The notes under the pieces were generated by a model. It searched no databases and was not told the origin of the DNA. It was given only the letters and a program-made list of their open reading frames with translations. Positions 1 to 31,101 of a DNA stretch of 31,101 nucleotides are shown here, in pieces (the stretch's first letter is position 1; the number at the start of each line of letters is the position of its first letter). Made by a program: the position numbers and the translations under genes. Where the stretch lies: positions 1 to 31,101 of IMG/VR virus record IMGVR_UViG_3300034073_003624. The stretch is one strand, 5' to 3'. The DNA is from a virus.

Positions 1-671
1 GCGTGTGCGTCGGAGCGTGGACGAACAACAACCGTATCTACAACAACGCGCTGGTCGGCAACAAGTACGGCATCGTGCAACTGTGGAACGCCACGTCGCC
101 GGGCAACACCATCCGCAACAACATCATCAAGGACAGCACTTCACACGCATTCGCCGCGACACCTGCGGGGAGTTTTTCCACGACGGGGAATATCACGTTG
201 TCCGGCACGACTGGCATAGTAACTTGCACAAGTACGGCAAACGACTTCCCGAATTCGTCCTACTTCAATTACGCGATCATTGCGGGCGGCGGTGTCGGTT
301 GGATTGTCAGTAAACAGTCCAACATGCAAGTGACGATTGCGATCATCAGCGCGTTCTCAGGAACGACGTTCACCAACGGCAACTGGTCCCTGTCATTCGG
401 TCAGGACCAAGGTGTGTGGCCGGGGTACAGCGCACTGTTTGGCAACGCCGCAGGAGCGTACGCCGGCTCGGGTCAGTCGCTGACTGTGGGCAGCAACAAC
501 GTCATTACTGACCCCCAGCTGCGCCCAGACGGCCGAATTGCAAGCAACTCCCCTTGTGCGACGGCTGGGCTGTTTGCAGGTGGCATCCCGCTCGCCAACG
601 GCCGCCTGCGCCCTGGTTTCACGCCCATTGGCGCTTACATGGCCGTGTTAGATCGCACCGCCCGCGCATGA
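1..671 (+). CDS. Parallel beta-helix protein, C-terminal part (cut by window edge)
   Basis: The reading frame is open from base 3 and gives 222 residues; no start is present. The first 55 residues have the spaced asparagine ladders (NNN, YNN, RNN) and short alternating hydrophobic strands of a right-handed parallel beta-helix, as in pectate-lyase-like phage spikes and fibres. The last ~60 residues (DPQLRPDGR, NSPC) look like the cap that ends such helices. It is probably the second half of the gene that begins at 30563, since both edges lie in the same fold and between head genes. The frame does not join exactly, so some bases are missing. It overlaps the next gene by ATGA. Role inferred: exposed virion spike, fibre or head decoration binding or cleaving a polysaccharide; no catalytic residues can be assigned. 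Confidence 0.8.
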   Translation, partial: VCVGAWTNNNRIYNNALVGNKYGIVQLWNATSPGNTIRNNIIKDSTSHAFAATPAGSFSTTGNITLSGTTGIVTCTSTANDFPNSSYFNYAIIAGGGVGWIVSKQSNMQVTIAIISAFSGTTFTNGNWSLSFGQDQGVWPGYSALFGNAAGAYAGSGQSLTVGSNNVITDPQLRPDGRIASNSPCATAGLFAGGIPLANGRLRPGFTPIGAYMAVLDRTARA

Positions 672-955
672 TCCCCGCCGCCGACCTCGCCGCCATCTAC
701 GCCCAGTCCGACGCGTTTGCCGAGACCGCGACCTTCGGCGCGCACACGGCGCGGGTGTTCCTGCGCTCGGGCGATGAAGACGCCATGGGCGGCGAGCGCC
801 TGGTGCGCGGGTGGCGCATCCGCTACATCGCCGCGCAGCTGCCGGGCCTGCAGCGCGGCTCCACGCTTACCGTGGACGGGCAGAGCTACCGGGTGCTCGA
901 GGTGCGGGCACTGGACCACGGCGCCGAGTCCTCGGCGCGGCTGGAGCGGCTCTGA
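668..955 (+). CDS. Head-tail joining protein, gpFII-like
   Basis: A 95-residue protein starting at the ATG of an ATGA overlap with the beta-helix gene. It is a small, beta-rich protein with a VDGQSYRVLEV strand near the C-terminus, a pattern common in phage head-closure proteins of the lambda FII type. Position supports this: it follows the head module and precedes a tail-terminator-like gene and the tail tube. In that role it would sit on the connector below the portal and make the surface to which the finished tail docks. The assignment rests on size, pattern and order rather than on a diagnostic motif. The joint with the next gene is TGATG, so the two are likely translationally coupled. 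Confidence 0.65.
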   Translation: MIPAADLAAIYAQSDAFAETATFGAHTARVFLRSGDEDAMGGERLVRGWRIRYIAAQLPGLQRGSTLTVDGQSYRVLEVRALDHGAESSARLERL

Positions 956-1389
956 TGCCCAGCCTCGCCGAGCAGGTGGTCGCCGCCGTGACCACTGCCC
1001 TCACCGGCGCCGTGCCGGCCGTGGGCAGCCGGGTTTTCCGCTCGCGCGAGGATGCCCTCGTGCGCGGCGAGATGCCCGCCCTGGTGGTGCGCACGGTGAG
1101 CGACAACGCCGAGACCGTCTCGCTCGACCTCGCCATCAGCCGCGTGCAGCTCGAGCTCGCGGTGGAGGTGCACGTGCAGGCCGGCGAGCCGTGGGAGACC
1201 GCGGCCGATGCCGTGGCCACGGCGGCGCATACCGTTGTGCTCGGCCTCGCGCTGCCGGGCCAGGCGCGGGTGGTGTCGATGTTCCAGCTGGACGAGGCCG
1301 TGAGCGGCGATGCCTCGCCGGGCATGCGGTCGCTCAACTACGCAATCGAATTTTTCCGATCCACCGCCGCGCTCGATGCGGCGCCCTGA
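955..1389 (+). CDS. Tail terminator / minor tail protein (gpU-like)
   Basis: A 144-residue protein. The start is the ATG in TGATG, shared with the stop of the gene before. The N-terminal helix (SLAEQVVAAVTTAL), the middle strand-rich part with paired valines, and a C-terminal YAIEFFRST strand resemble small tail-completion proteins that cap the tube at its head-proximal end. It lies directly before the tail tube gene, which is where lambda-like phages place the terminator. Function is inferred from order and size. Confidence 0.6.
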   Translation: MPSLAEQVVAAVTTALTGAVPAVGSRVFRSREDALVRGEMPALVVRTVSDNAETVSLDLAISRVQLELAVEVHVQAGEPWETAADAVATAAHTVVLGLALPGQARVVSMFQLDEAVSGDASPGMRSLNYAIEFFRSTAALDAAP

Positions 1390-1401
1390 CAGGAGACACA
1401 C

Positions 1402-2049
1402 ATGGCAGTCATCGCAGCACAAGGGCTCCAGCTGAGCATCGCCTCGGCGTTCGGCTCGCCTTTCACCATCTCCGCCATCACCAACGCATCCGAGGGCGTG
1501 GCCACGCTGTCCGCCTCGCACGGCGTCACGGTGGGCGACCTCATCGAGATCACCAGCGGCTGGAAGCGGTTGAACCAGCGCGTGGTGCGGGCCAAGACCG
1601 TGGCGACCAACGACGTCACGCTCGAGCGCGTCAACACCACCAGCACCACCGACTACCCCGCCGGCGAGGGCGTGGGCACCGGCCGCGAGATCACCACCTG
1701 GACGAACATCAGTCAGCTGACCCCGGACATCTCGGTGAGCGGCGGCGGGTTCCGCGTGGCGGAAATCACGCAGTTGGACGACGTCCGCGTGAAGGAGAAA
1801 CCCATTTTGGCCGAGGCCGTGACGCTGACGTTTAACTACTTTTGGGACCCGGCTCTGCCGTGGCTCAGCGCGGTGGAAACCGCCGCGCGGTCGGGCCAGA
1901 CGTACCCGTTCCGCATCGTCGCGGGCGCCGCCAAAATCTACGGCAATGCCTATTGGGGTTACTCGTCTGAGCCGTCGGTCCAGAATTTCTTGATGGTCTC
2001 AAGCATCCAGCTTTCGGCCCAGGCGGACTCGATCACCTACACGACCTGA
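1402..2049 (+). CDS. Major tail tube protein
   Basis: A 215-residue protein with an AGGAGA ribosome site eight bases before the ATG, better than most of its neighbours and consistent with high expression. The sequence is almost all beta, with a central loop region (TNISQLTPDISVSGG) and a C-terminal strand pair (FLMVSSIQLSAQADSITYT), as expected for the tube fold of siphophage tail proteins. It is followed by the frameshifted tail chaperone pair and the tape measure, the standard order. Many copies would stack as hexameric rings around the tape measure. The family call relies on fold pattern and context. Confidence 0.75.
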   Translation: MAVIAAQGLQLSIASAFGSPFTISAITNASEGVATLSASHGVTVGDLIEITSGWKRLNQRVVRAKTVATNDVTLERVNTTSTTDYPAGEGVGTGREITTWTNISQLTPDISVSGGGFRVAEITQLDDVRVKEKPILAEAVTLTFNYFWDPALPWLSAVETAARSGQTYPFRIVAGAAKIYGNAYWGYSSEPSVQNFLMVSSIQLSAQADSITYTT

Positions 2050-2053
2050 GCGC

Positions 2054-2506
2054 ATGAGCGACATCGACCTGCAGGACCTGCGCCTTCGGGCGCAGCGCGT
2101 GAGGGAGTTCGACTTCCGGCTCGACCGGGAGGTGCTGTTCCACCTGCGCCACCCGTCGCGCTACGAGGCCGAAAGAATTTTCGTGCGCCACCGCGGCGAC
2201 ATGGCCGCGCTGCTGCGCGACCTGGTCGAGAGCAGCATCATCGGCTGGGCGGGCGTGTGCGTGCGCCACGCCGTGCCCGAGGCGAAGCACGGCGAGCACC
2301 GGCTGGAGTTCTCGCCGGAGGCGGCCGAGCTGATCCTCGACGAGCGCACCGAGTGGATCGACGCCATCGGCACGGCCATCGTCAACCGGATGACCGAGCG
2401 GCACGCACGCATGGACGACACGCGAAAAAACTCGCCGAGCGGGCCGCCTGGGAGCGCGCCCGCCGCGACGGAAAGCAGCTCGCCGCCGTCGGACTCGGAG
2501 CTCTGA
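2054..2506 (+). CDS. Tail assembly chaperone, short form (gpG-like)
   Basis: A 150-residue protein four bases after the tail tube stop. It is charged and mostly helical in its first ~115 residues. The last ~25 residues are low-complexity Ser/Pro, as expected for the unshifted end of a lambda G-type product. Codons 125-126 (AAA AAC) lie in an in-phase A-AAA-AAC slippery heptamer at 2425-2431; a share of ribosomes would slip back one base and make the longer product described separately. In lambda, G and GT bind the tape measure and recruit tube subunits, and are absent from the virion. Position between tube and tape measure is the standard one. Confidence 0.82.
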   Translation: MSDIDLQDLRLRAQRVREFDFRLDREVLFHLRHPSRYEAERIFVRHRGDMAALLRDLVESSIIGWAGVCVRHAVPEAKHGEHRLEFSPEAAELILDERTEWIDAIGTAIVNRMTERHARMDDTRKNSPSGPPGSAPAATESSSPPSDSEL

Positions 2507-2688
2507 TGGGCGAGGCCCCGGCACTGACGGACGGCGCGGCCGAGGTGATGCGCGCGTGGAACCTGCTGGGCGGCTACGAGCTGCAGCGTCTGGCCACGGT
2601 GGACGCCATCGACCCCGTGCGCGACCCGGAGGCCGTGCTCGACGGCCTGGTGGTGTTGCGCGACGCCCTGCGCGAGGTGGCGGAATGA
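2054..2688 (+). CDS. Tail assembly chaperone, -1 frameshift product (gpGT-like)
   Basis: Reading in the first frame to 2431 and slipping back one base at A-AAA-AAC gives 126 residues followed by 85 residues in the -1 frame, 211 in all. The -1 frame from 2431 onward reads as ordinary protein (LAERAAWERARRDGKQL, then GGYELQRLATVDAID) and ends at 2688, overlapping the next gene by ATGA. It has no good independent start near the slip site. A gene split this way between tail tube and tape measure is the hallmark of the lambda G/GT arrangement. The T part normally contacts tube protein. Frameshift efficiency cannot be judged from sequence. Confidence 0.8.
2425..2431 (+). promoter_or_regulatory. Programmed -1 frameshift heptamer A AAA AAC
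   Basis: Six A and one C in exactly the X XXY YYZ phase of the upstream gene (CGA AAA AAC). After a -1 slip the frame from 2431 continues open to 2688. The sequence directly after is very GC-rich (2432-2475) and could form a stimulatory hairpin, but I did not fold it. Confidence 0.82.
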
Positions 2689-3242
2689 TCCGCGCCCAGC
2701 TCGATGCCCGCGGCGCCCGCGTGCAGCTGGACGACCTGGCGCGCAACGCACTGCCCCAGGCCGTGGCCCGCGCGCTGAACCGCACGGCCACGTCGGCCCG
2801 GGCCGAGGTGATCCGCCGCATCCGCCGCGAGCTGCCCATCAGCGCGCGCAGCCTGCGGGGCCGGCTGCGGCTGTTTCGCGCGCAGCGTCTGCGCCTGCAG
2901 GCCAGTGTGCGCGCCACGCGCGACTACGACCCGCCGCTGGGCCTGTTCTCGCCCAGGTGGAGGCAGCGCCAGCCGGTGGGGGCCACCATCAAGCTGCCCG
3001 GGCGCGCGCGCCAGGCGGTGCCGGGCGCTTTCGTCGCGCGGACGAGCTACGGGCGCGAGGCGGTGTTCCGTCGCGTGGGGCGCGAGCGGCGGCCCATCAA
3101 GTTCCTGAGGGCCTCCGACGTCGGGGCGCCGACGGTGTCGGCGTCGTTCCTCCAGGCGCTGGCCGACGGCGCCGTGGTGGGTCGGGCGCAGGCGCGGTTC
3201 GCCCGCGAGATCGAGGCCGAGATGAGGTTCCGCCGTGGCTGA
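2685..3242 (+). CDS. Minor tail protein Z-like
   Basis: A 185-residue, very arginine-rich protein beginning at an ATGA overlap with the chaperone frame. The N-terminal part (ARALNRTATSARAEVIRRIRRELPI) matches the usual start of Minor_tail_Z family proteins, where a helix with an N-R-T core is followed by basic helices. The C-terminal helix (GRAQARFAREIEAEMRFR) is also typical. In lambda, Z helps make tails competent to join heads. Here the gene sits between the chaperone and the tape measure instead of next to the head-tail connectors. It overlaps the tape-measure start by eight bases. Confidence 0.65.
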   Translation: MIRAQLDARGARVQLDDLARNALPQAVARALNRTATSARAEVIRRIRRELPISARSLRGRLRLFRAQRLRLQASVRATRDYDPPLGLFSPRWRQRQPVGATIKLPGRARQAVPGAFVARTSYGREAVFRRVGRERRPIKFLRASDVGAPTVSASFLQALADGAVVGRAQARFAREIEAEMRFRRG

Positions 3243-5187
3243 GGCCCGTCTCACACTCACCGCCGTCGACCAGACCCGGGCGGCGTTCGACTCGGTCAAG
3301 CGCAACCTCAGCGACGTCGAGCGCACCGCCTCGGCCCTGGGCTCGGTGCTGGCCGGCATCGGGGCCGGGCTGTCGGCCGGTGCGCTGGTGGGCTTCGCCC
3401 GCCAGGCCATCGACGCGGCGGACAACCTCGGCAAGCTCAGCCAACGCGTCGGCGTGGCGGTGGAAAGCCTCGCCGAGCTGCAGTACGCGGGCAAGCTGGC
3501 CGATGTGACGACCGAGCAGCTTGGCGACGCCCTGCGCAAGCTGTCGGTCAACCTGCAGGCCGCGGCGGGCGGAGCAAAGGAGTTTCAGGGCGCGTTCGCG
3601 GCCGTGGGCATCTCGGCGGCCGAGCTGCGCAACATCGGCGCCGATGCGGCCGTTGCGCGCATCGCCGATGCCTTTGCCCGCACCGAGGACGGCGCGGCGA
3701 AGACGGCGCTGGCCGTGCGCCTGTTCGGCCGCACGGGGTCGGACCTCATCCCGCTGCTCAACCAGGGCTCGGCCGGGCTGCGGGCCGCCGGTGACGAGGC
3801 GCGGCGCTTCGGCCTGGTCATCACCGCCGATGCGGCCCGGGCCGCCGAGCAGTTCAACGACGACATCACGCGCCTGCAGGCCAGTGCCTCGGGCCTGGGC
3901 ATCGCGCTGGCCAACCGCGTCTTGCCCAGCCTAACGGCGTTTACCGCGCAGCTGCTGGAGGGGCAGAGGATCTTCGGCTCGTTCTCCTCGGCACTGCTCA
4001 ACATCGGCGTCGGGGTCGACCCGTTCAAGAGCTTGGCGGAGAACATCAAGGGCGCGCGCCAGGAGCTCGAGCTGCTGGAGCGCAAGCGGGCCAACTCGGC
4101 CAGCGAGGGCAACCGCAACCTCGGCGGCTTCGACCGCGAGATCGAGCGGCAGCGCAAGGTGCTGGAGTTCCTGCAGTTCCAGCAGCGCCAGCGCATCGAC
4201 ACCAGCGGCACGAGCGGACTCGACGCCCGCGACCTGCAACTGCGCCAGGCGCAGCAGCAGCCCCGCCAGCAGCTGAACTTTGCCGAGCAGGCCACCCGCG
4301 CCGCCCGTGCCCAGTCCGACGCCCTGACCGACGCCGAGCAGGCCGCGCTCACCCTGCAGCGCGCGCGTGACCGCGAGTTCGAGGCCAGCCTCGACGCCAT
4401 CGCCCGATCGCGCGAGCAGGCGCAGGCGGACTTCCTCCGCCGCTTCGAGGAGGGCAACCAGCTCGACCTTGAGGCCGCGCAGCGCCAGGCGCAGACCATC
4501 GAGCGCCTGCTCAGCGGCACCCGCACCGGGCAGGAGCAGGAGGCCCTGGGCGACATCGAGGCGCTCAACCAGGCGCTGGTGGTGGGGCGCATCAATGCGG
4601 AGCAGTACGAGGAGGCGTACGCGACGATTCAGACGCGGCTGAATGACATTCGCGGCGTGGCGCGTGATACCTTCCAGGCGCTTGCGGACGATGGCACCGC
4701 CGCGCTGCGCGACATCCGGTTCGCGGTCGAGGGCTGGGGGCGGGATTTCACCGAGACCCTGGCCAGCGCCATCGAGACGGGCAAGCTGCGCTTCTCCGAC
4801 CTGGTGGAGTCGGTCTTGTCGGACCTGCTGCGGCTGCAGATCCAGGCCTCGATCACGCGGCCGTTGTTCGATGCGCTGCAGGGGTTCGGTGCAAGCGTGT
4901 TCGGCTCCGGCGGCCGCGCGCCGGCGGGTGGCGCATCGTTTGGCGGGGCGCGGGCCGCCGGCGGGCCGGTGACGGCTGGCACCGCGTACCTGGTGGGCGA
5001 GCGCGGGCCTGAGCTGTTTGTCCCGCGCCAGTCGGGCGCGATCACGCCCAACAACGCCCTGGCGCCCAGCATCACGCAAAACGTCTACGTGGATGCGCGC
5101 TCCGACGTGGCCACGGTGCGCGACGCCGTGCGCCAGGCGGTGCGCATGGCGCAGTCCGAAATGGGCCGCGCTGCGGTGAGGGGCTGA
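3235..5187 (+). CDS. Tail tape measure protein
   Basis: A 650-residue protein starting at GTG 3235, with a GAGG site 10 bases before it, inside the end of the preceding gene. Residues ~35-60 are a Gly/Ala-rich hydrophobic segment (ALGSVLAGIGAGLSAGAL), which tape measures use in DNA injection. Long helical stretches rich in Gln, Arg and Glu follow at ~270-470 and suggest coiled coil. The C-terminal ~90 residues are Gly/Ala-rich and include YLVGERGPELFVP, a common motif near the end of tape measures. At roughly 1.5 angstrom per residue the tail would be about 100 nm, short for the group; this is inference. No muralytic motif is seen. Confidence 0.9.
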   Translation: MAEARLTLTAVDQTRAAFDSVKRNLSDVERTASALGSVLAGIGAGLSAGALVGFARQAIDAADNLGKLSQRVGVAVESLAELQYAGKLADVTTEQLGDALRKLSVNLQAAAGGAKEFQGAFAAVGISAAELRNIGADAAVARIADAFARTEDGAAKTALAVRLFGRTGSDLIPLLNQGSAGLRAAGDEARRFGLVITADAARAAEQFNDDITRLQASASGLGIALANRVLPSLTAFTAQLLEGQRIFGSFSSALLNIGVGVDPFKSLAENIKGARQELELLERKRANSASEGNRNLGGFDREIERQRKVLEFLQFQQRQRIDTSGTSGLDARDLQLRQAQQQPRQQLNFAEQATRAARAQSDALTDAEQAALTLQRARDREFEASLDAIARSREQAQADFLRRFEEGNQLDLEAAQRQAQTIERLLSGTRTGQEQEALGDIEALNQALVVGRINAEQYEEAYATIQTRLNDIRGVARDTFQALADDGTAALRDIRFAVEGWGRDFTETLASAIETGKLRFSDLVESVLSDLLRLQIQASITRPLFDALQGFGASVFGSGGRAPAGGASFGGARAAGGPVTAGTAYLVGERGPELFVPRQSGAITPNNALAPSITQNVYVDARSDVATVRDAVRQAVRMAQSEMGRAAVRG

Positions 5188-5188
5188 C

Positions 5189-5791
5189 ATGACAACGCTG
5201 GCCTGGCCTACCCTGTCGCGGCTGCCAAGCGCGCAGACGTGGACGCTGATCGCCAACACGCAGGTGCACGTCTCGCCGATCTCCGGCGTGGCGCAGACGC
5301 AACGCCTGGGCGGCGCGCTCTGGGCGACGACGATCACCTACGCCAACGTGCTCGAGGCCGATGCCGCCCTGCTGCAGGCGCTGCTGGTCTCGCTCGAGGG
5401 CAAGGCCGGCCGGGTGAATGTGCCGTGCTTCGGCCAGCGTCGGCCGCGCGGCACGATCAGCGGCTCGCCGCTGGTCAAGGGCGCGGTGCTGGCCGGCGCG
5501 ACGCAGATCAGCATCGACAACGTGACGCCCGGGCAGACCCTGCTGGCAAACGACCTCATCGGCATCGGCGGGCGCATCTACATGTGCAAGTCCGCCGTGA
5601 CGGCCGACGGCAGCGGCACCATGGCCGTGACGGTGGGGCCGGCCACGCGGGCCGCCATTGCGGACAACGCCGCCGTGACGCTGATCGGCCCCACCACGAA
5701 GATGATGCTGGTGGACGACCGCCAGAGCTGGGAGTTTGCGCCGGGCCGGGTGCGCACGCTCACGCTCGATCTCATCGAGGCGCTGCCGTGA
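5189..5791 (+). CDS. Distal tail protein (Dit/gpM-like)
   Basis: A 200-residue protein directly after the tape measure. It is beta-rich. Its first ~80 residues end with a motif (GRVNVPCFGQRRPRGT) and the last 30 (DDRQSWEFAPGRVRTLTLDLIEALP) form a final strand pair, a layout common in tail proteins that start the baseplate after the tape measure. A Gly/Thr-rich middle domain (~90-160) looks like an inserted beta domain. Function rests mainly on gene order. It overlaps the next gene by GTGA. Confidence 0.6.
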   Translation: MTTLAWPTLSRLPSAQTWTLIANTQVHVSPISGVAQTQRLGGALWATTITYANVLEADAALLQALLVSLEGKAGRVNVPCFGQRRPRGTISGSPLVKGAVLAGATQISIDNVTPGQTLLANDLIGIGGRIYMCKSAVTADGSGTMAVTVGPATRAAIADNAAVTLIGPTTKMMLVDDRQSWEFAPGRVRTLTLDLIEALP

Positions 5792-6459
5792 GAGCCATGA
5801 CCGCGGCCGCGGCCACGCGGCTGCAGGCCGCCTCGGTGGATCTGCTGGTGTTCATCCAGCTGGACCTGCCCTCGGGCGTGGTGCGGGTGTGTTCCGACGC
5901 GATCACGCGGCAGTGGGCCGGCAACCAGTGGCTGGGCGGCGCGGCGTTCACCGCGCTGCAGCCGATCGACGAGACCAGCAGCCCGAGCGCAGCGGCGCTG
6001 TCGTTGTCGTTCTCCGGCATCGACACGGGGTTCGTCGCCGCGATCCTCGGAGACGACTACCAGGGCCGGATCGCTTCGATCTGGATCGCCCCACTGGACG
6101 ACGCCGGGGTGCCGGTGGAAGACCCGGTACTGGTGTTCTCTGGGCTCATCGATTCGCCGGTCATCGAGATCGGCGCCACCGCTACGGTGGTGCTCAACCT
6201 CGAGAACCGCTGGTCCACCTGGAACACAGCGCGCACCCGGCGCTACAACTCCGCCGACCAGGTGGCCGAGTTTGCCGGAGACAAGGGTTTTGACTACATC
6301 GAGTCCATCGAGCAGGCCGAGCTGGTGTGGGGCACGTTCAAGGGCCCGCCCGCGCCGACGCCGAGCTTCATCCAGAAGGGCATGACGGGCTTCTTCAACG
6401 CCGTCAACCAGGTCGGCAACCAGATCGGCGATGCCATCGCCGACGTGTTTGGGTGGTGA
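5788..6459 (+). CDS. Tail hub / minor tail protein (gpL-like position)
   Basis: A 223-residue protein. GTG 5788 is chosen over ATG 5797 because it overlaps the upstream stop and has GAGG at a seven-base distance. The N-terminal two thirds are beta-rich (LSLSFSGIDTGFVAAILGD, VFSGLIDSPVIEIGATATVVLNLEN) and resemble tail-tip hub proteins encoded between Dit and J. The motif WNTARTRRYNSADQ near residue 150 is reminiscent of a conserved segment in this class. The C-terminal 40 residues are Gly/Phe-rich and amphipathic. No NlpC/P60 peptidase gene follows, unlike lambda K. Confidence 0.6.
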   Translation: MRAMTAAAATRLQAASVDLLVFIQLDLPSGVVRVCSDAITRQWAGNQWLGGAAFTALQPIDETSSPSAAALSLSFSGIDTGFVAAILGDDYQGRIASIWIAPLDDAGVPVEDPVLVFSGLIDSPVIEIGATATVVLNLENRWSTWNTARTRRYNSADQVAEFAGDKGFDYIESIEQAELVWGTFKGPPAPTPSFIQKGMTGFFNAVNQVGNQIGDAIADVFGW

Positions 6460-6462
6460 CGG

Positions 6463-9198
6463 ATGGCACAAGGGCAGGAGCGACAAAAACTTCAGGCCAG
6501 CGGACTCGCGGCGATTCTCGCGGCGGGCGCCACCATCTTTACCGGCGGCGCGGCGGCGCCGGCGTTTTTCACCACCTTCGCGCTCACGTACGCCTACGCG
6601 AGCTACGCCCAGGCGCGGGCCCTGCGCTCGCCGCGCGAGGAGATCGCCGCGCGGCAGCAGCTCATCCGCAGCGGCGTGGCGCCGCATCGCATCATCTACG
6701 GCACGGTGCCGGTCTCGGGCGTGCTCGCGTTCTTCCACGTGCAGGGCGACTATCTGCACCTGGTGGTGGCGATGTCTGGCCACGAGGTGGCGGGCATCGA
6801 TGACGTCTACTTCGACGACACGCGCCTGGGCGCGCTGGACGGCTCCGGCAACGTCACCACCGGCCAATACGCCGGCCTGGTGCGCGTGAAGAAGTACCTG
6901 GGCACCGACACGCAGACCGCCGACGCCGACCTCATCGCCGCCTCGGGCGGCCGCTGGACCAGCGACCACCGGCTGCGCGGCCGGGCCTACCTGTACCTGC
7001 GGCTGCTGTTCGACCAGGACCGTCTGCTGGCCGTGCCCAACATTCGGGCCATCGTGCGCGGCCGGCGCTGCTACGACCCGCGCACCGGGCTGACCACGCA
7101 CACCGAAAACCCCGCGCTCATCGTGCGCGACTGGTTGACCGCGCCCTTCGGCCTGGGCTGCGATGCAGGCGAGGTTGACGACACGATGATCGCCACCGCA
7201 GCCAACGTGTGCGACCAGTGGGTGACGCTCGACACCGCGATCACGCTGCAGGCCGTGCCGGACCACACGACCGACACCTGGTCGCTGTCCGCCGGCGTGG
7301 ACTCGCGCATCACCACCGGCGACCGCCTGGTGCTCACTGGCTCACCGGTGCCGGGGGGGCTGACGTCGGGCACCACGTACTACCTGATTCGCCTCGATGC
7401 CAACCTCTACCAGCTCGCATCGACCTACGAGAATGCGCTGGCCCGCGTGCCTGTGCCGTTCACCGACAACGGCAGCGGCACGCAGACCTGGGGCAGTCTG
7501 GCGCAGCGGCGCTACACCGCGAATGGATCGTTCACGCTCGACCTGGTGCCCGCCGAGATCGAGCGCAGCCTGCGCTCATCCATGGCCGGCCACATGGCCT
7601 ACGCGCAGGGCAAGTGGCGCGTGTTTGCCGGCGCGTACAGCGCGCCTGACCTGCCCACCATCACCGTCGACGACCTGCGCGGACCGTACAACTACGTTCC
7701 CAAGCGTGCCAGGCGCGACTTGGTCAACGAGATGCGCGGCACCTATGCCGACCCGGCCCGCGGCTACGCCGCCACGGACTTTCCCGTGGTCACGGACGCG
7801 GCCGGCGTGGTGGCCGACGGTGGCGACACCTTGCCGCGCAACATCGACCTGAGCTGGACCAACAACCCCTACCGGGCGCAGCGCCTGGCGCGCATCTACA
7901 TGCGCCGAGCGCGGGCCGCCACGCTGGTGTTGCGGCTCAAGGTGTCGGCCCTGCGCGTGGCCTGCGCGCAGACGGTGACGGTGAACATCCCGCAGATCGG
8001 CGTGGTCGATCAAACCTTCCGCGTCACCGGCGTGCAGATCACGGGCGACGACGGCGGCATCGGCGTCGACCTTGCCCTCGAGGCCGAGTCCGCCACCACC
8101 TACGACTGGGCCTCGACCGACGGCGCCGCCCAGGCCGTCGCGCAGCAGCTGGCCCTGCTGTCCCTGACCGTCGCCGCGCCGACGAACCTGGTGCTGTCCT
8201 CCGGCAACGCCGAGCTGCTGCAGGGCGCGGACGGCAGCATCATCTCGCGCATCCGCGCCGCGTGGACGCTCGCCGGCGAGCCCAACGCCGAGCGGTACGA
8301 GCTGCAGTTCAAGAAGGCCACCGACTCGGAGTGGGCCCAGACGAGCTACGTGCCCGCCTCCGACGCCTCGGCCCTGCTCGGCCCGGTGGAAGACGGCGTG
8401 CTGTACGAGGTGCGCGTGCGCACGGTGCGCATCAACGGCGCGCGGTCCGCCTGGCTGTATGGCCAGACGACGGTAGTCGGCAAAACCCAGGCCCCGGCTG
8501 CGCCCACCACGCTCACCGTCACGCCCGCGCTCGGGGGCTTCGACATCGTGTGGAGCGCATCTGGCGAGGTGGACTACCGGCACTCGCTGCTCTACGAGGC
8601 GACCAGCAACAACTTCGCCGCCGCCACGGTGGTGGCCACGGTGTCCGGCAACCGCGCCGCCCGCTCTGGGCTCGGCGCACCGGTCACGCGGTGGTACTGG
8701 GTGCGACACGTGGATACGTCGGGCAACCAGTCGGCCCTGTTCCCTGCGTTGTCTGGCATCAGCGCCACCACGCAGGCCCCGGAGGGCGGCGGGGTGCCCA
8801 CGGTGGCCAATGCGGCCACGATCACGGCCAGCCCGGGCAGCAGCCCGCCAGGCGGTGCCAACTACTGGGCGGTGTACGACAACACCACGGGCAAGATCTG
8901 GCGCTGGATCACCGCGAACGGTGCCTACAGCAAGGCGGCCGACGGCGGCGACCTGGTGGCCGGGTCCGTCGCGGCCGATCGGATGGCGGTGACGCAGCTG
9001 TCGAGCATCAGCGCCAACCTGGGCACGGTGACGGCCGGCAGCATCAACATCGGCAGCGGCAAGTTCGACGTGGATTCGAGCGGCAACGTGACCATCCGCA
9101 GCGCAGCCACCGGCGCGCGCCTGGAGGTGACGAACTCGGTCATCCGCGTGTACGACGCCGCCGGGGTGCTGCGCGTGAAGCTGGGGAACCTCGCGTGA
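6463..9198 (+). CDS. Tail tip attachment protein, J-like
   Basis: A 911-residue protein, the longest in the window. Residues ~10-50 are hydrophobic, followed by a helical segment (SPREEIAARQQLIRSGVAPHRIIYGTVPVSG) typical of the N-terminal region of phage tip proteins. A central domain (~100-550) includes NPALIVRDWLTAPFGLG, a recognisable J-family motif. Residues ~570-770 look like two fibronectin-III-like repeats (ERYELQFKKATDSEW, YEVRVRTVRINGARSAW). The C-terminal ~100 residues have the short Gly/Ser/Asn strand repeats of a trimeric fibre end (ITAGSINIGSGKFDVDSSG). It would form the tail tip and bind the host receptor. The end overlaps the next gene by GTGA. Confidence 0.85.
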   Translation: MAQGQERQKLQASGLAAILAAGATIFTGGAAAPAFFTTFALTYAYASYAQARALRSPREEIAARQQLIRSGVAPHRIIYGTVPVSGVLAFFHVQGDYLHLVVAMSGHEVAGIDDVYFDDTRLGALDGSGNVTTGQYAGLVRVKKYLGTDTQTADADLIAASGGRWTSDHRLRGRAYLYLRLLFDQDRLLAVPNIRAIVRGRRCYDPRTGLTTHTENPALIVRDWLTAPFGLGCDAGEVDDTMIATAANVCDQWVTLDTAITLQAVPDHTTDTWSLSAGVDSRITTGDRLVLTGSPVPGGLTSGTTYYLIRLDANLYQLASTYENALARVPVPFTDNGSGTQTWGSLAQRRYTANGSFTLDLVPAEIERSLRSSMAGHMAYAQGKWRVFAGAYSAPDLPTITVDDLRGPYNYVPKRARRDLVNEMRGTYADPARGYAATDFPVVTDAAGVVADGGDTLPRNIDLSWTNNPYRAQRLARIYMRRARAATLVLRLKVSALRVACAQTVTVNIPQIGVVDQTFRVTGVQITGDDGGIGVDLALEAESATTYDWASTDGAAQAVAQQLALLSLTVAAPTNLVLSSGNAELLQGADGSIISRIRAAWTLAGEPNAERYELQFKKATDSEWAQTSYVPASDASALLGPVEDGVLYEVRVRTVRINGARSAWLYGQTTVVGKTQAPAAPTTLTVTPALGGFDIVWSASGEVDYRHSLLYEATSNNFAAATVVATVSGNRAARSGLGAPVTRWYWVRHVDTSGNQSALFPALSGISATTQAPEGGGVPTVANAATITASPGSSPPGGANYWAVYDNTTGKIWRWITANGAYSKAADGGDLVAGSVAADRMAVTQLSSISANLGTVTAGSINIGSGKFDVDSSGNVTIRSAATGARLEVTNSVIRVYDAAGVLRVKLGNLA

Positions 9199-9350
9199 AG
9201 GCCCTGCTGCTCGCCCTGCTGCTGGCCGGATGCGCGCTGCCGGGCACGCCCGGGCGCATCAACACCAGCGAGTGCCGCGTCGATGCCTGGGGCCACCGCT
9301 GCCAGGAGGCGCCGCAGGCCGTCGTGCCAGTGCTTGTGGAGATGCCCTGA
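9195..9350 (+). CDS. Small lipoprotein
   Basis: A 51-residue protein from a GTG in a GTGA overlap with the tip gene. It starts VKALLLALLLAGCALPG: a charged residue, a ten-residue hydrophobic run and an LAGC lipobox, so the mature protein would be about 39 residues attached to a membrane by Cys13. Two more cysteines (27 and 36) could form a disulfide in the periplasm. It is too hydrophilic after the lipobox to span the membrane. Because it is made with the tail tip, a role in protecting new virions or the infected cell from receptor binding is possible, as for known phage superinfection lipoproteins, but this is inference. Another option is an extra spanin-like piece. Confidence 0.7.
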   Translation: MKALLLALLLAGCALPGTPGRINTSECRVDAWGHRCQEAPQAVVPVLVEMP

Positions 9351-9658
9351 TGGCGCACGGCCTCGAGGTGTACAACGCGGCGGGCGCGTTGCGGCTGGCG
9401 GTGACGGACAAGATCACGCGCCTGGTGTATTCCGCCGAGGTGGCCGCCACCAGCAGTGGCGCGTTCAACGTGTCCGGCATCACGACCAGCAACGCCGTGG
9501 TGATCTCGCAGGCCATCAACGCGCCAGCGGCCTACAGCATGCCGCACGAGGCTTGGATCACGAGCGGACAGGTGCACTGGGCCGCGCTGCCCGGCCCTGC
9601 GCCGGGATCGAACGACGTGCGCTCCGCGTCGCTCATTCAGGTGTTCCGTCACGCATGA
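9350..9658 (+). CDS. Conserved phage tail-accessory protein (DUF6453-like)
   Basis: A 102-residue protein starting in a TGATG joint. It opens MAHGLEVYNAAGALRLAVTDKITRLV, a pattern I associate with small proteins found after tail-tip genes; the same theme (GLxVxN-xG) begins the next gene. The rest is beta-rich with no signal peptide. It is probably a virion or tail-tip accessory component. The two neighbours could be ancient duplicates of one domain. Confidence 0.55.
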   Translation: MAHGLEVYNAAGALRLAVTDKITRLVYSAEVAATSSGAFNVSGITTSNAVVISQAINAPAAYSMPHEAWITSGQVHWAALPGPAPGSNDVRSASLIQVFRHA

Positions 9659-10332
9659 GCTTTGGACTGCAAGTGCAAAACAGCGGCGGCGATGTGCTCA
9701 TCGACGCGGACTTTCGCAACTACGAGATCGTCGCGGAAGGCACGGCAACGCACTTCGGCACGGGGCTGTCGGCGTTTGTGGACGTGAGCTTCTCCGCGAC
9801 GAACCGGCCGCCGCTGGTGTTTGTGCGCAGCACCTCGTTCGGCCTTGGCCAGGCCACCATGCTCAAGTCGGTCGGCGGGCTCTACAACACAGCGCGGCTC
9901 TACTCAGAGGCGCCATTCAACACGTTCGGCTTCGACTGGTTCGTGGCGGCGCCGGTGGATTCGCAGTCCGCAGATGCCTGGGGCATGCAGGTGTTCGACG
10001 CGGCCGGCCTGAAGGTCTTCGACAGCGGGCGCCGGTACCTGCAGTTTCGTGACGTAATGCCCGTGTCGTTGCAGACTCTGGCAGCAGACCTGGACGCAAC
10101 CATCGATGTGTCGCATGCCTCGGTCAGTGACGCCTACTACTGCCTGGCCGGCCTCAGAGCATTTGTGAGCGCGCAAATCTACGAATACCCCGCGACGTTT
10201 TTCCCGACGGTGCGCGCGCTGTCCGCGACTTCAGCCCGTATCTCATACATCGACCGCGCCTGGTCAGGCCAGCTGTCCGGCAGCTACACGCCTGCTCAGG
10301 CCTATCTCATTTTGGCCACGAGGAGCGCGTGA
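9655..10332 (+). CDS. Tail-accessory protein, related N-terminus
   Basis: A 225-residue protein from an ATGA overlap. It begins MSFGLQVQNSGGDVLIDADFRNYEIV, similar in plan to the start of the protein before it. The rest is mainly beta with many aromatic residues (YYCLAGLRAFVSAQIYEYPATFFP), as in small tail-fibre or receptor-related proteins. It is the last gene before the lysis cassette. Base composition is slightly lower in GC than the tail genes upstream, which is common for surface proteins. No enzymatic motif is visible. Confidence 0.55.
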   Translation: MSFGLQVQNSGGDVLIDADFRNYEIVAEGTATHFGTGLSAFVDVSFSATNRPPLVFVRSTSFGLGQATMLKSVGGLYNTARLYSEAPFNTFGFDWFVAAPVDSQSADAWGMQVFDAAGLKVFDSGRRYLQFRDVMPVSLQTLAADLDATIDVSHASVSDAYYCLAGLRAFVSAQIYEYPATFFPTVRALSATSARISYIDRAWSGQLSGSYTPAQAYLILATRSA

Positions 10333-10541
10333 TGGAGGATCGCCGCAAATTCCACAACCTCACCGACGAGCAGCTCGAGCAGATCGCCGCGCGCGCCGCC
10401 GAGATCGCCATCGAGCGGATGACCTCCGAGGTGTATCAGGCCGTCGGAAAGACGATCCTGCACAAGGTGGCGTACGTGCTCGGCGCGGCCGCCATCGGCC
10501 TAAGCGTCTGGGCCGCCAGCAAGGGATGGATCAAGCCATGA
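10332..10541 (+). CDS. Small membrane protein, holin-like / XhlA-like
   Basis: A 69-residue protein. ATG 10332 is preferred to GTG 10329 because AGGAG at 10321-10325 is then six bases away. The N-terminal ~45 residues are a charged amphipathic helix (LTDEQLEQIAARAAEIAIERM), followed by a single transmembrane segment (VAYVLGAAAIGLSVWAA) and a short WIKP tail. One-span proteins of this shape occur beside phage endolysins as holins, antiholins or XhlA-type partners. A second candidate holin lies at 10981. Confidence 0.6.
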   Translation: MEDRRKFHNLTDEQLEQIAARAAEIAIERMTSEVYQAVGKTILHKVAYVLGAAAIGLSVWAASKGWIKP

Positions 10542-10984
10542 TCGACCGGCCGGTGACCCGCAATTTCAGCTGGGATGAGCTGGTGGGCTCGCAGATCGCC
10601 GCCCGCCGCGGGCTCAACAACGAGCCGCAGGACAGCGAGACCGTCATGAACCTGTTCCGCCTCGCCGACACCCTGCAGTACCTGCGCGACCAGCTGGGCA
10701 CGCCGATCGTCGTCACCAGCGGCTACCGCTCGCCCGAGGTCAACGCCCTGGTCGGCGGCGCGGACATCTCGCATCACACCCGCGGTCTGGCCGCCGACAT
10801 CATCGCGCCAGGCGTGGGCTCGCCGCTCGATCTCGCCCGCCGCATCGTTGCCATAACCGGCTGGGACTGGGACCAAGTCATCCTCGAATTCGGCCGGTGG
10901 GTGCACATCAGCATCGCGCCGCAGTTCCGCCGCCAGGTGCTGACCATCGACCGCACCGGTGTGCAGCAGGGGCTGGTGCCATGA
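10538..10984 (+). CDS. Endolysin, peptidase M15 (D-Ala-D-Ala carboxypeptidase-like)
   Basis: A 148-residue protein from an ATGA overlap. It carries the M15 metal site: SHH-TRG-LAAD with His80 and Asp87, and WVH with His123, preceded by the usual VTSGYRSPEVNALVGGA (59-75). The fold is the M15_3 type and length is normal for the single-domain phage form. It would cleave peptide bonds in the peptidoglycan stem or cross-link. There is no signal sequence, so release depends on a holin. Neighbours on both sides are small membrane proteins. Confidence 0.9.
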   Translation: MIDRPVTRNFSWDELVGSQIAARRGLNNEPQDSETVMNLFRLADTLQYLRDQLGTPIVVTSGYRSPEVNALVGGADISHHTRGLAADIIAPGVGSPLDLARRIVAITGWDWDQVILEFGRWVHISIAPQFRRQVLTIDRTGVQQGLVP

Positions 10985-11199
10985 ACCATCGCTTGGTCGC
11001 GCAGTATCTGCTGGCCAGCGTCGTGCTCCTCGGATTCTTCGTCGTGCTGGCCGTCATGCTGCTGTGGCAGCGACCCGGCAGCGACATTCTCGTCGGCTCG
11101 CTCGCCGCGGCGTTTGGCAGCGTTGTGGGCTACTTCTACGGCTCCAGCGCCTCGTCAGCCCGCAAGGACGAGCTCATGCGCCAGGAGCCGCGCCCATGA
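10981..11199 (+). CDS. Putative holin, two membrane segments
   Basis: A 72-residue protein from an ATGA overlap with the endolysin. It has two hydrophobic segments (LLASVVLLGFFVVLAVMLLW and ILVGSLAAAFGSVVGYFYG) separated by a short charged turn, then a charged C-terminal tail (SARKDELMRQEPRP). This is the plan of class II holins. It is followed by the spanin genes, completing the cassette. Which of the two small membrane proteins sets lysis timing cannot be told from sequence. Confidence 0.7.
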   Translation: MNHRLVAQYLLASVVLLGFFVVLAVMLLWQRPGSDILVGSLAAAFGSVVGYFYGSSASSARKDELMRQEPRP

Positions 11200-11642
11200 T
11201 GCCGCTGGCCTGGACTCTCGTCGCCGGCGCCGCCCTCCAGACCGCCATCCTTGCCGGTGCCTGGTGGCACGGCCACACCACCGGCCGCGCCGCCATGCAG
11301 GCCCAGCTCGACGCCATCCACGCCGTGGCCGCCGAGCAGCAGACCCGATACCGCAAACTTGAGCAGGAGGTCTCCGATGTCCAAGCCGCCCATCTCACGA
11401 CGTGGCGCGCTGCTCGCAGCGATGCTGACGCTGCATGGCTGCGGCTCCGTCAGGAGCGTGCCGGTCGAGTGCCCCACGTTCCGACCGAGTGCGGAAGCGC
11501 TCCAGCCGATTCCGCAAGTCAACTGGAGAGGTCTGGCGACCTCCTTGCCGCGCTAGTTGCCGCGCTAGAGGCCGGCGAGCGCCTGCAGGCTACCCTGACG
11601 CTGTGCCAGACAGAGCTGCGGCAGTGCGCGGCGATGCGATGA
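11196..11642 (+). CDS. Rz: Inner-membrane spanin Rz
   Basis: A 148-residue protein from an ATGA overlap. A single N-terminal membrane anchor (LAWTLVAGAALQTAILAGAWW) is followed by a long helical periplasmic part rich in Ala, Gln and Arg (residues ~28-85), as in Rz i-spanins. The lipoprotein o-spanin is encoded entirely inside it in another frame at 11377, which is strong support. The complex would span the periplasm and fuse the membranes at the last step of lysis. The final 53 bases overlap, in antisense, the end of the minus-strand gene at 11590. Confidence 0.85.
   Translation: MMPLAWTLVAGAALQTAILAGAWWHGHTTGRAAMQAQLDAIHAVAAEQQTRYRKLEQEVSDVQAAHLTTWRAARSDADAAWLRLRQERAGRVPHVPTECGSAPADSASQLERSGDLLAALVAALEAGERLQATLTLCQTELRQCAAMR
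11377..11556 (+). CDS. Rz1: Outer-membrane spanin Rz1, embedded in Rz
   Basis: A 59-residue protein nested in the Rz gene in a different frame. An AGGAGG site six bases before the ATG supports this start. The N-terminus MSKPPISRRGALLAAMLTLHGC is a lipoprotein signal with Cys at residue 22; His at -2 departs from the usual small residue. The mature part is short and contains several prolines (PVECPTF, QPIP), as in Rz1 proteins. It would be anchored to the outer membrane and pair with Rz. Confidence 0.85.
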   Translation: MSKPPISRRGALLAAMLTLHGCGSVRSVPVECPTFRPSAEALQPIPQVNWRGLATSLPR

Positions 11643-11802
11643 CCTGCCCGCAGCAGGGGCAACGCGGCCGCTGCTCGGCCCGCCACGCCCGTGAGACCGA
11701 CGACGGCGCCAACCCCGTGGCCTCAGCGGCCTGACGAATCCCTGCGCCGCCCGCCACCAGGCGCAGAGCCTCGGTGAGGGCGGCGGATCGTGGGGCAGGC
11801 AT
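11590..11802 (-). CDS. Small HTH protein with CxxC pair
   Basis: A 70-residue protein. ATG at 11802 lies in a TGATG joint with the gene before it on this strand. Residues ~8-32 (LTEALRLVAGGAGIRQAAEATGLAPSSVSRAWR, read in parts) form a plausible helix-turn-helix: IRQAAEATGLAPSSVSRAW is the recognition pair. A CPCCG motif follows at ~48-52, so it may also bind metal. It could regulate its own two-gene cassette; the promoter at 12215-12244 holds a perfect palindrome. The gene overlaps the end of Rz on the opposite strand by 53 bases. Confidence 0.65.
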   Translation of the reverse strand: MPAPRSAALTEALRLVAGGAGIRQAAEATGLAPSSVSRAWRAEQRPRCPCCGQVIASPRTAAALSGTASG

Positions 11803-12167
11803 CAGGCTGGCTCCCAGTCTTCCGGCATGTCGGCGCACGAATCATGATCGGCCAACCACGCCAGGTAAACGCGCGCTTCCTCGGCCAGCGCCCGGCATTC
11901 CTCGCTGTCGTGGCGGAGCGCGGCTGAGCGAATTTGCTGCAGTTCAGCGATCGCCTGATCGCGCGGACCTTCGCAGGCGTAATACGCCGACTCGCCGGTC
12001 ATCCCAGATGGGAACGGGGTGTCCGGCACCTCAACAATCCGCATCCCGGTCCAGCCCAGCTTTTGCTCCAGCTCGCTCTGTGCGGCTTCGGCCTCTGCCA
12101 GCGATGCAAACTCGCCGTTCTCAACGGGCTCCCACTGGTATTGTGTTTGTTGCTCGATGACAAACAT
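11802..12167 (-). CDS. Accessory protein of unknown function in putative moron
   Basis: A 121-residue acidic protein. The ATG at 12167 is chosen because AGGAGA stands eight bases before it; upstream in-frame codons have no such site. It begins MFVIEQQTQYQWEPVENGEF and continues with a helix (LAEAEAAQSELEQKL), a strand, and a helical second half with an ESAYYACEGPRDQAIAELQ stretch. I do not recognise a family. There is no signal or membrane segment. It is transcribed against the lysis genes from its own promoter, between lysis and attP, a usual place for lysogenic-conversion genes. Confidence 0.65.
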   Translation of the reverse strand: MFVIEQQTQYQWEPVENGEFASLAEAEAAQSELEQKLGWTGMRIVEVPDTPFPSGMTGESAYYACEGPRDQAIAELQQIRSAALRHDSEECRALAEEARVYLAWLADHDSCADMPEDWEPA

Positions 12168-12214
12168 GGCTGTCTCTCCTGTCAGGCGCCGCGATGTGCA
12201 GCGCATGAGTGAAC

Positions 12215-12244
12215 AATATAACGTTGCGCAACGAAACGCAACAA
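12215..12244 (-). promoter_or_regulatory. Promoter with palindromic operator for the accessory cassette
   Basis: On the minus strand, TTGTTG (12239-12244) and TATATT (12215-12220) are 18 bases apart. A perfect 12-base palindrome CGTTGCGCAACG (12222-12233) lies between them, where a bound repressor would block polymerase. The small HTH protein of the same cassette is a candidate to bind it. The two genes it would serve start 48 bases downstream. Confidence 0.55.
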
Positions 12245-12362
12245 CCACGACGAAATGTGGTTCTAAACTCCCGCAACCTCCCAGGGAAAACGCGTCAAAA
12301 ATTGGGGGTGTATTTAGAACGAAACTGCAAAGATTGCGTTGTTTTTGCAGAGTTTTTGCACG

Positions 12363-12409
12363 GATTCGTAATCAGTAGGTCGGACGTTCGATTCGTCTCG
12401 CCAGCACCA
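12363..12409 (+). other. attP core: 3' end of a tRNA-Thr(CGT)-like gene
   Basis: The segment holds an anticodon loop TTCGTAA, the 3' side of an anticodon stem, a T arm (GGACG TTCGATT CGTCT, five base pairs), an acceptor strand CGCCAGC and ACCA. No 5' half of a tRNA is found before it, and the anticodon stem is mispaired on its 5' side, so this is only the 3' part. It lies 65 bases from the end of the integrase gene, the usual place for attP. Integration here would rebuild the host tRNA. The anticodon predicts tRNA-Thr(CGU) as the host site. Confidence 0.85.
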
Positions 12410-12417
12410 ATAAAATC

Positions 12418-12450
12418 AAAGGCCTGAGTGTGTTTTGCTCAGGCCTTTGT
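12418..12450. terminator. Bidirectional terminator between attP and integrase
   Basis: A perfect 11-base stem (AAAGGCCTGAG with CTCAGGCCTTT, 12418-12428 and 12438-12448) around a nine-base loop, with A/T tails on both sides. It would end the minus-strand early operon after the integrase and stop host or tRNA transcripts from the other side. Confidence 0.75.
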
Positions 12451-12473
12451 GCTTTCCGGTTCTAAATCTGGTT

Positions 12474-13451
12474 CTAAATTCCGCGGCCGGGCGTCACTTT
12501 TCTGCCCTTGACCAGGCGATAGACCCGAGCGGTGATGGCCTCGTCGGCGTGGCCGGCACGCTGGCTGGCGACGCTGATGTCAGCCTCGTCGGTGATGGTC
12601 TTCTTGCGGATGTCGCGCAGCTGCCACGTCTCGCCGGCCGCGTCGCGGGCGGCCTTGAACGCGTGGTCGGCGCGCCAGATGCCGATGCGCTGGCCGGCCG
12701 AGTCGGCGACCAGGTACATGCTCGCCGGCGTGCGAGCCCGGGCGCGGTCTACGTAGGCCCGGAGCTCGCCGGTGACCTCGAGGCGCACAACCGCGCCTGT
12801 TTTGCTCTGGCGGATCCACAGCTCGCCGTCGCGGATGTCGGACAGGCGGGCGCGCAGGACGTCGGACACGCGCTGGCCGGTGATGAGCAGCAGGTCCATG
12901 AGGTCTGCCAGCCACGCGGGAGCTTGGGCGCGCACGGCGCGGAACGCTTCGTCGGTGACGTAGTTTCGGCGCACCGTCTCACGGTTGCGTCCGATGCCCT
13001 GGCAGGGGTTGGCGCCGGTGACGTAATCCATGCCTCTTGCCCAGTTCCAGATGTGGGAGAGCAGGGCCACCTCGCGATTGGCGGCGATCGGGGCGGAGCG
13101 GCGCTGCAGGTACTGGCGCACCAGGGCGGGGCGGATGCTGGCCATCGGCAGGTGGCCCATGGCACCGAGCAGCACCTTCAGCTGGCTCAGCTGGTCCTTC
13201 TGGGTCTTGGCGGCCTTGGTGGGCATGACGACCCGGGCGTAGTGCGCGGCGACCAGGGCAAGCGTGGCGCCTGCGCCGGACTGGCCCTCGAGCTCGGCCC
13301 ATTGGCGCAGGGCTGCGGCGCGGTCGGAGCCTAGGGGGACCTTCTTGCCCCCCGCTTGATAGTAGTAGAGCACCCGGTCGCCGGAGCGGCGCGCGGTCAT
13401 GTGCCTGGGCAGGTCTGCCCAGGTGGCTTTCGGTCGTCCCATGCTGGTCAT
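12474..13451 (-). CDS. int: Tyrosine-type site-specific integrase
   Basis: A 325-residue tyrosine recombinase. ATG 13451 is chosen because it forms an ATGA overlap with the gene before it. Residues ~60-160 form the core-binding domain. Catalytic residues are Arg194 (TGQR), Lys217 (QSKTG), Arg282 in LRDIRKK, His301 (AGH) and the nucleophile Tyr311 (ITARVYR). The usual His of the H-x-x-R box is Arg279 here, a change seen in other phage integrases. The N-terminal ~50 residues (GRPKATWADLPRHM, YYYQAGGKKVPLG) look like an arm-binding domain. It lies next to attP as the last gene of the early operon. Confidence 0.92.
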   Translation of the reverse strand: MTSMGRPKATWADLPRHMTARRSGDRVLYYYQAGGKKVPLGSDRAAALRQWAELEGQSGAGATLALVAAHYARVVMPTKAAKTQKDQLSQLKVLLGAMGHLPMASIRPALVRQYLQRRSAPIAANREVALLSHIWNWARGMDYVTGANPCQGIGRNRETVRRNYVTDEAFRAVRAQAPAWLADLMDLLLITGQRVSDVLRARLSDIRDGELWIRQSKTGAVVRLEVTGELRAYVDRARARTPASMYLVADSAGQRIGIWRADHAFKAARDAAGETWQLRDIRKKTITDEADISVASQRAGHADEAITARVYRLVKGRKVTPGRGI

Positions 13452-13642
13452 GGTACTACGCCCAGCCCAGCGGGCTCGGCAGGGATCGAGCCGGGCCTCG
13501 CGCATACGGCGTCGCGCGGTACCACGGGCTGGCCGCGGCCGTTCACCCAGTGCAGGATGCCGGCGGCGCGCAGCCAGCGGATCTGCTCGGCGGAGCGGAC
13601 GTAGCCGGTGAGGTGCTCGACCTCCTTGGGGCTCAGGAACAT
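13448..13642 (-). CDS. DUF4224-like protein, candidate excisionase
   Basis: A 64-residue protein. FLSPKEVEHLTGYVRSAEQIRWLRAAGI followed by HWVNGRGQPVVPRDAV fits the DUF4224 pattern of small proteins placed before phage integrases: a short helix-turn-helix-like unit with an AEQIRWL helix and a GxPVVPR end. ATG 13642 fits the usual domain start; a TTG at 13690, overlapping the upstream stop, would add 16 residues and cannot be excluded. The overlap with int suggests coupled translation. A role as recombination directionality factor is inference. Confidence 0.75.
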   Translation of the reverse strand: MFLSPKEVEHLTGYVRSAEQIRWLRAAGILHWVNGRGQPVVPRDAVCARPGSIPAEPAGLGVVP

Positions 13643-13686
13643 GGGCGTAGTCTCATTCAAGCGCCAAGTCTTTACGGTCACCCAGG

Positions 13687-14202
13687 TCAAAGCTCGGATT
13701 TTTGAATTTGGTTAATTGCCTGCGCCGTTTGCTTCTCTGCCGCCGCCCAAGCTGCTCTGCGCGCCTCAGCCGCTGCCTGCTCCGCATGCTTCACCGCCCT
13801 CGCCGCCGCCCCGCTGGACCAGGTCGCCGCGATCATTGCCCTAGCCGCCGCCCTGTTGCGCCATTTTGGATCGGAGGCCGCCGCTTCATCGTACACCCGG
13901 AGCAACGCGTCCTCCGCCGCTTCCGCCGCCGCTTGCGTGCGTTGCTCGCACATGATTTTCCAAGCATCACCGTAGCCGCGTTTGTCCGCAAACGGCTGGT
14001 GAGCGGCCAGCCGCTCCCACATGCGCGCAAGCGGGTTTGCCTCCGGATCAGCCTGACCAGGCGCCAGCGCAGCGCGGTAGCCTGCAGCAAAAGCGTCTTG
14101 GAGCGCACTCCATTCGGGGTGGCCGCGGGAAGCGCCGTATCGCTCGCGCATGTAGTGCTCGGCTGCGCGGGCCGCCGCTGAGTCGATGTCGTCGTTGCTC
14201 AT
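13687..14202 (-). CDS. Alanine-rich early protein, unknown function
   Basis: A 171-residue protein from ATG 14202, with GGGGGA six bases before it. The N-terminal part (HYMRERYGASRGHPEWSALQDAFAAGYRAAL) follows a pattern common in small early proteins of proteobacterial phages. The C-terminal ~70 residues are an Ala/Arg/Gln-rich helix likely to be coiled coil. It is cotranscribed with the genes up to 16183 and probably reaches the membrane or DNA only through partners; no motif gives an activity. Confidence 0.6.
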   Translation of the reverse strand: MSNDDIDSAAARAAEHYMRERYGASRGHPEWSALQDAFAAGYRAALAPGQADPEANPLARMWERLAAHQPFADKRGYGDAWKIMCEQRTQAAAEAAEDALLRVYDEAAASDPKWRNRAAARAMIAATWSSGAAARAVKHAEQAAAEARRAAWAAAEKQTAQAINQIQKSEL

Positions 14203-14243
14203 GGTTCGTCCCCCAAATTGGTGATGATCGCACTCATCACTTG

Positions 14244-14489
14244 TCACTTAAAAATCTCACGCTGGCCACCTAGCTGCACGGACCGCAGTCCAGCCGAGTG
14301 CAGGTCGGGGCCAGTGATGCACCAGGGAACGGTGACCCACATCTGGCGTTCACCGCAGCGCAGGAGCAGTCCGACGCTGGTGTTGCGCCGTTCGGTGTCG
14401 ATGACAGTCCACACGCGCTTGCGGCTGGCAAGCGTCGAGCCCACGGCGATCTTGTCGAAGTTTCCACTGGCAATAGCGCGCAGGTTCAT
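14244..14489 (-). CDS. Early operon protein, unknown function
   Basis: An 81-residue protein with a GGAGG site before ATG 14489, which is in an ATGA overlap with the preceding gene. It is small, basic and strand-rich (DKIAVGSTLASRKRVWTVIDTERR, then MWVTVPWCITG). It has two cysteines but no pair. I do not recognise it. It could be a host-takeover or recombination accessory protein, but nothing in the sequence decides this. Confidence 0.55.
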   Translation of the reverse strand: MNLRAIASGNFDKIAVGSTLASRKRVWTVIDTERRNTSVGLLLRCGERQMWVTVPWCITGPDLHSAGLRSVQLGGQREIFK

Positions 14490-14827
14490 TGCCCGCCTCC
14501 TGTGGCCTTCGCAATGGCGACGCGGGCCATTTTGATCGCCGCATTCAGTTCCTGACTGACCAACGGGCAATTGTCCATAGCAAACTCTGCGAATTGCAGC
14601 GCCGTCAGTAGTTGCTCATTCACGGCTTGCAACCGGAGCAGTTCGGCAGCGGCTTGTTCGCCCAACTCCATGACTAGAACGCAGTCACGCAACGTCTTCA
14701 GCTGCTCCTGGTTCGCCTCATGCAACCGGCGCAGTTCGGCGGCGGCCAACGACAGGTTGTTTGTCCTGCCTTCGTGCCACGGCCATAGCACATCAGCCAG
14801 CCGCAGGGCTTCGGGTTTCTCATCCAT
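14486..14827 (-). CDS. Early operon protein with coiled coil
   Basis: A 113-residue protein that overlaps the gene before by eight bases and the gene after by ATGA. Almost the whole chain is helical with leucine heptads (LAAAELRRLHEANQEQLKTL, AAAELLRLQAVNEQLLTALQ). There is a WPWHEGRTNNLSLAAAELRRL segment near the start. It probably forms a dimer or trimer. No function is assigned. Confidence 0.55.
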   Translation of the reverse strand: MDEKPEALRLADVLWPWHEGRTNNLSLAAAELRRLHEANQEQLKTLRDCVLVMELGEQAAAELLRLQAVNEQLLTALQFAEFAMDNCPLVSQELNAAIKMARVAIAKATGGGQ

Positions 14828-15215
14828 GATTGCGCTCCTTCAGCGCGGCCTCGACGGTGCGGGCTATGTTTAGCGCAGTCGATGGCCAGCGCATATCGAC
14901 GCACTCGGCGCGGGTCATCTGCATGACTTCCTCATCCGTCAGCGACTGCCACTCGCGGCGGGGTGGAGTGGTGTAGAGGAGGCTGCCTACCGTTGGAAAG
15001 GGCGCGCCAACAATGTGCTTGATGACGATGCTTTCTAAGTGTGGGACGACGATTTCCACTGTCGCCACCGGCTCCTGCTGCTGATGCCCCAGCGCGGCGC
15101 GCAGCAGGTCGCGCTGCTGGCGCAGCTCCCGGTTTCTGTCGCGTTGGCGCTGATATGCGACCTTCAACTGGTCGTACATGTAGCGTGGCACGGTGTCGTT
15201 GTCGTCGCTCATCAC
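14820..15215 (-). CDS. Early operon protein with C-terminal LTDEEV motif
   Basis: A 131-residue protein; the start has two ATG codons in a row (15215 and 15212), both after a GGGG site. The N-terminal third is a basic coiled coil (LKVAYQRQRDRNRELRQQRDLL). The C-terminal part (REWQSLTDEEVMQM, ARTVEAALKERN) matches a short motif often seen at the ends of small phage proteins of various folds. The middle is strand-rich. No activity can be assigned. Confidence 0.6.
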   Translation of the reverse strand: MMSDDNDTVPRYMYDQLKVAYQRQRDRNRELRQQRDLLRAALGHQQQEPVATVEIVVPHLESIVIKHIVGAPFPTVGSLLYTTPPRREWQSLTDEEVMQMTRAECVDMRWPSTALNIARTVEAALKERNHG

Positions 15216-15222
15216 TCGCCCC

Positions 15223-15720
15223 TCAAAAATCCCACACGCCCGCAGTCGCCTCGAGGAACCGTGCTAGCTGCACGGCCTGCTCACGGGTAAGCACGATCGG
15301 TCCGACGGTCAATTCGCCGTCGTTGGTGATGGCGAGGTGCACGTGCTCCTCGTCGGCGTGCAGCTGTGACTCAGGCGCCGGCTCGGGTGCGGGTGCGGGC
15401 GGCGGCACCGGCTCGGAGTGCGTGACCTGGGCGACGTCGGCCTTCTTGCGCCGCGGTTTCGGTGGCTCCTCAGCGGGCGGCGCCTCGGCAACGCCCTCGG
15501 CCGGCGGGGTGCCGTAGAGGTTGCGGCCCTGGCTGTCTTCGCCGACCAGCAGGACGCGGCCCTGTTTGCGCAAGCTGTTCAAAATCGCGCAGGCCTGGGT
15601 GTAGTCCAACAGCTCGTCGACGCCCTGCCAGACGTCGCGCGCGGAGATGGGACCGCGCCGGCGCACGCAGTCTTCGACGAGGTCGGTCTTGGCCATGATG
15701 TTGTCGTCGTCCTCGTTCAT
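15223..15720 (-). CDS. Winged-helix-like early protein with Pro-rich linker
   Basis: A 165-residue protein from ATG 15720, in an ATGA overlap. Residues ~10-65 (LVEDCVRRRGPISARDVWQGV, ACAILNSLRKQGRVLLVGE) fit a winged helix. A linker rich in Pro, Glu and Ala (~73-115) follows, then a separate C-terminal domain (HLAITNDGELTVGPIVLTREQAVQLARFLEA). It may bind DNA and act as an early regulator. Its place near the front of the operon agrees with this. Family is not recognised. Confidence 0.65.
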   Translation of the reverse strand: MNEDDDNIMAKTDLVEDCVRRRGPISARDVWQGVDELLDYTQACAILNSLRKQGRVLLVGEDSQGRNLYGTPPAEGVAEAPPAEEPPKPRRKKADVAQVTHSEPVPPPAPAPEPAPESQLHADEEHVHLAITNDGELTVGPIVLTREQAVQLARFLEATAGVWDF

Positions 15721-15947
15721 GGTTGGCGGTCAACGTACTGGCAGCGGTGCTGGCCGGCGGTCTGGCTCCAGACGAGGACCTGGTGCTCACCGGGCGCAGC
15801 GCAGCCGGTGTCGGCGGCACGGGCAAACGAGAGCACGGCAAGGACCAAAAAAGCTGCGATGACGAACAGAAGGCCGGCGAGCTCGACGATGTGAGCATCG
15901 AGCCGCACGACCAGGCGCCGCAAGCCGCGCAGGAAGATGGGTCTCAT
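15717..15947 (-). CDS. Small single-span membrane protein
   Basis: A 76-residue protein from ATG 15947 (ATGA overlap). A basic start (MRPIFLRGLRRLVVRL) is followed by a strong hydrophobic segment (IVELAGLLFVIAAFLVLAVLSFA) and a short polar tail with two cysteines. The positive N-terminus suggests N-in orientation with the tail outside. Early membrane proteins of phages often act in exclusion or lysis inhibition, but nothing here is specific. Confidence 0.6.
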   Translation of the reverse strand: MRPIFLRGLRRLVVRLDAHIVELAGLLFVIAAFLVLAVLSFARAADTGCAAPGEHQVLVWSQTAGQHRCQYVDRQP

Positions 15948-16183
15948 GCGGCCTCCTCGATCAAATCCCACAGGAAGTCGGCGTACTCGGCGTTGCTCAT
16001 GCCCTGGCTGGCGAGCCACAGCTGGCGCTCAACCGAGGTGCGGTGCAGCACCCGCTCGTCTTCCGCCCGTGCCATGACCCGCAGGTCGGGGCCGGTGCCG
16101 GTGAAGGGCCGGTCAGGCAGGCCAGCGTCCCAGTCGTCGCCCAGGCGGGCAACGGCGTCTCGGATGGATCCCCTTGGAAACAT
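15944..16183 (-). CDS. First gene of the early minus-strand operon, unknown function
   Basis: A 79-residue protein. GGAGG stands eight bases before ATG 16183, a strong site that decides the start. It is acidic at the C-terminus (SNAEYADFLWDLIEEAA), with a central DDWDAGLPDRPFTGTGPDLRVMARAEDER segment. It lies just downstream of the promoter and operator pair at 16279-16320, so it would be the first product after induction. No family recognised. Confidence 0.6.
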   Translation of the reverse strand: MFPRGSIRDAVARLGDDWDAGLPDRPFTGTGPDLRVMARAEDERVLHRTSVERQLWLASQGMSNAEYADFLWDLIEEAA

Positions 16184-16255
16184 GCGACACCTCCGTGGTG
16201 GTGTCGCGCGGCGAGCCTGGCGCCCGGATGGCGTTGCTGAAGGGATAGAACTGAG

Positions 16256-16277
16256 CCCCACGCCGCGCGACGTGGGG
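16256..16277. other. Hairpin in the leader of the early operon
   Basis: A perfect seven-base stem (CCCCACG and CGTGGGG) with an eight-base loop between the promoter and the first gene at 16183. There is no U-run after it on either strand, so it does not look like an intrinsic terminator. It could stabilise the leader or act as an attenuation or antitermination site. Confidence 0.4.
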
Positions 16278-16278
16278 A

Positions 16279-16320
16279 ACATTAGCACTGCTGTTTCAGG
16301 AGATCAACAGCAATGCTAAT
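16279..16320 (-). promoter_or_regulatory. Repressible early promoter with two inverted operators
   Basis: On the minus strand TTGATC (16302-16307) and TAATGT (16279-16284) are 17 bases apart. Two copies of ATTAGCA-Y-TGCTGTT lie in opposite orientation at 16281-16295 and 16306-16320; they match at 14 of 15 positions and cover the -10 and -35 boxes. The same AGCA-N-TGCT core is found at 17072-17088 and 22608-22626. The outer operator contains the stop codon of the zinc-ribbon gene. Confidence 0.65.
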
Positions 16321-16549
16321 CAGGTGCGGCCTGTGGGATGAGTTTGCAGCCGCAGTGCTTGCACACCCGCGCCTCGAGCAGGACGAGCTCGCGGCAGTCG
16401 GGACAGCGGCAATGGGTGCGCGGGGAGGGCCGGTCGGCGGCGCGGCGGCGGAGGTAGTGCAGGGCCACGTGGGCCGGGATGGTGAGGAACAGGGCGACGG
16501 GCGCCCACGCTGCAGCCGCGAAGTGCAGCAGAACCATGACAACGGTCAT
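16316..16549 (-). CDS. Membrane-anchored zinc-ribbon protein, partner of repressor gene
   Basis: A 77-residue protein from ATG 16549, in an ATGA overlap with the repressor gene, so it would be expressed in the lysogen. The N-terminal half is hydrophobic (VVMVLLHFAAAAWAPVALFLTIPAHVAL). A double CxxC zinc ribbon follows (CPDC and CKHC, 12 residues between the pairs). It is probably in the inner membrane with the ribbon in the cytoplasm. Genes in this place often affect superinfection or host traits; the job here is unknown. Its stop codon lies in the early operator. Confidence 0.7.
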   Translation of the reverse strand: MTVVMVLLHFAAAAWAPVALFLTIPAHVALHYLRRRAADRPSPRTHCRCPDCRELVLLEARVCKHCGCKLIPQAAPD

Positions 16550-16989
16550 TTTTTGCCGGCGGCGGCTGTGGTTTGCTCGAGCTGAGCGAGCCAGCGGCGA
16601 TAGGTGTCGTCGGACTCGCGGGTCGCCAGGGCGTTGTCGAGCTTCCATTTGAGGAAGTCGATGACTTGCGCCTGGTCAGGGCTGGGCAGGGCAGCGAGGA
16701 ATTGGTTAAAGACCTCGCGGGGCTTGGGCAGCTCGGCGGCCAGGGTGGGCGAGATGTCCGCGACGTCGATTCCGAGGGCTTCGGCGAATTTCACCACGAC
16801 CCGCAGGTTTAGTGGGATTCTCCCGTTTACGTACTGCCAGACGAGACTTTGTCCGCCGATCCCGGCGGCCTGCCCGAAGTCGTCTTGCGTGGTCTTGGCG
16901 AGCTGGGCGAACAGCGCCTTGAGACGGGCGGCGTCTTCAAGCTGCCACTCTTGCAGGGGCGGGCGGGGTTTGGTGGCCATGTCATCCAC
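16546..16989 (-). CDS. Phage repressor, CI-like, without S24 peptidase domain
   Basis: A 147-residue protein from ATG 16989, with GGAGG ten bases before. Residues ~20-80 form an XRE-type HTH: LKALFAQLAKTTQDDFGQAAGIGGQSLVWQYVNG, then IPLNLRVVVKFAEALG. The C-terminal ~60 residues (VFNQFLAALPSPDQAQVIDFLKWKL) are a short helical part, not the LexA-like peptidase that ends most CI proteins of 210-240 residues. It is therefore likely not cleaved by RecA and induction must work otherwise. It is transcribed away from the Cro-like gene, the standard immunity layout, and is a good candidate for binding AGCA-N-TGCT. Confidence 0.8.
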   Translation of the reverse strand: MDDMATKPRPPLQEWQLEDAARLKALFAQLAKTTQDDFGQAAGIGGQSLVWQYVNGRIPLNLRVVVKFAEALGIDVADISPTLAAELPKPREVFNQFLAALPSPDQAQVIDFLKWKLDNALATRESDDTYRRWLAQLEQTTAAAGKK

Positions 16990-17060
16990 AGTGTGCCTCC
17001 GTCAAAAGGTGTGCGCCACGCGCGCTGCTAATGCGCGGCGGGTTGCGATGAGGGGGGATA

Positions 17061-17089
17061 TTGCGTCGAAGGACAAGCATTGCTAGTCT
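17061..17089 (+). promoter_or_regulatory. Rightward promoter with operator over the -10
   Basis: TTGCGT (17061-17066) and TAGTCT (17084-17089) are 17 bases apart. The operator GACAAGCA-T-TGCTAGTC at 17072-17088 covers the spacer and -10. The expected transcription start falls at about 17095-17097, the ATG of the Cro-like gene, so its first message may be leaderless. A half operator TGCTAAT is also seen at 17026-17032. Confidence 0.6.
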
Positions 17090-17096
17090 TCGGCCC

Positions 17097-17387
17097 ATGA
17101 AACTTCGTTCCTACCTCATGCAGAAGGGTCTCGGGCAGCGGCAGTTCGCCCGGATGTTGGGCGTAACGCAGGGGGCCGTGGCCCACTGGCTGGCGGGCCG
17201 CATCCCGGTGTCTGCCGAGCGCGCGATGCAGATCGAGCGGCTGACGGGCGGCGCAGTGACGGCCGCGGAGCTGCGCCCGGACCTCGATTGGCCCCAGTGT
17301 TCTCCTCCCTCTGCGGTTCTCCGCAGTTCCGTGGCCCACCCGGCACCCCCTCCGGGTGGGCCATCTTTTTCGGGAGCGCAGGAGTGA
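17097..17387 (+). CDS. Cro / YdaS-like regulator
   Basis: A 96-residue protein. ATG 17097 is the natural start of the domain: MKLRSYLMQKGLGQRQFARMLGVTQGAVAHWLAGRIPVSAERAMQIERLTGG (read in parts) is a YdaS/Cro-type HTH whose recognition helix is TQGAVAHWL. No ribosome site stands before the ATG, which agrees with a leaderless message. The last ~30 residues are Pro/Ser-rich and are read through a terminator hairpin at 17332-17370; they may be a by-product. It would turn off the repressor and early genes in lytic growth. Confidence 0.75.
   Translation: MKLRSYLMQKGLGQRQFARMLGVTQGAVAHWLAGRIPVSAERAMQIERLTGGAVTAAELRPDLDWPQCSPPSAVLRSSVAHPAPPPGGPSFSGAQE
17311..17326 (+). other. Short hairpin before terminator (boxB-like?)
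   Basis: A perfect six-base stem CTGCGG TTCT CCGCAG, six bases before the terminator stem. Such a small hairpin right before a terminator could be an antitermination or attenuation element. It may instead be a chance effect of high GC. Confidence 0.35.
17332..17370 (+). terminator. Intrinsic terminator inside the end of the Cro-like gene
   Basis: A perfect 12-base stem (17332-17343 and 17352-17363) with an eight-base loop, followed by TCTTTTT. It lies before the stop codon of the Cro-like gene and before the helicase operon, in the position of lambda tR1. Expression of the downstream genes would then need readthrough or antitermination. Confidence 0.75.
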
Positions 17388-17614
17388 GGCCGCCGAAGGT
17401 GGACGGGCAGCGGCAGTTCCGCCAGGGTGACCGGGTGCGGACGCCTACGGGGTTGCTGGGCACGGTGCTGGGCTACAGCGCGGACCGGGTGTCGGTCCGC
17501 TATGACGCACGGCCGGAGTGGCAGCTGCTGGGGCGTGACGGCGGGCGGGTGACGGCGGAGGCCGTGGAGGTGTGCCTGCAGGAAGGGTTGTTGCGACGTG
17601 TCTGGCGCAAATGA
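17384..17614 (+). CDS. SH3/KOW-like small protein
   Basis: A 76-residue protein from a GTG in a GTGA overlap; GGGAG stands seven bases before it. FRQGDRVRTPTGLLGTVLGYSADRVSVRYDARPEW is a typical small beta-barrel with a hydrophobic Gly-x-Val turn, as in KOW or SH3-like nucleic-acid-binding units. The C-terminal helix (EAVEVCLQEGLLRRVW) is amphipathic. It may help transcription or replication, but a direct role is only inference. Confidence 0.65.
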   Translation: MRPPKVDGQRQFRQGDRVRTPTGLLGTVLGYSADRVSVRYDARPEWQLLGRDGGRVTAEAVEVCLQEGLLRRVWRK

Positions 17615-18113
17615 CCGAGAGCCGAGCGGAGCGCGCTGGCTGCTGCGGCAGCGATGGGCCGGGCGTCACATCGACCAGGTGGTGGTGTTGTTTAGCCGCA
17701 CATGGTCGCAGCCGGCGCCAGGCGAACACCGGCTCTTCGTGCGCTCGAGCTCCTGGCAGGCGGGCGCGTTGGATTGGCGATGCGTCACGGACCTGCGGGT
17801 GCGGGTGGTGGATGACGACCCGACGTTCGCCCCGGACGGCTGGCCCTGGTCGCTGCACCTGGCGGCGGAGATTTGCGATTGCGCGGCGGTGGTGCATCTG
17901 GTCACGCCGATCGAGCTCTACGACGACGGCCGGCGGTTCGTTGACCCACAGCAGCTGGCCTGGGAGTGCATCGAGGCTGGCGAGACGCCCAGCTGGTGGC
18001 CGGCGCGCCGGAGCGTGACGCACGATGTCCGCCGAGATCGATTCCGCGCCCGAGAAGCCGTCCGACGAGGATGGGATCGTCGCCCCGACGTTCGAGCAGG
18101 CCTACCCCGATGA
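17598..18113 (+). CDS. Unknown protein before VirE-like helicase
   Basis: A 171-residue protein from GTG 17598, 17 bases inside the end of the previous gene. Residues ~20-130 read as a real globular domain with Trp-rich strands (HIDQVVVLFSRTW, RVRVVDDDPTFAPDGWPWSLHLAAEI). The last ~30 residues are Arg-rich and overlap the next gene by 89 bases, longer than any other overlap here, so either this end or the helicase start may be misjudged. No family is recognised. Its position suggests a partner of replication. Confidence 0.6.
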   Translation: MSGANDREPSGARWLLRQRWAGRHIDQVVVLFSRTWSQPAPGEHRLFVRSSSWQAGALDWRCVTDLRVRVVDDDPTFAPDGWPWSLHLAAEICDCAAVVHLVTPIELYDDGRRFVDPQQLAWECIEAGETPSWWPARRSVTHDVRRDRFRAREAVRRGWDRRPDVRAGLPR

Positions 18114-19338
18114 TCTGGACGCACGGCTGCGTCGCAACGACAAAGGCTCGGTTCAGGCCTCGCTGCTTAACTGCGTGGCGATCCTCGAAGGCCACGAGGA
18201 GTGGCAGGGGGTGATCGCCTATGACCAGTTCGCCGGGCGCGTAGTGAAGCGCCGGCCGGGGCCGCATGGCCTCGGCAGGGGCGAGTGGACGGACATTGAC
18301 GACATCCGGGCGACGATCTGGCTGTCGACGCACTACGGAATCGAGCCGAAGCTGCAGGTGCTGATGGCGGCTGTTCAGGCCGTGGCGGAGGCACATGCGT
18401 TCCACGAGCTGCGTGATTACCTGCGCGGCCTGGAATGGGACGGCATCCCCCGCGTGAAGCAGCACGGGTGGCTCCACGTCTACTGCGGCGCCGAGTCGTC
18501 TGAATACCACCGACTTGCCGGGCTTAAGTGGCTGGTCTCAGCCGTCGCCAGGGGGCTGCGTGACGATCAGACTAAGGCCGATGGCGTGCTGGTCCTCGAG
18601 GGGCCGCAGGGCATCGGGAAGTCGACGCTGCTGCGCATTCTGTTCTCACCCTGGTTCACAGACAGTCCGATCCGCCTGGGCGATCGCGAGGCGGCCATGG
18701 TGATCCGCGGACGTTGGGGCGTGGAGCTCGGCGAGCTCGATGCGTTCAATCGGGCGGAGTCGACGACCGCGAAAAACTTCTTTTCACAGTCCGAGGATCG
18801 ATACCGCTCTCCCTGGGGCAAACGCCCTGCCGACGTGCGCCGCAGCTGCGTCTTCGCGGGCACCACAAATGAATCGTTGTGGATGAAGGATCAGACCGGC
18901 AACAGGCGCTATTGGCCTGTCGCCATCTCGCGCGTCGACAGGGACGAGCTGCGCGCAGATCGGGACCAGCTTTGGGCCGAGGCCGTGTGGCTATTCAACC
19001 AAGGCACGCCGTGGCACGTATCGGACGAGGAACAGCCGCTGTTCGATGAGGCTCAGGGCAGCCGATTGATTCGGGATGCGTACGAGGAGCGCATCGAGGA
19101 CTGGCTCGATGAGCAGCGGCGGGCCGGCGAGCGCCAGGTGCGCATGAGCCAGATCCTCGGCCAGGCGTTGGGTCTGGACACCGGGAAGTGGACACGTGTG
19201 GAGCAGACCCGTGTCGGCCAGGTGATGTCTCGGGTGCGCGGCTGGGAGCGCAAGCGGATTCGGAGTGGGGAGCGATTGGAGTACGTGTACGTGTTCGTGG
19301 GCGCGCGCGAAGTGACGTCTGACGAGGTGCCGCTGTGA
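18025..19338 (+). CDS. VirE-family (virulence-associated E) replicative helicase/primase-like ATPase
   Basis: A 437-residue protein. Residues 193-201 are a Walker A loop (GPQGIGKST); GVELGELDAF at ~228-237 is the Walker B region; a sensor segment FAGTTNESLW lies near 275 and NRRYWPV follows. This set is the VirE / superfamily 3-like ATPase used by many temperate phages for DNA replication. There is no toprim or primase motif in the N-terminal 100 residues. A repeat-rich gap directly after it (19339-19514) is a likely origin. Confidence 0.9.
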   Translation: MSAEIDSAPEKPSDEDGIVAPTFEQAYPDDLDARLRRNDKGSVQASLLNCVAILEGHEEWQGVIAYDQFAGRVVKRRPGPHGLGRGEWTDIDDIRATIWLSTHYGIEPKLQVLMAAVQAVAEAHAFHELRDYLRGLEWDGIPRVKQHGWLHVYCGAESSEYHRLAGLKWLVSAVARGLRDDQTKADGVLVLEGPQGIGKSTLLRILFSPWFTDSPIRLGDREAAMVIRGRWGVELGELDAFNRAESTTAKNFFSQSEDRYRSPWGKRPADVRRSCVFAGTTNESLWMKDQTGNRRYWPVAISRVDRDELRADRDQLWAEAVWLFNQGTPWHVSDEEQPLFDEAQGSRLIRDAYEERIEDWLDEQRRAGERQVRMSQILGQALGLDTGKWTRVEQTRVGQVMSRVRGWERKRIRSGERLEYVYVFVGAREVTSDEVPL

Positions 19339-19514
19339 GGTGGGAACAAGGTGGGAACGGAATTCCTCTGAGAAATCCACGCGTGTTCCTACGTTCCTAC
19401 CGTTCCTACCTGTTTGCGCTCACGTACGCGTGCGCGAGCGGATGAGTGGTCAATCGCGCGCGCTCGCGTGCGCATATATATAGAAGTAGGTAGGAACAGT
19501 AGGAACGTAGGAAC
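19339..19514. repeat. Iteron-like dyad, candidate replication origin
   Basis: Two direct GGTGGGAAC (19339-19347, 19350-19358) come first. Then three GTTCCTAC (19385, 19393 and 19402), and, 80 bases on, three complements GTAGGAAC (19490, 19499 and 19507) with mirrored spacing of eight and nine bases. The 28-base arms differ at one position. Inside them is a CGCGAGCG/CGCTCGCG pair (19433-19440 and 19461-19468) and an ATATATATA tract (19474-19482). It follows the helicase gene and has no gene of its own. An origin is the best guess. The last repeat also provides the ribosome site (AGGAA) of the next gene. Confidence 0.65.
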
Positions 19515-19516
19515 AA

Positions 19517-19849
19517 ATGGCCAACAACCTCCGATCTGAAATGCCGACGGTCGCTGCGTGGATTGATGAACTCCGCGAGGTGTTTGGTGCGGCCTCGATC
19601 AACCAGTCGATACGAGACGGACTGCAACCCGGTGTGCGGACTCCCCTCGGCTTCTTCGCAGAGGAGGGCGGCCACGTGCTGGGCCAGCCCAACGACATGA
19701 GCACCGCGCGCGTGGCTGTCGTGATTGATCACGGGTCCTCCCCAGACATGAACGACTGCGAGCGAAAAGCCCGCGAAAAAAAGCTAGTGGCAGAACTTGG
19801 TCGGAGTGACCGACGGACCCGGTCACGGTCCGGTCGGCGGTCGGCATGA
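19517..19849 (+). CDS. Small phage protein preceding the terminase
   Basis: A 110-residue protein from ATG 19517; its ribosome site is the last GTAGGAAC repeat of the origin-like dyad. The N-terminal ~60 residues (MPTVAAWIDELREVFGAASINQSIRDGL, FFAEEGGHVLG) are a pattern I recognise from small genes before terminases in proteobacterial phages, with no known job. The C-terminal 25 residues are very basic (SDRRTRSRSGRRSA) and may bind DNA or RNA. It overlaps the terminase small-subunit gene by ATGA. Confidence 0.65.
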   Translation: MANNLRSEMPTVAAWIDELREVFGAASINQSIRDGLQPGVRTPLGFFAEEGGHVLGQPNDMSTARVAVVIDHGSSPDMNDCERKAREKKLVAELGRSDRRTRSRSGRRSA

Positions 19850-20409
19850 ACCTGCCACCCGGCTACGCGCCGATCCGGGCCACGGCTCGCCTGCTCGGCT
19901 GCTCGCATCCGACGCTGATCGACGCCCTCAACACGGGGCGGATCCCAGAGGCAGCGTGCGTGCGGGGCCCCAAAGGGCAGCGCATCGGCCTGCACATCGA
20001 GCAGGCGCGCCTGGCCATGGTCGAGAACACGGACCCAGCTCAGAGCGCGCGCAAGGGGCTGAACTGGGACGCCGTGCCTCCTCAGGGCGTGGCGCCGGCC
20101 GCGGTGCCGGCCGAGGCCGAGGGCGCGTCCTACAGCGAGGCGCGGGCCGAGCGGGAGCGGGCGCAGGCGGCGCTGGCCCAGCTCGACCTGGCGAAGCAGC
20201 TCGGCCAGGTGGTGCTGGCCGAAACCGTGGCCAAAGGAGCTGCGGCTGCAGCTCGGGCGACGCGCGATGCCCTGCTGTCGATCCCCGACCGGGTGGCGGC
20301 GCTGGTGGCGGCGGAGACGGACCCCGCGCGCGTGCACGCCATCCTGAGCAACGAACTCCGACAGGCCTTGCATGGGCTCGCCGACAGACTTGCCGCTGAG
20401 CCTGGTTGA
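19846..20409 (+). CDS. Terminase small subunit, Nu1-like
   Basis: A 187-residue protein. The N-terminal ~55 residues (APIRATARLLGCSHPTLIDALNTGRIP) form a winged-helix DNA-binding unit of the Nu1 type. A coiled segment rich in Ala, Glu and Arg follows (~90-130). The C-terminal RATRDALLSIPDRVAALVAAETDPARVHAILSNEL region (in parts) is a known feature of these subunits and contacts the large subunit. It would recognise the packaging site in phage DNA. It overlaps the large subunit by 38 bases. Confidence 0.8.
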   Translation: MNLPPGYAPIRATARLLGCSHPTLIDALNTGRIPEAACVRGPKGQRIGLHIEQARLAMVENTDPAQSARKGLNWDAVPPQGVAPAAVPAEAEGASYSEARAERERAQAALAQLDLAKQLGQVVLAETVAKGAAAAARATRDALLSIPDRVAALVAAETDPARVHAILSNELRQALHGLADRLAAEPG

Positions 20410-22564
20410 GCGCATCGCCGCCGGCGAGCGCGTTTACCTCGAGGCGTGGGCCGAGGGGATCCGGCCGGACCGCGAGTTCACGGTGAGCGAGTGGGCGGAC
20501 GAGCATCGCATGCTGTCGCCGGTCTCGTCTGCCGAGCCCGGGCGGTGGCGCACGGAGCGGACGCCCTACCTGCGCGAGATCATGGACGTGCTGTCGGCCA
20601 CGCATCCGTGCACGGAGGTGACCTTCGTCAAGGGTACGCAGATCGGCGGCAGCGAGGCTGGCTACAACTGGCTCGGGGCCGTCATGCATCTGTGGCCGGG
20701 CCCGACGATGCTAGTGATGCCGACGACCGACACCGCCAAGCGGATCAGCAAGCAGCGCCTGGCGCCGATGATCGACATCTGCCCCGTGCTGCGCGACCGG
20801 GTGCAGGACAACCGCTCGCGGGACTCGGGCAACACCCTGCAGATGAAGGAATTCCCTGGCGGCGTGCTCATCTTGACCGGGGCAAACAGCGGCCCGGGCC
20901 TGCGCTCGATGCCTGTGCGCTACCTCATGCTGGACGAGGTCGACGCCTATCCCGTTGACGTGGGCGGCGAGGGGGACCCGTGCATCGTTGCGGAAAAGCG
21001 GACCGAGACCTTCGCCCGGAGGAAGATCTTTCGCGTGAGCTCGCCCAAGCTCAAGGCGACAAGCCGCATCGAGCGGTTCTGGGAGCAGTCGGACCAGCGC
21101 CGTTATCACGTGCCGTGCCCGCATTGTGGCCACGAACAGTGGCTCAAATGGGGCCAGATGCGCTGGGAAACGCGCAAGACCTGGGAGGTCACGGCCGAAG
21201 ACACGGGCGAAGTGCTCGAATGCAGCCCCGATGCGCCTGGTGCGGTCGAGCGCGACACCGGCGAGCTGGTGGACGTCCACTACGAGTGCGAGGCCTGCGA
21301 GGGCCGCATCGAGGAGTGGCACAAGCCCGACATCCTCGCGCGCGGCCGGTGGATCGCTGCACGACCTGGTGGTGGCAGGCATCCGGGCTTTCACCTGTCC
21401 GCGCTGTACAGCCCCCTCGGCTGGTTCTCCTGGCGCTCGGCGGTCAAACAATTCCTCGAGGCCGAGGGGGACATCACCGGCGAGCTGCTGCAGGTGTTCA
21501 CGAACACCGTACTCGGCGAGGCCTACGACGACGCCGGCGAGCAGGTCGACGACCAGGTGCTGAGACAGCACGTGGGCGACTACCGCGTCGGCGGGCCGGT
21601 GCCGGCCGGGGCGCTGGTGCTCACCTGCGGCGTCGACGTCCAGCACGACCGCCTCGAGGCGCGGGTCTGGGGCTGGGGGCGGGGTGAGGAATCGTGGCTG
21701 ATCGCGCGCGAGGTGCTGTTTGGCGACCCCGCTGTCGACAGCACCTGGACCGCTCTGGACGAGCTGCTGTTCCGCGGGTGGCCGCACGCCTGCGGCGGCA
21801 CCTTGCGCATCAGCGCCACGGCCATCGATGCCTCCGACGGCAACACCACCCACTACGTGCGCAGCTACACACGCGCGCGCCAGGCGCGGCATGTGATCGC
21901 CATCAAGGGGCAGGCCGCACCGGGCAAGCCCATCCTCGGCCGGCCCACCGAGCAGGACATCACGCACAAGGGCCGCGTGATGAAGGGCGCGGTCAAACTC
22001 TGGCCCGTGGGCTCCGACACGGCGAAGGGCGTGATCTACAAGCGGTACGAACTGAGCGAGCCCGGCCCCGGCTACGTGCACTTGCCCCAGGGCCTACCCG
22101 ACGACGAGTTCTCGCAGATGACGGCCGAGCGCGTGGTGACGAGCTATGTGAAAGGCTTCCCGCGCCGGGCGTGGGTCAAGGCCGCAGGGGCGCGCAACGA
22201 GGCGCTGGACTGCTTCGTGATGGCCCTGGCCGCGGCGCACTATGCCGGCGTCACCCGCGCCAACTGGGACCGCATCGAGCAGGCCCTGGCCCAGCCCGAC
22301 ATGTGGGCCGCCCTGCCGCCGGCACCCGCTGCGCCGCCGGCCCGCGAGGCGCACCACCACCAGGCGCACCACCACCAGGCGGAGCTTGAGCAGGCCGAGC
22401 TCCACCAGGTGGCGGCCGCCGCCGTCGAGGCGGTCGAGGCCGAGGCACCGCAGCCCGAGCTCGAGCTCGCCGCCCCAGCCGTCACGCGCGCACCCGCCGC
22501 AGCTCGCCTGCCTACACCACCGTCCGCCCCGCGACGCGGCTGGGCCACCGGCTGGCGCGCGTGA
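20372..22564 (+). CDS. terL: Terminase large subunit, lambda gpA family
   Basis: A 730-residue packaging motor. Residues 85-95 (FVKGTQIGGSE) hold the deviant Walker A of gpA proteins; 184-194 (YLMLDEVDAYP) is Walker B. Two CxxC pairs (249-252, 306-309) form a zinc-binding insert. GVDVQHDRLEARVWGW near 419-434 begins the nuclease domain with Asp421 as a metal ligand. The C-terminal ~75 residues are an unusual low-complexity tail rich in His, Gln, Glu and Ala, including two copies of an AHHHQ unit; the family is normally about 640 residues, so this is an addition. A gpA-type motor suggests cos packaging. Confidence 0.93.
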   Translation: MGSPTDLPLSLVERIAAGERVYLEAWAEGIRPDREFTVSEWADEHRMLSPVSSAEPGRWRTERTPYLREIMDVLSATHPCTEVTFVKGTQIGGSEAGYNWLGAVMHLWPGPTMLVMPTTDTAKRISKQRLAPMIDICPVLRDRVQDNRSRDSGNTLQMKEFPGGVLILTGANSGPGLRSMPVRYLMLDEVDAYPVDVGGEGDPCIVAEKRTETFARRKIFRVSSPKLKATSRIERFWEQSDQRRYHVPCPHCGHEQWLKWGQMRWETRKTWEVTAEDTGEVLECSPDAPGAVERDTGELVDVHYECEACEGRIEEWHKPDILARGRWIAARPGGGRHPGFHLSALYSPLGWFSWRSAVKQFLEAEGDITGELLQVFTNTVLGEAYDDAGEQVDDQVLRQHVGDYRVGGPVPAGALVLTCGVDVQHDRLEARVWGWGRGEESWLIAREVLFGDPAVDSTWTALDELLFRGWPHACGGTLRISATAIDASDGNTTHYVRSYTRARQARHVIAIKGQAAPGKPILGRPTEQDITHKGRVMKGAVKLWPVGSDTAKGVIYKRYELSEPGPGYVHLPQGLPDDEFSQMTAERVVTSYVKGFPRRAWVKAAGARNEALDCFVMALAAAHYAGVTRANWDRIEQALAQPDMWAALPPAPAAPPAREAHHHQAHHHQAELEQAELHQVAAAAVEAVEAEAPQPELELAAPAVTRAPAAARLPTPPSAPRRGWATGWRA

Positions 22565-22589
22565 ACGCCATGCAACTGCAGGGAGTTTG

Positions 22590-22626
22590 TTGACACGCGG
22601 GCCCATCGCACTAGCATTGCTAGTGC
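22590..22626 (+). promoter_or_regulatory. Promoter with perfect copy of the phage operator
   Basis: TTGACA (22590-22595, consensus) and TAGCAT (22612-22617) are 16 bases apart. GCACTAGCA-T-TGCTAGTGC (22608-22626) is a perfect dyad over the -10 and shares the AGCATTGCTAGT core with the Cro promoter operator. It is in the only real gap of the structural region, before the gene at 22660. Without repressor, it would give an extra transcript into the head and tail genes. Confidence 0.65.
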
Positions 22627-22659
22627 CGCTCTTTTGCGGCGCACGTAGGGCAAGGCGCC

Positions 22660-23061
22660 ATGGCCATACAGCTGTCTGTCACCGTTCGCAACGCCCGGCT
22701 CGACACGATCGAGACCACCATCGGCACCTCGCCGATCCTGCGCGTGCTCACCGGCTCGATGCCGGCCAACTGCGCCGCGGCGCAGACCGGCACCCTGGTG
22801 GCTGAGGCCACGCTGCCGAGCAACTGGCTGGCCGACGCCGCCAGCGGCAGCAAGGCCCTCGCCGGCACCTGGCAGGACCTGAGCTGCAACAACACCGGCA
22901 CGGTCGGCTACTTCCGCATTCTCGACTCGACGGGCACCACCTGCCACCTGCAGGGCACCGCGGGCACCAGCGGCACCGACATGATCGTGAGCAAGGCTGC
23001 GCCGGATGCCGGCGAGTCGTTCACGGTCACGTCGTTTACGCTGACTGACGCGAATTCGTGA
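22660..23061 (+). CDS. Small virion protein, beta-rich
   Basis: A 133-residue protein from ATG 22660, the first gene after the operator-bearing promoter. The sequence is beta-rich and low in charge with many Thr, Ser and Gly (TVRNARLDTIETTIGTSPILRVL, TVGYFRILDSTGTTCHLQGT), like small head or fibre-associated phage proteins. Three or four cysteines are scattered through it. It may be a head decoration or the base of the following adhesin. The next gene starts in a GTGA overlap. Confidence 0.6.
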   Translation: MAIQLSVTVRNARLDTIETTIGTSPILRVLTGSMPANCAAAQTGTLVAEATLPSNWLADAASGSKALAGTWQDLSCNNTGTVGYFRILDSTGTTCHLQGTAGTSGTDMIVSKAAPDAGESFTVTSFTLTDANS

Positions 23062-24116
23062 GCCAGCACGCCAACCGCGTCCAGATGGGCCTGTCTGCTG
23101 GTGCGGGCAATCCCGGCACGGGCACGTTGACGCTTGGCACAGCAACGTCAGGCTATCAGTCGTTCTCCAGCGCCTACGGGGCCAATGCCACGGTCGATAT
23201 CCTCATCACCGAGAACACCGACTGGGAAGTCGCTCGCAACTGCCTGTACACGCACAGCGGCACTACGGTTGATCGAGGCACGTTTGAGGCGTCGAGCAGC
23301 GGCAACGCAGTGTCGTTCACCAGCGCGGCGATTGTCAGCGTCATCGCCACGGCAGCAAGCGGCAACAACTGGGGCCTCAACGAGGTGCAGTCCAACGCCA
23401 ACGCAGCCGTCACGGGCGTTGTCGGCACGATGCACATCCTCGACATTGGACCCTTCACTGCGGATCGAGACTTCACACTGCCCGCCACGTGCGCCGTGGG
23501 CGACCGAGTCGGTGTGTTCATCAAGACGGGCGATCCCGACTACGAACTTCTGCTGAAGCCTGCCTCCGGCGACACCATCAACGGCGGGTCTCCCGGTGCG
23601 GAATGGTCGCGGTTGTTCATCAGCAACGAGTGTGTGATTTTCCGGTGCATTACGGCAAATGCCGACTGGATTGTGGAGTATGACGGGCGGATACCGTGCC
23701 AAATGTCTTTTGACTTGAGCACAAACGAATCTGGCACAAAAAACGGTGGGACGTACTACGCGCCAACATCAGTAAATGGCGTTTGGACGGTGGTCAAAAA
23801 TATCGGCGATTGCGGCGATTCTTCAACGTCTCGGTTCAATGTGCGTCGAGACGGATCGTATTTGTTCACTGCTTCTTGGGGATCAACAAGCTCACCCGCA
23901 GATCAGACGGTCAATGCAATAAGGTTTTTTGACGGCACTGCATTGTACGGTGGCTGGCTATACGGTCAGGGGGTTGCTGGCTCAATACAAATGGCAACGG
24001 CGCACGCGGATTTCCTTACGGCTGGCAAATACATCGAAATGCAGACGAGGTCTGGAGCAGCCAGCGCGTATGCATCGAACACTACGACGTGGTTTTCAGC
24101 GGTGGAGATTCTGTGA
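23058..24116 (+). CDS. Putative receptor-binding protein with C1q-like C-terminus
   Basis: A 352-residue protein from GTG 23058. The N-terminal ~100 residues (MGLSAGAGNPGTGTLTLG, TVDRGTFEAS) look like an attachment domain seen in other phage fibre proteins. The middle is beta-rich. From residue ~230 (YYAPTSVNGVWTVVKNIG, FNVRRDGSYLFTASWG, TAGKYIEMQTRSGA, TTTWFSAVEIL) it fits a C1q/TNF-like jelly roll, a trimeric binding domain common at fibre ends. The DNA of this last part (23700-24110) is clearly richer in A/T than its surroundings, a sign of module exchange. Its place between terminase and portal is unusual for a fibre gene. Confidence 0.7.
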   Translation: MSQHANRVQMGLSAGAGNPGTGTLTLGTATSGYQSFSSAYGANATVDILITENTDWEVARNCLYTHSGTTVDRGTFEASSSGNAVSFTSAAIVSVIATAASGNNWGLNEVQSNANAAVTGVVGTMHILDIGPFTADRDFTLPATCAVGDRVGVFIKTGDPDYELLLKPASGDTINGGSPGAEWSRLFISNECVIFRCITANADWIVEYDGRIPCQMSFDLSTNESGTKNGGTYYAPTSVNGVWTVVKNIGDCGDSSTSRFNVRRDGSYLFTASWGSTSSPADQTVNAIRFFDGTALYGGWLYGQGVAGSIQMATAHADFLTAGKYIEMQTRSGAASAYASNTTTWFSAVEIL

Positions 24117-24541
24117 TGAATCTGTACTCCACTTTGAAGGCTATGGGGTTTGTGCTGGACGTCGATTTCGTTCTGGCGGCAAACGCCGACGGCACCACCA
24201 GCATCACATGGCTCTCCAGCAAACCCCGCCCCACCGACGCCCAGATCGCCGCCGCCGCGCTGCCCGCAGCCAAAGCCGCGAAGAAGCAGCAGATCAAAGA
24301 AGCCGCCCGCCAGCGCATCCTGTCGCAGTACCCCGATTGGCTCCAAGTCAACCTGCTTGCTCAGGCGATGGAGATGCTGAGCGAGGGCCGCAACAAGGGG
24401 CCCGAGTGGACCAAGCTTCAGGGCAACTGGGCGTGGATCAAGGCGCAGCGTGGGCGCAGCGACCTGCTGGAAGCCGACGTGGACAACTGCACCACCGTCG
24501 AGGCCGTCGAGCAGCTGACCATCGGAGGCTGGCCGCAATGA
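24116..24541 (+). CDS. XkdW-like / fibre-accessory protein
   Basis: A 141-residue protein starting in a TGATG joint with the fibre-like gene. The opening MNLYSTLKAMGFVLDVDFVLAANADGTTSITWLSSKPRPTDAQI (in parts) matches XkdW-type proteins, which accompany tail-fibre genes. A basic helix (AAKKQQIKEAARQRIL) and a helical end follow. It may be a fibre chaperone or a virion part. Together with the gene before it, it forms a likely adhesin cassette. Confidence 0.65.
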   Translation: MNLYSTLKAMGFVLDVDFVLAANADGTTSITWLSSKPRPTDAQIAAAALPAAKAAKKQQIKEAARQRILSQYPDWLQVNLLAQAMEMLSEGRNKGPEWTKLQGNWAWIKAQRGRSDLLEADVDNCTTVEAVEQLTIGGWPQ

Positions 24542-25215
24542 CCTGGGCCGCGGGCACCTGGGGTGCAGTGCCGTGGGGCGCGTTGCCTGCAGCGGGCGGG
24601 GTCGACGCCACCCTCACCGGCACACTTGGGGCCCTCACGGCCTCGGCCTCCGCCACCGTCGCGGCCGGGCCGACGGCCACCCTGACTGCCACGCTCGATG
24701 CCGCTACGCTCTCCAGCTCGGCCACGGTTGCGGCCGGCGCGTCGGGCACGCTGACGGCGACGCTCGGCGCGCTGACGGTTGCGGCCGATGCCACGGTGGG
24801 CTCGTCGCCCACGGCGCAGGTCACGGCCACGCTCGATGCGCTCACCGCCTCGAGCTCGGCCACGGTGGCGGCCGGGCCCACGGCCACGGTGGCGGCCACG
24901 CTTGGTGCGGCAACGGTCACCAGCTCGGCCACAGTCGCCAGCCCGGTCACGGGCACGGTCACCAGCACGCTGGGCAGCCTTACGCTCGTGTCGAGCGCCA
25001 CGGTGGCGGCGGGCATCACCGGTGCCACGGCCTCGGTGGACGCCCAGCTGGGCGGCCTGGTGGTGGCCTCGGCCGCTGCGGTGACCGGGCCGGATGCCGC
25101 GCTGCCCGAGCAGCTGCGGCGCATTGGCGGGCTGCGCCTGGTGGCGCCGGCGGACAACGGCACCCTGCGCGCCGCGCGGCGCATTGGCGGGGCCACGCTG
25201 CGGAGGGCCGCGTGA
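24538..25215 (+). CDS. Protein of seven 23-residue beta repeats
   Basis: A 225-residue protein from ATG 24538. After TWAAGTWGAVPWGALPAAGG come seven tandem units of 23 (two of 25) residues with the pattern TLTATLDALTASSSATVAAGPT (22-186), almost free of charge. The C-terminal 39 residues are basic with a repeated RRIGG-L motif. Such repeats would form a regular beta structure, perhaps a solenoid stalk or surface strip. I know no function. It overlaps the next gene by GTGA and lies just before the gpW-like gene, so a head-vertex or fibre stalk role is possible. Confidence 0.65.
   Translation: MTWAAGTWGAVPWGALPAAGGVDATLTGTLGALTASASATVAAGPTATLTATLDAATLSSSATVAAGASGTLTATLGALTVAADATVGSSPTAQVTATLDALTASSSATVAAGPTATVAATLGAATVTSSATVASPVTGTVTSTLGSLTLVSSATVAAGITGATASVDAQLGGLVVASAAAVTGPDAALPEQLRRIGGLRLVAPADNGTLRAARRIGGATLRRAA
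24601..25095 (+). repeat. Tandem ~69-base repeat array within coding sequence
   Basis: DNA units of 69 (first and last 75) bases encode the 23-residue repeats. They are similar in protein but diverged in DNA, with shared blocks such as GCCACGGTGGCGGCCGG. This makes copy-number change by recombination possible but indicates an old array. Confidence 0.7.
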
Positions 25216-25760
25216 TCCAGACCGAGCTCATCGTCGGCGACACCCTGCAGTTTGAGACCGCGGTGCCAGACTACCCGGCCTCGCTCGGCTACGCGTTGAC
25301 GTACCGCCTGGTGCCGCGCGCCGGCGGGGCGCCGATCACCATCTCGGCCACGGCCGCGGGCGACGACTACGCCGTCAGCGTCGCCGCCGCCACCACCGCC
25401 GCGTGGACGCCGGGCGACTACGGCTGGGCGGCCTACGTGTCGCTCGCCGGGGCGCGCTACACCGTGGGCGCCGGGCAGATCACCCTGCGGCCCGACCCCG
25501 GCGCGATGGCCGCCGGGACGGACACGCGCACCCAGGCCGAGCGGGCCCTGGCCGACCTGAAGGCCGCGCTGGCCGCCTGGACGCCCACGCGCAAGTCGTA
25601 CCAGGTGGGCGATGTCGCCATGACCTTCAACGGCTCGGCCGACATCCTGCAGCTGATCTCGTTCTGGGAGCGTCAGGTCCTCTCCGAAAAGGCCGCCGCC
25701 GCTCTCGCGCGCGGGCTGGCCAACCCCAACAAGGTGTACGTGAGGACTGCCCGTGCTTGA
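25212..25760 (+). CDS. Head-tail connector, gpW-like C-terminus with Ig-like N-terminus
   Basis: A 182-residue protein from GTG 25212. The first ~95 residues (IVGDTLQFETAVPDYPAS, YALTYRLVPRAGG, YTVGAGQITLRPD) look like a single Ig-like beta domain. The last ~80 (TQAERALADLKAALAAWTP, SYQVGDVAMTFNG, LQLISFWERQVL) fit the helix-hairpin-helix plan of lambda W, which closes the head below the portal. The position directly before the portal is that of W. A fusion of Ig-like and W-like parts is not something I know as standard. Confidence 0.6.
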   Translation: MIQTELIVGDTLQFETAVPDYPASLGYALTYRLVPRAGGAPITISATAAGDDYAVSVAAATTAAWTPGDYGWAAYVSLAGARYTVGAGQITLRPDPGAMAAGTDTRTQAERALADLKAALAAWTPTRKSYQVGDVAMTFNGSADILQLISFWERQVLSEKAAAALARGLANPNKVYVRTARA

Positions 25761-27342
25761 GAACCTGCGCCGCCGCATCGCCAAGATGATCGCGCCGCGC
25801 GGCCCGGCCGGGCAGCGGCGCATGTACCACGCCGCCAAGCAGTCGCGGCTCACCGCCGGCTGGTACGGCGCCGAGACCTCGGCCGATGCCGAGCTGCACG
25901 TGAGCCTGCGCACCCTGCGCGGCCGCAGCCGCCAGCTCGGGCGCGATGCGGGCTACGCCAAGCGGGCCAAGGTGCTCGTGCAGAACAACGTCATCGGCAC
26001 CGGCGTGGGCCTGCAGGCCCAGGTGCGCAACCAGCGCGGGCGCATGCTCGACGACGTCAACGCCAGCATCGAGGCCGCGTGGGATCTCTGGAGCCGCGCG
26101 GAGTACGTGCACACCGGCGGCAAGCTCGGCTTCCCCGATTTCGAGCGGCAGCTCATCGGCCAGATTTTCGAGGCGGGCGAGGTGCTCGTGCGCGTGCACC
26201 AGCGCGCCATGCCCGGCAGCAACGTGCCGTTGTCCCTCGAGCTCATCGAGGCCGAGCGGCTGGCCGACACCTACAACCTCGCCGCCGATGCCACGCGCAA
26301 CCGCATCCGCATGGGCGTCGAGGTCGACGAGTACGACCGGCCGGTGGCCTACTGGCTGCGCGGCGGCCACCCTGGCGACCTGCACGAGGTGCGCGTCGCC
26401 GGCGAGCAGCTGCTGCGGGTGCCGGCGGACCAGGTGTTTCATCTCTACGTGGTCGACCGCTGGCCCCAGTCGCGCGGCGAGCCGTGGCTGCATGCCGCCG
26501 CGAGGAGGTTGAACGACCTGGACGGCTACAGCGAGGCCGAGATAGTCGCCGCGAGGAATGCGGCCTGCTACATGGGCTTCATCAGCAGCCCGGATCAGGA
26601 CATCTCTTTGGTCGACCAGACCGACCCCGACACCGGCGAGCAGATCACCGAGATGAGCCCCGGGCTCATGCAGCGGCTGCGGCCGGGCGAGCAGTTCGTC
26701 GGCTACACGCCCACGCGGCCTAACACTGCGGTGGACGGCTTCATGCGCGCGATGCTGCGCGAAATCGCCAGCAGCATCGGCGTGAGCTACGAGAGCCTCT
26801 CGCGCGACTACGCGCAGAGCAACTACTCGTCGTCGCGCCTGGCGCTGCTGGACGATCGCGACCTCTGGCGCGTGTTGCAGCAGTGGTGGATCCGCTCGTT
26901 CCGCGAGCCGCTGCATCGCCGCTGGCTGCAGGCCGCCGTGTATGCCCGCGCCATCGAGGCCATCCCCGTCGATGCCTACGTGGCCAACCCGCGCAAGTTC
27001 GAGGCCGCGCGGTTCAAGCCCCGCGGCTGGTCGTGGGTCGACCCGACAAAAGAGGTCACGGCCGCGAAAGAGGCCGTCAAGGCCGGCTTCTGCACCGTGG
27101 CCGACGTCATCGCCGCCACCAACAACGGCGCCGACCTCGAGGACGTCCTGCGCGCCCGCCGCCAGGAGCTCGACCTCATGGACGAGCTCGACCTGCAGTT
27201 CGACACCGACCCCGTCGAGCCGCCCGCGCCCGCCCCGGCCGCCGCCCCCGCGGCCCCGGCCGAGCCGGACGACGACGACACCCCCGACGACGACGAGGAC
27301 GACGCCGACAGCGCCGCCCGCGTCTACGCACTCCCGAGGTGA
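25753..27342 (+). CDS. Portal protein, lambda gpB family
   Basis: A 529-residue protein from GTG 25753, with GAGG eight bases before it. Early segments YHAAKQSRLTAGWYG, LVQNNVIGTGVGLQAQ and RAEYVHTGGKLGFPDFERQLI, and the middle RWPQSRGEPWLHAAARRLNDLDGY, are characteristic of lambda-family portals; SYESLSRDYAQSNYSSSRLALL is also typical. The C-terminal 50 residues are very acidic and Pro/Ala-rich (DDDDTPDDDEDDAD), a disordered tail probably inside the head. Twelve copies would form the DNA channel and contact the terminase. Confidence 0.93.
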   Translation: MLENLRRRIAKMIAPRGPAGQRRMYHAAKQSRLTAGWYGAETSADAELHVSLRTLRGRSRQLGRDAGYAKRAKVLVQNNVIGTGVGLQAQVRNQRGRMLDDVNASIEAAWDLWSRAEYVHTGGKLGFPDFERQLIGQIFEAGEVLVRVHQRAMPGSNVPLSLELIEAERLADTYNLAADATRNRIRMGVEVDEYDRPVAYWLRGGHPGDLHEVRVAGEQLLRVPADQVFHLYVVDRWPQSRGEPWLHAAARRLNDLDGYSEAEIVAARNAACYMGFISSPDQDISLVDQTDPDTGEQITEMSPGLMQRLRPGEQFVGYTPTRPNTAVDGFMRAMLREIASSIGVSYESLSRDYAQSNYSSSRLALLDDRDLWRVLQQWWIRSFREPLHRRWLQAAVYARAIEAIPVDAYVANPRKFEAARFKPRGWSWVDPTKEVTAAKEAVKAGFCTVADVIAATNNGADLEDVLRARRQELDLMDELDLQFDTDPVEPPAPAPAAAPAAPAEPDDDDTPDDDEDDADSAARVYALPR

Positions 27343-27344
27343 AC

Positions 27345-29186
27345 ATGACCACCACCCTGGCACAGCAAATCGCCGAGACCCAGACCCTGCCGATGCAGTA
27401 CCGGGCGCTGCAGACCGAGCGCGCCAACATCGACGTCGAGGCCCGCACCGTCGAGCTGTCGTTCTCGTCGGAGCTGCCCTACGAACGCTGGTACGGCGCC
27501 GAGATCCTCGACCACGGCGGCAAGGCCATGCGCATGGGCCGCCTTGGCGCCGGCGCCGCGCTGCTGATGGACCACGACACGCGCGACCAGGTGGGCGTGG
27601 TCGAGCGCGCGTGGATCGACAAGGGCAAGGGCCGGGCCGTCGTGCGTTTCGGCCGCAGCGCCCGCGCGCAGGAGGTCTGGCAGGACGTGCAGGACGGCAT
27701 CCGCTCCCTGGTGAGCGTGGGCTACGCCGTGCACGCGATGGTGCTCGAGCGATCGGACGACAGCGGCGAGACGTACCGGGTCACCGACTGGGAGCCCTAC
27801 GAGATCAGCATCGTGTCCGTGCCGGCCGACGCCACCGTCGGCATCGGCCGCGCGGACGGCAAGCAGTTTCAGGTGCGCCTGCTGGGCGCAGAGATTGACC
27901 CGCCGAAAGGCACATCGCAAGGAGCGATCATGGAAGTGATGGACAACGCCCCGGCGGGCGCATCCGCCGAAACCCTCTCCCCCGACAATGCTCGCCGCAT
28001 CGAGCAGGCCCGCGGCGCCGCCCTGGCCCGCCTGGGCGAGAGCAACAAGATCCCCGCCGGCACCATCCGCGGCTGGATCGAGTCCGGCAAAACGCTCGAC
28101 CAGGCGGCCGAGGACGTGCTCAAGATCCTGAGCGAGCGCGCCAACGACGACCAGCTGGTGGGCAACCTCGGCATGACCAACCGCGAAGCCAACCAGTACA
28201 GCCTGTTCCGCGCTACCCGCGCCATCATCGACAGGAACTGGTCCAAGGCCGGCCTCGAGCTCAAGGCCCACGAGGAGATCCAGCGCCGCATGGGCCGCGC
28301 GCCCAAGTCGGACAACTCGTTCTTCGTGCCGCTGGACGTGCTCAAGCGCGACCTCACCGTCGCCACCGGCAACGCTGGCGGCTTCCTGGTGAGCACCACC
28401 AACCAGGGCTTCGTGGACCTCCTGCGCAACTCCACCGTTTTGATGCAGATGGGCGTCACCCGCCTGGGCGGCCTGACGGACAACATCACCATCCCGCGCC
28501 AGACCGCCGGCGCCACGGCCTACTGGCTGGCCAACGAAGGCACCAGCATCACCGAGTCGCAGATGACGCTGGGCCAGATCTCGCTCACGCCCAAGACCGT
28601 GGGCGCGTACACCGAGATCAGCCGCCAGCTTACGCTGCAGAGCTCGCCGGACGTTGAAAACCTCGTCCTGCGCGACCTCGCCGCGCAGGTGGGGATCGAT
28701 GTCGATGCCAAGGGCTTGAACGGCTCCGGCGCCAGCGGCCAGCCCACCGGCCTGCTGGGCACCTCGGGCGTGGGCTCGGTGTCGGGCACCTCCATCGCTT
28801 ACGCGGGCATCATCGAGTTCCAGACCGATGTCTTCGGTGCCAACGCGCTCGGCGGCTCCGCCGGCTACGTCACCACCGGCGCCGTCGCAGCCCTGCTCAA
28901 GCAGCGCGTCAAGTTCAGCTCGACCGCCAGCCCGCTGTGGGAAGGCCGCCTCGAGGAGGCGACGATGGACGGCTACCGCGCCATGGCGAGCAACAACGTC
29001 CCGTCCGCCACCATGATCTTCGGCGACTGGTCGCAGATGCTCATGGCCGAGTGGGGCGTGCTCGAGGTCGACATCAATCCTTTCGCCAACTTCCAGGCGG
29101 GGATCATCGGGGTGCGCGCCATGTACTCCGTCGACTTCGGCGTGCGTGTGCCTGGCGCCTTCAGCGTCGCCACCTCCATCACCTAA
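27345..29186 (+). CDS. Fused prohead protease and major capsid protein (HK97 fold)
   Basis: A 613-residue polyprotein two bases after the portal stop; ATG 27345 follows GAGG. Residues ~20-170 are an HK97-type (S78) prohead protease: His77 in LLMDHDTRDQVG, the Ser121/Ser124 region in RSLVSVGY, and WEPYEISIVSVPADA. A helical linker (~205-330) may act as the scaffold. The capsid domain begins near 345 (TGNAGGFLV) and includes IPRQTAGATAYWLANEG and VKFSSTASPLWEG. Self-cleavage would release mature capsid subunits. In most phages protease and capsid are separate genes; the fusion is a known variant. Confidence 0.88.
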   Translation: MTTTLAQQIAETQTLPMQYRALQTERANIDVEARTVELSFSSELPYERWYGAEILDHGGKAMRMGRLGAGAALLMDHDTRDQVGVVERAWIDKGKGRAVVRFGRSARAQEVWQDVQDGIRSLVSVGYAVHAMVLERSDDSGETYRVTDWEPYEISIVSVPADATVGIGRADGKQFQVRLLGAEIDPPKGTSQGAIMEVMDNAPAGASAETLSPDNARRIEQARGAALARLGESNKIPAGTIRGWIESGKTLDQAAEDVLKILSERANDDQLVGNLGMTNREANQYSLFRATRAIIDRNWSKAGLELKAHEEIQRRMGRAPKSDNSFFVPLDVLKRDLTVATGNAGGFLVSTTNQGFVDLLRNSTVLMQMGVTRLGGLTDNITIPRQTAGATAYWLANEGTSITESQMTLGQISLTPKTVGAYTEISRQLTLQSSPDVENLVLRDLAAQVGIDVDAKGLNGSGASGQPTGLLGTSGVGSVSGTSIAYAGIIEFQTDVFGANALGGSAGYVTTGAVAALLKQRVKFSSTASPLWEGRLEEATMDGYRAMASNNVPSATMIFGDWSQMLMAEWGVLEVDINPFANFQAGIIGVRAMYSVDFGVRVPGAFSVATSIT

Positions 29187-29196
29187 CAACGCATCC

Positions 29197-29221
29197 GCCG
29201 CGGCCCTCACCCGGCCGCGGC
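29197..29221 (+). other. Strong hairpin after the capsid gene
   Basis: A perfect nine-base stem (29197-29205 and 29213-29221) with a seven-base loop just after the capsid stop. There is no U-run. It could protect the capsid message from 3' decay or attenuate downstream expression. Confidence 0.45.
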
Positions 29222-29236
29222 CACCAGGAGACGCCC

Positions 29237-29452
29237 ATGCTCAGCACCACCACCCTGTCCGCCGCCGACCGCCCCGTGCCCGTCGAGGTGCTCCGCCCCT
29301 TCCGTTTGACCGAAGGCAACCGCACCCGCGAGACCAAGCCGGGCGAGACCGTCGAAGTCCCGCTCTACCTCGCCCGCGAGCTCGCGGCGCAGGTGCCGCC
29401 CCGCGTCGGCCCCAAGGGGTCGTACAAGCCGGCGCCCATCGCCAAGGCCTGA
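29237..29452 (+). CDS. Small protein after capsid gene, unknown
   Basis: A 71-residue protein with AGGAGA seven bases before ATG 29237. It begins MLSTTTLSAADRPVPVEVLRPF and has a central beta pair (KPGETVEVPLYLARELAAQ), like small phage proteins that follow capsid genes. It may be a minor head component. Its size and strong ribosome site suggest many copies. No family motif. Confidence 0.6.
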   Translation: MLSTTTLSAADRPVPVEVLRPFRLTEGNRTRETKPGETVEVPLYLARELAAQVPPRVGPKGSYKPAPIAKA

Positions 29453-29462
29453 GGAGACCGCC

Positions 29463-29834
29463 ATGCTCAACAACGAAGGGCAAGCGGCCGCGATCGTCAA
29501 ACTGATCGACCCGGCCAGCTGCGCCAACACCGCCGCCGCCACCAGCGGCTGGGTGGACGTGCGCGGCTACGAGGGCGACCTCGTGTTCACGCAGCAGATC
29601 GGCGCGGTGACCGGATCCATTGTCGGCCGCATCCAGGACGCGACTGACAGCTCCGGCACCGGCGCGGCCAACATCGCCGACGCCGCGTTCACCAGCGTGT
29701 CGTCCGCCAACAACGTCCAGAAGCTCACCGTGCCCGACAAGTCCACCCGCGGGTGGGTGCGCTACGTCGGCACCATCACCACCGGCCCGGCGCTGGTGGC
29801 GGTGAGCATGATGGCGCGGCCGAAGGTGGTGTGA
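29463..29834 (+). CDS. Putative head decoration protein
   Basis: A 123-residue protein from ATG 29463, with GGAGA four to five bases before. It is beta-rich and low in charge (AATSGWVDVRGYEGDLVFTQQIG, VRYVGTITTGPALVAVSMMARPK). The plan, with a GxWVDV strand early and a T-G-x-A-L-V-A-V strand late, is that of small capsid-stabilising beta sandwiches in many phages. It stands between capsid and the connector genes. Assignment by pattern and context. Confidence 0.6.
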   Translation: MLNNEGQAAAIVKLIDPASCANTAAATSGWVDVRGYEGDLVFTQQIGAVTGSIVGRIQDATDSSGTGAANIADAAFTSVSSANNVQKLTVPDKSTRGWVRYVGTITTGPALVAVSMMARPKVV

Positions 29835-29835
29835 C

Positions 29836-30198
29836 ATGGCCATCCGCCTGCTCACCCCGATGCGTATCGCCGGTGTCGTCCAGGCGGCCGACGCCATCGT
29901 CACGCTGCCCACCGTGGGCGAGGAGGCGGACCTCGTGGCCGACCGCGTCGCCGTGTGGTCCGGCGCCAACCTCACCGCGCCGTGGGTGCCGGTGCCGGGC
30001 ATCTTCCGCCTGCGCATCACCGGCACCGGCACCGTGCAGCTCGACGCCCGCAACGGCCTGGGCGTCGAGACCCTGGCCGTGGAGACGTGGAGCGTCACCT
30101 CGGCCACCAACGAGATCGTGTTCCCCTACGCCGGAGATGACGCCACGCACATGCGCATCAGCGCCTCCGGCACCGCAACCGTGGAGGTGTTGGCATGA
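29836..30198 (+). CDS. Head-region small protein 2
   Basis: A 120-residue beta-rich protein one base after the previous stop. It has alternating hydrophobic strands (IRLLTPMRIAGVVQ, FRLRITGTGTVQLDARNGLGVETLAVETWSV), with a late TATVEVL end. The gene overlaps the next by ATGA. It probably forms a jelly-roll or beta-sandwich virion protein, perhaps the mount for the beta-helix spike. No known family is certain. Confidence 0.55.
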   Translation: MAIRLLTPMRIAGVVQAADAIVTLPTVGEEADLVADRVAVWSGANLTAPWVPVPGIFRLRITGTGTVQLDARNGLGVETLAVETWSVTSATNEIVFPYAGDDATHMRISASGTATVEVLA

Positions 30199-30563
30199 GC
30201 GGCTACCCGATGCGTCTGTCCGAGCTGATCACCGGCGAGAACCAGAGCCTGGGCGCCCTCGAGGTGATCGATGGCGTCGGCGAGTATGAAACCGTCGCTG
30301 CGTCGCAGACGGACCAGGTGCTGGGCGCCACCGGGGCAGCGGGCGACTACCTGCACCGGCTCATCTGCGTGGTGTCCACCGCGGCCAATTCGCAGGTGCA
30401 AATCAAAGACGGCAGCGCCGCCGCCGTCACCATACTGCCCGCCAACGTCGGCGGAGGTATCGGCACCTACGTCATCCCGGTCGGGCTCAAGGCCACCGGC
30501 GCCGGATGGGGCGTCACCACCGGCAGCGGCGTGACGGTGATCGCGGTGGGGGCTTTTACCTGA
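30195..30563 (+). CDS. Head-region small protein 3
   Basis: A 122-residue protein in ATGA overlaps with both neighbours. The C-terminal ~90 residues (LICVVSTAANSQVQIKDGSAAAVTILP, GIGTYVIPVGLKATGAGWGVTTGSG) have the layout of a small single beta sandwich. It directly precedes the beta-helix protein and could be its adaptor to the capsid surface. Function is inferred only. Confidence 0.55.
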   Translation: MSGYPMRLSELITGENQSLGALEVIDGVGEYETVAASQTDQVLGATGAAGDYLHRLICVVSTAANSQVQIKDGSAAAVTILPANVGGGIGTYVIPVGLKATGAGWGVTTGSGVTVIAVGAFT

Positions 30564-31101
30564 TGGCGACCTTCTACATTGACCCGACGCGGGGCACGAA
30601 CGGTGTCGGCAGTGAAGCCGATCCGTTCAATGTCTGGCCCTCGATTGCCAGTTCAAACGTCTACCTTCAAAAACGCGGCACTACGGCCAACACGCAAAGC
30701 GCCGCTGTAACTGCGTTCGGCCGATCCGACGTGACGATTGGCGCATACGGCACCGGGCCCAATCCGATTATCAATGCGGGCACTGCCATTGGGCTTCAAT
30801 GCTCCAACTCCAGCAATTTGACCATTGAAGGCGTCGATTTTGTGTCAACGGGCAGTTACGGCGTCATCTGGGTCGGCGGCAATGGGATTTCAATTACCGA
30901 CTCGACAATCGTCGGTGCACGCTGTGGCCTAAGTATCACCAGCAGCAGCATCAGTGGGGTTGCTGGCGCCACGTTGACTCGGGTAACTGCGCGGCACACC
31001 GTTGTTGCCAACGAGCAAAGCGGGCTGTTTATGGCCGCTGCGCACGCTACTTACAACCTTACCAACATCAAAATTATCGACTGCACGTTTTCCAACAATG
31101 C
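30563..31101 (+). CDS. Parallel beta-helix protein, N-terminal part (cut by window edge)
   Basis: The first 179 codons of a gene that runs off the right edge, starting in an ATGA overlap. It begins MATFYIDPTRGTNGVGSEADPF, the usual start of pectate-lyase-like beta-helix proteins (FYVDPxxGxDxxxGs). From residue ~50 there are regular coil repeats (SDVTIGAYGTGPNPII, SNLTIEGVDFVSTGSYGV, LTNIKIIDCTFSNN). The DNA is richer in A/T than the neighbouring head genes. It most likely continues as the open frame at base 1. Place in the head module suggests a head fibre or a spike. Confidence 0.82.
   Translation, partial: MATFYIDPTRGTNGVGSEADPFNVWPSIASSNVYLQKRGTTANTQSAAVTAFGRSDVTIGAYGTGPNPIINAGTAIGLQCSNSSNLTIEGVDFVSTGSYGVIWVGGNGISITDSTIVGARCGLSITSSSISGVAGATLTRVTARHTVVANEQSGLFMAAAHATYNLTNIKIIDCTFSNN

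Follow-up and report, generated by a model that had tools for sequence, protein, structure and literature searches.

Mirrored iterons downstream of vapE, very probably the replication origin of a temperate tailed phage

Introduction

The 31,101-base IMG/VR contig analysed here (the window, at its full length) carries, directly behind a gene of the VapE/VirE family, a set of short repeats arranged as mirror images, and the question raised by this locus is what these repeats do. VapE/VirE proteins are common in phages, where their annotation often reads virulence-associated, hypothetical or primase. Phage origins associated with these proteins seem to be undescribed; the literature searched contained no paper that mentions virulence-associated protein E together with iterons. 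The window encodes an integrase, a YdaS/Cro-like regulator, VapE, TerS, TerL, a portal, a major head protein, a tape measure and a tail fiber. The integrase, regulator, TerS, TerL and head and tail genes identify the DNA as that of a temperate, tailed phage rather than a satellite; PICIs lack capsid and tail genes of their own and depend on a helper, whereas TerL, portal, major head protein, tape measure and tail fiber are all encoded here.

Organization of the repeat element

Three copies of GTTCCTAC and three of its complement, GTAGGAAC, form the two main arrays, which together span 19385-19514 (Table 1). They lie in an inverted repeat with 28-nt arms (19384-19411 and 19488-19515) that are 96% complementary and have 76 nt between them; the 3 + 3 mirrored repeats, the 8/9 spacing and the 28-base dyad are exactly as the initial annotation described. 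Dinucleotide shuffling of the whole window, repeated 300 times, never yielded mirrored 3 + 3 8-mers, the maximum being 2 + 2, and an exact GTAGGAAC occurs at only one site elsewhere in the window, 17107. Two related repeats had also been claimed upstream and are indeed present as GGTGGGAAC, starting right at the vapE stop (19338); this outer pair, outside the mirrored arrays, amounts to two GTGGGAAC copies. Extra outer iteron copies, in both orientations, are seen in relatives too.

Table 1. Positions of the repeat element, its parts and neighbouring genes in the window
Feature	Position	Strand	Details
HTH regulator	17061-17387
vapE/virE, SaPI1-Rep-type hexameric initiator helicase, 437 aa	18025..19338	+	PF05272, phrog_1313, 7PDS
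C-terminal winged-helix domain of VapE (predicted), residues about 366-428	19120..19308	+	AF2 model
Two outer iteron variants GGTGGGAAC	19339..19358	+	19339-19347, 19350-19358; spacing 11
Whole mirrored element, proposed replication origin	19384..19515	.	28-nt arms
Left iteron array, 3 x GTTCCTAC	19385..19409	-	starts 19385, 19393, 19402; spacings 8, 9
Alternating purine-pyrimidine run, 16 nt, GC-rich	19421..19436	.	sequence
Alternating purine-pyrimidine run CGCGTGCGCATATATATA, 18 nt, candidate melting site	19465..19482	.	sequence
Right iteron array, 3 x GTAGGAAC	19490..19514	+	starts 19490, 19499, 19507; spacings 9, 8
TerS	19846-20409		phrog_57
TerL, GpA-type	20372-22564

The core between the arrays (19412-19487) is mostly GC-rich, with 41% AT overall, and the "AT core" of the initial annotation is therefore valid for ~17 nt only (19473-19489), the best 20-nt window being 70% AT. 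The ATATATATA tract within this stretch was located at 19474-19482, as had been noted, and the "inner GC dyad" is only 75-81% complementary. ATATATATA forms the end of CGCGTGCGCATATATATA, which is the longest alternating purine-pyrimidine run in the window. Alternating runs downstream of vapE exceed the local control mean in 75 of 78 loci, with mean lengths of 19.3 and 15.7 in two groups versus 9.3 and 9.0, and, judged from sequence, the alternating segment is a candidate for the site of melting.

Within window positions 19499-19519, only 2 nt separate the last iteron (TAGGAAC) from the ATG at 19517 with which the next ORF opens, and this iteron could also act as the Shine-Dalgarno site of that ORF. 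The 110-aa product has no family match, and a homologue (47% over 55 aa) is encoded at the equivalent place in one relative, L016.

The upstream VapE helicase

The element adjoins a VirE-type helicase gene, as originally noted, and the helicase ORF ends at 19338. The bounds first given for this gene, 17598-19338, needed correction, with the helicase gene occupying 18025-19338 and 17598-18113 being another ORF. The product matches PF05272 (E 1.4e-67) and phrog_1313, DNA helicase (E 7e-97). An AlphaFold (AF2) model built from an alignment of 74 sequences (pLDDT 90.7) has 7PDS as its best PDB match (Z 34.4, 397 residues, 26% identity), and phmmer gives E 4.6e-40 for VapE against 7PDS. That record is entitled "PriRep1 with dsDNA", with the molecule name "Similar to D. 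nodosus vapE", and its PriRep1 is from SaPI1. The next PDB matches are NrS-1 (Z 14.4) and the SaPI5 primase-helicase (Z 12.8). VapE is thus a homologue of the SaPI1 Rep family over its whole length, including the C-terminal domain. In the last ~70 residues a winged-helix fold is predicted (AF2 elements E371-373, H374-381, H391-403, E407-414 and E417-424) and, by analogy with SaPI Rep, this is proposed to be the iteron-binding domain.

No primase was found fused to VapE, and the window ORFs scanned gave no TOPRIM or AEP match. The N-terminal primase half, fused in most relatives, is absent from VapE of the window and from those of L080, L034, L088 and L021. A peptide search for near relatives of VapE found none in viral or genome contigs.

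Arrays downstream of vapE in other genomes

The arrangement was surveyed in 269 VapE loci from viral contigs and named phages, grouped into 78 clusters at 80% identity. A strict detector, demanding at least 2 copies spaced 7-13 and mirrored by at least 2 complements, found arrays downstream of vapE in 39 of the 78 clusters. The corresponding figures were 1/71 for the upstream region, 0/78 within the gene, 0/75 for a region farther downstream and 0.1% for shuffled sequence. When the requirement was at least 6 copies of one 6-mer in both orientations, arrays were present just 3' of vapE in 53 of 74 relatives, versus 2/74, 1/65 and 0/71 in the controls. The initial annotation had proposed this check, a search of VirE-type phages for such repeats after the gene, and its strongly positive outcome supports "candidate origin" as the best reading of the element. 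The arrays have 6-18 copies, sit within about 0-0.65 kb of vapE and are mirrored across their largest gap in 37 of the 53 cases (P 7e-22). A putative origin plan of this kind, with lineage-specific words, is therefore also found behind most VapE genes examined. Twenty-one of the 74 relatives fell short of 6 copies, with shorter or mixed arrays present in some on inspection. Escherichia phage Alux-21 (L278) has a 711-nt gap (3829-4539) after a remote vapE homologue with no such iterons, and so not every VapE-family gene is adjoined by an origin of this type.

Two loci have unusual features. In L085 (~3170-3410) the iteron block is tandemly repeated, in units of ~57 nt, over the interval from the vapE stop to the core, with 18 copies of GTCCCAG/CTGGGAC in total. 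Small CDS are annotated in Pseudomonas phage Haddon (L006, 5576-5933) across or beside the repeat arrays, at 5576-5701 and 5808-5933, and these are probably not genes.

An origin is not the only function that repeats at this position could have. TerS and a GpA-type (lambda-type) TerL follow within 1 kb, as in lambda, and the repeats could then be a cos or packaging site, bound by TerS and with the DNA cut in the palindromic core. This is very improbable. Across 118 relatives, most TerL matches begin 1.7-3.6 kb away from the end of vapE, whereas the arrays remain beside vapE. Phages of Bacillota and Bacteroidota have a gene for a VRR-Nuc endonuclease in the next position, and repeats are present behind vapE in a Streptococcus satellite, Javan30, as well, again in the intergenic gap. 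A lambda-type cos/cosB, which requires a site directly upstream of terS, was rejected on the same distances. An equally small chance is given to the repeats being operators, through which the YdaS/Cro-like protein, or VapE by autoregulation, would control the downstream genes. An HTH regulator is encoded nearby and the last iteron is positioned as a possible Shine-Dalgarno site, but no sigma-70-like promoter was found at 19300-19900, and the arrays, with 6-18 copies, recur after vapE and not before it, whichever gene follows. Regulation may nevertheless coexist with origin function. Least probable of all is an RNA element, a terminator or regulatory hairpin formed in the transcript by pairing of the complementary 28-nt arms. 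The arms are 76 nt apart, no terminator-like site was found there, and an Rfam scan gave no family match. Relatives carry many copies of one word, with orientation and number varying, a pattern expected of sites for a protein and not of a single stem.

Iteron words and their initiators

The iteron word varies by lineage, all copies within one origin sharing a word and changing together. Examples are GTCCCAC/GTCCTAC in Pseudomonas phage Haddon, GGTCACCCC in Marinobacter PS3, CTGCAAC in Paenibacillus Bob, GGTAACG in Acutalibacter Fontainebleau, GTAAACG in Bacteroides F2, GTATCCA in Enterococcus phiFL4A and TTGTCCC in Corynebacterium Troy; GTGGGACA is likewise the word of a relative. Such concerted change within each origin points to recognition of the words by a protein acting in trans. 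Word distance tracks VapE protein distance (Mantel r 0.37, 0/2000 permutations), but word divergence follows the C-terminal domain (0.370) no better than the helicase core (0.372), and this covariation therefore does not localise the binding domain.

The window word was also sought in viral contigs with no reference to protein, as three close copies of GTAGGAAC. Nineteen contigs contained such triples, and in 12 the array immediately follows the 3' end of a vapE homologue, every one of which is remote (about 28-42% identity to the queries). The reversed word gave 11 contigs, none with vapE adjoining the array and one with vapE ~2.6 kb off (Fisher P 0.0006). Two further contigs have the GTAGGAAC triple beside other primase-helicases, with multi-copy arrays directly 3' of a DUF927 primase/helicase (L293, 2063-4512) and of a DUF3987-like primase (L289, 3692-7030), so that this origin word is common to unrelated or distantly related initiators.

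A strong TGT/ACA half is present in the word of 30 of 53 origins, whereas column shuffling gave 9.4 on average and at most 19; the window word, GTAGGAAC(A), fits this half only partially. On balance, we favour a description of the VapE-type origin as an alternating purine-pyrimidine core plus a word with one partly constant half (TGT/ACA) and one variable half that diverges with the initiator. If this is true, phages and satellites could share, or exclude one another from, their origins by word.

Proposed initiation of replication

Taken together, these data argue that the mirrored repeats behind vapE are very probably the phage's replication origin, laid out on the staphylococcal pathogenicity island plan. 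The explanation as a whole, a theta origin that is bound by VapE and melted, and at which two helicases are loaded for bidirectional replication, is given a probability of about 0.9. The repeats, their mirrored order, their tie to vapE across lineages and the homology of the helicase to SaPI1 Rep were observed directly, and from these we infer binding, melting, loading, direction and primer source as follows. VapE, made from the gene just upstream, would use its C-terminal winged helix to bind the GTAGGAAC iterons, and the two opposed iteron groups would seat two hexamers, one on each side of the core. The alternating purine-pyrimidine/ATATATATA segment would be the first to melt, driven by ATP, with both helicases travelling outwards for bidirectional replication. 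Primers would be made by a primase, perhaps host DnaG; none was found in the window. Cumulative GC skew, an analysis suggested with the initial annotation, has no extreme at 19.4 kb and lends no support.

This reading provides a rule for locating the origin of VapE phages, namely mirrored arrays 3' of vapE, and the paired initiators and words are a resource for studying how the winged helix reads DNA and whether there is competition for origins between satellites and phages.

Comparison with known origins

The alpha protein of phage P4 is a mobile-element helicase initiator whose C-terminal domain recognises short iterons, as proposed here for VapE, although P4 has two separate sites, ori and crr. 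A lambda O-type origin, in which the initiator gene itself contains the iterons and has the gene for the DnaB loader P as its neighbour, was considered and rejected, as the iterons here are outside the initiator gene and the initiator is a self-contained helicase; no lambda O/P match was found among the ORFs scanned. Cch2 of SCCmec is also a self-loading helicase with a C-terminal domain that binds repeats just downstream of its operon (PMC7581432), but it belongs to the D5/Primase_Cterm (SaPI5 Rep) group and its repeats are three 5-nt AAGTG direct repeats and not mirrored 8-mer arrays.

The closest resemblance is to the rep-ori of PICIs and SaPIs (7PDS; PMC6092414, PMC7581432), and the arrangement, which the initial annotation did not recognise as a described phage origin, is the PICI/SaPI origin plan. 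In SaPIs, the iterons lie immediately behind the rep gene and are bound by the C-terminal domain of Rep, apparently with Rep as two hexamers (PMC7581432), and autonomous replication from rep-ori has been demonstrated for SaPI1, SaPIbov1, EfCIV583 and EcCICFT073 (PMC6092414). Common to both systems are an initiator helicase of the same family, an origin directly 3' of the rep gene and two opposed iteron sets, here 3 + 3 in a 28-nt dyad, flanking a putative melting region. The phage differs in its word, GTAGGAAC, in having no primase found in the window, and in its GC-rich core with alternating purine-pyrimidine runs, the core described for PICIs being more AT-rich than the 41% AT here. A further difference is that the carrier is a phage whose capsid, portal, terminase and tail genes are its own. 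Published work has called the layout unique to PICIs, an exclusivity that, on the present sequence comparisons, these phages suggest does not hold. As the helicase family, the position behind the rep gene and the opposed iteron sets agree with the PICI/SaPI plan, the element is very probably an origin of a known type, with a self-sufficient phage as its new setting, and this type is apparently more widely distributed than published.

Follow-up and report, generated by a model that had tools for sequence, protein, structure and literature searches.

A predicted CI operator on a promoter among the structural genes of a phage with a lambda-type switch

The distal promoter and the immunity region

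The window analyzed here is the whole 31,101-nucleotide stretch of the IMG/VR virus record IMGVR_UViG_3300034073_003624, with a base composition of 68% G+C. Its relevant features are collected in Table 1. A promoter of the sigma-70 type lies after terL, and a perfect dyad (GCACTAGCATTGCTAGTGC; core ACTAGCATTGCTAGT, 22610-22624) covers its -10. The two hexamers carry 10 of the 12 consensus letters, and the combination of a perfect -35 with an acceptable -10 occurs once in the 31 kb, against 0.047 occurrences expected from shuffled sequence. No other promoter in the window is as good as this distal one, and the dyad spans about -15 to +2 of its predicted start. Chance would give 0.01 occurrences of the 19-mer dyad within 3 mismatches. 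When the inner 17-mer is searched with up to 3 mismatches, the only other clear site in the window is GACAAGCATTGCTAGTC before cro; AGCATTGCTAGT is exactly common to both sites, and both are palindromes with the same center. The arrangement described in the original prediction, with a consensus -35 and a perfect 9-1-9 dyad over the -10 at 22590-22626, a distance of 5.5 kb to the immunity region, and a core held in common with the Cro operator, is present as claimed. The -10 elements of pR and pL are formed by the right half of their operators (GCTAGTAT), whereas that of the distal promoter is formed by the left half (CTAGCAT). Because of this difference in register, the distal promoter is no simple copy of pR or pL.

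Table 1. Coordinates of the promoters, operators, and genes discussed in the text
Feature	Position	Strand	Basis or remark
Putative pL, TTGATC-17-TAATGT, over the OL pair	16279-16307	-	sequence
OL operator, first of pair	16280-16296		16.2 bits (scan position 16281)
OL operator, second of pair	16305-16321		19.1 bits (scan position 16306)
CI-type repressor, 147 aa	16546-16989	-	lambda-CI-like DNA-binding domain; no S24 peptidase domain
Putative pR, TTGCGT-17-TAGTCT	17061-17089	+	geometry as TTGAYT-17-TAGTAT in L326, L327, and L354
OR operator GACAAGCATTGCTAGTC, over the -10 of pR, before cro	17072-17088		20.8 bits (scan position 17073)
Cro-type regulator (YdaS/P22 Cro family)	17097-17387	+	Pfam YdaS/P22_Cro; PDB Cro chains
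Terminase large subunit, terL (gpA family)	20372-22564	+	
Distal promoter -35, TTGACA	22590-22595	+	seen in sequence; conserved in L003
Distal operator, perfect 9-1-9 dyad GCACTAGCATTGCTAGTGC	22608-22626		25.8 bits (scan position 22610), top matrix score in window
Distal promoter -10, TAGCAT, 16-bp spacer	22612-22617	+	predicted start ~22624
phrog_3758 virion protein, first gene of distal promoter	22660-23061	+	beta-rich, fiber/neck-like fold
Second insert gene (C1q in the original prediction)	23058-24116	+	absent in L003
Two further insert genes (24089-24541 and 24538-25215)	24089-25215	+	
Head-tail joining gene (phrog_5774)	25215-25760	+	normally next after terL
Portal gene	25753-27342	+	

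The cI and cro genes of the window are divergent. Residues 2 to 88 of CI match lambda repressor chains in a phmmer search (E ~1e-5), and its DNA-binding domain is 45% identical over 84 aa to that of the CI of IMG/VR contig L229. Only helix-turn-helix matches were found for this protein in Pfam and PHROG, with the S24 autocleavage/oligomerization domain absent; several members of the CI family are short too. The OR site ends 8 nt upstream of the cro ATG, in a position that matches the OR sites of the relatives L326 to L328. The window has one good OR site and not three, with other candidates scoring 2.4 bits or less. The cro ATG lies 7 nt past the pR -10, so that the predicted pR start falls on its A and cro is likely leaderless. 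The same pR geometry is found in most relatives, which suggests a leaderless cro mRNA in this repressor family. A strong terminator-like hairpin with CTTTTT is located inside the end of the cro frame (17331-17364), like tR1.

The OL pair, which is absent from the original prediction and was found via the operator matrix described below, lies past cI on a sequence that resembles a leftward promoter. Its two sites are exactly 25 bp apart, the spacing of the operator family. The pair adjoins a small zinc-ribbon/hydrophobic gene that comes after cI (16316-16552, minus strand).

Operators of homologous repressors

The motif ACTAGCNNNGCTAGT recurs in lambda-like OR and OL arrays of phages with a CI homologous to that of the window. 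Searching IMG/VR with the 15-mer core returned 113 stretches, about the number expected by chance and mostly in coding DNA, from which we were led to two contigs with true OL/OR arrays, L229 and L241. In L229, the core lies 8 nt upstream of the start codon of a Cro-like gene and is one of three sites that follow each other at 25-bp intervals beside the gene for a CI protein. As a direct query against IMG/VR, the window CI gave no match, and an alignment was required to find its relatives. The CI relatives L341 to L361 were obtained by such a protein-profile search, in which the DNA motif was not used; their cro-side intergenic regions mostly hold arrays of ACTAGCNNNGCTAGT or AATAGCNNNGCTAGT with 25-bp spacing.

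To build an operator matrix, we used 44 sites that lie in ten phages other than that of the window; these training sites score 14 to 27 bits. Scored against this ACTAGCNNNGCTAGT-type consensus, the distal site falls inside the training range. Beyond the four window sites listed in Table 1, the next-best score is 5.5 bits. The best score in simulated sequences had a median of 7.8 bits, and four such sites were seen in 0 of 300. The matrix is not wholly independent of the motif, since it was a search with the motif that first located the training sites of L326 to L328 and several OL pairs; the cro-side arrays of L341 to L361 are independent. Because the operator arrays of homologous repressors and the OL and OR sites of the window match the distal dyad, we identify it, as far as sequence can show, as an operator of this temperate phage's own CI and the best one it has. 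The proposal of an immunity operator on a structural-region promoter thereby gains strong support. With the consensus derived here, the OL and OR elements, among them the OL pair of the window, are also defined for a family of short lambda-like repressors about which little has been described.

The closest Cro relatives (L004 to L050) were tried as a guide to the operator and set aside. Many carry other operator-like motifs of the ATTAC-GTAAT type, and Cro similarity alone is therefore no guide. In phages among L007 to L049 with a TQGAVAHWL-type Cro, ATTAC-N5-GTAAT-like motifs clearly unlike those of the window precede cro, despite a similar-looking recognition helix. In Pseudomonas phage vB_PaeS-D14C (L363), the sequence ATTAGCACTGCTGTT before cI (2916-2930) equals the window OL site at 16281; the repressor of that phage is a full-length CI despite the identical site.

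The segment after terL and its relatives

The gap between terL and the start of the portal gene measures 535 to 751 b in 25 of 27 terL relatives (one further locus ends too early), and in 13 of those relatives a head-tail joining gene was recognized within 200 b of terL (E 1e-3). The corresponding gap is about 3.2 kb in the window. Because it exceeds the range in the relatives, we interpret the segment after terL as an insertion with the distal promoter at its left edge. In L051 the gap is 3.4 kb and holds other genes; around 2575-2625 of L051, this different insert (TerL 71% identical) follows a terL with an intrinsic-terminator-like GCCCGCCGCGCGCGGGCTTTTTGTTG within its 3' end. The phrog_3758 product belongs to a PHROG class of virion proteins, and several mycobacteriophage homologs are annotated as virion structural proteins. 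Its predicted structure is confident (pLDDT 92.6) and resembles two known chains, one from the tail fiber of Agrobacterium phage 7-7-1 and one from the neck of phage Sf14. The second insert gene had no sequence match in Pfam, PHROG, or PDB. Further upstream, just before the terS-side genes, the stretch 19338-19515 contains GTTCCTAC repeats (~19385-19411) and GTAGGAAC (~19487-19515) that face each other across an AT stretch, as well as GGTGGGAAC repeats, and is possibly a replication origin or a regulator site.

The distal site is carried by one relative only, the near-identical L003, whose record does not include its immunity region. L003 is 96% identical in this region, with the -35 and the operator unchanged and 4 of the 16 spacer bases different, although a single pair at this level of identity makes the conservation only suggestive by itself. 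Its gene order runs from the promoter through the phrog_3758 gene to the head-tail joining gene and portal, with the second insert gene and its neighbors absent. Because L003 keeps the site without that gene, the promoter belongs to the phrog_3758 gene that precedes the second insert gene, and the alternative offered in the original prediction, early expression of a C1q cassette, is weakened. The proposed search of relatives for a dyad after terL thus succeeded in L003, and promoter and dyad together were found in none of the others.

The exact 17-mer occurs in IMG/VR in L003 and in one chance coding match and nowhere else, and with up to one mismatch it occurs once in 399 Burkholderiales genomes, among which no close prophage was found. 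No dyad with a promoter was detected upstream of 27 other phrog_3758-homolog loci; the promoter is therefore not linked to this gene family in general. Among relatives of the same repressor family, seven whole records have no site of at least 14 bits outside OR and OL, and their few other matches reach 11 to 12 bits. An operator in the structural region is therefore not a general feature of the family; it is a lineage-specific variant of the lambda-type switch, of which an earlier description may exist beyond open-licence papers.

Probable repressor control of the distal promoter and comparison with known systems

We consider it very probable that the distal site is a high-affinity CI operator on a strong promoter of inserted virion genes, which CI would block in the lysogen and which would fire upon loss of CI. 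The dyad covers the -10 and the predicted start site, so that CI dimers occupying the operator would block RNA polymerase, and CI most likely silences the distal promoter in the lysogen. When CI falls, the distal promoter would fire together with pR and pL, and the transcript would comprise the phrog_3758 gene and then, by read-through, the genes beyond. If Cro binds the distal site too, firing would be confined to an early pulse. Such binding cannot be assumed, because the Cro proteins of phiKO2 and PY54 bind only one of the sites (PMC4997575, PMC4488713). A consensus operator that outscores those of the switch, placed on a promoter inside the structural genes, would offer a route for an inserted accessory segment to fall under the phage repressor.

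How much of the structural operon answers to this promoter is less certain. In the lambda paradigm, late genes are under repressor control only indirectly. The distal site could instead be the main CI-controlled late promoter of the whole portal-capsid-tail-lysis operon, replacing Q-type antitermination, which we regard as possible but not likely. No Q-like antiterminator was recognized in the rightward genes at 17288-17614, 17598-18113, and 19517-19849, no good terminator was found between the distal promoter and portal, and the downstream structural genes are all on the plus strand. However, Q proteins may be too divergent to recognize, terS and terL lie upstream of the promoter, the segment is an insertion, and such a promoter is missing from most relatives, which lack the gap. 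Somewhat more doubtful is that, in this lineage, the inserted virion segment either carried in or later acquired a strong promoter with a consensus CI operator, through which the repressor itself, and no antiterminator, would switch most of the structural operon. The original suggestion that the repressor controls the structural operon directly stands in part: a predicted CI operator lies on a promoter there, but at the edge of an accessory insert, downstream of terS and terL, and read-through into the portal and capsid genes is a prediction. The more limited reading, that CI directly switches off part of the structural genes, is probably correct.

Bound CI might also act as a roadblock that stops read-through from terL and not initiation. 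DNA-bound CI could obstruct a passing polymerase, and the repressor sites of mycobacteriophage L5 do block elongation (PMC6550527), but the stoperators of L5 are numerous and in most cases not associated with a promoter, whereas the window has a single symmetric site centered on its best promoter, and we judge a roadblock improbable. Even less credible is a moron-type promoter, active in the lysogen to express accessory genes, with the dyad incidental. A promoter of its own at the boundary of an accessory insert would suit a moron, but with a consensus repressor operator over its -10 the promoter is predicted to be silent in a lysogen, the first gene encodes a virion protein, and the segment has a promoter with no terminator found to close it. 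Least plausible of all is that the dyad is an RNA hairpin (a terminator or 5' stem): it would form an 8- to 9-bp stem with a T-rich stretch within a few bases, but the T run is not adjacent, terminator-like matches are no more frequent than chance predicts (7 found, 7.3 expected), the predicted 5' leader fold is not unusual (z 0.46), and a hairpin would not account for the resemblance to the operators of homologous repressors.

A CI operator that would silence the distal promoter can be placed alongside several known switches. The window resembles lambda in its homologous CI DNA-binding domain, divergent cI and cro, and odd-centered operators of about 17 bp, with OL and OR on pL and pR; it differs in a CI without the S24 domain, a single good OR site, and the extra operator on a structural-region promoter. 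The PaaR2/YdaS/YdaT system of Escherichia coli prophage CP-933P is closely comparable in function at PR and PL, in that CI- and YdaS-type Cro equivalents act at PR, PRM, and PL and a switch gene is leaderless (PMC8630535). The likeness drawn here concerns layout, and the passages of that study considered here report no structural-gene operator. Repressor control of distant promoters is already known from coliphage 186 and L5. The CI of 186 also represses the promoter of the late activator B, outside the switch (PMC8538670), but its target is a regulator gene, whereas the predicted target in the window is a set of virion genes. The L5 repressor binds tens of oriented sites along the genome outside the immunity region, mostly without promoters (PMC6550527), in contrast to the one strong symmetric site on a promoter in the window. 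The telomere phages phiKO2, N15, and PY54 share the OR/OL layout, and PY54 has leaderless cro and cI and a single OR site (PMC4997575, PMC4488713); the reported sites of these phages lie in the immunity region, whereas the window has a distal site too.
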